Shown piece after piece: positions 1 to 64,000 of a stretch of 64,000 nucleotides of DNA; positions within the stretch are counted from its first letter, which is position 1; every line of letters starts with the position of its first letter. A program made the translations under genes and the position numbers. This stretch comes from Macrotis lagotis (taxonomy: Eukaryota; Chordata; Mammalia; Peramelemorphia; Peramelidae): NCBI RefSeq assembly GCF_037893015.1, contig NC_133658.1, positions 888,586,492-888,650,491 on the forward strand, given 5' to 3'. The notes under the pieces were generated by a model. It did no database searches. It was not told the origin of the DNA and worked only from the letters and a program-made list of their open reading frames with translations.

Positions 1-540
1 GACATCTGATGGGAATTAGGAGTTGGGTTGGATGGGAGAGGAGGAAAACCAGAGTCAAGTCTGCCTCCCTATGTGTTGACCTCTGCTTCTGAGGACAACT
101 GTCTGAGGTCACTGGTATGGTGGGAGAAACATAGAAGACCCTGAAGACATCCTAGAATCACTTTGCTGAGGGTTAGGGGAAAGCGGGCAACTGCCTGAGG
201 TCATAGAGATGGGAGGAAAAACATGGAAGGCATCACCCTCCCCCCAGCAGATTGCCCCATAGCATCTCCCCATATAGCACATTTTCAGTTTCTCCTTATA
301 TACTAATTCCTTCCCTAATGCCTACAACTTGTCTCCCTCAATCTTAGATCTGGAAACCCCAGTGTCCTGGACAAACAGAAACTCTCCACTACTGGTTTCC
401 TCCTACCTGGAACCCTGGCACAACTGGAGAATCGGAAGGAGACTTCTCGCACCTACCGCTCCTGAGAGGTCATAGAGAGGGTTGAGTTTGTGCATAAATA
501 AGAAGATACTTTTCCATCATACTCCTCGAATCTGGCTCCC
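1..540. other. Intergenic DNA, mostly unrecognised
   Basis: No exon or open frame of substance is visible. The only recognisable part is a short L2-like fragment at about 245-350. The rest looks like unique or very old decayed sequence. Confidence 0.5.
245..350 (+). mobile_element. L2 (LINE2) fragment
   Basis: C-rich text starting CAGATTGCCCCATAGC and continuing through TTTCAGTTTCTCC and TTCCTTCCCTAATGCCTAC parallels the L2 element at about 2493-2600 in this window and the remembered L2 consensus. It is a short, old copy in sense orientation. Confidence 0.5.
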
Positions 541-970
541 CCAAAGCATTTGGGGGAGGGGCAGGGAGTGAGGAGGTAGGCACACTCCCCTCCTACCTTC
601 TCCGCAGATGTTTCCAAGTCACCTTTCCACCTCAGTTGTGGGGAAATGTGCTGGCCAGGCTGGAAGAGGCTGCCGGAGGAGGTTCTGGGCAGGCTCAGAG
701 TAGCATCCGTGGATGCCAGAGGGTGCCCCTACTCAGGAGAGATAATCGGGTCTGTTTCTATCCTCTCCCACTGGCAGGAGAAGGGGCGGGCATCAGCCCT
801 TCCCCAGCAAGGCCAGGGGCTGGCCTGGAAAGCAGAATGCCCATTCCTGAGGCAGGGCGGGGCCCAGAGAGGTGGGGGGAATTCTGGAATCCTTTTAGGC
901 AGGGAGAACGACCCAAGGAGAGTGGAGGCCACTGGGGAACTGTAGGGCACATTGAGGGCACTGTGTAGTG
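540..970. other. GC-rich unique block, candidate distal promoter/enhancer
   Basis: This block is clearly richer in G+C than its surroundings and lacks SINE or LINE text. It contains GGGGCGGG (about 783-790), an M-CAT-like CATTCCT (842-848) and a GATA-type AGATAATC (739-746). In human, RNF207 lies divergently upstream of RPL22, so this could belong to the 5' side of a minus-strand RNF207, but I see no RNF207 coding exon. Short open frames here on both strands look like composition shadows. Confidence 0.25.
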
Positions 971-1384
971 ATAGTGATCCTCTGTTCCCTTTTCAATCTG
1001 GCTGGGGCCCCTGGATTGTTTGACTTAGTCTCAGTCTTCTCTTATCAATCCAACCCTTTCACCCTTCCTGAGAAATTCCAAACCTTCTTTCTTATCTCTA
1101 GTGGTCCTACCAGTCTCTGGTCAGGAATCACTTAGCTGATGGTCCCTGGGTCACTTGTATTTTGGGTCACTCCATTCTGCAGGAAATAAAGACTTATTCC
1201 CAATCACTATCTGCAAAGCCCTTCCTCTGTCTCCCCTCTTCCTCCAGCCCATACTTGGAACCTTTCCAGCTTGCCAAACAGACCTGCTATTCCAATTAAA
1301 TGTATTCCATGTCTTCCTCCAAGTCTTTACACTACTTTACACTACTATGCCCAGAAAATTCTAACTCTTCATCTTCCCCTAGGA

Positions 1385-1730
1385 AGATTTATAAAATAGC
1401 TGACTTTTTTTATCTATAGAGAGATATGGATATATTTACTTATATATTTTATACATATATATGGATATACACACATATATATTGCTTTAAGATTTGCAAA
1501 ATATGTATATATATATATATATAATATATACATATATTCTCATTTCATCTTTACAATAACCCTGGGAAATAAGTACCAATATTCCCTTTTTACAGATGAG
1601 GAAAATGATGCAAGCAGTTAGTTATGTGATTTGCCCGCAAACTGTTAAGTTTCTAAAGCTGGATTTGAATTTAAATATGCCTTATTCTAAGATGAACATT
1701 TTAGCCACTTTGTTACATAAAGCTTAGTTC
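1385..1730 (-). mobile_element. Old MIR-type SINE remnant broken by AT repeats
   Basis: The segment TTTGCAAAATATG, a long TATATA stretch (about 1430-1530), then CCTGGGAAATAAGTACC, TTTACAGATGAGGAAAATG and GATTTGAATTTAAAT follow the minus-strand order of a MIR-like SINE. The AT dinucleotide tract has expanded inside it. Confidence 0.5.
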
Positions 1731-1977
1731 AAGGGTGTCCAACCTACATACATTCTTCATTTCTTGTTTCCTTAACTATATCCATGATGGTTTAAATACA
1801 TATATGCATAATCAGCATGTGATTCCATGTCATACTATAGAATGTAAGCTTCTTGAAGGCAGGAAATGATTCCTTTTTTGCCTTTGTTCAGATGCTAGAA
1901 CTGAACTAGTTCAGGGCTTGCATATTGCAGTATCTTAACAAATGTCTGGTTAATTGAAGAGGCAGGACTATGTTTTC

Positions 1978-2147
1978 TTTTTTTTTCTTTTTTTTTTTTT
2001 TTTAGGTTTTTGCAAGGCAATGGGGTTAAGTGGCTTGTCCAAGGCCACACAGCTAGGTAATTACTAAGTGTCTGAGACCGGATTTGAACCCAGATACTCC
2101 TGACTCCAGGGCTGGTGCTTTATCCACTGTGCCACCTAGATGCCCCT
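1978..2147 (-). mobile_element. SINE type A with target-site duplication
   Basis: Complete minus-strand marsupial CORE-type SINE: T-rich tail on the left, then TTTTTGCAAGGCAATGGGG, and GCCACCTAGATGCCCC at the right (its 5' head). It is flanked by a perfect 13-bp duplication GGACTATGTTTTC at 1965-1977 and 2148-2160, so the borders are secure. Confidence 0.93.
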
Positions 2148-2223
2148 GGACTATGTTTTCTAATCTTAACTGGGCTCTCACCAAAGTAAGGCAATGCTTC
2201 TACTCCTCCCTAGGTGAATATCT

Positions 2224-3275
2224 ATGAAACTCCCCAGATGTTTTGTACTTTTTTCTTTTCCCTCAAGTCATCCTCAGTATACCACCCACACTTTCTCAGC
2301 TGAGGTTCTCATCTTCTATTGTCACCCCAAACTAGGTCATTCCCATTCTTCTTCCTCTCTCCTTATCTCATACTCCCAGACATTATCCCTCACTATCTCC
2401 TTCTTTATACCAGTCTTTAATGAAGAGGTGGGTCTTCTGTCAGTTGGCCAATTTCTCTACATCTATCTGATCCCAGCACCTCCTATCACTTCCAGCAGAT
2501 TGCCCCCATATCAAATCTTCCCATATATCAAATTTTCAGTTTCTTCTTATATATTAGTTCCTTCCCTGATGCCTATACCCTGTTTCCCTCATCCTCAAAA
2601 ATGGTTACTAGCTGCTATCATGACAGCTGGTATCATCCTCTGTCTCTTTTCAGCTAAAATGTTGAAAAAGTCATCTTCATTTGGTGTCTCCATTTCTGCT
2701 CACTCAATTCTAATTCCTCTGTATTCAGTGCTGTCATCCAAAGTTACCAATGATCTAATTGCTCAGTCTAATAGCCTTGTCTCAGTAAACATCTATAGCC
2801 TCTGTTGTATTTAACTATTTATTGACCATCTCCTCCTCCTTGGACATGCTTGTCTTGGAGGGTTTTTCTGATATTGTTCTCTCCTGGTTCCCCTCCTACT
2901 TGACTCATTGCTCTTTTTTAGATCTGTATCTAAGTGTTGGGCCTTTTAATCTCTCTTTATACTCTCTCCCTTAGTGATCTCATCTTCTCCCATGGTTTAA
3001 ATGACCATGTCTATATCAATGATTCACATCTCTCCTGAGCTCTAGTCCCAAATCACCAATTTCCTGTTGGATCTTTCAAACTTCATGTCCAGAAGGCCTC
3101 TCAAACTTTACATATCTAAAACAAAACTCAAAAATTGTCATTCTCCCTAAATACAGCTCTCATCCAATATTCTTCATTATTTTAGCAGATGCCACCATTT
3201 TTATACTCACTCAAGCTTAGCCTCAGTCATCCTTCAGTCCTCACTCTCATCCACCTCACATGGCCAGTTATCTTA
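2224..3275 (+). mobile_element. L2 (LINE2) fragment, reverse-transcriptase region
   Basis: A long pyrimidine-rich stretch follows the L2 coding strand in order: AATGAAGAGGTGGGTC, AAGTTACCAATGATCTAATT, TTGACCATCTCCTCCTCC, TGTTCTCTCCTGGTTCCCC, TGATCTCATCTTCTCCCATG and TATATCAATGATTCACA (equivalent to the RT active-site region). The 196-codon open frame at 2224-2814 is a remnant reading of this element, not a host gene. Confidence 0.75.
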
Positions 3276-3597
3276 CATTTCTCAGATTGGCTAAAATGAT
3301 AGATACCTATCAAATGGGGAAGGGTCAAAAAATAATACTAAGCTATAGGAAAAGATGAGTTGGTTAGTTTAGAACAACATGGAGACTTGGACCTTATGAA
3401 GGAAGATGATATCTGTCTCTAGAGGCAGAACTGACAAATTGAAATATGCATTGTGTTGTCTTTATACATATATATAATATGCTTATAGATATGTATAAAT
3501 ATGTATATATTCACTTTTTTTAGTTTTTTTTTTTGTAAGGCAGTGGGGTTAAGTGACTTGCCCAAGGCCACACAGCTAGGTAATTATTAAGTGTCTG

Positions 3598-3722
3598 AAT
3601 AAATTCTCAAGCCTGCATTTCATTCTTTTTAAGGAAAAATGAGCCTAGCCTGTATGTGAGATTGTGCTCCTAAGTAGCTAGATTTACAGATTTACAGATT
3701 TACAGATTTACAGATTTACATA
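3598..3722 (-). repeat. Insert inside SINE: inverted copy of 4416-4511
   Basis: The reverse complement of 3598-3688 matches 4416-4511 nearly base for base, for example AGGAGCACAATCTCACATAC and TTTTTCCTTAAAAAGAATG. The insert lacks five bases (about GTCTT) present in the downstream copy, and ends in five copies of GATTTACA. The SINE borders show that this copy is the newcomer at this site. Confidence 0.9.
3681..3720 (+). repeat. (GATTTACA)5 tandem repeat
   Basis: Five perfect 8-bp units lie exactly at the right junction of the inverted insert. The downstream copy of the insert has a single unit (as TGTAAATC at 4416-4423). Confidence 0.97.
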
Positions 3723-3941
3723 TTTGAACTCAGCTACTCCTGACTCCAGGGCTGTTGCTCTGTCCACTGCACCACCTAGCTGCCCCTATATTCACATTTA
3801 ATTGTAGTTTTCTCTAGGGTTGGGTGGGGAGGGATGAAGAAAAAATAAAAAGTGAACAGCAGAGAACAAAAGGAAACTTGGAAGCACAGAAAAAGAGTAG
3901 CTTTGAAAATGACGTGTCAAATTCATTTAAAAAAGAGGAAA

Positions 3942-4077
3942 GCTAGGTGGCACTGTGGATAGAGCACCGGCCCTGGAGTCAAGAGAATCTGAAGCCTCAG
4001 ATACTCAATAATTACCTAGCTGAATGACCTTGGGCAAGTCACTTAACCCCATTGCTTCGCAAAAGCTAAAAAAAAAA
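3942..4077 (+). mobile_element. SINE type A
   Basis: Plus-strand copy from GCTAGGTGGCACTGTGG through CTTGGGCAAGTCACTTAACC to an A-rich tail. AGGAAAGCT flanks both ends and may be the target duplication. Confidence 0.88.
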
Positions 4078-4214
4078 GGAAAGCTTTGAAATGGAAATTT
4101 TATCATTTTTTATATTAAGCCCTTTCTTATGTTCTGCTGTGTACATGGGAATGGACTTTTTCTTTTCTTTTTTGAATTTAATTTAAAATGAATTTAAAAA
4201 GACACATGTCCAGT

Positions 4215-4412
4215 TACAAATCTTGCCATTTCCCCTTCTACAACATTTCTCTTCTATGTCCTCTTTTTTCTGTTTGCACAACCACCATGCTCCTAGTGCA
4301 GGCCCTCATGACTCCTGGTCTCTATTTTCACTACCTTCTAATTGCTCTTCCTGCCTCTAGTTTCCTCCCACTCCAATTTTTCCTTTACTCATTGACCAAA
4401 GTGACTTTTCTA
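4215..4412 (+). mobile_element. L2 fragment
   Basis: Text such as ACCACCATGCTCCTAGTGCA, GCCCTCATGACTCCTGG and CCAAAGTGACTTTTCTA follows the L2 3' coding region. It stops where the sequence duplicated at 3598 begins. Confidence 0.6.
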
Positions 4413-4415
4413 AAT

Positions 4416-4511
4416 TGTAAATCTAGCTACTTGTCTTAGGAGCACAATCTCACATACAGGCTAGACTCATTTTTCCTTAAAAAGAATGAAATGCAGCCTT
4501 GAGAATTTATT
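4416..4511 (+). repeat. Downstream partner of the inverted repeat at 3598-3688
   Basis: Contains TGTAAATCTAGCTACTT, AGGAGCACAATCTCACATAC and GCAGCCTTGAGAATTTATT, the reverse complement of the insert in the upstream SINE. It is the likely template, because here the sequence is not inside another element and carries only one 8-bp unit. Confidence 0.85.
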
Positions 4512-4589
4512 GGTAAAGAATAGGTTGGGGTAAGTCTCAAGCCTAGAGTGTACACAGTCCCTCATTTCTACTTCTTAGAATTCTTGTTT

Positions 4590-4950
4590 TCCTTTAAGAA
4601 TTAGATCTTTTTTAATGTTTTTATCTGTTGTTTTTCTAATTATATGTAAAAACAATTTAATTTTTAAAAATTTTGAGATCCAAATCATTTCTCTCCCTCT
4701 TTCCTTGAGAAAGCAAGCAATTTCATAAAGATTATTTATGTGTAGTCATGCAAAATATATTTCCATATTAGCCATGTTGCTAAAGAAAAAAAACAGTCCA
4801 AAAACCAAGTCTTCTTCCATCTGCATTCTGAATCTGTCAGTTCTTTCTCTGGAGGAGAATAACATTTTTTATTATAAGTTTTTCAGAACTATCTTGAGAT
4901 CATTCATTGTACTGCAGTTAGTTCATCTTTATATAGAAAAACTTCCCTGA
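4590..4950 (-). mobile_element. L1 3'-UTR remnant
   Basis: Text such as AAAAATTTTGAGATCCAAAT, CTTGAGAAAGCAAGCAATTT, TAGTCATGCAAAATATATTT and TCAGTTCTTTCTCTGGAG is the pattern of minus-strand marsupial L1 3' ends. No coding potential remains. Confidence 0.7.
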
Positions 4951-5836
4951 TCTCCCTGGCTGTTAATGTCTTCCTTTTCCCTGTCAACTTGTGTCTACAT
5001 TGCATGTTGTTGGTCTTTATCCTTTGTTATTGAAGATCAAATAGTTCATGTGAACATCAAAGGTGTGTAGATATATGTGTATGTATGCACACATACATGT
5101 TCTCTTCCTATTTGAAAGTTAGTCCTTTGTAGGCAGGGCTGAGTTTCCTTTTGTGTTTGTATACCCGATAATTATCATAAGTATCCAACAGTAATCGACA
5201 CTGGGTGAACCATGCTGTATACAGTAGGCACTTAATGACTGTTGATTGAATGAAAGGTCAGTTCTGTCCTCAGGTGTGCTCTCCCACAGGAGTTTTCACT
5301 CATAGGCCATACACATGAAAGTTGATTACCCTTTGGTTTGGATTTCTTCTGTAGGTTGGAACTCTAGGTCATCAATTTATCCCTTCTTTCAGAGCCCAGC
5401 ACAGCTAAGGAAGCTCTATCAAGTACATTCCCATATATCAATCAACAGGGATCTTCTTTTGGCTGCTGTTGTTGATTCATTTAATATACAACCATGGTGA
5501 TGATGAAATACCATTGGAAACCATGACTGTATCCTGAGAATCAATCCTCTCTGACTTGCCTGGCAAAATTCCCTGATGTAGAGATCCTACTGACATTTGA
5601 ACTTGGGAAACTACCCTGATAAATCTCTTTCCAATGTCAACAGATTAGTTTCACTTCAGAAGCTTCTGGATGGGGACCCCTATGCCATCTCCTACCTTCA
5701 TCTTACCTCTAAATATGGTTTAATAACTCCTTTTAAGAAATTTTGTTAGTGGCTTTTATTTAACACCATAGTCATTTTTAGCCTTCTTAAATATGTCCTT
5801 TTTTAAGTCCTTCCACTATGGTCATAGTTCTTTCTC

Positions 5837-5837
<1 letters not shown>

Positions 5838-5880
<43 letters not shown>

Positions 5881-5881
5881 T
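5838..5881 (+). repeat. (GAT)n microsatellite
   Basis: About 14 GAT/ATG units abut the 3' end of the minus-strand type-B SINE that follows, so the repeat probably grew from the SINE's CAT-rich tail. A short minus-strand frame reading poly-histidine here is an artefact of the repeat. Confidence 0.95.
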
Positions 5882-6155
5882 TTTCCTTCATTCTCAAAAA
5901 AGAACATAATGTCAGGGAGATGCCATGACATGCATATGAATTGAATTTGATGAGAGAGGTACCTTGCCTTTTCCTTTGGAGCCAATGGGTTCAATGACTA
6001 GATATGAATCAGATAGCCCTGGATTCTGGGAAATCAGGGTTAAGTCACTTGCCCAAAGTCACATAGCTAGTAAGTATCTGAGACTGGATTTGAACTCAGG
6101 TCCTCCTGACTTCAAGCCCAGGGTTTTATTCTCTGTGCCATCTAGCTGCTCCTTT
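5882..6155 (-). mobile_element. SINE type B
   Basis: Minus-strand long SINE: TTTTCCTTCATTCTCAAAAA, ATGTCAGGGAGATG, then AATCAGGGTTAAGTCACTTG, GATTTGAACTCAGGTCCTCC and GTGCCATCTAGCTGCTCC at its 5' head. Confidence 0.85.
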
Positions 6156-6319
6156 CTCTACTCCCAGCATCAATGAGCCTTCCTTTGTAACTAAGAAAAC
6201 CAGTTGAGTAAAATCTACTGACTCAGAGACCTTGTGTGCATTTGGAGCTCCACACCTATCTGACTCATTATTCTACTGAAAACATGTTAGTGCATTTTCT
6301 CATCCTTTCTCCAGGAATG

Positions 6320-6545
6320 TTGTTGTTCAATTGTTTAATCTTGTCTTACTCTTCACTTACGGATCATAAAATCTATAGAAGTTTTCTTGGCACAAATCCT
6401 GGAATGGCTTGCTATTTTCATAGTTTACCTTAATCTCCTAGAGAAGGAAATGCCATGCTACTCCAGTGACATAAATATCTTGCTCAGGGTCATACAGCTA
6501 GTAAGTGTCTGGGGTTGCATTTCAGTTCTAGGTTTCTCCAGGGAT
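6320..6545 (-). mobile_element. SINE type C, diverged
   Basis: Minus-strand order TTGTTCAATTGTTTAATC, GTTTTCTTGGCACAAATCCT, GGAATGGCTTGCTATTTTCA, AGAGAAGG, then GTCATACAGCTAGTAAGTGT. It is an old, partly rearranged copy. Confidence 0.65.
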
Positions 6546-6624
6546 AAGAGCAGTCATTTCACTTGTTCTGCATTACGCTTCATTTTAGAGTTATTCTTGT
6601 TTATGTTATTGTAGTCATTGAGTA

Positions 6625-6995
6625 TATTCACTGGTCTTGGAGTCAGGAGGACCTGAGCTGAATCTAGTTTCAGACACTTAACATTGACTAGTTGTGGGGC
6701 GGCTAGGTGGCGCAGTGGCTAAAGCACCGGCCCTGGAGTCAGGAGTACCTGGGTTCAGATCCGGCCTCAGACACTTAATAATTACCTAGCTGTGTGGCCT
6801 TGGGCAAGCCACTTAACCCCATGTGCCTTGCAAAAACCTAAAAACCCCCCAACAACAATGACTAGTTGTGTGACCTTGGGCAAGTCACTTAACTCTGATT
6901 TCCTTGCATCCAGGAACATCTCCAGATTCATATGCTTGCTATGACATCATCTCCCTGATGTCTTGGTCATCTGTGAACATGAAGGGCAAACATTA
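6625..6995 (+). mobile_element. SINE type B split by a younger SINE
   Basis: Plus-strand halves run from CTTGGAGTCAGGAGGACCTG to TTGACTAGTTGTG and from TGTGACCTTGGGCAAGTCAC to ATGAAGGGCAAACATTAAA. A complete type-A SINE sits between them. Confidence 0.85.
6697..6858 (+). mobile_element. SINE type A nested in a type-B SINE
   Basis: Full-length copy from GGGCGGCTAGGTGGCGCAG to CTTGCAAAAACCTAAAAACC, flanked by a 12-bp target duplication TGACTAGTTGTG at 6685-6696 and 6859-6870. Low divergence from the other A copies suggests a fairly young insertion. Confidence 0.93.
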
Positions 6996-7232
6996 AAGGG
7001 TCTAATAGTTCAAGTGAAAGATGTCATAAGCTGCTAGAATCTTTGATTTAAAAGGAAATTTGGAAGTTCACCTGATCCCAGCCTTTACTGATCTGTGTGA
7101 TAGAATGGCAAGGTGGGGCTTGAATGTAGGTCATCCATGAATAGAGCAAGAGGCATCAGGGTATATTTCACCTAGTAGATCTTGTCCTCACCTTGGAGCC
7201 AAGAAGAATTGGGTTCAAATCCTACCTTTTGT

Positions 7233-7445
7233 GGGCAGCTAGGTGATTCAGTGGATAAAGCAGTAGGCTTGGGATCAAAGTTCAAATCCAGTCCCAGACA
7301 CTGGGCAAATCTCTTCACCCTGTTTGTCTCAGTTTCCTCATCTGTAAAATGGGCTGGAGAAGGAAACAGCAAACCATTTGAGTATCTTTGCTAAGAAAAC
7401 CCCCAGATGGGGGGGTTTGACCAAAAATGACTGAATACTAGCACT
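7233..7445 (+). mobile_element. SINE type C
   Basis: Plus strand: GGGCAGCTAGGTGATTCAG, CTCAGTTTCCTCATCTGTAA, AATGGGCTGGAGAAGGAAAC and TTTGCTAAGAAAACCCCCAG in order. It shares the head with types A and B but has its own 3' part. Confidence 0.88.
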
Positions 7446-7619
7446 GTGATCCTGAGAAACACAACTTTTGGGAGCTTATTTCCTCATCCAAAAAATGAGA
7501 GGGGCTGGATTCCATGGTCTCTAAGTCTACAATCCTAAGACTTTCTAAGCTTTTAATCAAGAATTACTGGATACATGACTTTGTGTGTTCTTGCCTGTGT
7601 ATTTGTGTGTTTGTGTGTG

Positions 7620-8045
7620 TGTGCTTGAATAGCATTTATTAAGTGCCTACTAGGTGCTGGCCATACAAAGATAAGAATGAAAAGGTCCCTACCCTCAAGG
7701 AAATTGCATTCTTCTCAGGGGATTCATCTGAAGAGATAAGGAAACACCAAATATCTACTGAGTAAACACAAAGTAATTTAAGAGTGGGTAGTAGACCAAC
7801 AGAGCAGAAATCTGTAATGGCTTCTGGGAGCAGGAAATGTCTGAGCTTGGGGGAGGGGGAAAAGGGAAAAGAGCCAGCATTTATTTATCTTCCAGGCACT
7901 TTCCAGATTTCTCATTTGATCCTCACACAAGTCTGTGAGATAGGTGTTGTTATTAGTCCCACTTAACAGATGTGGAACCTGAGGCAGATAGAGGATTAAG
8001 TGAGTTACCCAGGGTCACAAAGCTAGGAAATGTCTGAGACTAAGC
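7620..8045. mobile_element. Two old dispersed repeats, including a MIR-type SINE
   Basis: AGCATTTATTAAGTGCCTAC to CCCTCAAGGAAATTGCATTC (7630-7710) is a common unnamed mammalian repeat. Then TCATTTGATCCTCACACAAG, CACTTAACAGATGTGG and GGGTCACAAAGCTAGG (7870-8045) follow a minus-strand MIR-like SINE. Confidence 0.6.
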
Positions 8046-8104
8046 CTTTGGGTTGGTGGTGGTCAAGGAATTCGGGAGGCTCTCACAATCTGATCCCTTT
8101 CTCA

Positions 8105-8420
8105 CATTATACTCCCCTCTAGGAATTCTGTGGTCCAGTGATACAGGCCCTTTTACCCTTCCTTCCCATGACAAATTCATGTCTTGCCTCTCTCTCTTCT
8201 CTCTTTCTCTTGACATCCCCAGTTCTCTCAAGTTTCAGCTCAAGCACTGCCTTCTTCAGGAGCCCCTTCCTCCTCTTCCTTGGCTGGTTCTTTCGGGTTA
8301 TCCTTCTTTACTCTTTGCACCTATTCATTTGCCCATCATTAGGGAGGGCAGGTTACTTTATTTTATTTTTTTTTTTTGCCTATTGTTGCGGGCTCAGCTC
8401 CTAAAACGGTGCCTAGCACA
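8105..8420 (+). mobile_element. L2 3' fragment
   Basis: AAGTTTCAGCTCAAGCACTG, CTTCTTCAGGAGCCCCTTCC and TAAAACGGTGCCTAGCACAT follow the final part of L2. The 174- and 88-codon plus-strand frames here are readings of this repeat. Confidence 0.65.
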
Positions 8421-8424
8421 TAAT

Positions 8425-8790
8425 ATTGTTGTTTGGTTGTTTCTGACTCTCTGTGATCCCATTTGGGATTTACTTGGCAAAGTTATTGGAGTAAGCTTGT
8501 CATTTCCTTTCCCAGTTAGTTTTACAGATAAGGAAACTGAGACAGAAGTACGCAACTTGCCCAGGTTATCCAGCTAGTAAATGTCGGAGATCAGATTTTT
8601 TTTTTAGGTTTTTGCAAGGCACATGGGGTTAAGCGACTTGCCCAAGGCTACACAGCTAGGTCATTATTAAGTGTCTGAGGTCGGATTTGAACTCAGGTGC
8701 TCCCAGCTAGCCGCCCCGACCAGATTTAGACACAGGAAGATGAGTCTTCCTAACTCCAGACATTGAACTCCTGGCACATAATAGGAACTT
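8425..8790 (-). mobile_element. SINE type C split by a type-A SINE
   Basis: Minus-strand halves: TTGTTTGGTTGTTTCTGACT to AATGTCGGAGATCAGATTT, then CCAGATTTAGACACAGG onward. A type-A SINE lies between them. Confidence 0.8.
8598..8717 (-). mobile_element. SINE type A nested in type C
   Basis: Minus-strand copy from TTTTTTAGGTTTTTGCAAGG to CCAGCTAGCCGCCCC with a small internal deletion near its head. Near-duplicate flanks (ATCAGATTT and ACCAGATTT) mark the insertion site. Confidence 0.85.
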
Positions 8791-8807
8791 AATAGATTGG
8801 TTAATTA

Positions 8808-9050
8808 AGCAGCTTGGTGCGGACGCAGCTAGACCACCAGCCCTGGAATCAGGAGGACCTGAGTTCGAGTCACATCACCCCGATGGCCCCTCATCCGGGG
8901 CCATCTGCCGTCCTCCTGATCCACCTCTGGCCACTGGATCCAGAGGGCTCAGGGGGCAGAAAGTGAGGCTGGGGACTCCGCACGGCCCCTCCCCCATCCA
9001 ATTCATGCGCTTGTCATGACATCATCTCCCTGACGTCATGGTCTTCTTAG
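8808..9050 (+). mobile_element. SINE type B, GC-shifted copy
   Basis: From GCAGCTAGACCACCAGCCC through CTGGCCACTGGATCCAGAGG to TCATCTCCCTGACGTCATGG. It lacks the middle GTGTGACCTTGGGC part of the usual copy. Confidence 0.8.
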
Positions 9051-9236
9051 ACAACTAATAATAATAATTATTATTATTAACAACAATATAATTATTATTA
9101 ACAATAATTATTTTTTTAGGTTTTTGCAAGGCAATGGGGTTAAGTGGCTTGCCAAGGCCACACAGCTAGGTCATTATTAAGTGTCTGAGGCTGGATTTGA
9201 ACTCAGGTGCTCTATCCACTGCGCCACCTAGCCGCC
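9051..9236 (-). mobile_element. AT-rich tail plus SINE type A
   Basis: An AATAATTATT-rich stretch (9051-9112) leads into a minus-strand SINE (TTTTTTTAGGTTTTTGCAAG to CGCCACCTAGCCGCCC). AGACAAC on both sides may be the target duplication, which would make the AT stretch an expanded tail of this SINE. Confidence 0.82.
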
Positions 9237-9549
9237 CAGACAACCAATCATTAAATCGATATATGAATCAAACGAATCAATTGATTTCTAGAGCGCTGCC
9301 AGGGAGGAGCGCTCATTCTTCCCTATTTGACAGGGAGGACCACTGAGGCACAAGGCGCTGCTGGACCAGGGATGGAGCGGTTGAGGGTCAAGGTGAAGGC
9401 GGAGAAGCGGCGCTTGGTAACCGCGGATACTTGTAACAAGTCGGAAGCACAAACTCTCCACCAGGCCGTCCGGCCAGGGAGGGGGAGGGGCTCTGCACGT
9501 TCCTCCGACGTTCCTTCCCCTTCCTCATGGAAGAGTCCACCAGTCCGCT

Positions 9550-9796
9550 CTCCCTCCCCTTCCTTTCCTCCACCAATGGAACGTGCCGGCTTCCCGGCGG
9601 CGGAAGGAAGAAGGGAGGGCGAAGAGCCAGGCGATACGAATCGCTCTCCGAGCGCCGAGGCCGCGGAGGAAGCCCGGGCCATCCAGGGGCGTGACCGAGC
9701 GATTGATAGCGCCTGGGGCCTGCGCGCCGGGCGTGCTCGCGGAGGGTTTTGCGCCTGCGCGCTGCTCGGCGGTCCCTTTCTGCCTGCTCGATCGTG
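9550..9796 (+). promoter_or_regulatory. RPL22: RPL22 core promoter with 5'-TOP start
   Basis: Seen: CCAAT at 9573-9577, an ETS-type CGGAAG at 9601-9606, an NRF1-like TGCGCCTGCGCG at 9750-9761, and a pyrimidine tract TCCCTTTCT at 9773-9781 just before the start codon. Ribosomal protein mRNAs start at a C in such a tract (5'-TOP), which couples translation to mTOR signalling. I therefore infer transcription starting near 9774-9776 and a 5' leader of only about 22 bases. There is no TATA box. Confidence 0.7.
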
Positions 9797-22237
<12,441 letters not shown>

Positions 22238-22275
22238 ACCCTTTTGGGTCTGGATACGTTTTGTATATGATCTTG

Positions 22276-22281
22276 AATAAA
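22276..22281 (+). terminator. RPL22: RPL22 poly(A) signal AATAAA
   Basis: Canonical AATAAA lies 39 bases after the stop, giving a very short 3' UTR typical of ribosomal protein genes. A GT-rich stretch (AAAGTGGTGGTTATCCTTGT) follows. Confidence 0.9.
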
Positions 22282-22299
22282 ACTTGAACCAAAGTGGTG

Positions 22300-24190
22300 G
22301 TTATCCTTGTCTTTCTGCACTGTGGATTGTACAGGATACTGGAAACAATTGGAAAGGGCTTTGGTTGGGCTGCTGTGTACTCTTCAACACTGAGCTGCTT
22401 CTGCTTGGGGATTTCAGTTTGGAATGTAACAGTGCCAAATTGGAAGTGAAAAAAAAAGTCATTTTAAAGGGACCTGATATAAATTCTGACTGCTTTGAAC
22501 CAGGTCCTCAAGGACCTTTTGCTTAGAAAAAGGCAGTCAGAGATTTGAGCCCTTCCACTTAGTGACTTTGGAGGAAAATATTCCCTCAATTAGTAAGTTT
22601 TGTCTGTCTCTTTCCTCAAGGAAATTGATAGACAATTGCTACAGATATGGGGCTCTTAGTTTATTAAAAAAAAACAATTGATTTTTCCTTTGAGGCCCTT
22701 TAAATCAGATTGGAAACTGTTACTTGAACAAAAGTACTTGCAAAAAAAAATTCCTGGGACATTTGGCTGAATTCCCTGTTTTGATGAAAAATTAGACCTG
22801 GACAGGAAGCTGCTTTGAATAGCCCTTTTCCTATCCAAAATAAAAGATAGTCCATTATCTTGAATGACAATCTGTCCTGCAGAATTGGGCATGGGATGTG
22901 ACAAAAGTATGATTTAAATGGAGTAAGTCTGTACAAGGATATATATTAGTCAATAGCCATTGTTGGAAAAATCCTAATTTTTGCTGTGCAGCTGCAGACA
23001 GTGGCCTCCAGCAGGGGGAGCCAGAGATAAGGAACAACTGTTTACCAAACTGTAATGGTGGTCTACACTGCAGGACTACTGTTGGCCATAAAGGAAGACT
23101 CCATGGCAATAGAAACCAAAATGGGACACTAAGAAATATCAGAGATTCTACCAGGCTAGTTCTAGAATAAAGATTTTCTAACAAATAAGCTTGCAAGTTG
23201 ATAAACTTGAGATAGAATAAAGCCCAAGTTCCTGGTGAGGAGAATGAGATAGGTGGTCTCTAGGTTTTCATTTTGCCATTAAAATTAGAAATGGGGAGGG
23301 ATATGATTAAAGTTATAATGACATTACGACGAAAGACAGAACATTTTTGAGATTGAATTTAAGAAACATTTTCCAAGTATTTTAGGAACTAATTCTGCTG
23401 GAGCTTTCTCCTGTTTACAATTAAGTGTACTTGTGTGTATAGAACTTCCAATGCCTGCAGCCAATTTCCCTGGCTCTGCTGGGTGGTTGGAGGTGGTGGG
23501 CCAATGGCCAGCAATCAGCTTAGACTAGCTTTAGAACAGAACTACCTGGGAGGTGTCCAACTTTAGCTCCTACTTGTGGTTTGAGGTAATCAAGTGAGAA
23601 TTTAGTATTTTGACTTGTGGAAAATTCCTGGACAAATCCCACTGTTGTGTAAATAAATGATCCCTGAAGAAGGAATGTTTCTATAATTCTCTTTACCCTA
23701 TAATAGGATTTTCCCAACTTATGGGGTCACGAGTCATTCTTTAGAGTGGCACAATGATTATATATGGCTTTGTCACATTTATTAAGTTACATTAAATGTT
23801 ACAATTGAGGTTTGAGAATATAGTCTGTTCCAGTGGCCATCTATCTACCAAAAGAAAGCACTGTCTGCAGAGATTTCTAGTGGGGTTGTTAAAAGCATTC
23901 TGGGTTGAAAATTGGCAACTAAGAATTTTTTAAACTAATGCTCATCCCAGATTTTTAAACTTGTATAAGACTTAAGTTCATTGATTTTTTTAAAGATGCT
24001 TTTTTGAGCTCTTGTAATGAGGCATTTGATCATATTTTATATTAAAGTGGCTAATGTGGCTATGGTTCTTGTGCGAGGACTATTTTTTAAGACCTGACTG
24101 CAGTTTTTTGCCTTTTGTTTGCTTTTGTTTTTAATTTACATTACAGTTATTTCCCAGTATAATCTAAATCAAGTCGGACAATTTGTGCAT
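22300..24190. other. RPL22 downstream flank, mostly unique
   Basis: No SINE, L1 or L2 text that I recognise. Several short minus-strand frames (22656-23196, 23520-23717) lack start-site or family support. Confidence 0.45.
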
Positions 24191-24194
24191 TATT

Positions 24195-24335
24195 TCAACC
24201 TGGAATTTGGAGTCCTGGGGATCAGATTCTGGTTCTTCTGTTCACTGCTTATGTGACTTTGGGCAAGCCATTTAACCTCTCTGTGACCTCAGGTCATCTT
24301 GTCCCATCCCTTGCCTATGGTTACTCTCCCAGTGA
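24195..24335 (+). mobile_element. MIR-type SINE remnant
   Basis: GGAATTTGGAGTCCTGGGG, TTATGTGACTTTGGGCAAGC and CATTTAACCTCTCTGTG follow a plus-strand MIR. Confidence 0.6.
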
Positions 24336-24739
24336 GCAGCAATGTGAGTCCAGACTCTATAACATGTGGGAGGTTTGGATTTGTGACACTGGAGGTATCT
24401 TCAACTTTAAACCTATTACTGACCTGTGGAGGAAAGGCGAGTTTCCTCATGCTTGTGATCAAGATTGGTCTTATCTCATTTGGTCTCAATTCTTTGAATT
24501 TAGCTTCTTTTTGTCATTTAAATTTGCTTTGATGCCTTTTACTTTTCTACTAGTCATTTCCCCAATGAGTCTCCCCCACCCCCCACTCCCATTGAGCCCT
24601 CCTCACTGAAGGAGATACAATGACCCATCAGTGTAAACCTCTCACACTCATCTTCAGCTTTGTACTCGGTGGAGGGAAGGGGCTGTCATCAATTCTGCAG
24701 GAGCTAGTTTGGTTTTGAAATTACTTTGCCTTTTATCTT

Positions 24740-25105
24740 TTTTTTTCTGTTGTTTTAGTATTTTTGTATTCATTGTTCTCTTGTTTCTGCTTTTTTAAAA
24801 CAAGTCTTCCACGTTTTTTCATTCCTTCTGTCAGTTGTTATGGCATTATAATGCTCCATTACATTCATATGACAGTTTGGTTGTTCCCCAGTTGATGGGC
24901 ACCCACTCTTGTTTCAAATTCTTTGCTGCAACAGAAATTACAACTGAATATTTTGATGCCCGTGGGACTCTCCCATTTGGCTCTGATTTCTGGGCATATG
25001 TCCAGTAGCAGGGTCAGAGGGTAGAGCTTGGTCAGTGACTTTCACTGATTATTTGTTGATCTCTACAGCAACAGAAATGCAATCCTCTGGAGTTATCCAG
25101 TTATT
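24740..25105 (-). mobile_element. L1 3'-UTR remnant
   Basis: GCATTATAATGCTCCATTAC, TTGTTCCCCAGTTGATGGGC and GGGCATATGTCCAGTAGCAG follow the minus-strand marsupial L1 3' end. Confidence 0.7.
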
Positions 25106-25908
25106 TCCTATTCAAGTGACATTTGTCCATTATGAATCTATGCCTGTCATGTGGTGGACATTTCCTTTTTCACAGTTGTGGGATAAGTGCTAATGATAAT
25201 TCTGGAAGTGCTTTTGGTTTACTTCCTCTATAGTATCTGGGTTTGCTATAACCCACTTGAACATTGGTCTTCCTGGGTCTCCCAGCGAAGAGGCTGGAGG
25301 ATTACTTTGGCTGCTTAGCACTGGAGACCCATGGAATACCACTGCCTAGGAATCTGAATTGGGATTTTTGACTTGCTCAAACTGAATTTTGGATCACTTG
25401 TTTTTGGAGATGTTGCCCTCCCTACCTGGTGGGTTTAAAATGTGCTGTTACATGAATCCGGGATTTGAAACGTTCACTGTTATCAAAATGGTCTACCAAC
25501 TCTGCAAGTCAAAAGCATTGGACATCACTGGAGTGATAATAGTGCTAAGACTGAAATGCTGACCTCCATCTAGGAATTTCTTAAAGGTTGATACTCATTC
25601 AGCCTTTGAAGTTATTTTCTTAAGTGTCCCTTTTCAGCTATCAAATGATTTTTTTCTCACTGATGCCCAACAGCATGGTGATAATTCTAAAGAAAAAGCT
25701 TCCATGTATCAAAAATCCTGTCCCCCAGAATTTACCAAAATTCCTTTCAATTCTAGACATTATACTTAATGCCCATTACTTTGATTAATGCCCATTACCT
25801 GTGTAAACTGGAGGGCCAGGAGCACTTGCTTATCCAGATTGGAGATGTCCCTCCTAGAGGACTCAGTTCAGACTTGTACTTATTTGTGCAATCATTGAAC
25901 AAAGTGGG
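25106..25908. other. Intergenic, nothing recognised
   Basis: Mixed-composition DNA with no open frame of note and no repeat I can name. Confidence 0.4.
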
Positions 25909-25920
25909 AAAAGTGGTAAG

Positions 25921-26064
25921 CAGGGTGGCTAGATGGTGCAATGGATAGAGCACTGGCCCTAGAGTTAGGAGTACCTGAGTTCAAATGTGGTCTCAGATAA
26001 TAATTACCTAGCTGTGTGACCGTGGGCAAGTCACTTAATCCCATTGCCTTGCAAAACTTAAAAA
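25921..26064 (+). mobile_element. SINE type A with target duplication
   Basis: GGGTGGCTAGATGGTGCAAT to GCCTTGCAAAACTTAAA, with AAGTGGTAAGCAG repeated on both sides (about 25911 and 26065). Confidence 0.92.
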
Positions 26065-26689
26065 AAGTGGTAAGCAGATGAAAACAATATGGATTGAATG
26101 AAATCTGAAAAGGGTCAGATGTTGCTTTGTGGGTTTTAACTTGTTTTGAGTTAAAGCTACTGCAATCTTGGGTCACATTGGTAGGGAGCTGATAGTCATA
26201 CAATCTATCTTCTGCTCTGGTCAGGTCATATCTAGAGTATTTAGTCAGTTCTAGGCTAATGTTTTATTACAGACATTGGCAAACTAGAGGACATGTGGAG
26301 CAGGATAATGATGACCTAGGACTTTACAACCACAGGGTATGTGCTTGGAGAAGGAGGTCCTGCTTGGGGGGGAGCCCTACCCAGTAATACCAGGAAACTG
26401 GATGAAGTAGATTTAAGGTTGATGTAGGAGAATTGTCTTGCTCAGCATCCCATCGCAAGGAGACACTAGGCAATTGTCATCCTGACCCACTTGTTGAGTT
26501 AAAAACTTCTTTGGAGTGTGGCTTACTTCAGTGACCACATAAGGAACTCATACTTGTTCTAGCCCTGTGGCCATAGAAAGGAAAGGAAGTCTTGTCCTAC
26601 CCTATCCAACCTTGGCAGCTTATGGCCTAGTTGGGGGATTTAAGGCCACCCTGCAGAACTGATAATGGAGCACAAAGCTAGGAAGTGGG

Positions 26690-27200
26690 AAACTGGAGTT
26701 CTGTTTTTGACTCTTTGTGATCAGTAGGTGTGCACCTAAATAACTCGTGCCTCTTTTTTAATCTGTCAAATGGAAGTAATAACTGCCTTATCAAACCACA
26801 GGGATCTTGAGGACCAAATGATGGAATGTTTGCTATTTTTCAATTAGATAATCAGGAGAAATAAGCATTTATATAATATCTAGCATAGGTCAAGTACTAT
26901 ATAGTAAGTGCTTTACAAATATCTCGTTTAATATTCTCACAACACCACAAGGGTAATGTTATTCTCTTTACAATTGAGGAAATGAGACATGGAGGTTAAG
27001 TGACTTGGCCAAGGTCACTCAACTAGAAAGTGCCAGATAAGAGAGAGCCTTAAGGATCTGGTTTCAAATCTAGCTTGACCACTTTGTTCTGTGACTTTGA
27101 TAGTTTTATCTTCTCCAAGCCTTACTTTCTTCATCTTTCAAATGGAGTATGTGTAGAGGGGAACTCTAATTAATCTCTTCTAGCTCTTGAGCTTTAATTC
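26690..27200. mobile_element. MIR-type SINE remnants
   Basis: GTAAGTGCTTTACAAATATC, TTTACAATTGAGGAAATGAG and GTTAAGTGACTTGGCCAAGG (26870-27020, minus-strand order) are flanked by weaker plus-strand MIR text on both sides. Confidence 0.6.
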
Positions 27201-27879
27201 CATGGGTCTATCAATCATAGAATTTTAGAGCTGGAAGAAACCATGGCAATCTTCCCATCTTCTCCTGACAGGGGATCTGGAGGTTGAAGCCCAAGATTCT
27301 GTTACCTGATTAGTAGCAACCACAGGCCTAGAAACCAAGGAATGTCATTCCAGAACCCCATGCAGTCATTGTTTTCTGTTGTCCCAGTAGGCTTCAGAAT
27401 TGACCGGCACTGTGGGCCCTACCAGCTGTGCCAACTGTCCTTACAGGGTCTCGGCTGTATGAGATTGACTGTGCCCATCAGAGGACTTGGAGAAATCACT
27501 GTGCCTAACCAGTATTGAAAGACACTGAATGGAAATAGAGACTTTGGTTTTTAGGTCTTAGATTCGAATTAAATGTCTTTGATGAGGCCTAGCCCACAGA
27601 GTGTGGAGATGATCTACTGGAGGAGAGGAATTCTATGTGGACATGAGAGCTAACCCAAGAATTTGGGGTTTGTATCCCAGAGATAAAATGCAGAGTGAAA
27701 GCTATTCTAATGAGAATTTTTAAAGAGTAAATATTTTTCTCCACTGCTGCAATTTCCTTCCAACAAAAATAACCCTCTGTAATGATGGATTGTATTTATT
27801 CCAGACTCCTCGACCCAGTGACCAATTTGATGTGAGTCTTATTCTGCACCTTTATCTCCTACCTCTGCTGAGAGGATCC

Positions 27880-28090
27880 ATTCTTGCTTCATTCTTTCAT
27901 CTCCCCATTAAGTCCTACCTTTCCTAATCTTTGCTACTAGTATCTCCCTTTTAAGAAGATCTCCACTTCTCCCCATTTGACTGTTAGATCTGCCCAAGGA
28001 GGGACTGTTTCTGAATTTCTTTGTATCCCAGAGCTTAACACAGGGTCTGGCACATTGTAAACACTTAATAAATGTCCATTGACTTGACTC
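27880..28090 (+). mobile_element. L2 3' end
   Basis: TAACACAGGGTCTGGCACAT and ACACTTAATAAATGTCCATT are the classic L2 terminal text. Confidence 0.8.
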
Positions 28091-28656
28091 TGGAGTTGTG
28101 ATTCATTGCATTAATCAGAGTTCCAATGTCCCTTCGTTCCTTTACATTTGTGTAATCATTGTATCATCTATTCTCTCAGTCCTTATTGCTTTACTCTAGT
28201 CAGTTCATGCATAGTCTTCTCAAATTTCTTTGAATTTTTCATATTTGTCATTTCTTATGTCAAAATGCCGTTTCCCCCCGTCATCCTTCAGTCAATGGAT
28301 ACTCCATTCCAGAAAGCATTTATCAAACCTATACTCCATACAAAAGGGCACAGAAGCAACATGAAAAACATCTGCTCTTTAAAAAGATTTCTCTTGTCAA
28401 CTCATGGTAGAAAGAGATAGCATAGCCTGGCCTTAGAGACCAGGAAGATTAAGAAATTACCCCGACACCCTGGCTCTGTGACCCTTGCCAAGTCACTTGA
28501 GTCAGTCAGCAATCAAGTTACTATAATACATCTATGTGTCAGACATAATGATAATTACAGAGAATGCAAAGAAACACAAAAACAAGCTGGGAAAAGATCA
28601 GAAATTGCCCCCTGCCCTCAAGGAGTTTATAATCTAATTGAGAAGACAACATGCAG

Positions 28657-28661
28657 CTCTA

Positions 28662-28718
<57 letters not shown>

Positions 28719-28719
28719 C
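28657..28719 (+). repeat. (TATC)n microsatellite
   Basis: About 15 ATCT units without interruption. Short frames reading repeated YLSI residues are artefacts. Confidence 0.97.
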
Positions 28720-29309
28720 AGACCCCCTCATCTGTTAGCTTTGCAATTGTTAAAAAAGGAATTAAGATTAGCCCATTCCCGATTCATTGAAGTCTCAGCA
28801 ACTCTTTATGATCACTTTCTCTGTAAACTATCTTTTTAATGATATATTCTAGAACTGAATAGAATTCCTATTCTGGCAACCTGGTTCTGGAGCTCCTTTT
28901 TTTAAAAATCTGGATATTGTCTTCTTTCCTCATGCTGTAGCATATCTCTTATTTTCCACAATTTAAGCCTCTCATTTTAAAGATGAAGAAACTAAAATCC
29001 AGAGAAATTAAATATGTAGGCCATGTAGCTACTTAGAACCAGAGCTGGGATGGGGGCCCTAGCCCTTGACTCCAGATTTAATGTCCTTGTCACTTTACCA
29101 AGAATAGTAATCACCTTGAGGGCAGGGATAGGGTGATTTTTGATTTTGTCTCTTTCCAGCTGCTAGTACATACTAGATATTTAATCAGTGTTTGTTGATT
29201 TGAATTGCTATGTTAATTTTGATAAGGTATATGATAAGAATAGAATAGAAACCAGTGTAGTATTTTAAGGGCAATCCATTTCTAAGTCTGAATTCTATTG
29301 TTTGAACTT

Positions 29310-29605
29310 TGTTCTTGAAGGGAACCATGATATCAGAGGTGATGCCAGGGTTAAGTAAATGGATTGGATTTGAGTTAGGGGCTGCTGTGCTAAGTCACCA
29401 TCCTTACATTCTCCTTCTGAAGTCAACTGGGTTTGGTAGTCAGGTATGGGTCAGGATGACTGGAGATGGCCCTGAATATGAGGCCTGAATTTGACTTGCC
29501 CAAGGTCATACAGCTATTAAGTATCTAGTCTGACACCAAATTTGAACTCAAGTTCTCCTTACTGTAGAGGTAGTGCTCAATCCACTGTATTATTTAGCTG
29601 CTCAA
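29310..29605 (-). mobile_element. SINE type B, diverged
   Basis: GGAACCATGATATCAGAGG, GTGCTAAGTCACCATCC, GGATGACTGGAGATGGCCC, then GACTTGCCCAAGGTCATACA and a decayed head near TTATTTAGCTGCTC. Confidence 0.8.
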
Positions 29606-29659
29606 CCACAGCTTTTGTTCAGGTCCTTATCACCTCTTTCTTGGACTGTTGTAATAGCC

Positions 29660-29784
29660 CTTTTTTGTTTTTTGTTTTTGGAGGCATTTGGGTTAAGTGA
29701 CATGCCCAGGATCACACAGCAAGTTAAATTTCTCCTGACTCCAGGGCCAGTACTTTATCCACTGCACCACTTAGCCGCCCCTCA
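29660..29784 (-). mobile_element. SINE type A, shortened
   Basis: TTTTTTGTTTTTTGTTTTTG, TTAAGTGACATGCCCAGGAT, ending ACCACTTAGCCGCCCC. The middle is deleted. Confidence 0.83.
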
Positions 29785-29889
29785 GCCTAGTGTTTTAAGG
29801 CTGTCTACAATAATTTTCCTTTCACTCACCCTGCTTCTATTGGCATGGCCTGCTAGCGGCTCTACCCCATTTCTTCAGTGTACTTGCTA

Positions 29890-30225
29890 CTGATGTTCCA
29901 GTTTTCTTCAAAGCCCAGTTCAGGGTCTCCTCTTACACCAAGGCCTGTCTTTTTCATGGAAGCCCATGCTTGAAAATCAGAGGCTCTGGCTTCAAATCTT
30001 CCCCTTGTACTTTGAGCCTTTCTCTAAAATGAGGGATTGACGGGGTCCATGAAGTCCCTGTAGATCTATGATTATGCCCCAAATTGTCCTTCCCCCCTTG
30101 AAATAATTGCATTTACTTATTTTTATACATATTAAACACTTCTCTCTAGCAAAATATGTTTCTTGAGGGCAGGAAATATTTTGTAGGTACTGTGTCCTGT
30201 ACATGGTAGGTACTTGTCTCTTGAA
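29890..30225 (+). mobile_element. L2 3' fragment interrupted by MIR-like text
   Basis: TCAAAGCCCAGTTCAGGGTC and TTTCTTGAGGGCAGGAAATA belong to L2. AAAATCAGAGGCTCTGGCTT to AATGAGGGATTGAC between them is MIR-like. Confidence 0.55.
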
Positions 30226-30229
30226 TTAA

Positions 30230-31400
30230 GTTCTTCACCCAGGCTGTGAAAGGAGATATTGAATGGTGTTAGTGAGACAAGGAGCCTCAACCAGACTAGG
30301 AAGGGTGAGAAGTCTTGGCAGCAGTCTTGGACTCAGGCCCCTTGCTTTTCCTGCCTCACTGTCACTTTCATTTCCCTCTCCCTACTTAGGCACTCAGCCC
30401 TCTGGGTGGCGGCTCCCTAAAAGCCCAGTGGGATGTAGGACCTCAAATCCTTTCAGTTCTTTGCAGACCGTGATGCCAGATTGGTGGCAGAGCAGATGTA
30501 AAGTTTAGATAAGAGTCCCCTCATGGGGTTTGCAAATGACCAAAGAACAGATGGGTTGGGTGTTATTTAGAGATTACATCCAGGGGGAAAAGTGGATATT
30601 CCTGATGCTTGTGAGAAACCTTGAGTAGGTTTGCTGAATTCAGTGTTATTTGGTGATGGTGATAGTGACTGTTAGTGGTGAATCACTCAGGAGGAGACTC
30701 CCCTCCATGGAAGGCAAGGAAGTAGGTCTTGGAAATAGACATTAATGATATCTTGCTGGGAAAAAATAACCCAAAAGTGTGAGGCTGATGATGCTAGGTT
30801 CTCCTTGGCTAGGTGCTCAGTGAAAGCAATTGAATGGGATGTTTTCCTCCTAGGAACCTGAAATAAGGAGGAGCCAATTGGTTTGTTTCCTAGAAAGCCC
30901 CGGAGACGGTCACCTTCTTGGCTCTTTTCAGTCTGCCTTCTCTGAGGCTTGGAGGGATAACATTCCAGCCAGTGACTTAAATATCTGCATCCGCAGCACG
31001 ATTTAAAATAAGAAAAGTTGGGCCTGGAGGTGACCGGAGAGTCTCAAGTGCACCGTGGTCCAAGCCGAGACTGGCCATGGAGCAGACTGAGCCGCCCTCC
31101 CTACGCCCCACTGCCTGTGTGAGCAATGAGGACCTTTTCATCTGTGGCCGGCCGGCAATTCATTTGGCCGTGGCTTGGGAGGGATGCCGCTCTACCCGAT
31201 GTCTTTACCTCCCCGGGGAGGGCCCGGCCCTCCAGCCACCACCTGACATTGAGGGCATCGAGTTTCTTGGCAAGAAAGGTCAGTCCGAGTTAGCGCTGCC
31301 CATCTCCTCCCCACCCGGGGCTGGCAGCTTCTAGATCCACCCCTCCCTGCCCAAGTCCCTGGAGGAACTCTGGTCCCAGATTCTCTAACCCCAGTTTAAA
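30230..31400. other. Unique flank upstream of the CHD5 CpG island
   Basis: No repeat recognised. An 85-codon frame at 31077-31334 starts in a good context (GGCCATGGAG) but matches no family I know and may be chance. Confidence 0.4.
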
Positions 31401-32337
31401 GTGATCTGAGATGGGGAGGGCGGGCTAGGTGAAGCGGCCTGCTCGGCCTCGGAGGAAGCCGGGAGCCCTGCGATCGATTGATGCTGGAAGGTAAACATTG
31501 GTTTTCCCCGGTGGGTCCAGCGGCTCACGCCGCCGGTGGCTTGCTCCGTGTCTGTCCGGACCAGAGAGGCGGCGCGGGCTTGCTCCTGCGCCCTGCGGGA
31601 GCCGCTCGGGGCCCTCTCCGGCAGGGTCCGGCGGCTGCGCCCTGGGCCGGCCCAGCCCGGGGGCCCTTTCCAACTTGCAAGTCTTGCTCCCGGCACATGG
31701 CTGGGGAAACTTTGCCGGCGAATCAGAGCGGCTCCAGTCTTCGCAGGAGCTCTCTTCATTATCAAAGCTCTGTTGTGACAGCCCTTTTTTTCCTTTCTCT
31801 TTTTTCCTCCCCAGCTCCAGCGTGGGAATTTGGCTGCCTCTTCTGGCATTTTTGTTAAGAGTTCGAGGTTGGGGGCTGGAGCCCCTGCCCTCTGGTCTTC
31901 CCGGAGACACCCAAACGATGTGGCCCCGAGTGTCAGAGGCAGGTGCATGTCCGGGGCCCCAGGGGCTCACTGAAGCTCCAGCTCGGGACTGGGGCAGGCA
32001 AGCTGGGGAGGAGGGTCAAGGGCCTGGAAGGGCGCTTGGGGCCCCAGAGCAGGAGGGCGGGCGGACTGAGCAGCTCCGGGGCCAGCGCCCAGCGCAGTGC
32101 CTGTGTCTGTGCGAGCAGGGGAGGGGGCTCGTGGGGGCACCCTCTGCCAGCCGGGCTTCTCCCCAGGTTGGCCTGCGGCGGCCAGCTCAGGGCGGGGTCT
32201 GGCGCCCCTGGGCCCGCCGGCCTCCGCCGCCTGCCCTCCCCCGGGGTCCCTGCCCCGGCCTCAGTCCGCGGCTCCCGGCCTTGGGGAGGCGCCCGGCCGT
32301 CCGGCTGCCCGAGCCCCCGGGGCCAGCTCGAGGCGCC

Positions 32338-32635
32338 CCTCCGGGCCGGTCCCTCCCGGCCGGTCCCTCCGGGCCGGTCCTTCCCTGCCGGCCCCTCCGG
32401 GCCGGTCCCTCCGGGCCGGTCCCTCCCCGCCTGCCCCTCCCCGCCGGCCCCTCCGGGCCGGTCCCTCCCCGCCGGCCCCTCCGGGCCGGTCCTTCCCTGC
32501 CGGCCCCTCCGGGCCGGTCCCTCCGGGCCGGTCCCTCCGGGCCGGTCCCTCCCCGCCGGTCCCTCCCCGCCGGCCCCTCCGGGCCGGTCCCTCCGGGCCG
32601 GTCCCTCCCCGCCGGCCCCTCCGGGCCGGTCCCGG
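32338..32635 (+). repeat. 14-bp GC minisatellite upstream of CHD5
   Basis: About 21 units with exact 14-bp spacing. Two main variants alternate irregularly: CCGGGCCGGTCCCT and CCCCGCCGGCCCCT. As 14 is not a multiple of three and the unit has no stop, all three forward frames read the same 14-residue period (rich in G, P, S and R), as do reverse frames. Confidence 0.95.
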
Positions 32636-32654
32636 GTGCGAACTCCCGGCGCGG

Positions 32655-32700
32655 CCGGAACGATGGGATGCGGTTGCCGCGGCAACCAGACTGGACGTCA
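32655..32700 (+). promoter_or_regulatory. CHD5: ETS site, palindromic X-box and CRE-like site
   Basis: CCGGAA (32655-32660) is an ETS core. GGTTGCCGCGGCAACC (32672-32687) is a perfect 16-bp palindrome fitting the RFX X-box pattern GTTGCC-N2-GGCAAC. GGACGTCA (32693-32700) is one base from a full CRE. They lie about 350 bp upstream of the CHD5 start codon, just after the minisatellite. RFX and CREB factors are known to bind such sites; their role here is inferred. Confidence 0.7.
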
Positions 32701-32915
32701 CAATCCGGGCATGTGTGCCCCCCGCCCCCCGCCGTGCCGCCGGCGCCGCCGCCTCCCTGCCTCTGCCGCCGGGCTGCGGGGCGCGGGAGGGCGGAGCGCT
32801 CCGGAGGGGCCGGGCCCAGGCGCTCCGGGGGCTTTTCGGGGAGCGCAGCGACGCGGGCGGATCGGAGGGTGTCGGGGTCCAGGGCCGAGACTTGGGGGGG
32901 CGGGGGGGACGGGTA

Positions 32916-32927
32916 GCCGCCATCTTC
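32916..32927 (-). promoter_or_regulatory. CHD5: YY1-type site near probable CHD5 start
   Basis: GCCGCCATCTTC is a strong YY1 motif (GAAGATGGCGGC on the minus strand), which often sits at or just after TATA-less transcription starts. It lies about 115 bp upstream of the start codon, after a G-rich Sp1-like stretch. Confidence 0.6.
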
Positions 32928-33038
32928 TCGCCGAGCCGGCCTCGCCCGCCGCGCGAGCAGCTCCGGCAGCGCACGGGTTAAGCCTGGCACCGCGCCCCGC
33001 GGGGGGGGCTCCGGTCTCCCCTCCCCCCCGTGCCGGGC

Positions 33039-33126
33039 ATGCGGGGCCCGCTGGGCACAGAGGAGGAGCCGCCGCGGCTGCCCGAGGAGGAGGACGAGGA
33101 GATGGAGAACGAGGAGGACGCGCCAG
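33039..33126 (+). CDS. CHD5: CHD5 first coding exon (5' part of gene only)
   Basis: CHD5 is an SNF2-family, chromodomain and PHD-finger helicase of NuRD-type complexes in neurons and testis nuclei, and a tumour suppressor. Only its N-terminus is here: 29 codons plus one base, MRGPLGTEEEPPRL then an acidic run with EEMENEED, ending at donor GTGAGC (33127), phase 1. The remembered human start MRGPVGTEEELPRL...EEMENED aligns directly. The ATG at 33039 is preferred over the upstream in-frame GTG at 33030. Orientation and position after RPL22 match human synteny. PHD, chromo and helicase exons are outside the window. Confidence 0.85.
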
Positions 33127-33559
33127 GTGAGCGGGCAGCGCCCGAGGGGCCGGGCAGGGGGCAGGGGAGCCGCGCGGGGTCTGCGCCAGGTGGGCACCGG
33201 GGGAGGGGGAGGGGGCGAGACGGGGGCGGCGGGGCGGGGGCGGTGGTCGCGCGGAGCCGGGCGCCCGGGCCGGAGGCTGGGCACGGGCAGCGCCCCGTTG
33301 CCCTCTGCGCGGGTGGGGGCTGGGCCACCGTTTCCAGGTCTCGCCAAGGTGCCAGGCTGAGAGCGGCGGCCGGGGTCAGCCCTCGTGCCCTTGAGTCTTC
33401 TGGGTGTGCGCGTGTGGGGCGTGCGTGTTTGTGGGAGCTGGGGCGGGGGGCTCCGTCGGCATCGGCAAGGGAAGCTTTGGTCTTGGGCTGCATCACACGA
33501 GAGGGTCCCGGGCCTTGGGCCAGGTGGGCATGGGGGCGAGGTGAGGGGGCTTCCCTCCA

Positions 33560-34560
33560 GGGGAAGAGGCCATGTCAGAGAGGACCCTTGGAGTGGGCCC
33601 GTGGCGGGGCTCCAGGAGCCTCTATGGTAAGGGTTGGCTGACCCGGGCCATCCCCTTGCCAAGCGGCTAAGGGACTAGCTGGCACAGATGTGGCCTCTTT
33701 CTGGCACTAATGGGCGTGCTAATGTCCCATTCTGCCGAAGGCTGTCTGGGGACAGGTGGGTGTCTGGTGTTCACCCAGAGAATGTCCCAGCAGCTCAGGT
33801 GGTGGTTGGCGGTGCTGCTGGTGAGGGGGCAGCAGGGCCAGCCAGTTCCTCCCAAAGCTGAAGAGCCCTCCCCATCGTGGGTGCCCCAAAGCTCCTACTG
33901 TGCCTCTGCATCGCCGAGTTCAGATAGTTATTTCCTTTTTTTCCTTAACCTGAGTCGATGAGAGTGGAGTGCGGAGGAAACGTCTCCTCCTTCCCAGTGA
34001 CAGAGCCCTTTGGAGGTTCTGTGACTCCCCTACCCCACCCCGTTCCCTCTTCTAGTCTCACCACTCGGATTTCTCTTTCTTCCGTGGACTTTAAAGATAC
34101 TTCGAGAACAAATGGCAGGTCTCTGGCATCCAGATAGCCGTGGGCCATTTCGGGGCCCCCAGTGCAGCTCTGAGGCATGAATGGGAAGGAAGAGAAGAGG
34201 CTGCTACTTCCTTCTTCGAAGAATCCCCCTTCTCCACTATCCCATCTCTTCTCCTCAATCTTGGGAGACTGCAGCCTCAGACTGGAGAGGGAACTTTCCT
34301 GGTCCTCACTTGCAAAAGTTGGAATACCTTCTTGTCTGAGAAGTTATTCCTTCCTTGTTGAGTTGTGCTCTCAGTTTCCCTTTCCAACCTTTTCTTTTGC
34401 TCCTCTGCTCCTTGAACAGAAATTAAGTTCAGCAGCTGCTTATTGGCTTTCCAAACACCCCAACTTTCAGAATTTCTGATGATTTTAAAATGTGCTTCAT
34501 GTAGGGAAGAAACAGGCAATGCTAGGAGGCAGCTTGGTTCAAATGATCTTGGTTTGGCAG
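33560..34560. other. Unique intronic DNA after the CpG island
   Basis: No repeat recognised. Several short frames on both strands lack support. Confidence 0.4.
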
Positions 34561-34639
34561 AGGTGACAAACCCCTCACTTCACAATTTACCCAGCATCCT
34601 GTGGGGCCAGAGCTCCCATGAGACAACCAAGTCAATCAC

Positions 34640-35110
34640 CCACTTGTGCCTGAGCCTCCTATTTATCTGCAAACTTTTCTCTCCCAAGCAGACCCACCTA
34701 CCTCCAGGCATTCCTCTAGAATCCCCTCTCCTCCTCCTTGCAGCCCTTTAAAGGTTTCTAATCTTGTCATCTTGGGCCAAACAATGTCAAATTCCTCATG
34801 ACCATAACAGTTCCTCAAATCACAGCTGAAGACAGATATCTTTTCCCTCTGACTCTTTGATATGGCAGGATTTCAAAAGCTTTTGCATTCTACACAAAGC
34901 CTTTCCTCATCCTCCCTTCAAGTTAATGCCTCTTCTTCAAAAGTCATTATGTATTTGTTTTATACATAATTTGTACATTTATTATATGCCATATGTATAT
35001 ACCTACACCTAATGCTTACTGTATCTGTCTCTCTGATGGACTATAAACTCCTTGCCGTCAACATTCACGGTGTACATACAGCATAGTATTAGGTGGCAGG
35101 TAATACTTGG
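34640..35110 (+). mobile_element. L2 3' region
   Basis: AAAGCCTTTCCTCATCCTCC, TTTTATACATAATTTGTAC and ATGGACTATAAACTCCTTG follow the L2 3' end. Confidence 0.6.
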
Positions 35111-35289
35111 TGATTGATTATTTGGATCTGGTCAGTCATCTCTGACTAGCTTCCTAACATTTGGTACAGAGAACTGAACCCAGTCCTGCCTGAAGACTGT
35201 CTCTGGTTGTACATCTTTCAGTTGTCATGAACACCGAGCACCCTTTGAATTCACAGTTATTTCAAATATCTATCTTCCCTCTCTAGGAA

Positions 35290-36190
35290 GAATGGTATTA
35301 AATGAGAAAGAGGCACCATGTTTGGAGTCAGAGGTCCTGGGTTGAAATCTTAGCTCTGTCATTTATTCCTTTGAGTCACCCTAGGTAAGCACCAACTTTT
35401 CTGCATTTGCAAAATGAGAGGATTGGGCTGGATGGACAACATGATTGCCTTTTCCTCTGGATTCTGTTGCTCTGTTCTGAGAGTCAGAGCAATTGGTGGT
35501 AGCAGTGAGAGTGGTAGAACATTCCAAGTAGTGGAAGGACATTCCAAGTCCTTTACAATCTGGCTTCACTCTTTCCATTCATCTCATATGACTCCCAATC
35601 ACTTACTTTACCTTCCAGTCAAATTGAATCTCTCTTTTCTTTTCTCCTGCTCTCCCACATCTTGGAGTTTTTCATATTTAAAGGGACTTCCTTCCCCCAG
35701 AGTAGTTCTCCCTCCTTCCAAGGCCCAACTTCCATGCCACCTCCTTCCTGACCTTTGCAGATAAAAATGGTCTCTTCATTCTCAAACTGAGAGGCAACAT
35801 TGTAGAATGGACAAAGCAATGGATTTGGAGGCAAGACCTGGGTTTGGATTCTCATCCTTTTGCTTCTTATTTTTGTGACTTTGGGTATATTATTTAAACC
35901 TCTCAAGGACATGAATTTTCCTTTGCTGTAAACTGAAAATGGAGTGGGGTGGTCAGGAGAGATAACATGGACTAGCTGGAAAGTCCTCTCCAGCTCTAAA
36001 TCTGTGATCTCTTACAAGAGAGGGATTGTATTATAATGCATCTGGTCTAACTCTCTCATTTTACAGAGGAGCCCTTGGTTATGCCCAGAGAGGGTTAAGT
36101 GTTTAGTTAAGTGTCCTAGGTCACACATGAAATGATTGGAACTCAGGTCTTCTGATTCTATTGGTATTCTTTCCCTTTACCACAGTGAAA
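35290..36190. mobile_element. Mosaic of MIR and L2 remnants
   Basis: MIR plus strand at 35310-35440 (GGGTTGAAATCTTAGCTCTG). L2 at 35550-35770 (TACAATCTGGCTTCACTC, AAGGCCCAACTTCCATGCCA). MIR at 35795-35980 and again, minus strand, at 36050-36180. Confidence 0.55.
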
Positions 36191-36439
36191 ATCTTAGAGA
36201 CAAGAAGACCTATGTGACTCTTCGCATATCACTTAATGTCTTAGCTCTTAGGACCTCAGAAGGCAATTAGATTATAAGTTACAGAAAAACTGCCAACCTG
36301 TATTGATGAAAGGACTGTCCATGTTAGGAGTTCCCTGTATGTCTGAAATCTTAGGTCTAGCCCCAAACAATAAGCCTTCCTTTGTTCTTTTTTCACTTTT
36401 TTTAATGTAGCCTAGTTATTGGGGTAGACTTGCTTCCCC

Positions 36440-36800
36440 ATCCCCCACACTAGATGGGCTGCTTCTTGAGGGCAAGGGTCTATAGGTTTCATTCATCTTC
36501 ATTCCCCCAGTACCCAGAATAGGGCTTCATAGGTACTTAATAAAAGTCTTTAAAATGATTGATTGATGCTCTGGAAGGAGCCACAGACTCAGAGTCAAAA
36601 GACCTGGACTGACTCCTTGGTACTACTTGAATGATGTTCATCCCTCTAGACCTTATCCATCAAATGACATCACTTCCAAAGGTTCTTTTGTATTCCAGAC
36701 CAGACTGCTAATCCCAGTTCTGTCAATGACTGACTGTATGTGACCTTGGGCAAGCTACTTCCTTTCTCTGGTTCTTAGTTTCTTCTTTTGTAAAGTAGGG
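36440..36800 (+). mobile_element. L2 3' end followed by MIR
   Basis: GGCTGCTTCTTGAGGGCAAG and GGCTTCATAGGTACTTAATA are L2 terminal text. ATGTGACCTTGGGCAAGCTA (36737-36756) is MIR core. Confidence 0.65.
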
Positions 36801-37069
36801 AAAACAAAATTTTCCCTACCCACTGGGGTGAGATAAAGAGCAAAGGAGAGAGCAAGTATGGCCAAGTCTTGGTAACAGTCGAAATCTTCCACAAAACAGA
36901 TGATGATCATTCTTCAAATGGCCTGTTGATAGGTGCCATTTTTTTTCCTGGGGAAATTTCCAGGGAAATGCTGTGCCTGCCATTCAGGGAACTAACCCAG
37001 CCTGCCCAGTCAGGTTCTTTCACTCTAATTTTCCATCATAGAGCCCCATGTCTGGCACGTGTTCATCTT

Positions 37070-37435
37070 CACATACTTGATGACAGCTCTCATGACCTCC
37101 TCAGCCCTCTCTTCTCCAGGCTAAATATTCCTAGTTCCTTCAATCCCTTCCCACAGACTCAAGGTCTTTCCTCTTCTTAGTTTTCATCCTCTGGACAGAT
37201 TAGCTTAGAAGTGTCCTAATTAGGCAGTGCCCAGAAACTGAGCATAGTACTCTCAATCTGGAAGCAGTACATTTCAGTGAGTCTTCTCTTCTGCCTAACT
37301 CTGCCTCATCATGTAACTGTGACACTCTGCAGCTTCTGGGGTCTACTCCCTGCTCCATCCACTTCTCTTTGATCTCTCTGATATTTTTCTGGCCAAGTCC
37401 CTTTCATTGACCCCACACCTCAGTGTGAACAAATT
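37070..37435. mobile_element. CR1/L3-like ancient LINE fragment
   Basis: CTCTCTTCTCCAGGCTAAAT, CCTCTGGACAGATTAGCTTA and GCCCAGAAACTGAGCATAGT follow the 3' region of ancient CR1-type LINEs shared by amniotes. Confidence 0.5.
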
Positions 37436-37444
37436 GATTTTTTT

Positions 37445-37603
37445 TTGCTTTAGCTTTTTTGATTTTTGCAAGGTAATGGGGTTAAGTGACTTGCCCAAGG
37501 TCACACGGCTAGATAATTATGAAGTACCTGAGCTCAGATTTGAACTCAGCTTCTTCTGACACCAGGGCTGGTGCTCTATACACTGAACCACCTAGCTGCC
37601 CCC
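37445..37603 (-). mobile_element. SINE type A
   Basis: TTTTGATTTTTGCAAGGTAA to CCACCTAGCTGCCCCCC. The flanks GAACAAATTGA and GAGCAAATTGA are the target duplication. Confidence 0.9.
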
Positions 37604-37779
37604 CAGCATGAGCAAATTGAACAGATCCCTTCCTACTTTTTGTGTGATAACAGAAGTCATTGACTTGAAGTTATGGAGCTGAATTCAAACCAGGGCTAAT
37701 CCTTAGATGTCTGACCTTAGGTAACTCATTTCAATTCTCTGAACCCAAGTTCCCTCATGTGTTAAAATTATAACCAATC

Positions 37780-38330
37780 AAACAACCTACCCTCTAGGTA
37801 TACTATGTGCCAAAAGGTAGAGATCGCATAAAGGTGAAAAAACAGTCCTTAGGGAGCTCATATTTCATTAGGGACACCGTGTTCTCACATAAGATATAGA
37901 TACATAAAATCAATCAATCAACAAATATTAAGTGTTTACTGTGTGTCAGACACTGGGAATACAAGTTCAAAGACAGATAGATCTATAGAGAATTAAGTAG
38001 TAAGAGTCAAACCAATGATTAACTGTACTAAGCACTGGGCTTACAAAAATCAGAAAATATCAAAAAATGTTTATGTATGTGCATCATAAGGATAAAGTGA
38101 ATCAATGCAATAAAGCATTCACAAGGTAGTTGGGAAGAGGAACACTCCTGGTAGGGGCTCAGAAAAGTCTAAGAAGAAGGTGGCACTTAGTTTGATTCTT
38201 GAAAGAAATCAGGAATTGCAAGAGGCAGAGGTGAGGAAGGAATTTGTACTAGGGATGAGGGACTGAAAAGGGAGCATGGTGTGCATTCAGCAAATGCCTC
38301 TATCACCTGCATCATAGGGTTCTCACGGTA
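37780..38330. mobile_element. Old dispersed repeat, two overlapping copies
   Basis: AATATTAAGTGTTTACTGTG, TACTAAGCACTGGGCTTACA and GGTGGCACTTAGTTTGATTC follow a common mammalian repeat (increase-in-size consensus) whose name I cannot fix. Confidence 0.5.
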
Positions 38331-38474
38331 GTTTATTTTTTGTTCACATTTTAAAGATTATAGAGCTCATTGCTTAGTTCCCTTCTTTCAGTCCTCAGCT
38401 AGTATTATCTCCATTTTACAGATTCAAAATCTGAAGCTCAGGGGTGAAGTGATTGGTTTATGGTTATACAGCTA

Positions 38475-38700
38475 GTCAGGTAGCTAGGTAGTTAATTGGG
38501 CAGAATGCTGACCCCAAAGTCAGAAAGACTAAAAATCTGGTCCTAGATACTTACTGTGTGACCCTGGGCAAGTCATTTTACCCTATCTGCCTCAATTTCC
38601 TCATCTGTAAAGTAAACTGGAAAAGGAAATGGTAAACCACTCCAATCTCTTTGCCAAGAAAAGCCCAAATGTTTTCACAGAGAGTAAGACATGATTGAAA
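38475..38700 (+). mobile_element. SINE type C
   Basis: TAGCTAGGTAGTTAATTGGG, CTCAATTTCCTCATCTGTAA, TTTGCCAAGAAAAGCCCAAA, ending near AGACATGATTGAAATGAC. Confidence 0.85.
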
Positions 38701-38727
38701 TGACTTAACAACAACAATATTTTTACC

Positions 38728-38985
38728 AGGCAGCTAGGTGGCTTAGTAGATAGAGTACTGGCCCTGGAATCAGGAAGACCCCTTTCTGTGGTCAACATCC
38801 AGTCTCAGACACTTACCAGCTGAGTGACCCTGGGCAAGTCACTTAAACCTGTTTGCCTCAGTTTCCTCATCTGTAAAGTGAACCAGAGAAGGAAATGGCA
38901 AACCTCTCTAGTCTCTTTGCCGAGCAAAGCCCATGGGGGTTAGAGTCAGACATAATTGAAAAAAATGGCTGGAAACCCCCTCCCC
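38728..38985 (+). mobile_element. SINE type C, second copy
   Basis: GGCAGCTAGGTGGCTTAGTA, TGACCCTGGGCAAGTCACTT, CTCAGTTTCCTCATCTGTAA and TAGAGTCAGACATAATTG. It directly follows the previous copy in the same orientation. Confidence 0.88.
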
Positions 38986-39739
38986 AAAATACAGTCAGTT
39001 ATTGTCAGGTTGACTGAATCCCAGGTGCTCTGACGCCAAAGATTCTCCTCTGTTACACTAGGTGATCTCTGGGACAGTACATACACTGATGAATAGAAAA
39101 AGCATTTTGCATGCGTAGAGTGCTTCAAATCAGGGTTGACATCTTGAGTCCTATAGGGTTTCAAGAGGTAAATAATGAAGAAAGAAAGCTTTCCAGAAAA
39201 GTCTAGGCAAAACTGGGATATTATACGTTGTAGAGAATACTTTGTCTTTCAGAGATGGTCAGATCTGGGCTTTAGGAATCTTCATTTGGTAGCAGAAGGG
39301 AGAGGTGGCTGGAATATTTTGAGAGATCCACGGTGTCATAGAACTTACTAGTCCTGGAAGAGCTCTCATTGGTTGATTCTAAGGCAGGTTACCCCATTGC
39401 CTCCCAGAAAGCTCCATTCCTCTTTTATAGAGATTCACTTATTAAGGAAATTCTTCCCTTCAGTAAACTTAAATCCAGTCCTTCCCCCCCCCCCCCACTT
39501 CTATCAATTGCTACAGATTCTTCCTTTTGGGGAACAAGCAGGACAAATTTCTCTCTGCGACTTTTAAATTGTTCAAACCAGCTAATTCCAACCCCCGGCT
39601 GCCAGTTTTTTCCCAACTTAACAATTCCCTAGTTCTTTCATCTAATCCTCATATTAGTCTGTTGATGAATATTTATTAAGAACCAACTATATGTTAGAGC
39701 TGTGAGGTGGCCAGAGGCTGGAATCAGAAAGGTGTTTGT

Positions 39740-40215
39740 TGTGTCCTTTACTTCATATCCTACTCTTCCTGACCTTTCACTTGAGGTATTCTTGGCAAAG
39801 ATGCTGGAGTGGTTTGCCATTTCTTTCTCTAGCTCACAGTACAGATGAGGAAACTGAGGCAGCTAGTAAGTTTCTGAGGTCATATTTGAATTTAGGTCTT
39901 CCTGACAGCAGACCTGGTGCCCTATCCATTATGGTACCACCTAACTGCCCTGGAGTCAGAAAGAACAGATTCAAATTTGACCTTAGACACTAATTAGCTG
40001 TGTGATCCCTGGCAATTTAAGTGGGGGGAGAAGAGGACCACTAACGTCTTGAAGGATGATGGAAGGTCTTAAGTAAGAGTTGGCACTTGAGCTAAGCATT
40101 AAAAGAAGCAAGGGGCAATCCGAAGTAGGAGGAAATGGCACATTACTTCAATATCTTTGCCAAGAAAACCGTATGGACAGTTTGTCCACAGGGTCTCGGA
40201 GAGTTGGACACAAGT
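39740..40215. mobile_element. Two SINE type C copies, head to head
   Basis: A minus-strand copy (39740-39950: TATTCTTGGCAAAGATGCTG, GATGAGGAAACTGAGGCAG, ending ACCACCTAACTGCCC) meets a plus-strand copy (39952-40215: GGAGTCAGAAAGAACAG, GCCAAGAAAACCGTATGG, GAGAGTTGGACACAAG). The second has about 90 bp of extra text in the middle. Confidence 0.75.
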
Positions 40216-40814
40216 GAACAGCAACACCACCTGCCAGTCAGACACTGTCCTGAGCCCTGGGGACACTAAGACATCTGATATGAACCCTCGTTATCATTCT
40301 AGTTGGACATTCTATTTCTTGCTTAAACCACAATGTATTACAATTCATACAATACTCTACAAGATATTGCCTGACCAGGGGAACCCTCCCTCCCTCCCTG
40401 TTCTTGGGAGCTAAGCCCCTTTTCAGGCAGTTTGGGGTCGGAACAATTCCCCTTCCCCATCCCTTTGAAGATTATGAAAATGTTTAGTCCCTTCTCTTCT
40501 CTCAATGTTGCTCACCCCCTGGGACTTGCTGAGTCAGTTCAGGGCTTAGTCCCTCTTCCCTCCTATCCCTTCTCTTTCTCCTTCCTCTCCCCAATTTGAA
40601 GACTTCCCTTGCTTGTCCTATGCTCTCTCCCAAACAGGTAGAGTCTGTAGCCCTGCCTGGGTAAATCCCTCACTTCCTTCTCTCCCCAGCTTCCCCCACC
40701 TCCACCATGAGATGCCCTCCGGGCTGCCCTGCAGGTCCCCAGGCTTTCTGCTCCTCAGTTAGGGACCAAAACAGAGATGGGATCGGGGAGGAAAAGTTGC
40801 AGCTTTTGCCCAGA

Positions 40815-40915
40815 GGGGCTGATTTTTCAAGTGACAAGAGCTGTCACACATATTCTTAAAATTCAGCAACAGTTAAACTAATTACTTGTCAAATCTGTTG
40901 CTTTCATTTCTATCT
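40815..40915. promoter_or_regulatory. Candidate conserved non-coding element
   Basis: A repeat-free patch with GTGACAAGAGCTGTCAC (40831-40847, a dyad of two TALE/MEIS-type TGACA sites) and CTAATTACTTGTCAA (40878-40892, homeodomain TAATTA next to another TGACAA). The cluster of related sites suggests an enhancer. Inference only. Confidence 0.35.
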
Positions 40916-41057
40916 CCCTTTCCCCTTTTCCTTTTGAGTCCTTCTTTAGTAGGAAAACAGGCCCAGTCATTAAAAAGGCCTCTGCTCTGACTGTGGGTTA
41001 AGAGAGAGGACCCTCTGTTGAGATCTTCTCTCATCTTTTAGTTTATTTTCTGGGGGG

Positions 41058-41058
<1 letters not shown>

Positions 41059-41110
<52 letters not shown>
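41059..41110 (+). repeat. (GT)n microsatellite
   Basis: About 25 uninterrupted GT units. Confidence 0.97.
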
Positions 41111-41111
<1 letters not shown>

Positions 41112-41595
41112 TGGAAGAGTATGATGCTTTCTAGTTCATAATGGAAGTTAGAGGAAAGAAATGCATCATCAGTGTCTCCCTCTCCATCCCTGGGGACCAG
41201 CACAGAAATTTCCCTCTTCTCTAAGAGGCAGTATGTTATAAGAGAAAAGAGATGGGCTGCAATCCAATTCATCCCAACTGAACCCAATGCAATCAAATCT
41301 CATTCTTCCAACGAACATTTATTAAAATACCTATAATATACCAGGATAAAAAAATCCCACATATATTAAAAAAAACCTAACTCTCAAATAACTCCTTTCT
41401 ACAGGGAGCTTACAGTCTGTGGCGAAAATAATATGCACACAGCAAAAATTCAATACAAATTATAGGGCTAGAGAATGGGTCTATGATTTTATCGGCCTAG
41501 GGAAGTCCTTCTCCCAATGATGCTTTTTCCTTCATTCTCGAAGGCCGTGACAACAAGGGTGGTGACAATGAATTGGATTTGAGTTGGGGGGAGGG

Positions 41596-41693
41596 TTAGT
41601 TATTGGGAGGCTCGTTTACTCTTATACTTTATTCAGACTCAAAAACAAAATAGAAGGTAATTAGTGGGGCAAGAGTGCTAGCGACCAGGATAG
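41596..41693 (+). repeat. Insert inside SINE B, copy of 42150-42247
   Basis: TTATTGGGAGGCTCGTTTAC to GTGCTAGCGACCAGGAT replaces the junction GGGCTGT|GCTAAG of a normal SINE B. It is repeated in the same orientation 550 bp downstream. Confidence 0.82.
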
Positions 41694-41813
41694 GCTAAGT
41701 CAGGAGCCTCACTTTCTCCTCCAGAGCCATCTGGATTCAGTGGTCAGATATGAGTAAGGACAGCTGGAGATGGTCTTGGATGTGAGCAATCAGGGTTAAA
41801 ACATGACTTGCGC

Positions 41814-41945
41814 GGTGGCTAGGTGGCACTGTGGATAGAGCGCTGACCTTGGAGTCAGGAGACCTGAGTTCAAATCCAGCCTCAGATATTTACCTAGCTG
41901 TGTGGCTTTGGGCAAGTCCGTTGCCTTGAAAAAACAAAACAAAAA
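41814..41945 (+). mobile_element. SINE type A nested in SINE B
   Basis: CGGTGGCTAGGTGGCACTGT to CCGTTGCCTTGAAAAAAC, with GTGACTTGC / ATGACTTGC at its flanks as target duplication. Confidence 0.88.
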
Positions 41946-42149
41946 ACCGTGACTTGCCCCAAGGTTAAGTGTCTGAGGCTGGTTCCAACTTCCATTATCC
42001 TGAGTCTGAGGCTCTATCCACTGTGCCACCTAGTTAGTTGCCCTTCTCTAACACATCTTTTCTGAAATAGCTTCTGAGAGAGCTACCTATAGGTCTTAAA
42101 TATTGTGAATTGTCCAGCATCTCATAGCCAATAAGAGGTGAACTCAAGA

Positions 42150-42247
42150 CTTATTGGGAGGCTAGTTTACTCTTTTCTATTATTTTATGAAGTATTGAAA
42201 AATAAATTGAAGGTGATTACCGGAGTAAGGGTACTAGTGACCAGGAT
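42150..42247 (+). repeat. Partner of the insert at 41596
   Basis: TTATTGGGAGGCTAGTTTAC to GGGTACTAGTGACCAGGAT. About four fifths or more of the bases agree with the upstream copy, best at both ends. Confidence 0.8.
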
Positions 42248-42919
42248 GGAGGCTCTTACTTGAATTGAGCCTCCATCCATTCCAACCCATTTATCATTAA
42301 GTAAAAACAACAATGATTAAAGTAGCACTGTGCCAGGCAAAAGACCAACTCAGAAGATCTGGGTTCTAATTCTGATTTTCCATGAACACTGTTTAACCTT
42401 GAGTAAATCACTTCTTTCCTCACCTCATTTTCTCCATCTGAAAGTAGGGGCCTTGGACTCTGAGGTCCCACCCAGTATTGGAATTCTGTGATTCTATAAA
42501 TAATTTGTTAGTGGCTAGACTGGGTCAGTTCTAAAGTGCTCCCACCTCAGTACTCCAAGGAAGTCATTCTAGGACCAAATATGTCACTGAACAGAGACTG
42601 AATTAGATATGCATTTTTGGAAAAGGGGGAGTTTGAGAATCTATACTCTTGCATGAGAAGGGGTGGGCCTAAGGGATGCATCAGTTGGGACATCACAACA
42701 ATGCCACTATGATGTCATAGCAGCCCCAGTGCCTTTGGAACCATTTTCCAAGAACAGGTTGAGATTAAAAGGACAATGGAGGCTCTATTTTTTGACTAGC
42801 CTTGAAGGCGTTATTGAAACCTTTTTTTTAAAAACCACAATTCAAGAATCATAGTCTCATAGATTTAGGGCTAGAAGGGACTTCTGAGATCATAGAGTCC
42901 AATCCCTTCTTTTAATTTT

Positions 42920-43815
42920 TTTTTGACATTATCTTTACTGAAGTGACAGGATAACAAACAAATCCACAAAAATCTATTTCCAAAGAGAAATGATATAAAA
43001 AGAGCAAGTTCATTCAAACTAGCTACAAATGCCCACATCATTTATCACAATCACTTAATATTTATATAAATATATCTAGAAATAGTTTATTTTTGGTTTT
43101 ATGATCTTTTAAAACGAAAATGTACTTTTTTTCAATGAGCAAAACATTAATTTTCTCATTTTCCCATCCCCATGGAAAAAAGGAAAACAAATATGCATAG
43201 TCAATCAAAACAAATTTTTGCATTCATTATGTCCAAGAAATATATGTCTCCTTATGCACCTGGGTTCTATCTCTTCTCTTGTCAGGGGATGAATAGATGC
43301 TTTATTGCTTGTCTTTTGAAATCTAGTTGATCATTACAGTGTTCAGAGTTCCTAAAGTTTTTAAAGTAGTTTTGTTTTCCATTGTTGTTGTTTTTGTATT
43401 TATTATTCTGCTGGTTTCGTTCACTCTATCAGTTCATACAGGTCTTCCCAGGTTTCTCTGTAACTTTCCCTTTACTTTTTTTTATTGTACAATAATATTC
43501 TATTAGATACCCATAACTTTATAATTTGTTCAGCAGTTCCACAATTCATAGACACCTCCTTGGTTTCCAGTTCTTTGCTGCTACAAATATTTTTTTTTCT
43601 CTCAAGGCAATGGGGTTATAAGTAACTTGCCCAAGGCACACAGCTAGGTAATTATTAAGTGTCTGAGGTCAAATTTGAACTCAGGTCCTCCTAACTCCAG
43701 GACTGGTGCTCTATCCGTTACGCCACCTAGCTGCTCCTGCTATAAATATTTTTGTACATGCGGGTCCACTGTCTCTTTCTTTGATCTTTTTGGGGTATGA
43801 ACCTCACGGTATTGC
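42920..43815 (-). mobile_element. L1 3'-UTR region carrying a nested SINE
   Basis: AAAACAAATATGCATAGTC, TTCACTCTATCAGTTCATAC, GTACAATAATATTCTATTAG and TTTTTGTACATGCGGGTCC follow the minus-strand marsupial L1 3' end. A SINE splits it at 43592-43736. Confidence 0.75.
43592..43736 (-). mobile_element. SINE type A nested in L1
   Basis: TTTTTTTTCTCTCAAGGCAA to CGCCACCTAGCTGCTCC. The L1 text CTGCTACAAATATTT resumes as CTGCTATAAATATTT, giving the target duplication. Confidence 0.9.
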
Positions 43816-45059
43816 TCATGAGCCACTTATTTTACAGACGGGAAAGCTTAAGGCCAGAGAAGACAAAGGTCCGTGGCCCACTTCTCCTTTCTCAGATTGG
43901 GGAGGGGAATTTTTAGGTCTCATCTCTTCCAGTCTGGTGTATCTCCCTCCTTATTCACAGAGGGTCCCACCTGAATCCTCTAGATATGTGCCACTATCGT
44001 TATGATCCCTTGGCTATAGCTGAAAAGACAGCCCCTAAATCTTGTCAGTAATGAGGAATTCTGTGGGAGTCCCTGGCCAAGGGGGAAGATGAAAGGAAAC
44101 AAATATGTACTGAGTTATGTGTCCTATCCTTTTCCATGGTGCTTCCTTCTCAGTCAACCCCACTAAAATCTTTCTTCTAGGATCTCTCAGAAAGAAATGG
44201 GCATATTTGTTTTTCCTGGAAGAGGGAAGAGGGAGTGGCAAATAGTTTGGCACATTTTATTGGTTTGGCCACTTTGTGTGTGTGTTCAGGATGATGCATA
44301 GCACCAAACCTCTACTCAATCAATCAAAAAGCATTCTTAAATACTTGGTATTTATAGATATGTATAGATCCAGAGCAAAACAACTCCTGCCCTAGGAGAG
44401 CTTACATTCTCCAAAGAGGATATCTCCAGATAAATTTTAAAAGGGTGATTTAGACAAAATACATAGTTGATCCCTCTGTTTCCCTTCCTTGTAACAAAGA
44501 ATAGGAAAGACAGAATACAAAAAAGCAGTTTAGCAAAACTAACCAACTTAATCAACTGAGTCAAGGGGTATATGCAATGTTTTACACTTATGATTCCCCC
44601 CTTAGCCCCCTCTTTCTAACTGTCCTGCTTTTTGGTTGAGGTGTCATGGAAAAGGAGACTCTACACTTGAGTGGGAATATGAGAACACGGATTCCAAGCA
44701 AGACAAGTCCCTTCTGTCCTCTCTGGGCCTCAGTTTTCTCATCTATAAAATTAGGGTGTTGAAGCAGATTAAAACCTTTTTCAGTTCTAATCTTAGACTG
44801 TATGATCTCATGAACTCTCTCGTCCCTTCTCCCTGTTTTCCTTCTTGCTATCAGTTTCTCCAAAGATTGTTAGAACTGTCTCTGCCACCTGGTGGGCAGG
44901 ACATGGATCCTTTGGACAAACAAGTTACCTGAGGAGCAGGTACAAGACTTCCCCTGGGCACATACACACATGTATGTGTGTATATTCACACTATATATAC
45001 ATATATGCCATCCTTTGCAAACTTTGAAGCACTATATAAATATTAACTATTACTAAAAA

Positions 45060-45372
45060 GAGCAGCTAGGTGGTGCAGTGAACAGAGCACCTGCCCTGGA
45101 ATCAGGAGGACCCGAGTTCAAATTTAGCCTCAGACTTGACACTTACTGGTTTGTGTTCTTGGGCAAATCACTTAGCCCTGACTGCCTTGTATGAAGGGTC
45201 ATCTCCAGTCGTCCTGCTTCCTATCTGACCACTGGGCCCAGATGGCTCTGGAGGAGAAAGTGCAGCAGGTGACTTAGCACAGCTCCCCCTCACTCACATC
45301 CAATTCATATGCTTGTCATGGCATCACTTCCCTGATATCATTATCTTTGAGAATGAAGGAGAAACATCATTA
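45060..45372 (+). mobile_element. SINE type B, full length, with target duplication
   Basis: From GAGCAGCTAGGTGGTGCAG through CTGACCACTGGGCCCAGATG to GAATGAAGGAGAAACATC. ATTACTAAAA flanks both ends. Confidence 0.92.
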
Positions 45373-45554
45373 CTAAAAGGGACTGCACAATTTCTCAAAG
45401 GCTGATCAGTCGATTTGCCCCTTATTGTTCTTTTCTAAGACCAACTCACTGGTCATTTGCAATAGCTGCCCAAGGTTCTATGTAGTAATGGACCAGTTCT
45501 ATGGATTCTCCATTTAATTGCATTATCATAGCCTTCATAAGGTCAGTCAAGTAG

Positions 45555-45770
45555 GGTCAGAGTCAGTGTCCTGAATTCAGATCTGCCCTCAAGATATGTA
45601 TAAGTTATGTAACCCTGGGCAAGTCACTTCACTGTGTTTACCTCAGTTTCCTCATTTGTAAAATAAGATGGAGAAGGAAATGACAAGCTACTACAGCATC
45701 TTTGCCAAGAAAACTCAAATAGAATTATGAAAAACCAGCCATCACTGAAAAATGACTGAAAACAGTTTGC
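45555..45770 (+). mobile_element. SINE type C
   Basis: TAACCCTGGGCAAGTCACTT, CTCAGTTTCCTCATTTGTAA, GCCAAGAAAACTCAAATAG and AAATGACTGAAAACAG in order. Confidence 0.85.
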
Positions 45771-45949
45771 ATAATGGCCATTCTTCAGCCACTTACTTTT
45801 TTCTGTGTGGATGGTTAGGTCAAACTCTTTCGAATGATCATGAATCTCATCACTATTCTGGAACTTGATTCAATTACTTGGTATTCCTTCCATGAAAAGG
45901 ACAAACTAGAAGACCACATCATCCATAGGGAACCCCTTTTTGATTTTCA

Positions 45950-46250
45950 ATTCTCTTTTATTAAAGATAAGGGGACTGAGGTCTAGAGATATTAAGTGAC
46001 TTGCCCTATGGGGAATAAGTAGCAGAATTGGATTTTGAATACCTGTCATAAGATTATGATTTTGAACTAGCTGAAAGGGAGCCTTAGAAGCCATCTAGAC
46101 TTAACTTTCTTCTTTACAGATGAAGAAAATGGGCCTATAGAAATAAGTGACTTCCTCGAGGTCACACAGGTAGTAAGAGACAGAGGCAGGATTCAAACCT
46201 ATGTCTTCTGGTCAGCACTTTTGCTGCTATACCATTTTTACTTCCCTGAA
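45950..46250 (-). mobile_element. Two MIR-type remnants
   Basis: AAGATAAGGGGACTGAGGTC (45964) and TTTACAGATGAAGAAAATGG (46115) each start a minus-strand MIR-like stretch ending in GTCACACAGGTAGTAAG-type text. Confidence 0.6.
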
Positions 46251-46325
46251 GATGAAATTTGGTGAACAAGTTCTCCCCCCTCCCCAATACCTGGACCAGA
46301 CTCCTTGTCGGAGAAAGAGGGGCCA

Positions 46326-46445
46326 AGAAAGATCCACCAGAAAGGTTCAAGTCACTTTAACCAGGACTGTGATGAGGGATCAAAGAGGAAGTAGCACAAG
46401 AGATAGATCCTGTGGGTCTCCGTTTCCTCCCTTTGCTCTCCTAGA
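46326..46445 (+). repeat. Local direct duplication, copy 1
   Basis: AAAGATCCACCAGAAAGGTT and the following bases are identical to 46964 onward for 38 bases, then similar for about 75 more. Confidence 0.9.
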
Positions 46446-46647
46446 GGACTTTGAGATTGTGATACCCTGAAATACTTATATCTTTAGATAATGCTCCAGG
46501 CCCTGCAACTGGAAACAGTATCATTAGTGTAGGGAAAAATAAATATATTAAAGCCGTTCAGTGTTTTTAGAATGGGGATGTCCAGAAACAAGAGACAGTT
46601 ATTGAACACTGGCTACGTGTCCAACTTGGGGTAACTACAGTGGCTAC

Positions 46648-46649
<2 letters not shown>

Positions 46650-46683
<34 letters not shown>

Positions 46684-46815
46684 CTAGCCCTGGAGTCATT
46701 CAAATTTAGCATCAGATAACTTTGCGTGACCCTGGATAAGTCACTTAATCTGTTTGTCTCAATTTCTTCATCTGTCATGAAGAGTTGGACAAGATTAAAA
46801 ATGACTGAACAACAT
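46650..46815 (+). mobile_element. (GT)n next to a partial SINE type C
   Basis: About 16 GT units (46650-46682) followed by CCCTGGAGTCATTCAAATTT, GTGACCCTGGATAAGTCAC and TTTGTCTCAATTTCTTCATC. Confidence 0.8.
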
Positions 46816-46960
46816 GTGTCAGGCACCATGGATATTAAATATAATAATCCTGCCATCAAGGAAAGATAACACACAAAAGAGAGTTGAAAAGGGGGTAGAC
46901 AAGGAAAGGAAAAGGTACTTTTCTTGGGGACACAAGAGGTGGAAAATGATGAAATCTATG

Positions 46961-47078
46961 GGAAAGATCCACCAGAAAGGTTCAAGTCACTTTAACCAGG
47001 GACTATGGTGGGGATCAAAAAGGAAGTAACACAAGAGATTGGCCCTGTGGGGCTCTATTCCTTCCCTTTTGAGAAGGG
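46961..47078 (+). repeat. Local direct duplication, copy 2
   Basis: GGGAAAGATCCACCAGAAAG to CTATTCCTTCCCTTTTGAG, the partner of 46326-46445 at 635 bp distance. Confidence 0.9.
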
Positions 47079-47079
47079 A

Positions 47080-48240
47080 GTCCATTATAAGTATTAGGTT
47101 GTAATTATATATGCACGAAGGTGGGGAAAAATGATAGTAATTCATATTTACCTATTTTTGTGTCATAATATTACCATGGCTGAAACTTATCATCAAAGTT
47201 ACCACATGATAATTTAAAAAAATATTTCCCAATACTGGAGGGCTTTAAACAGTGGTTAGAAGTGGAACCAGTCAATCAACATTTGCAAGCATTTGATTTT
47301 ACATCACAGTAATTTCAGGAAATGTCCTCCCCATTCCCTACCCACTGCCCCATTGTCAGAATTGAATGCTTTCCTGTAATAAAAAAAAAAAAACCAAGCA
47401 AAATCATCCAATATGCTAATGCTCTGTTAGAATGTATACCACAGTCTTCCCTAGTGGCATTGAGAGAGCCCTGTTTATGTGACCTGGACTCAGTGACCTT
47501 CACCTTGAGAGGTAGGCTAGGTGACTTACCAGTGAGAGCCAATCTGTTTCAGAAGTACAACTTAAAACTAGTTCATCCTGACTCCCAAACCAGCTCTTTA
47601 TTCACTTTGCCACTCTGCCTCTTAATATTTGTCAAATAGAATTGTGTGATTTCCCATTTCTGCCTCAGTTTCTCCCTTTATAAAATGAAGGGGGTTGGGA
47701 TTAGCTGGTCCTAAGGTCCATTCTAGCTCTGAATCTAGGCTCTTATGATCCTAGGAATCCCCCATGGTCCTACTTTTCTTGCTTGGGAACTTGGGGGAGA
47801 AAGTTATTTCTCTGCCTGCTCTAAGTGGAATCAGGGCTTTCATACTTTCCAATCCATGGTTCACTCCAAAGGCATGAGCAACCCTTTCCTCCCCATCTCC
47901 CTTTACTTTCTGACTCAAAAACACTCTCTCCTGACTACTTAGATACTGGGTGCTTGAAGACATCAATGAAAGGATTTTTAGAAATATTATAAATGATTAG
48001 TTCACACAGAGGATAAAGATACAGACACTGCTATATTAGCATCTGGGGTGAGAGGAGTTGAGGACTTTCTGCTTTAATTTGAAAGCCGCTGTCCATGGTG
48101 TTGGCTGACTACCCCCATGGTTTTTGGCTACCAACTGTATGCATCCTTCTCTGAAGTAAGGATTTGGGAGAATTTGATTTCTGTCTTTAAATATTCGAAT
48201 TGTTCATAGGGATCCATAGCAGAAAGAATCTATTCTAGCC
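47080..48240. other. Intronic DNA, sparse recognisable repeats
   Basis: A MIR-like piece at about 47655-47750 (TCTGCCTCAGTTTCTCCC). No coding support for the short frames. Confidence 0.4.
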
Positions 48241-48373
48241 CATTTTTTTTAGATGAAGAAACTGAGAACCAGTGGAGTTAGAAGCTGTTTAAGATCACAG
48301 TTTTTCTCACTCCAAGTCCAGTGTTCTTTACACTATACTATACTGCCTTTGTCAGGTATAAGGATCACACACA

Positions 48374-48404
48374 AACACACACACACACACATCACATACT
48401 GCTG

Positions 48405-48437
<33 letters not shown>

Positions 48438-48450
48438 TTACTACTACTAT
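48374..48450 (+). repeat. (AC)n and (CTA)n microsatellites
   Basis: About eight AC units, a short spacer, then roughly 15 CTA units from about 48404 to 48449 with one TTA interruption. Confidence 0.95.
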
Positions 48451-48479
48451 TTGGTCTCATAGGGTAGAACTCTAAATGT

Positions 48480-49270
48480 GGATGGAAAATATGGGAGAAG
48501 GGGAAGATTTTAGCTTAGTATAAGGAAGAATTCCCTCACCCCCAATTAGAACTGTCCAAAAAAATTTAATGGGCTGCCAGGTAGTACCTTTTCAGTTTAT
48601 TGGATAATAGATTTAGAACCAGAAGAAAACTTTATAGTTACCTAGTCCCATTCTCATCATTTTATTTATGTATTTTAAAATTTTATTGATGCCTTCTATG
48701 TTTAATTCCATGCTTTGCTCAAACCATGAGCCTTCCTTTGTAATAAAGGGAAAAAACCTCTTTAATCAAAACCAAGAAATACAAAGACAATATTTGATAA
48801 CGCATGAAGCATTTTACCCCTATAGTAACCACCTTACCTTTTGTCTCCCCCCTTCTATCCCAAGAGATAGCTGAATTTCTGCATCTTTTCTCTGGTACCA
48901 AGAATTAGTCATTATAAATACACAGTGTTCAGTTTTGTTTTATTCTTCTCAATGCTCTTATAATTGAGGAAATAGAGGACAATGAGGTTACATGTCTTGC
49001 CCAAGGTCACACATTTTTCCTGACCTTATTTCTATTTCTTGTTCCAATATAATTTATTGCCTTTTCAAGTGGAAGAGTGACTGACCTTGTACTATGGAAT
49101 CCCAGAGGGTAGAACTAGAATCAATGAGTGCAAGTTACAAGGAGGCAGATTTTGGTTCAATATAAGGAAAAATTTCCCAACAATTGGAGTTGTCAAAAAA
49201 AATGGAATGGACTTCTGCATAGTAATGCTTTTTGGGAGGATGGCAGTGGTGGCTCATGTTATAATTTAGA
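48480..49270. mobile_element. Dispersed old repeats, related pair
   Basis: Text at 48505-48585 (TATAAGGAAGAATTCCCTCA, TTAGAACTGTCCAAAAAAA) and 49145-49230 (ATATAAGGAAAAATTTCCCA, TTGGAGTTGTCAAAAAAAA) are two copies of one old dispersed repeat. MIR-like text lies between them. Confidence 0.5.
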
Positions 49271-49284
49271 GCAGGAAAGACTTT

Positions 49285-49505
49285 TTTGTTCAGTCATTTT
49301 CAGTCATGTTATCCTCTGTGACCCCATTTGGATTTTTCTTGGCAAAGATACTGGAATGATTTGCCATTTCCTTCTCCAATTCATTTTACAGATGAGGAAA
49401 CTGAGGCAAAGAGGGTTAAGTAACTTGTCCAGTGTCATATAGCTAGTAAGTGCCTGAAGTCAGATTTGGACTCAGGTCTTCCTAACCACAGGACAGGTAC
49501 TCTAT
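49285..49505 (-). mobile_element. SINE type C
   Basis: TTGTTCAGTCATTTTCAGTC, TTCTTGGCAAAGATACTGGA, CAGATGAGGAAACTGAGGCA and CATATAGCTAGTAAGTGCC. Confidence 0.88.
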
Positions 49506-49534
49506 CTACTTCATTTAACAGACTCATTTTGTTT

Positions 49535-50045
49535 ATTTAAAAGATTTATTAGTCTTTTGTTTTTAATACCACTATTATTTCCACATATGTTTCCCTCCCC
49601 CACCAAAAAAATTGAGTGAATTTTCCTTGTAACAAAGTAAAAACAATGAAGACCAGTGAGTCCATCTTACAGTTCTGAGAGCATATACAACATTCCACAC
49701 CCATAGTGTATATAGTGTGTGCCCTTTCTTGCCTCTTCTCTGTGTTCAAGATTGTTCATTATAATTATGTAGAATTCGGTTTGATTTTCTTGTTTTTTTC
49801 CACACCCTCACTGTAATAGCTAACATTTATATATATAGTTTTTAAGTTGTGCAAAGTGCTCTAATAACAAACAACAGCTCACTTGATCTTTATAACAATA
49901 CTATATGGCAGGTGCTCTCATTAAACTCATTTTATGGTTGAGAAGTCCAGGGTCTTGAGAGGTTATTTGTCCAAAGTCACACAAGTAGTAAATGATAGAG
50001 CAAAGACTGGCTTTTGATTTCACATCCATTGTACTATGTGGTGCC
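49535..50045 (-). mobile_element. L1 3' fragment, then MIR-type remnant
   Basis: CCTTGTAACAAAGTAAAAAC and ACATTCCACACCCATAGTGT are L1 3' text (49535-49790). TAGCTAACATTTATATATAT to CAAAGTCACACAAGTAGTAA (49817-49990) is MIR-like. Confidence 0.6.
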
Positions 50046-50339
50046 TTGGAAGCTTGGTGACTGCTCATTGAGATCTCAATCCCTGTAGATTATTTTTCAT
50101 TCTGATGTTCTAAAACTCTGCTCCTCCAATCTAGCCTTGGTCACTGCCAACATATATTCTAGTCACAGTAATTGCTATCTTCCTTAGCCCTTTCTGTCTG
50201 TCTCTTTCCAAGGAGACTACATAACTGTGTGTCTCTCTTCTTTCTATGGGGGATTGGGACAAGGAGGTTCCCAACTTTTCCCTGGGGTTCCCTGGGAGAA
50301 AATATGAACCCCCAATAAGTGAAAATATTTCCCCAATAA

Positions 50340-51330
50340 GTGAAAATATTTTCATACCTAATATTGGAAGTTCTGGGTCAAAGAATATGGACATTTTAGC
50401 CACTTAATTCACATAATTCTAAATTGTTTCCCAGAATGTTTATAGTGCCATCAATAAAACATTAGTTTCCATTTTTTCTCAACCTCTCCAATACTGTTCC
50501 TATCTTTTGTCATCTTTGACAATTTTGGAGACAAATTATTAGTGTTGATTTGATTTTTTTCTTATCAGTGATTTGGAGCATTTTTAATAGTTCTCGATTA
50601 TTGTATTGAGCTCCTTTTCTTTATATCCTTTGACCTCTTATCTTTTGGAGAATGACTATCAAATCCTTATCAGAGAGAGTTGTTTGATACAAAAATTATT
50701 TCCTTGTTGATAACTTCCTTCCTTTCCTAGCTGTATTATTTTCTTGTTCAAATTTGTTTAGTTTCCTGAAATCAAAATTTTTTTTTATCTTATATAATTG
50801 ACTTTCCTTTGTTTAGTTAAGAATTAATCTCCTACCTATATATATATATATATATATAAATGTATATGACCTTTTAACTTATTTATCTTCTTTTAACTTT
50901 ATTTTTGTAGAATGATCTTTAATATTTTGATCATGTAAAATATGGTAAAAGATACTAGGGTTTATTTTTACCAGCCTGCTTTCCAGTTTATTGAACATTA
51001 TTATTGAGTTCTGTTATTTCTTATTCTCCCTTGTCTTATGCTCTCATATAATGATCTATTTTATATTTTTAAAGTCAGTTCTAAATAGTTTTGATGACTA
51101 CTATCTTATAATACAATTTGAGATTTGGAAATGCTATTTCCTTCTTCATTCCCATTTTTACTCGGCATTATTTCCCTTACCTATTGGTCCCCAAAATGAT
51201 TTTTTTGGGTGTCATTTTTTTCCAGTTCCATCAAATATCCCTTTGTTAGTTTCATTGGTATGGCATTGAATTATATTTGCCTTGGTTGTTTTAATATTTA
51301 ATATTTTAAAAATATTGAAATGGCCCACTC
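50340..51330 (-). mobile_element. L1 3'-UTR remnant
   Basis: TTCTGGGTCAAAGAATATGG, CAACCTCTCCAATACTGTTC, GATTTGGAGCATTTTTAATA and ATCCTTTGACCTCTTATC keep the order of the minus-strand L1 3' end. A TA repeat lies at 50840-50858. Confidence 0.75.
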
Positions 51331-51779
51331 GTGAACATTAAACATTTCTTCAACTATTTAATATAATCTTTCTTTATTTAAAGAGTACCTTGTAAATTAA
51401 AGCCATATATATATTTAGTATGCTTCAGAAAATTGAGTTACAGTTTAACATAAGAACTGTCCAGAAAAGGAATGAATAGCCACTTAAAGAAGTGAATCTG
51501 AGTTGGAAGGGACCTCTGAAGTCATGCAGCCAGAAAGAAATGTAAGCCTCTTGAGGGAAGGAAGTGTTTCTTTTCATCTTTGCATTCCCTAAAACAACAC
51601 CTGTCCCTTAGTGAGGAGTGTATGGATTCTTATTGGTTGATTGATCATTGACTAATTTGGAAGTTTAATCCATAACTTAACAGAACTTCTTTATGCAACA
51701 TTTCTGATAAGTGATCATACAACCTTTGTAGGAAGACTTCTAGAATGGAGAATCTATCACTTCCTGAGGAAGCCTTTTC

Positions 51780-52060
51780 CACTTCTGGAATGTTTGAGGT
51801 TGGATATGAACTCAGATCCTCCTAACTTCAGGGTCTATGCTCTGCCAATGTGTCATCTGGCTACCCCAACGTTTTTCAATCTTTTGGTTTTTTTGTCCAT
51901 TTGCTAGGCTTGAGGTGAAACTTTAGGCTGTTTTGACTTGCATTTTCTTTATTACAAATTCTATGGTGCAAACTTTCATGTGCTTATTAAGAGTTGTGAT
52001 TTTTCTTGCTTGCTTCTTTGACCTCTGACCCCTAACTTTTATCTCTTAGGTATTGACTTT
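51780..52060 (-). mobile_element. SINE fragment within L1-like text
   Basis: GGTTGGATATGAACTCAGAT to CATCTGGCTACCCCA is a SINE head half. ACTTGCATTTTCTTTATTAC onward is L1-like. Confidence 0.6.
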
Positions 52061-52609
52061 TTATTCCTTCATTTGGTTCTTACCTTATTGGTTAAGCCAG
52101 AGAGATACTTTGCAGGTGAAGAAACTGAGTCACAGGAATTGGGCAAGGTCATATAGCTAGTGAGGATCAGAACTGTGACCATATTTAGGTCTTCAACTTC
52201 TAGCTTTCATGTGGACTTTCCAGTAGGTTTCCTATTATCTTTTCATCCATCCTCATCTTTTTAACAGAGAGTCCATTAAAGAGTCATAAGCTTCTCAGCA
52301 TGTGAGCATACTTTGGTTCTCCCATCCCAATTTCATGGTATTCCCAACAGGGCAGCTGTTAGATGTTCTTTTATCACTCTCATTAGCTGACATTTCTGTG
52401 TCCAGGAGTAAGACCCAATACATTGGGGAATGCTGTGTTTCTGATGGTAGTGAGCTTTCCTACAGAGTGCTAAGGACCAGGGGCCACTTTGGGCCAGGAT
52501 CTCTAGAAAGCCTGGAGTAAATTTTGGTCTCAGTAGTTTCTTGAGATAGGACTGCATGTCTATTGGGGGCCTTTGGGTTCTTTAGTTCAAGCAGGGACTG
52601 TTTTGAGTC

Positions 52610-52800
52610 AGAAGACACGGGTTTGCATCCTTATTAGCTCAATATGCCTCTGGCCAAATCACATAGACCCTCTGAATCTCAGGTTTCTAATCTATAAAAT
52701 TTGATAGCAACATGACAACCTCACATGGTTGTCATGAGGCAAACACTTTCAAAATCATAAAATGTTCTAAATAGATGTGATCTATAGTTATCCATCACAG
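52610..52800 (+). mobile_element. MIR-type remnant
   Basis: GGTTTGCATCCTTATTAGCT, CTGAATCTCAGGTTTCTAAT and CATGGTTGTCATGAGGCAAA fit a plus-strand MIR. Confidence 0.55.
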
Positions 52801-53035
52801 GGGGTCAGCTTATTTGGGGGTCATCTTCTATTTCATCATCAGCAAGCATTTATTCTCTAAATAGGACTGAAAGTGAAAGTTAGCCAGTTTGACATGGGCA
52901 TGACTGTATCATCCTTTGCTCAAGAAGTTTCTGTGGCTCCCTTTAACACAAACTTTTCTGTTTAGCACCTCATTTCCAAACATAGTTCATGTTAATCCTC
53001 ATAAAGTCAAATTGGCCTATTCACTGCTTCCCATT

Positions 53036-53038
<3 letters not shown>

Positions 53039-53082
<44 letters not shown>

Positions 53083-53120
53083 TATATATATATATATATA
53101 GTGTGTGTGTGTGTGTGTGT
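53039..53120. repeat. (AC)21(TA)10(GT)10 compound repeat with 60-bp perfect palindrome
   Basis: AC units run 53039-53080, TA 53081-53100, GT 53101-53120. The span 53061-53120 equals its own reverse complement, so it can fold fully on itself. Confidence 0.97.
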
Positions 53121-53149
53121 ATTTATATACATACATACCAATATTGGAG

Positions 53150-53270
53150 GAAATCAGGATTAAATGACTTCCCCAGGGTCATACAGCAAATAAATGTCTT
53201 AGGTTGGATTTGAACTCAGGTCCTCTTGTCTTCAAGATCAGTCTATCCACTGTGGAACCCAATTGCACCT
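53150..53270 (-). mobile_element. SINE fragment
   Basis: GGATTAAATGACTTCCCCAG, GGATTTGAACTCAGGTCCTC, TCTATCCACTGTGGAACCC. The tail end is lost into the neighbouring dinucleotide repeats. Confidence 0.8.
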
Positions 53271-53284
53271 TCCCCCCACTCCTA

Positions 53285-53625
53285 CCTGCAGTTCACAATA
53301 TTCTTCCACTTGCCTCCATGCTCCTGGAATGCTCTCCATCCTGACTTCTGGCTTCTTAAAAATCCTGGCTCCACTTAAGGCTCAGCTCAAATGATCTTTC
53401 TTCAGAGACCTTTCCTCATCCCTCTCAATTGTTAGTGGAATCAGAAATTTTGTATCCACCCAATAGCAAATTTTAGATTGACTTCTCTGTTTATTTGATC
53501 TATCTACCCAGTGGAATGTAAGCTCCTTGAGGACAAGAAAGACTTCATATTTTTGTCTTTGTACCCTTGTGGCTAACATGGTGCTGATTATAAAATGGGT
53601 GTTTAATGAATGTTTGTGGAATGGA
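53285..53625 (+). mobile_element. L2 3' end
   Basis: TGCTCCTGGAATGCTCTCC, GCTCAGCTCAAATGATC, GGAATGTAAGCTCCTTGAGG and TTTAATGAATGTTTGTGG are L2 terminal text in order. Confidence 0.85.
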
Positions 53626-53628
53626 ATT

Positions 53629-53805
53629 CAAGGGAAAGGTGTGAGGAAGAGAAGGATGTGGAAGATGCAAGGAGAAAGAGAGGAGAGGAAGTGGTTAGGA
53701 AGATAGAGTTAATTCCTCCCTTTTCCCCTTTCTCTTCTTTCTGTCTTACTTTCTCCTTCTCTGTCCCTTTCTTCTTTTTCCTCCTTCTCCTCCATCCCTC
53801 CAGTC
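53629..53805. repeat. Purine tract followed by pyrimidine tract
   Basis: About 80 bp almost all A/G (AAGGGAAAGGTGTGAGGAAG onward), then about 90 bp almost all C/T (TCCTCCCTTTTCCCCTTTCT onward). Confidence 0.85.
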
Positions 53806-53869
53806 TCTCTGTATCTTTAATTGAATCCCTTTCTGTGGACTCGACTTGGAAATGTAAAAGGTACTAGAT

Positions 53870-54080
53870 AAAAAGGCTAATGTATCCTAATTATAGCTTG
53901 GGCCCAGATCGATAATGGCAGCTGGAGGCACATTGTGAGGCCAGAGCAGGGCAGGCTCTGCCAGGCAGGCTCGCTCACGTGTGCGTGCCCGGGCAGACAC
54001 ATGGGTTGGGCAGGTACAGAGGGGGACATTACAGTTACAGAGCTGGAGTCTAAAGGGGAGACAGTTTTGCTTCTGGATTG
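53870..54080. promoter_or_regulatory. Candidate conserved non-coding element
   Basis: A repeat-free, GC-raised patch between decayed repeats, with TAATTATAG (homeodomain), ATCGATAATGG (CUT/HNF6-type), CAGCTG (53919-53924, E-box) and CACGTG (53978-53983, E-box). Dense, varied sites suggest an enhancer. Inference only. Confidence 0.35.
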
Positions 54081-54239
54081 ATGCTCCCTAGGAAAACTCC
54101 TTCCTCCCCCCATTCCTCAGAAAGACACAAGAGGTGCTATTTGAATGTAGAGATGGCAGGTGTGCTGTTCTAGAGGGCATTCTTGTTTCAATTATAGGTT
54201 AGACTAAGTAATTCCTGAGGTCCATTCCATCTCTGGGAC

Positions 54240-55070
54240 TCTGGCTTGAATCATGGTTGTGCCACTGATGTGACACATTCTTGTCTCTGGGCCTCAGTTT
54301 CCCCTTTTATAAAATTGGTCCAACATCCTCTAAGCTCCCATCTGGCTCCAAATTTTGTAGTTCTATGATGCTGTGAAATGCCATCCTACCCCCGTACTCT
54401 CCAGCTGCCAGACTTTTGAGTTCGCATTGTTCTCTTCTTCCTCTTCCTCTGATGATGTTATTGAATGGGCATTTTTATCCTGATCTGAAATACTTTTTCC
54501 TTCCTCCAATCTCCAATGGCCCTTTGCACTGGTCTGATTTTCTTCCTTTTACTGTACTCAGCTGCCAAGTCTTAAGGATTCCAGTCCTCTTGCATATGTG
54601 GACACTTCTATTAACATCACCACTACTTAGTTTAGGCTCTCTTAATTGGACTTTTGAAAATTAGCTTCGGGTTGAACTCCCAACTTTTCCTTCTCCAACT
54701 CAACCTCCACACTCAGAGCTGCTGTGGGGATATTCCCAAAGCTGAGTGTGGCATTCCCTTATTGAGGAAGCTCCCCTTTGCCTTCAGGGAATAAGTGGTT
54801 GCTCCTCTGCCATTTAAAACCCTTTGCAATGTAGCCTCCTAGCTGATACCCATAGCTGATATTATTTTATTTCCTTATTATGTCTTGGCACAGATTGTTT
54901 TCCCCATGCATGGAATGTGTTCCCTCCTTCCTTCTGAATCTTAGATTCCCTGATGACTTTCAAGGCTTAGCTCAAGGGTCACCTCCATGAGATCTTTCTT
55001 GAATCCTCAGCTTAGAGTGCTCCTATGCCCAGATCACTTTCTCTTTATTTTGTATCTACTTATGTAAACT
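54240..55070 (+). mobile_element. MIR remnant and L2 region
   Basis: CTCTGGGCCTCAGTTTCCCC (54286) is MIR. From 54440, ATTAGCTTCGGGTTG..., CATGCATGGAATGTGTTCCC and CAAGGCTTAGCTCAAGGGTC follow L2. Confidence 0.6.
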
Positions 55071-55189
55071 TTTGACAGAAGGGACTGTTCAAATGACTAT
55101 TTTTGTTTGGTATTCCCAGTGTGTTTTTATTTTAATTTGTGCTGATATCTTTTACCTTCACATCACCCAAATTTCCTTCTATATCTGTC

Positions 55190-56090
55190 CCTTTTCCCTT
55201 ACTTCTCCCAAAGAGTCATCTCTTATTACAAAGAATTTTGGGGGAAAAAGGAGGGAAAAATCAGCAAGAAATGATTAATACATAAAAACATCTGAAATAT
55301 ATGCAATGGCACACATCTGAGTACCCTTGCCCCTCCCTACCTCTGCAAAGAGATGTGGGCAGGGGGATGGGTATCTTCTTATTTCTCTTCTATGGGGTCA
55401 AACTAATTCTCTGTAATTTAGCAACATTTATTTTTTATTGTTTGGTGTTGTTCTTTCCATTTACATTGTTCTAGTTATGTATGGTGTTTTCTTGGTTCTG
55501 CTTACTCTACTTTGCATCAGTTCCTGTAAGTTTGTCTATGCTTCTCTCTATTCATGTTTCTAATATCACAGGAATATTCCATCATATTCATGTATAACTA
55601 CTAGTTTAGACATTCCCAATTAATGGGGGCCGATTTTGTTCTAGTTTTTTCATGTCACAAAAAAAGAGCTGCTTTAAATATGCAATGAGGGTATTGAGCA
55701 TATGTGGAGATTCTCTTAGTATGCTAAGATAATGCTGTCCTCCTGAATGATTCTGTCTTAGGAAACTTAGAAAATTTAAAAGTAGTGATCTGTATATATG
55801 CCAGACTCTCATTATAAAATAATTTTCTTTTTTTATTTAAACTACATTTTCTTCAATTAACATGCATTTTTCCTCTTCTTCCCACATACTCTCTCTGGGG
55901 AAAAAATTCAAAAAATCAAAACACTTTTAACAAATTCATAGTTAAATAAAACAAATTGCCACTTAGGTCACGTCAAAAACAATGAGTGTTGCATTCTGCA
56001 CCATGAGTCTATCACTCCTTCCTCCTGAGTTCTCTGCAATAGTGGTTGGCCATTATATCAGAGTTCTGAAATCATAGTAAATTCTTATTG
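55190..56090 (-). mobile_element. L1 3'-UTR fragments
   Basis: AGCAAGAAATGATTAATAC, GGTTCTGCTTACTCTACTTT, TTCCATCATATTCATGTATA and GACATTCCCAATTAATGGGG (to 55690) are L1 3' text. 55820-56090 is a second L1 piece starting again at the 3' side (TTCAATTAACATGCATTTTT). Confidence 0.7.
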
Positions 56091-56106
56091 TTTCATATTA
56101 TATGTA

Positions 56107-56390
56107 GTGGATAGAGCACTGGCCTTGGAATCAGGAGGATGGGAGTTTGAATCCAGCCTCAGACACTTGCAACTTACTAGCTGTGTGACCTTGGGCAAAT
56201 CACTTAACCCTGATTGCCTTGTATCCAGGGCCATCTCCAGTTGTCCTGATTCATATCTGTCCACTGAACCCAGATGTTCCCAGAGAAGAAAGGGAGATTG
56301 TAATCCTCCTCACTCAAATTCAATTCACGTGCTTGTCATGGCATCAACACCCTGATGTTGTGGTCTTCTTTGAAAATGAAGAACAAACAT
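56107..56390 (+). mobile_element. SINE type B
   Basis: GTGGATAGAGCACTGGCCTT, TTGCCTTGTATCCAGGGCCA and AAATGAAGAACAAACATC. The very first head bases are missing. Confidence 0.9.
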
Positions 56391-56399
56391 CAAATCCCA

Positions 56400-57225
56400 T
56401 TGGGGAACTCCTGGTGTAGCAGAGAGAACTGAATTTGGAGTGAAGAGAAATCTGGTTTTGAATTCCATCACAGACTTTTGACTAGTTATGTGACCAGAGG
56501 CACATCATAAAATGATAGAATTTCAGAGTTGGATCCTCAGAGGTCATTTAGATCAAGCTGTTCCTCAAAAAAGCCTATTGTCTACCCCACATTTGTAGTG
56601 TGTCATTTGATCTCTACTGGAAGATCTCAGTTTAGGGGGAACCCCAAACCACCTAAAACAGTTTATTTCACTTTTGAACATGTCTCATTGTTGGAAGGAA
56701 GAGTTTATTTCAGCATTGAATCAAAATTTATCTCTTTATCACTTCAATCCATTTCTCCTGGTTTTTCTCATAGTGTCTTGGCTCATTTGCCCTATAGAAT
56801 TTTGTCAAGTTCATGAGAAACCTACATTCCCTTGCTGTGAACCCTTTGAAATCTTCTCTCCCCAAATACAAGGGGGAATGGATATAATCATATTTCTCTT
56901 TCTCTCTCATAAAATCTGAGATGAAGTGGTCACTTTTTGCCAAGGTTCCATCCAGAAACTACTTCCTACTTATTGGTGAGAATACAGAATACATTTCCCT
57001 TTTATTGGTTTCTATGTTGTAAAGGATGATGTCATTAACAAATCATTGCTTTGATTTTAGCAGAGAGAGAGCTCCAGCAGAAATATATAACACTATATTA
57101 CCACCATATCATGTCTCTATACCAGGTTGGAATTTGTATTGTTTTCTGAATTTATTCATCAATGTTTTCTTTCTGTCCAAGTGGTCTGTAGCATACTCCA
57201 GTGACTATTATTTCTTCTTCTCTGT
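56400..57225. other. Intronic DNA, MIR-like start then unrecognised
   Basis: 56410-56560 is MIR-like (GTGTAGCAGAGAGAACTGAA, TTATGTGACCAGAGGCAC). The rest has no clear identity, and the frames on both strands lack support. Confidence 0.4.
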
Positions 57226-57229
57226 CTAT

Positions 57230-57800
57230 TGATCTTCACATAAATGCTTTCTACCATATTTCCCATTCTAGTTTCCTGGATTTCTTGCATCTGTACCCTT
57301 CTCTCCTCTCATTATATTGCCCACTCCAATTCAGGCCCAATTCAGTCTTGACTGTCGTGATGGCTTCCTACTTGATTTCCCTGACTCAGATCTCTCTCCA
57401 CTCCAATCCAAACAACCAAAATGATTTTCTTAAATCAAAATTTTCCATCTCCCACACTCCACAGACTTTTTCATTACTTTTAGCATCAGATATAAACTAC
57501 TTTGTTGGCGTTTAAAACTTTTTAGTAATGGTCCCAATACATCACACAATTCACTCCATTACATACTGCAGCCAAGCCAAATTCACCTTCTTGCTATTCC
57601 TCACATACTTTATCTTCCATCTACATACTTTCCTAATGTCTATCATCCATGCCTATGATTTGTTCCTTCCTCAGAGCTGCCTTTTGGAATACATTTATCC
57701 TTCAAGACTTTACTGAAATAATACCTTATGAATGAGACATTTTTTGAGTCTCTCCATTAGTGGTTAGCACCTTCCTGTACCCCAGTATTACATGAAATTT
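57230..57800 (+). mobile_element. L2 region
   Basis: CCCAATTCAGTCTTGACTG, TCCAATCCAAACAACCAAAA, CCTTCAAGACTTTACTGAAA keep L2 order. The 104-codon frame here is from L2. Confidence 0.6.
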
Positions 57801-57866
57801 GTTTTGGATGTGTTTCACTTATATTTATATACTCTTTTTGTCTCTGATAGAATGTAATTCTTGATG

Positions 57867-58190
57867 GGGCAGCTAGGAGGAGCAGTGGATAGAGCACTGG
57901 CCATGGAGTCAGGAGGACAGGAGTTCGAATGTGACTTCAGACATTTGACACTAATTAACTGTGTGACTCTGGTCAAATCATTTAGCCCTGATTGTCTTGC
58001 ATCCAGGACCATCTCCACTTGTCCTGATTCATATATGGCCACTAAATCCGAATGACTCTGGAGGAGGAAGTGAAGCTGGTGGCTTAACATAAAATTCCCT
58101 CACTGAAATACAGTTCATGTTCTTGTCATAGCATCACCTCCCTGATAACATGGTCTTCTTCGAGAATGAAGGACAAACATTATCATCATA
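57867..58190 (+). mobile_element. SINE type B with target duplication
   Basis: GGGGCAGCTAGGAGGAGCAG to GAGAATGAAGGACAAACATT and a short CAT-rich tail. TAATTCTTGA flanks both ends. Confidence 0.93.
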
Positions 58191-58254
58191 ATTCTTGAAG
58201 GCAGAAACTGTTTTGATTTTATCTTTGTAACTACTATACCTAACTAGGTATATA

Positions 58255-58790
58255 GTAGTTATATATATATATATGCACATATATATATATATATATATAT
58301 GCACATATATATGTGTGTGTATGTATGTATATATATTCATATATATAGAACATATAGTAGATGCTTTATTAATGTTTACTGATTGATTGGATTTCCTTAC
58401 AAATATACTTTCTTAATATCCAATATTATTTTCCTCATTTTTCTTCCCCTCTTTACCCATATTGTTTCTGTGAAATGAGGTGTATATCCTTACAGAGTCA
58501 TATTCTGGTCATGAGTCTCATCTCACTAAATCTCAGTAATGCCTATGAGGTGAAATCTTGCTTATGTCCTATAGGTTAATTATTTACTTCTTTCCTAGAT
58601 CTTGTCCCTTTTAGTATATCTCAATTGCTTTTCTTCCTGTATTTTAGTTCTAGCACTGTTTTAGGTGCTAGAATTACAAAGATAAAACCAGAACAATATC
58701 TACCTTTAAGGTACTTATATTCTAACAGTGGAACAAAAGAGAGTATATATCTATCTATATCTATCTATATCTATATAGATAGATATGAAA
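58255..58790. repeat. TA-rich and TATC-rich simple repeats
   Basis: 58255-58345 alternates TATATA with two GCACATATAT blocks and a GTGTGT patch. 58742-58786 is a TATC/ATAG stretch that is partly self-complementary. An old dispersed repeat (GTTTTAGGTGCTAGAATTAC) lies at 58655-58740. Confidence 0.85.
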
Positions 58791-58913
58791 TACATTAAAA
58801 AAAGACATTTTTTCCATTTAAAATTCTTTTAATTAAATTAACAGGGTTCCAGAAAAATTCTGTTTTATTACCTCTTATAGGAATACTTCATCCCTAGGTA
58901 GAAGCTAATATTT

Positions 58914-59058
58914 TTTATTTTTTTTGCAAGGCAATGGGGTTAAGTGACTTGACCAAGATCACACAGTTAAGTAAGTATTAAGTGTCTGAGGTCAAATTGA
59001 ACTCAAGTACTCCTCATTCCAGGGTCAGTGCTCTATCCACTGTACCACCTCAATGCCC
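58914..59058 (-). mobile_element. SINE type A
   Basis: TTTTTTTGCAAGGCAATGG to GTACCACCTCAATGCCCC. Confidence 0.9.
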
Positions 59059-59566
59059 CAAAGCCTATCATTTCTACATTGAGCTATATCCAGAATTATT
59101 TCTTCATTCAATGGCTCTTTTTAAAGCATTTGTTATGAGAAAAGCACTGTCTTAGTCACTGGGAGAAAGACAAAGTTTAGAAAGACTCTGCCCATCTTGT
59201 AACTTAGTGTCTAGTAGATAACAGGTAAAAATTTAGTAGTCAAGGTGGTGTTTTTGTCACCATTGCCCACAGAAAATCAAGAGATTCAGAAGACAAATCT
59301 ACTTTTGGAAATGAACAGCTGATTTAGAAGATGGCATGTGATCAGTTGATATATTGTTTGATGTTCCTTAAATTGACTTTTTCTATTTCTTTTTAAATCT
59401 TTGTAATGGGAGGGAGAGGAATATTTTGGAAAATGAAGGTGTGGTAAAATAGAACTTTGCAAATAGGTAAAAATTTTTAAAAGAGAATGGTCTCTGAGAA
59501 TGAGGATTTAGATTTTTGGATGTAGCTCAGAATGTAGAAATGACAGTCTTCTGAAAGTCCTATTTT

Positions 59567-59716
59567 TTTTTTTTAGATTTTTCAAGGCAATGGGGTTAAG
59601 TGGCTTGCCCAAGGCCACACAGCTGGGTAATTATTAAATGTCTGAGGTCGGATTTGAACCCAGGTACTCCTGACTCCAAGGCCAGTGCTCTATTCACTGT
59701 GCCACCTAGCTACCCC
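59567..59716 (-). mobile_element. SINE type A sharing a target site with the HAL1-like element
   Basis: Minus-strand copy from a T-run and TTTTTCAAGGCAATGGGG to GCCACCTAGCTACCCC. Its 16-bp duplication CTGAAAGTCCTATTTT lies at 59551-59566 and 59717-59732. Confidence 0.93.
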
Positions 59717-59930
59717 CTGAAAGTCCTATTTTCTTTTCTTTTTTCTTTTTTTAATTTATTTTTTATTCTCATTTTGTACAAATGTTTTTCTTTACATTAA
59801 TAAAATATACTTGTTTACAAGTAAACAAAATACCCCTCCCCCCATTGAATATAGATAGACTTGTTTGGGCAAAAAAGTAAAGGGGGGAGAAAAAAATTAA
59901 ACTTAAAAAAAATAGTAATAATTGTAGGCA

Positions 59931-60064
59931 TGGCCAGGTGGTGCAATGGACGAAGCATCAGCCCTGGAGCCACGAGCACCTTAGTCCATATCCAGCCTCG
60001 CAAACCCAATAATCACCCAGCCATGTGACATGCAAGCCACCCGATCCCCACTGCCCTGCAAAAA
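59931..60064 (+). mobile_element. SINE-like module 1 inside HAL1-like 3' part
   Basis: CATGGCCAGGTGGTGCAATG to CCCTGCAAAAACC, antisense to the host element. AATAGTAATAATTGTAG / AATAGTAATAATAGTAG flank it as a near-perfect target duplication. Confidence 0.8.
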
Positions 60065-60116
60065 CCAAAAAGAAGAAAAAAAAAGACCCAAAATAAAATA
60101 AAATAGTAATAATAGT

Positions 60117-60252
60117 AGGGGTGGCTGGGTGGCAGACAGAGCATTGGCCCTTGAGCCAGGAGCACCTGGGTCTGAATCTGGCCCCAGACACCCAATGATC
60201 ACCCTGCTATGTGGTCCCAGGCAGGCCACCCAGCCCCACTTGCCCTGCACCC
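60117..60252 (+). mobile_element. SINE-like module 2 inside HAL1-like 3' part
   Basis: AGGGGTGGCTGGGTGGCAGA to CCACTTGCCCTGCACC, directly after the duplication of module 1. It is C/G-rich compared with ordinary type A copies. Confidence 0.8.
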
Positions 60253-60465
60253 TCCCCCAAATAATAATAACAAAAAATGTGTTTCAGTCTTTGTTCCAAC
60301 ACCATCAACTCTGTTGTGAGTGGATCACATTCTTTATGATAAGTCCATCACAAAAGTTACTTCCATATTTTTCCAACATTGCCATTGCTGATCGCAACTC
60401 CCTCCTTTCTTATTTCTCCACTACCATGTACTCTATTTTCTCTCTCCTTTCACTCTGATTCTGCT

Positions 60466-60612
60466 GTAGGGTAGCTGAGTGGTGCAGCAGACAGATCCCT
60501 GGCCCTGGGGCCAAGAAGCCCTGAGCACCCATACCACCCCTTAGGCCTAGAATCCACCTGGCCCTATGGCCCTGGGCAGGCCTTCCAATCCTAGCCCCTT
60601 GCAAGAAGTAAA
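60466..60612 (+). mobile_element. SINE-like module 3 inside HAL1-like 3' part
   Basis: TAGGGTAGCTGAGTGGTGCA to TAGCCCCTTGCAAGAAG, again antisense to the host element and GC-shifted. Confidence 0.78.
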
Positions 60613-61684
60613 AAAAGAAAATGTGTTATATCTGACCACTGTCCCCCCATGGTCCATCCTCTCCTCCTTTATTTACATCCCCACCCCTTCCCCCTGCTCC
60701 CCCCCCTTCTTACTCCAGATGTCTATACCCCATTGAGTATATTTGCTGTTTCCTCTCCTAGCCATCTCTGATGAGAGCAAAGATTCCCTCATTCCCCCTT
60801 GCCTTCTCCCCTTCCATATCATTGCAATAGCTCATTGTAATAAAGAAAAATCTTATTATATGAAATATCTTGGCCTATTCCCCTTCTCCTTTTTCTTTCT
60901 CCCATTCCATTTCCCTTTTTTTCTTATTGACTCCATTTTTACACCACATTTTATCTTCGAATTCAGCTTTCTCCTGTGCTTCAACTATAAAAGCTCCCTC
61001 TACCTGCTCTATTAACTGAGATGGTTCATATGAATATTATCAGTATCATTTTTCTATCCATGCAGTTCATCCTTATTAAGTCCCTCATATTTACCCCCTC
61101 TCCTCCAATCTCCGTGCTTCACCTGAGTCCTGTATCTGAAGATCAAACCTTCTGTTCAGCTCTGGTCATTCCAAAAGGAACCTTTGAAATTCCCCTGGTT
61201 CATTGAAAGTCCATCTTTTTCCCTGGAAGAGGACATTCAGCCTTGCTGGGTAGTTCATTCTTGGCTGCATTCTAAGCTCTTTTGCCTTCCGGTATATTGT
61301 ATTCCAAGCCCTAGAGCTTCCAATGTAGCTGCTGCTAAGTCCTGTGTGATCCTGACTGCAGCTCCACGATATTTGAACTGTGTCCTTCTGGCTGCTTGTA
61401 ATATTTTCTCTTTGACTTGGGAGTTCTGGAACTTGGCTATAATATTCCTGGGGGTTGGTTTTTTGGGATCTCTTTCTCAGGGGGATCAGTGGATTCTCTC
61501 CATTTCTATTTGCCCTCTGCTTCTAGAATATCAGGGCAGTTTTCCTGTAGTAATTCTTTGAAAATGATGTCAAGGCTCTTTTCCTGATCATGCCTTTCAG
61601 GTATTCCAATAATTTTCAAATTATCTTTCCTAAGTCTGTTTTCCATATCAGTTGTTTTTTCAATGAGATATTTCACATTTTCTT

Positions 61685-62161
61685 CTAATTTTTCATTTTT
61701 TGGTTTTGAAGTATTGATTCCTGATTTCTGGTAAATTCATCAATCTCCCTGAATTCTATTCTTTGTCTGAAGGCTTTATTCTCCTCAGAGAGTTTTCTTA
61801 TCTCTTTTTCCATCTGGCCAATTTTGCTTTTTAAAGCATTCTTCTCCTCCATACCTTTTTGAACTGTTTTATCCATTTGACCTAAGCTGGTTTTTAGCAT
61901 GCTATTTTCTTCAGCATTTTTTTTGGATTTCCTTGACTAAGCTGCTGACTTCATTTTCATGTTTTTCCTGCATCTCTCTTTTCCCAGTTTTTCTTCTAAC
62001 TCCCTCATTTGATTTTCAAAGTCTTTTTTGAGCTCTATCGTAGCCTGAGCCCAATTTCTGTTTTTCTTGGAGTCTTTAGATGCAGGAGCTTGTGCCTCCT
62101 CATCTTCAGACTGAGTATTTTGATCCTTCTTGGGCTCATTTGCAAAATATTTCTCAATCAA
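61685..62161 (-). pseudogene. L1/HAL1 ORF1-like coding remnant, coiled coil
   Basis: Two open stretches (62161-61937 and 61900-61685) encode charged, heptad-like sequence such as QMRELEEKLGKER and KIGQMEKEIRKLSEEN, typical of the N-terminal coiled coil of ORF1 proteins. They are in different frames, and a further shift separates them from the RNA-binding core at about 61685-61560. Not a host gene. Confidence 0.75.
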
Positions 62162-63054
62162 TGGTCTTCCTCTTGTTTCTTTGTTTGTTCATTTTCCCAG
62201 CCTAAACCTGTTTTTTGGGGGGTGCTTCCTGAGCTTTTTGGGACACTCCCACAAGGGTCTCAGTATGTGAGGTTCTGTCCTCCCTCCTGGTCTGTGAATG
62301 ACCATAAGTGCCCCCCTCTGCCACGGGGCTGAGGTGGGGGGGGGCCCTGCTGTTCTATGGGGGGGCCTAGACTGTGATCAGGATCTGAATGTGGTTAGAG
62401 CTCCAGAGTCCTGTTCCAGGGGCAGAGAACAGAGCTCTGCAGTCTCTCTTCACTCCCCTCCCTCAGCTCAATGGGCTCATGCCCTGGGGGTTCCTGCTTA
62501 CTGGCTCCACCTGCTTCTGTTTCTGGGTCTAGGCTGCCGAAAGACCAGGCTGCTGGCTGTGTGCCCTAAGGGCTGGGCTCCAAATGCTTGCTCTGGCAGA
62601 GGTCCCCTGCTGTTCCCCCCCCTTTGTGCCGGTGCTCCCCGGGGTGCAGCTCAGGAGACTCCCCCGCTGCTGTGAGCTGAGGCTCCCAGCGCCCTGGGGC
62701 TGCCTCCGGGAGGCTGAAGTTCTTTGGCTCTGGCGGGCCTCCCCTCTGGCGGGGCGCCCCTCCGGCCCCTGGGGAGCAGAGCCTTTCTGCTCTTTTCCAG
62801 GTTACCTTGAGTAGGAGAACTGCTTCACTGGGTCCCACTGTGGGTTCTGTCTCTCGAAAGTTTAGTTAGAGTCCTTAGTTTATGAGTTTTTATCAGAGAG
62901 CTCCTAAGACTTGATCCCTTCATGTCGCCATCTTGGCTCTGCCCCCCGAAAGTCCTATTTTCAGCAAAATAAAAAGTCCCTTTGTGGCTTGGGATTGGGT
63001 AAATTGCCATTAGGATCAAAAGAGTTGGAATTGGAGAAATAGATCATATAGTCC

Positions 63055-63217
63055 AGTCATTTCAATTTGCAGATGAGGAAACCAAGTCCCAGAGGAAGTG
63101 ACTGGCCAAAGTTCACACAATTAGGTATTTATTACATGTCTGAGGTAAAATTTGAGCTCACGTCCTCCTGACTCCAGGGCCGATGCTCTATCCACTGGGT
63201 CATCTAACTGTACCCCC
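63055..63217 (-). mobile_element. MIR/SINE copy
   Basis: TTTGCAGATGAGGAAACCAA, TTAGGTATTTATTACATGTC, CACGTCCTCCTGACTCCAGG and GGTCATCTAACTGTACCCC. Confidence 0.8.
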
Positions 63218-63765
63218 TGCTTTGTAGAAAGCATTTTGTAAATGTAAGCTGTCCAGGAGGTGAGGGATATGGGAAAACAGGGAGCTGTTTCCCACAGATG
63301 ATCTGGGGATTGAAGGGGTTGTCTGAATTCTGGTCCACTTAATCTTGAAGTCTTCCTCTAGGAGTTGAGAAGGTCTGAGATGTTTGAAAAAGAATATGAC
63401 CAGATACCTAAGGAGAGGGACTGGAGGAAGAACCAGATTCATTTATCAGTATATGGGGTTAGGGATATGTAAGGTTCCCTATGATCAGAGACTGCTTTCT
63501 AGTGAAAGATTGGGAAGCAAGATGGAGTAAGGAGGCTGGTATGAAGGGGAAAGAATCAAACCAGCTCTTAATGTACAGCATGCTGCAAACCTTAAGGGAG
63601 CGTGTAACTGCTGCATAGAGTGGTAGATTTTGAGTCAGAAACTGGAACTAAACACTGGTTGTGTAACCCTAAGTATCATCTCACCTCTGAGACTCAGTTT
63701 CCTTAGCTGCAAAATGAATATAATAATAGCATCTACCTCCTGGAGTTATGGCTTAACTGAGATAG

Positions 63766-63892
63766 GTTTTGCAAGGTAATAGGATTAAATGACTTACCCA
63801 AGGTCACACAGCTAAGTAAGTATTAAGTGTTTGAGTTCAAATTTGAACTCAGGTCCTCCTAACTCCAAATCCACCGTACCACCCAGCTGCCC
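63766..63892 (-). mobile_element. SINE type A with target duplication
   Basis: Minus-strand copy from TTTTGCAAGGTAATAGGATT to ACCACCCAGCTGCC, with AACTGAGATAG at 63755-63765 and 63893-63903. Confidence 0.92.
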
Positions 63893-64000
63893 AACTGAGA
63901 TAGCTTTGTAAACTAAGGACTGGAAGAGGCAACTGTCAGATGAGAAAACTTCTCCTACTATTGGAGGTTGGCACCTTCTTTACAATTTACAGTCTTCAAG

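Follow-up and report, generated by a model that had tools for sequence, protein, structure and literature searches.

Templated insertions of the MMBIR type (MMB-TI), which are detected with MMBSearch, are described as being copied in inverted orientation from a template close by and as showing microhomology where they join the flanking DNA; two people were reported to carry 103 and 99 such germline events of at least 25 bp (PMC8421209). Inverted foldback insertions recovered at yeast breaks range from 2 to ∼150 bp in length (PMC11724301), and a human long-read set contained 15 template sequence insertions (PMC8082928). The locus described here lies in a window of 64,000 nucleotides (the whole stretch of DNA that was analysed) from Macrotis lagotis contig NC_133658.1, in which a SINE is interrupted by an inverted copy of DNA situated downstream of it. 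The features of the locus are listed in Table 1.

Table 1. Features of the interrupted SINE, its insert and the neighbouring elements (window positions).
Feature	Position	Strand	Basis or remark
SINE A left target-site duplication TATATTCAC	3506..3514	.	exact 9-base match to 3787-3795
SINE A tail-side half	3515..3598	-	+ strand T run is the A tail of the element; many window and genome copies
Inserted inverted copy of 4416-4511	3598..3688	-	base 3598 common to SINE; two genome places
8-base tandem array at inner junction	3680..3725	+	five GATTTACA units; donor has one
SINE A head-side half, restarting at ATTTGAACTCAG	3722..3786	-	first four bases overlap the octamer-array call
SINE A right target-site duplication TATATTCAC	3787..3795	.	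exact 9-base match to 3506-3514
SINE B, facing SINE A	3938..4080	+	lacks ∼10 bases (CGGATTTGAA in the direction of SINE A) at the insertion place
Old decayed dispersed repeat stretch	4209..4432	+	32 other partial genome matches; overlaps low edge of donor
Donor (template) segment	4416..4511	+	arm alignment and genome search

The recipient element (SINE A, 3515-3786) has its tail leading on the + strand and is flanked on both sides by an exact 9-base duplication. Its many dispersed copies, A tail and target duplication mark a SINE and nothing beyond that; it is a putative tRNA-derived marsupial SINE, a class with a tRNA-like head and a marsupial host. The last SINE A bases before the insert are AAGTGTCTGA, ending at 3598. 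Across the break the consensus of 56 aligned copies (one place counted twice) reads AAGTGTCTGAGGCCGGATTTGAACTCAG, and SINE A has therefore lost ∼5–6 bases (GGCCG or GGCCGG) at the insertion. Over 130 aligned core positions, the junction included, SINE A shows 12 departures from the consensus.

The insert is 91 bases long and the donor, located ∼0.8 kb away, is 96 bases long. They align in two inverted arms, 3598-3674/4435-4511 (97% over 77 nt) and 3672-3688/4416-4432 (100% over 17 nt), with the main arms 760 bases apart. The reverse complement of 4416-4511 differs from 3598-3688 by two substitutions in 91 paired sites and by one 5-base gap, at which the donor reads AAGACAAG and the insert AAG. 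The self-match of insert and donor within the window (E = 6e-35) is therefore not due to chance. The insert is inverted and its template is nearby, two of the properties looked for in MMBIR/FoSTeS-type insertions, and neither a target duplication of its own nor an A tail was found in the sequence at the ends of the insert. Being complementary, the arms could pair with each other. An earlier note on this DNA had described a SINE at 3515-3786 with its target duplication intact and an insert that is the reverse complement of 4416-4511, ∼0.8 kb downstream, nearly identical to it but for a 5-base gap; the exact TATATTCAC on both sides, the two-arm alignment and the count of two substitutions with one gap agree with this description. 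Its further statement that the middle of the SINE was replaced by ∼90 bp holds for the size of the insert and not for the replacement, the SINE being interrupted with the loss of merely ∼5–6 bases, and `young repeat' is loose wording for an element that departs from its consensus to the extent given above.

When 4416-4511 was searched against the 3.66 Gb genome of the animal, two matches were obtained, the donor itself and the insert, in a search which ignores very common words and scores the best candidates only. Among the best 40 of 461 candidates in a SINE search, the part corresponding to the insert matched just SINE A and its donor. Close half-pairs of the SINE (halves −20 to +40 bases apart, one duplicated locus removed) were collected from the window and 27 other places, namely loci L005-L032 with L014 and L028 counted as one, and 53 of 70 had exactly intact spacing. 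A further 15 half-pairs were 41–400 bases apart, and among these SINE A alone has both halves without another partner; cross-matches between neighbouring SINEs, which half-pairs may include, were checked for in these 15 wide pairs. A dispersed repeat was rejected as the identity of the insert because the genome matches are limited to two places at this locus, and a SINE-subfamily part was rejected on the genome and SINE searches together with the half-pair counts. That the insert is either of these is a practically negligible prospect, contradicted by the two-place genome result unless the search missed copies. Retrotransposition of the insert was rejected on account of ends that carry neither tail nor target duplication. 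The earlier note had named a common interspersed repeat at 4416-4511 as a possibility to be checked, and none was found, the two genome matches both belonging to this locus; its preference for template switching over retrotransposition is borne out by the ends of the insert and by the local position of both matches.

Low-copy local pairs (at least 50 bases, at least 85% identity, at most 3 kb apart) were also collected in 203,274 bases, made up of the window and 45 loci matching parts of this region (L001-L004, L033, L034 and L028 left out); two inverted and three direct pairs were present in this sample, which is non-random and supports no rate. The inverted pair other than insert and donor is at locus L036, where 524-913 and 2038-2437 form a 400-base pair (92%, 1.1 kb apart). 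In the window, 16971-17097 and 18168-18294 form a direct 127-base pair (90%, 1.2 kb apart) for which the genome search gave these two places only; it may be a further case of local templated copying, with the copy in direct orientation. A second direct pair lies at 46327-46434 and 46962-47069 (87%, 0.6 kb apart). The direct pair 244-340/2492-2591 (85%) has two weaker genome matches elsewhere and is therefore possibly a decayed repeat. Overlapping direct self-matches at 32335-32633, with offsets of 112 and 168 bases and ∼92% identity, suggest tandem repetition of a 56-base unit, and an (AC)n (TA)n (GT)n run at 53041-53120 gives rise to a 60-base perfect palindrome at 53061-53120.

The direction of copying was assessed from the surroundings of the donor. 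A query of 4200-4560 gave 32 other genome matches, all of them partial and all within 4209-4432, a stretch which is presumably L2-like. Twelve of these 32 extend at least five bases over the low edge of the donor. The old repeat thus crosses this edge, and the donor place is therefore the older arrangement and 4416-4511 the source. The overlap between repeat and donor is short, and the absence of the insert from other SINE copies is the stronger argument. Judged from these sequence comparisons, SINE A is the recipient of the copy.

The switch was probably later than the insertion of SINE A. Insert and donor differ at two of 91 sites over two lineages, compared with seven differences from the consensus in the 124 SINE A core sites that lie away from the junction (Fisher p = 0.034), a comparison that uses a consensus which need not equal the true source copy of SINE A. 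When CpG-type sites were left out, four of 119 SINE A core sites differed and the result was not significant (p = 0.22). A core extended by five bases at its start gave eight of 129 (p = 0.019), or five of 124 without CpG-type sites (p = 0.12).

The inner junction carries the octamer array, with 5.8 copies at 97% matches over 3680-3725 and five exact GATTTACA units. In bottom-strand order the joint runs from SINE A (...GAGTTCAAAT) through one A and five TGTAAATC units into donor TAGCTACTT, and AAATC is common to the consensus SINE (GTTCAAATC) and the donor (TGTAAATC). The final bases of the array admit two readings, a mutated octamer or donor sequence to 4411 plus one added base, and the exact joint is therefore uncertain. 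Junction homology amounts to ∼5 nt (GATTT/AAATC) on one side, where its placing is uncertain owing to the octamer array, and to ∼1 nt on the other. Among 200,000 random site pairs in the window, homology of at least 5 nt was found in 0.6% and of at least 4 nt in 1.9%, and 44% reached ∼1 nt. This pattern suits template switching or microhomology-primed repair, and for the ∼1-nt side end joining is as good an account as a switch back. The octamer units may date from the switch itself or from a later time.

Very probably, template-switch or repair synthesis (FoSTeS/MMBIR-type, or primed synthesis plus end joining) struck a SINE that was already in place. A bottom-strand 3′ end (...GTTCAAATC) inside SINE A would have left its template and annealed to the donor through AAATC; the donor would then have been copied from 4416 to 4511, after which the strand may have returned to SINE A or been joined with its remainder. 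Slippage, either during the switch or afterwards, may have added the octamers, and synthesis in the opposite direction would be an alternative course. Fork-based (FoSTeS/MMBIR) and break-based versions (microhomology priming at one end and end joining at the other, as in yeast) fit the locus alike.

Inverted local copies are a known type of chimera, and a fold-back artefact of the library or the assembly was considered. Such an origin is highly improbable given the two substitutions, the 5-base gap and the octamer array that distinguish the copies; moreover, the SINE restarts almost in place and its target duplication is intact. Reverse transcriptases of the kind that insert SINEs switch templates, and a jump to nearby DNA and back during the insertion of SINE A would explain the locus by one event instead of two. 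It is nevertheless very unlikely, as the enzyme would have had to come back to almost the exact place on the SINE RNA after the jump, and the arms appear, if weakly, younger than the SINE. A reverse-transcribed local transcript that filled a break in the SINE, as proposed for class 2 templated sequence insertions, would account for the missing tail and target duplication and for the microdeletion and microhomology, which these insertions share; the donors of that class are described as distant (PMC5110952), and, with the donor here on the same chromosome at a distance of 0.8 kb, local DNA copying is the simpler explanation, so that such an RNA patch is considered quite unlikely.

Within local template-switch or repair synthesis, a contribution of SINE B, which sits between recipient and donor, was considered. 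In an alignment of SINE A with SINE B, tails aside, the sole gap falls at the insertion place. Elsewhere in the window, 16248-16390 is a SINE copy with an internal deletion nearly the same as that of SINE B. The predicted fold of 3515-4085 (the donor being outside this range) has a z score of −9.9 relative to shuffles, with none of 100 as good; its main stem is the pairing of SINE A with SINE B, and the insert lies outside the stem. When the uninterrupted form is folded, the largest stretch predicted to be unpaired in the SINE A stem is 12 nt (TGAACTCAGCTA); it starts inside ATTTGAAC, which follows the lost bases, and adjoins the switch site. With the extra joint base (3721) included, the longest unpaired run is 6 nt and is at the switch site. 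The largest predicted mismatch between the two SINEs thus falls on the switch site or next to it, which is a hint of a SINE-SINE hairpin. In the fold without the extra base, pairing is predicted for the lost bases and for the greater part of the AAATC tip, so that a tip left free became less well supported.

SINE A folded on the facing SINE B might have stalled synthesis or released the end, a step for which the indications are weak. As a general statement, that facing SINEs which fold together steer template switches to the mismatch of the pair, by stalled synthesis or a freed 3′ end, is unlikely. Against a causal link, the mismatch covers about a tenth of the stem, deletions of at least four bases occur there in four of 56 copies (SINE B included), and the deletion in SINE B may have taken place either before or after the switch. 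If the link is true, mismatches within inverted SINE pairs would predict the sites of such insertions, and, should the link hold genome-wide, the starting points of mutations of this kind would follow a rule; without it, the locus adds one ordinary case to the local templated insertions. In a literature search judged mainly by titles, no insertion located where an inverted SINE pair is mismatched was listed, and absence from print is not claimed.

The kind of mutation is already known, and the present example is ordinary in kind and well preserved. As a record of template switching it is unusually easy to read, with donor and recipient intact, other SINEs uninterrupted and a stutter array at one junction. 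It shares with MMB-TI events the inverted orientation and a template close by; however, MMBSearch takes templates up to 100 bp away, so that arms 760 bases apart would not be called, and MMB-TI events are germline variants in people whereas the allele here is that of a reference assembly (PMC8421209). The four-point model of short-range template switching shares the jump, the copying in reverse direction and the return near the start, and is described for great apes with templates at distances of tens to hundreds of nucleotides compared with 0.8 kb here (PMC7954356). The foldback insertions at yeast breaks likewise have one microhomology-primed end and the other end joined with 0–5 bp, but they are described from induced breaks with a 41-nt loop and most are shorter than 14 bp, whereas the span here is 0.8 kb (PMC11724301). 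Class 2 templated sequence insertion polymorphisms resemble the locus in lacking a tail and target duplication and in showing a microdeletion and microhomology, and differ from it in the distant donors and RNA template put forward for them (PMC5110952), the donor of the insert in SINE A being local.
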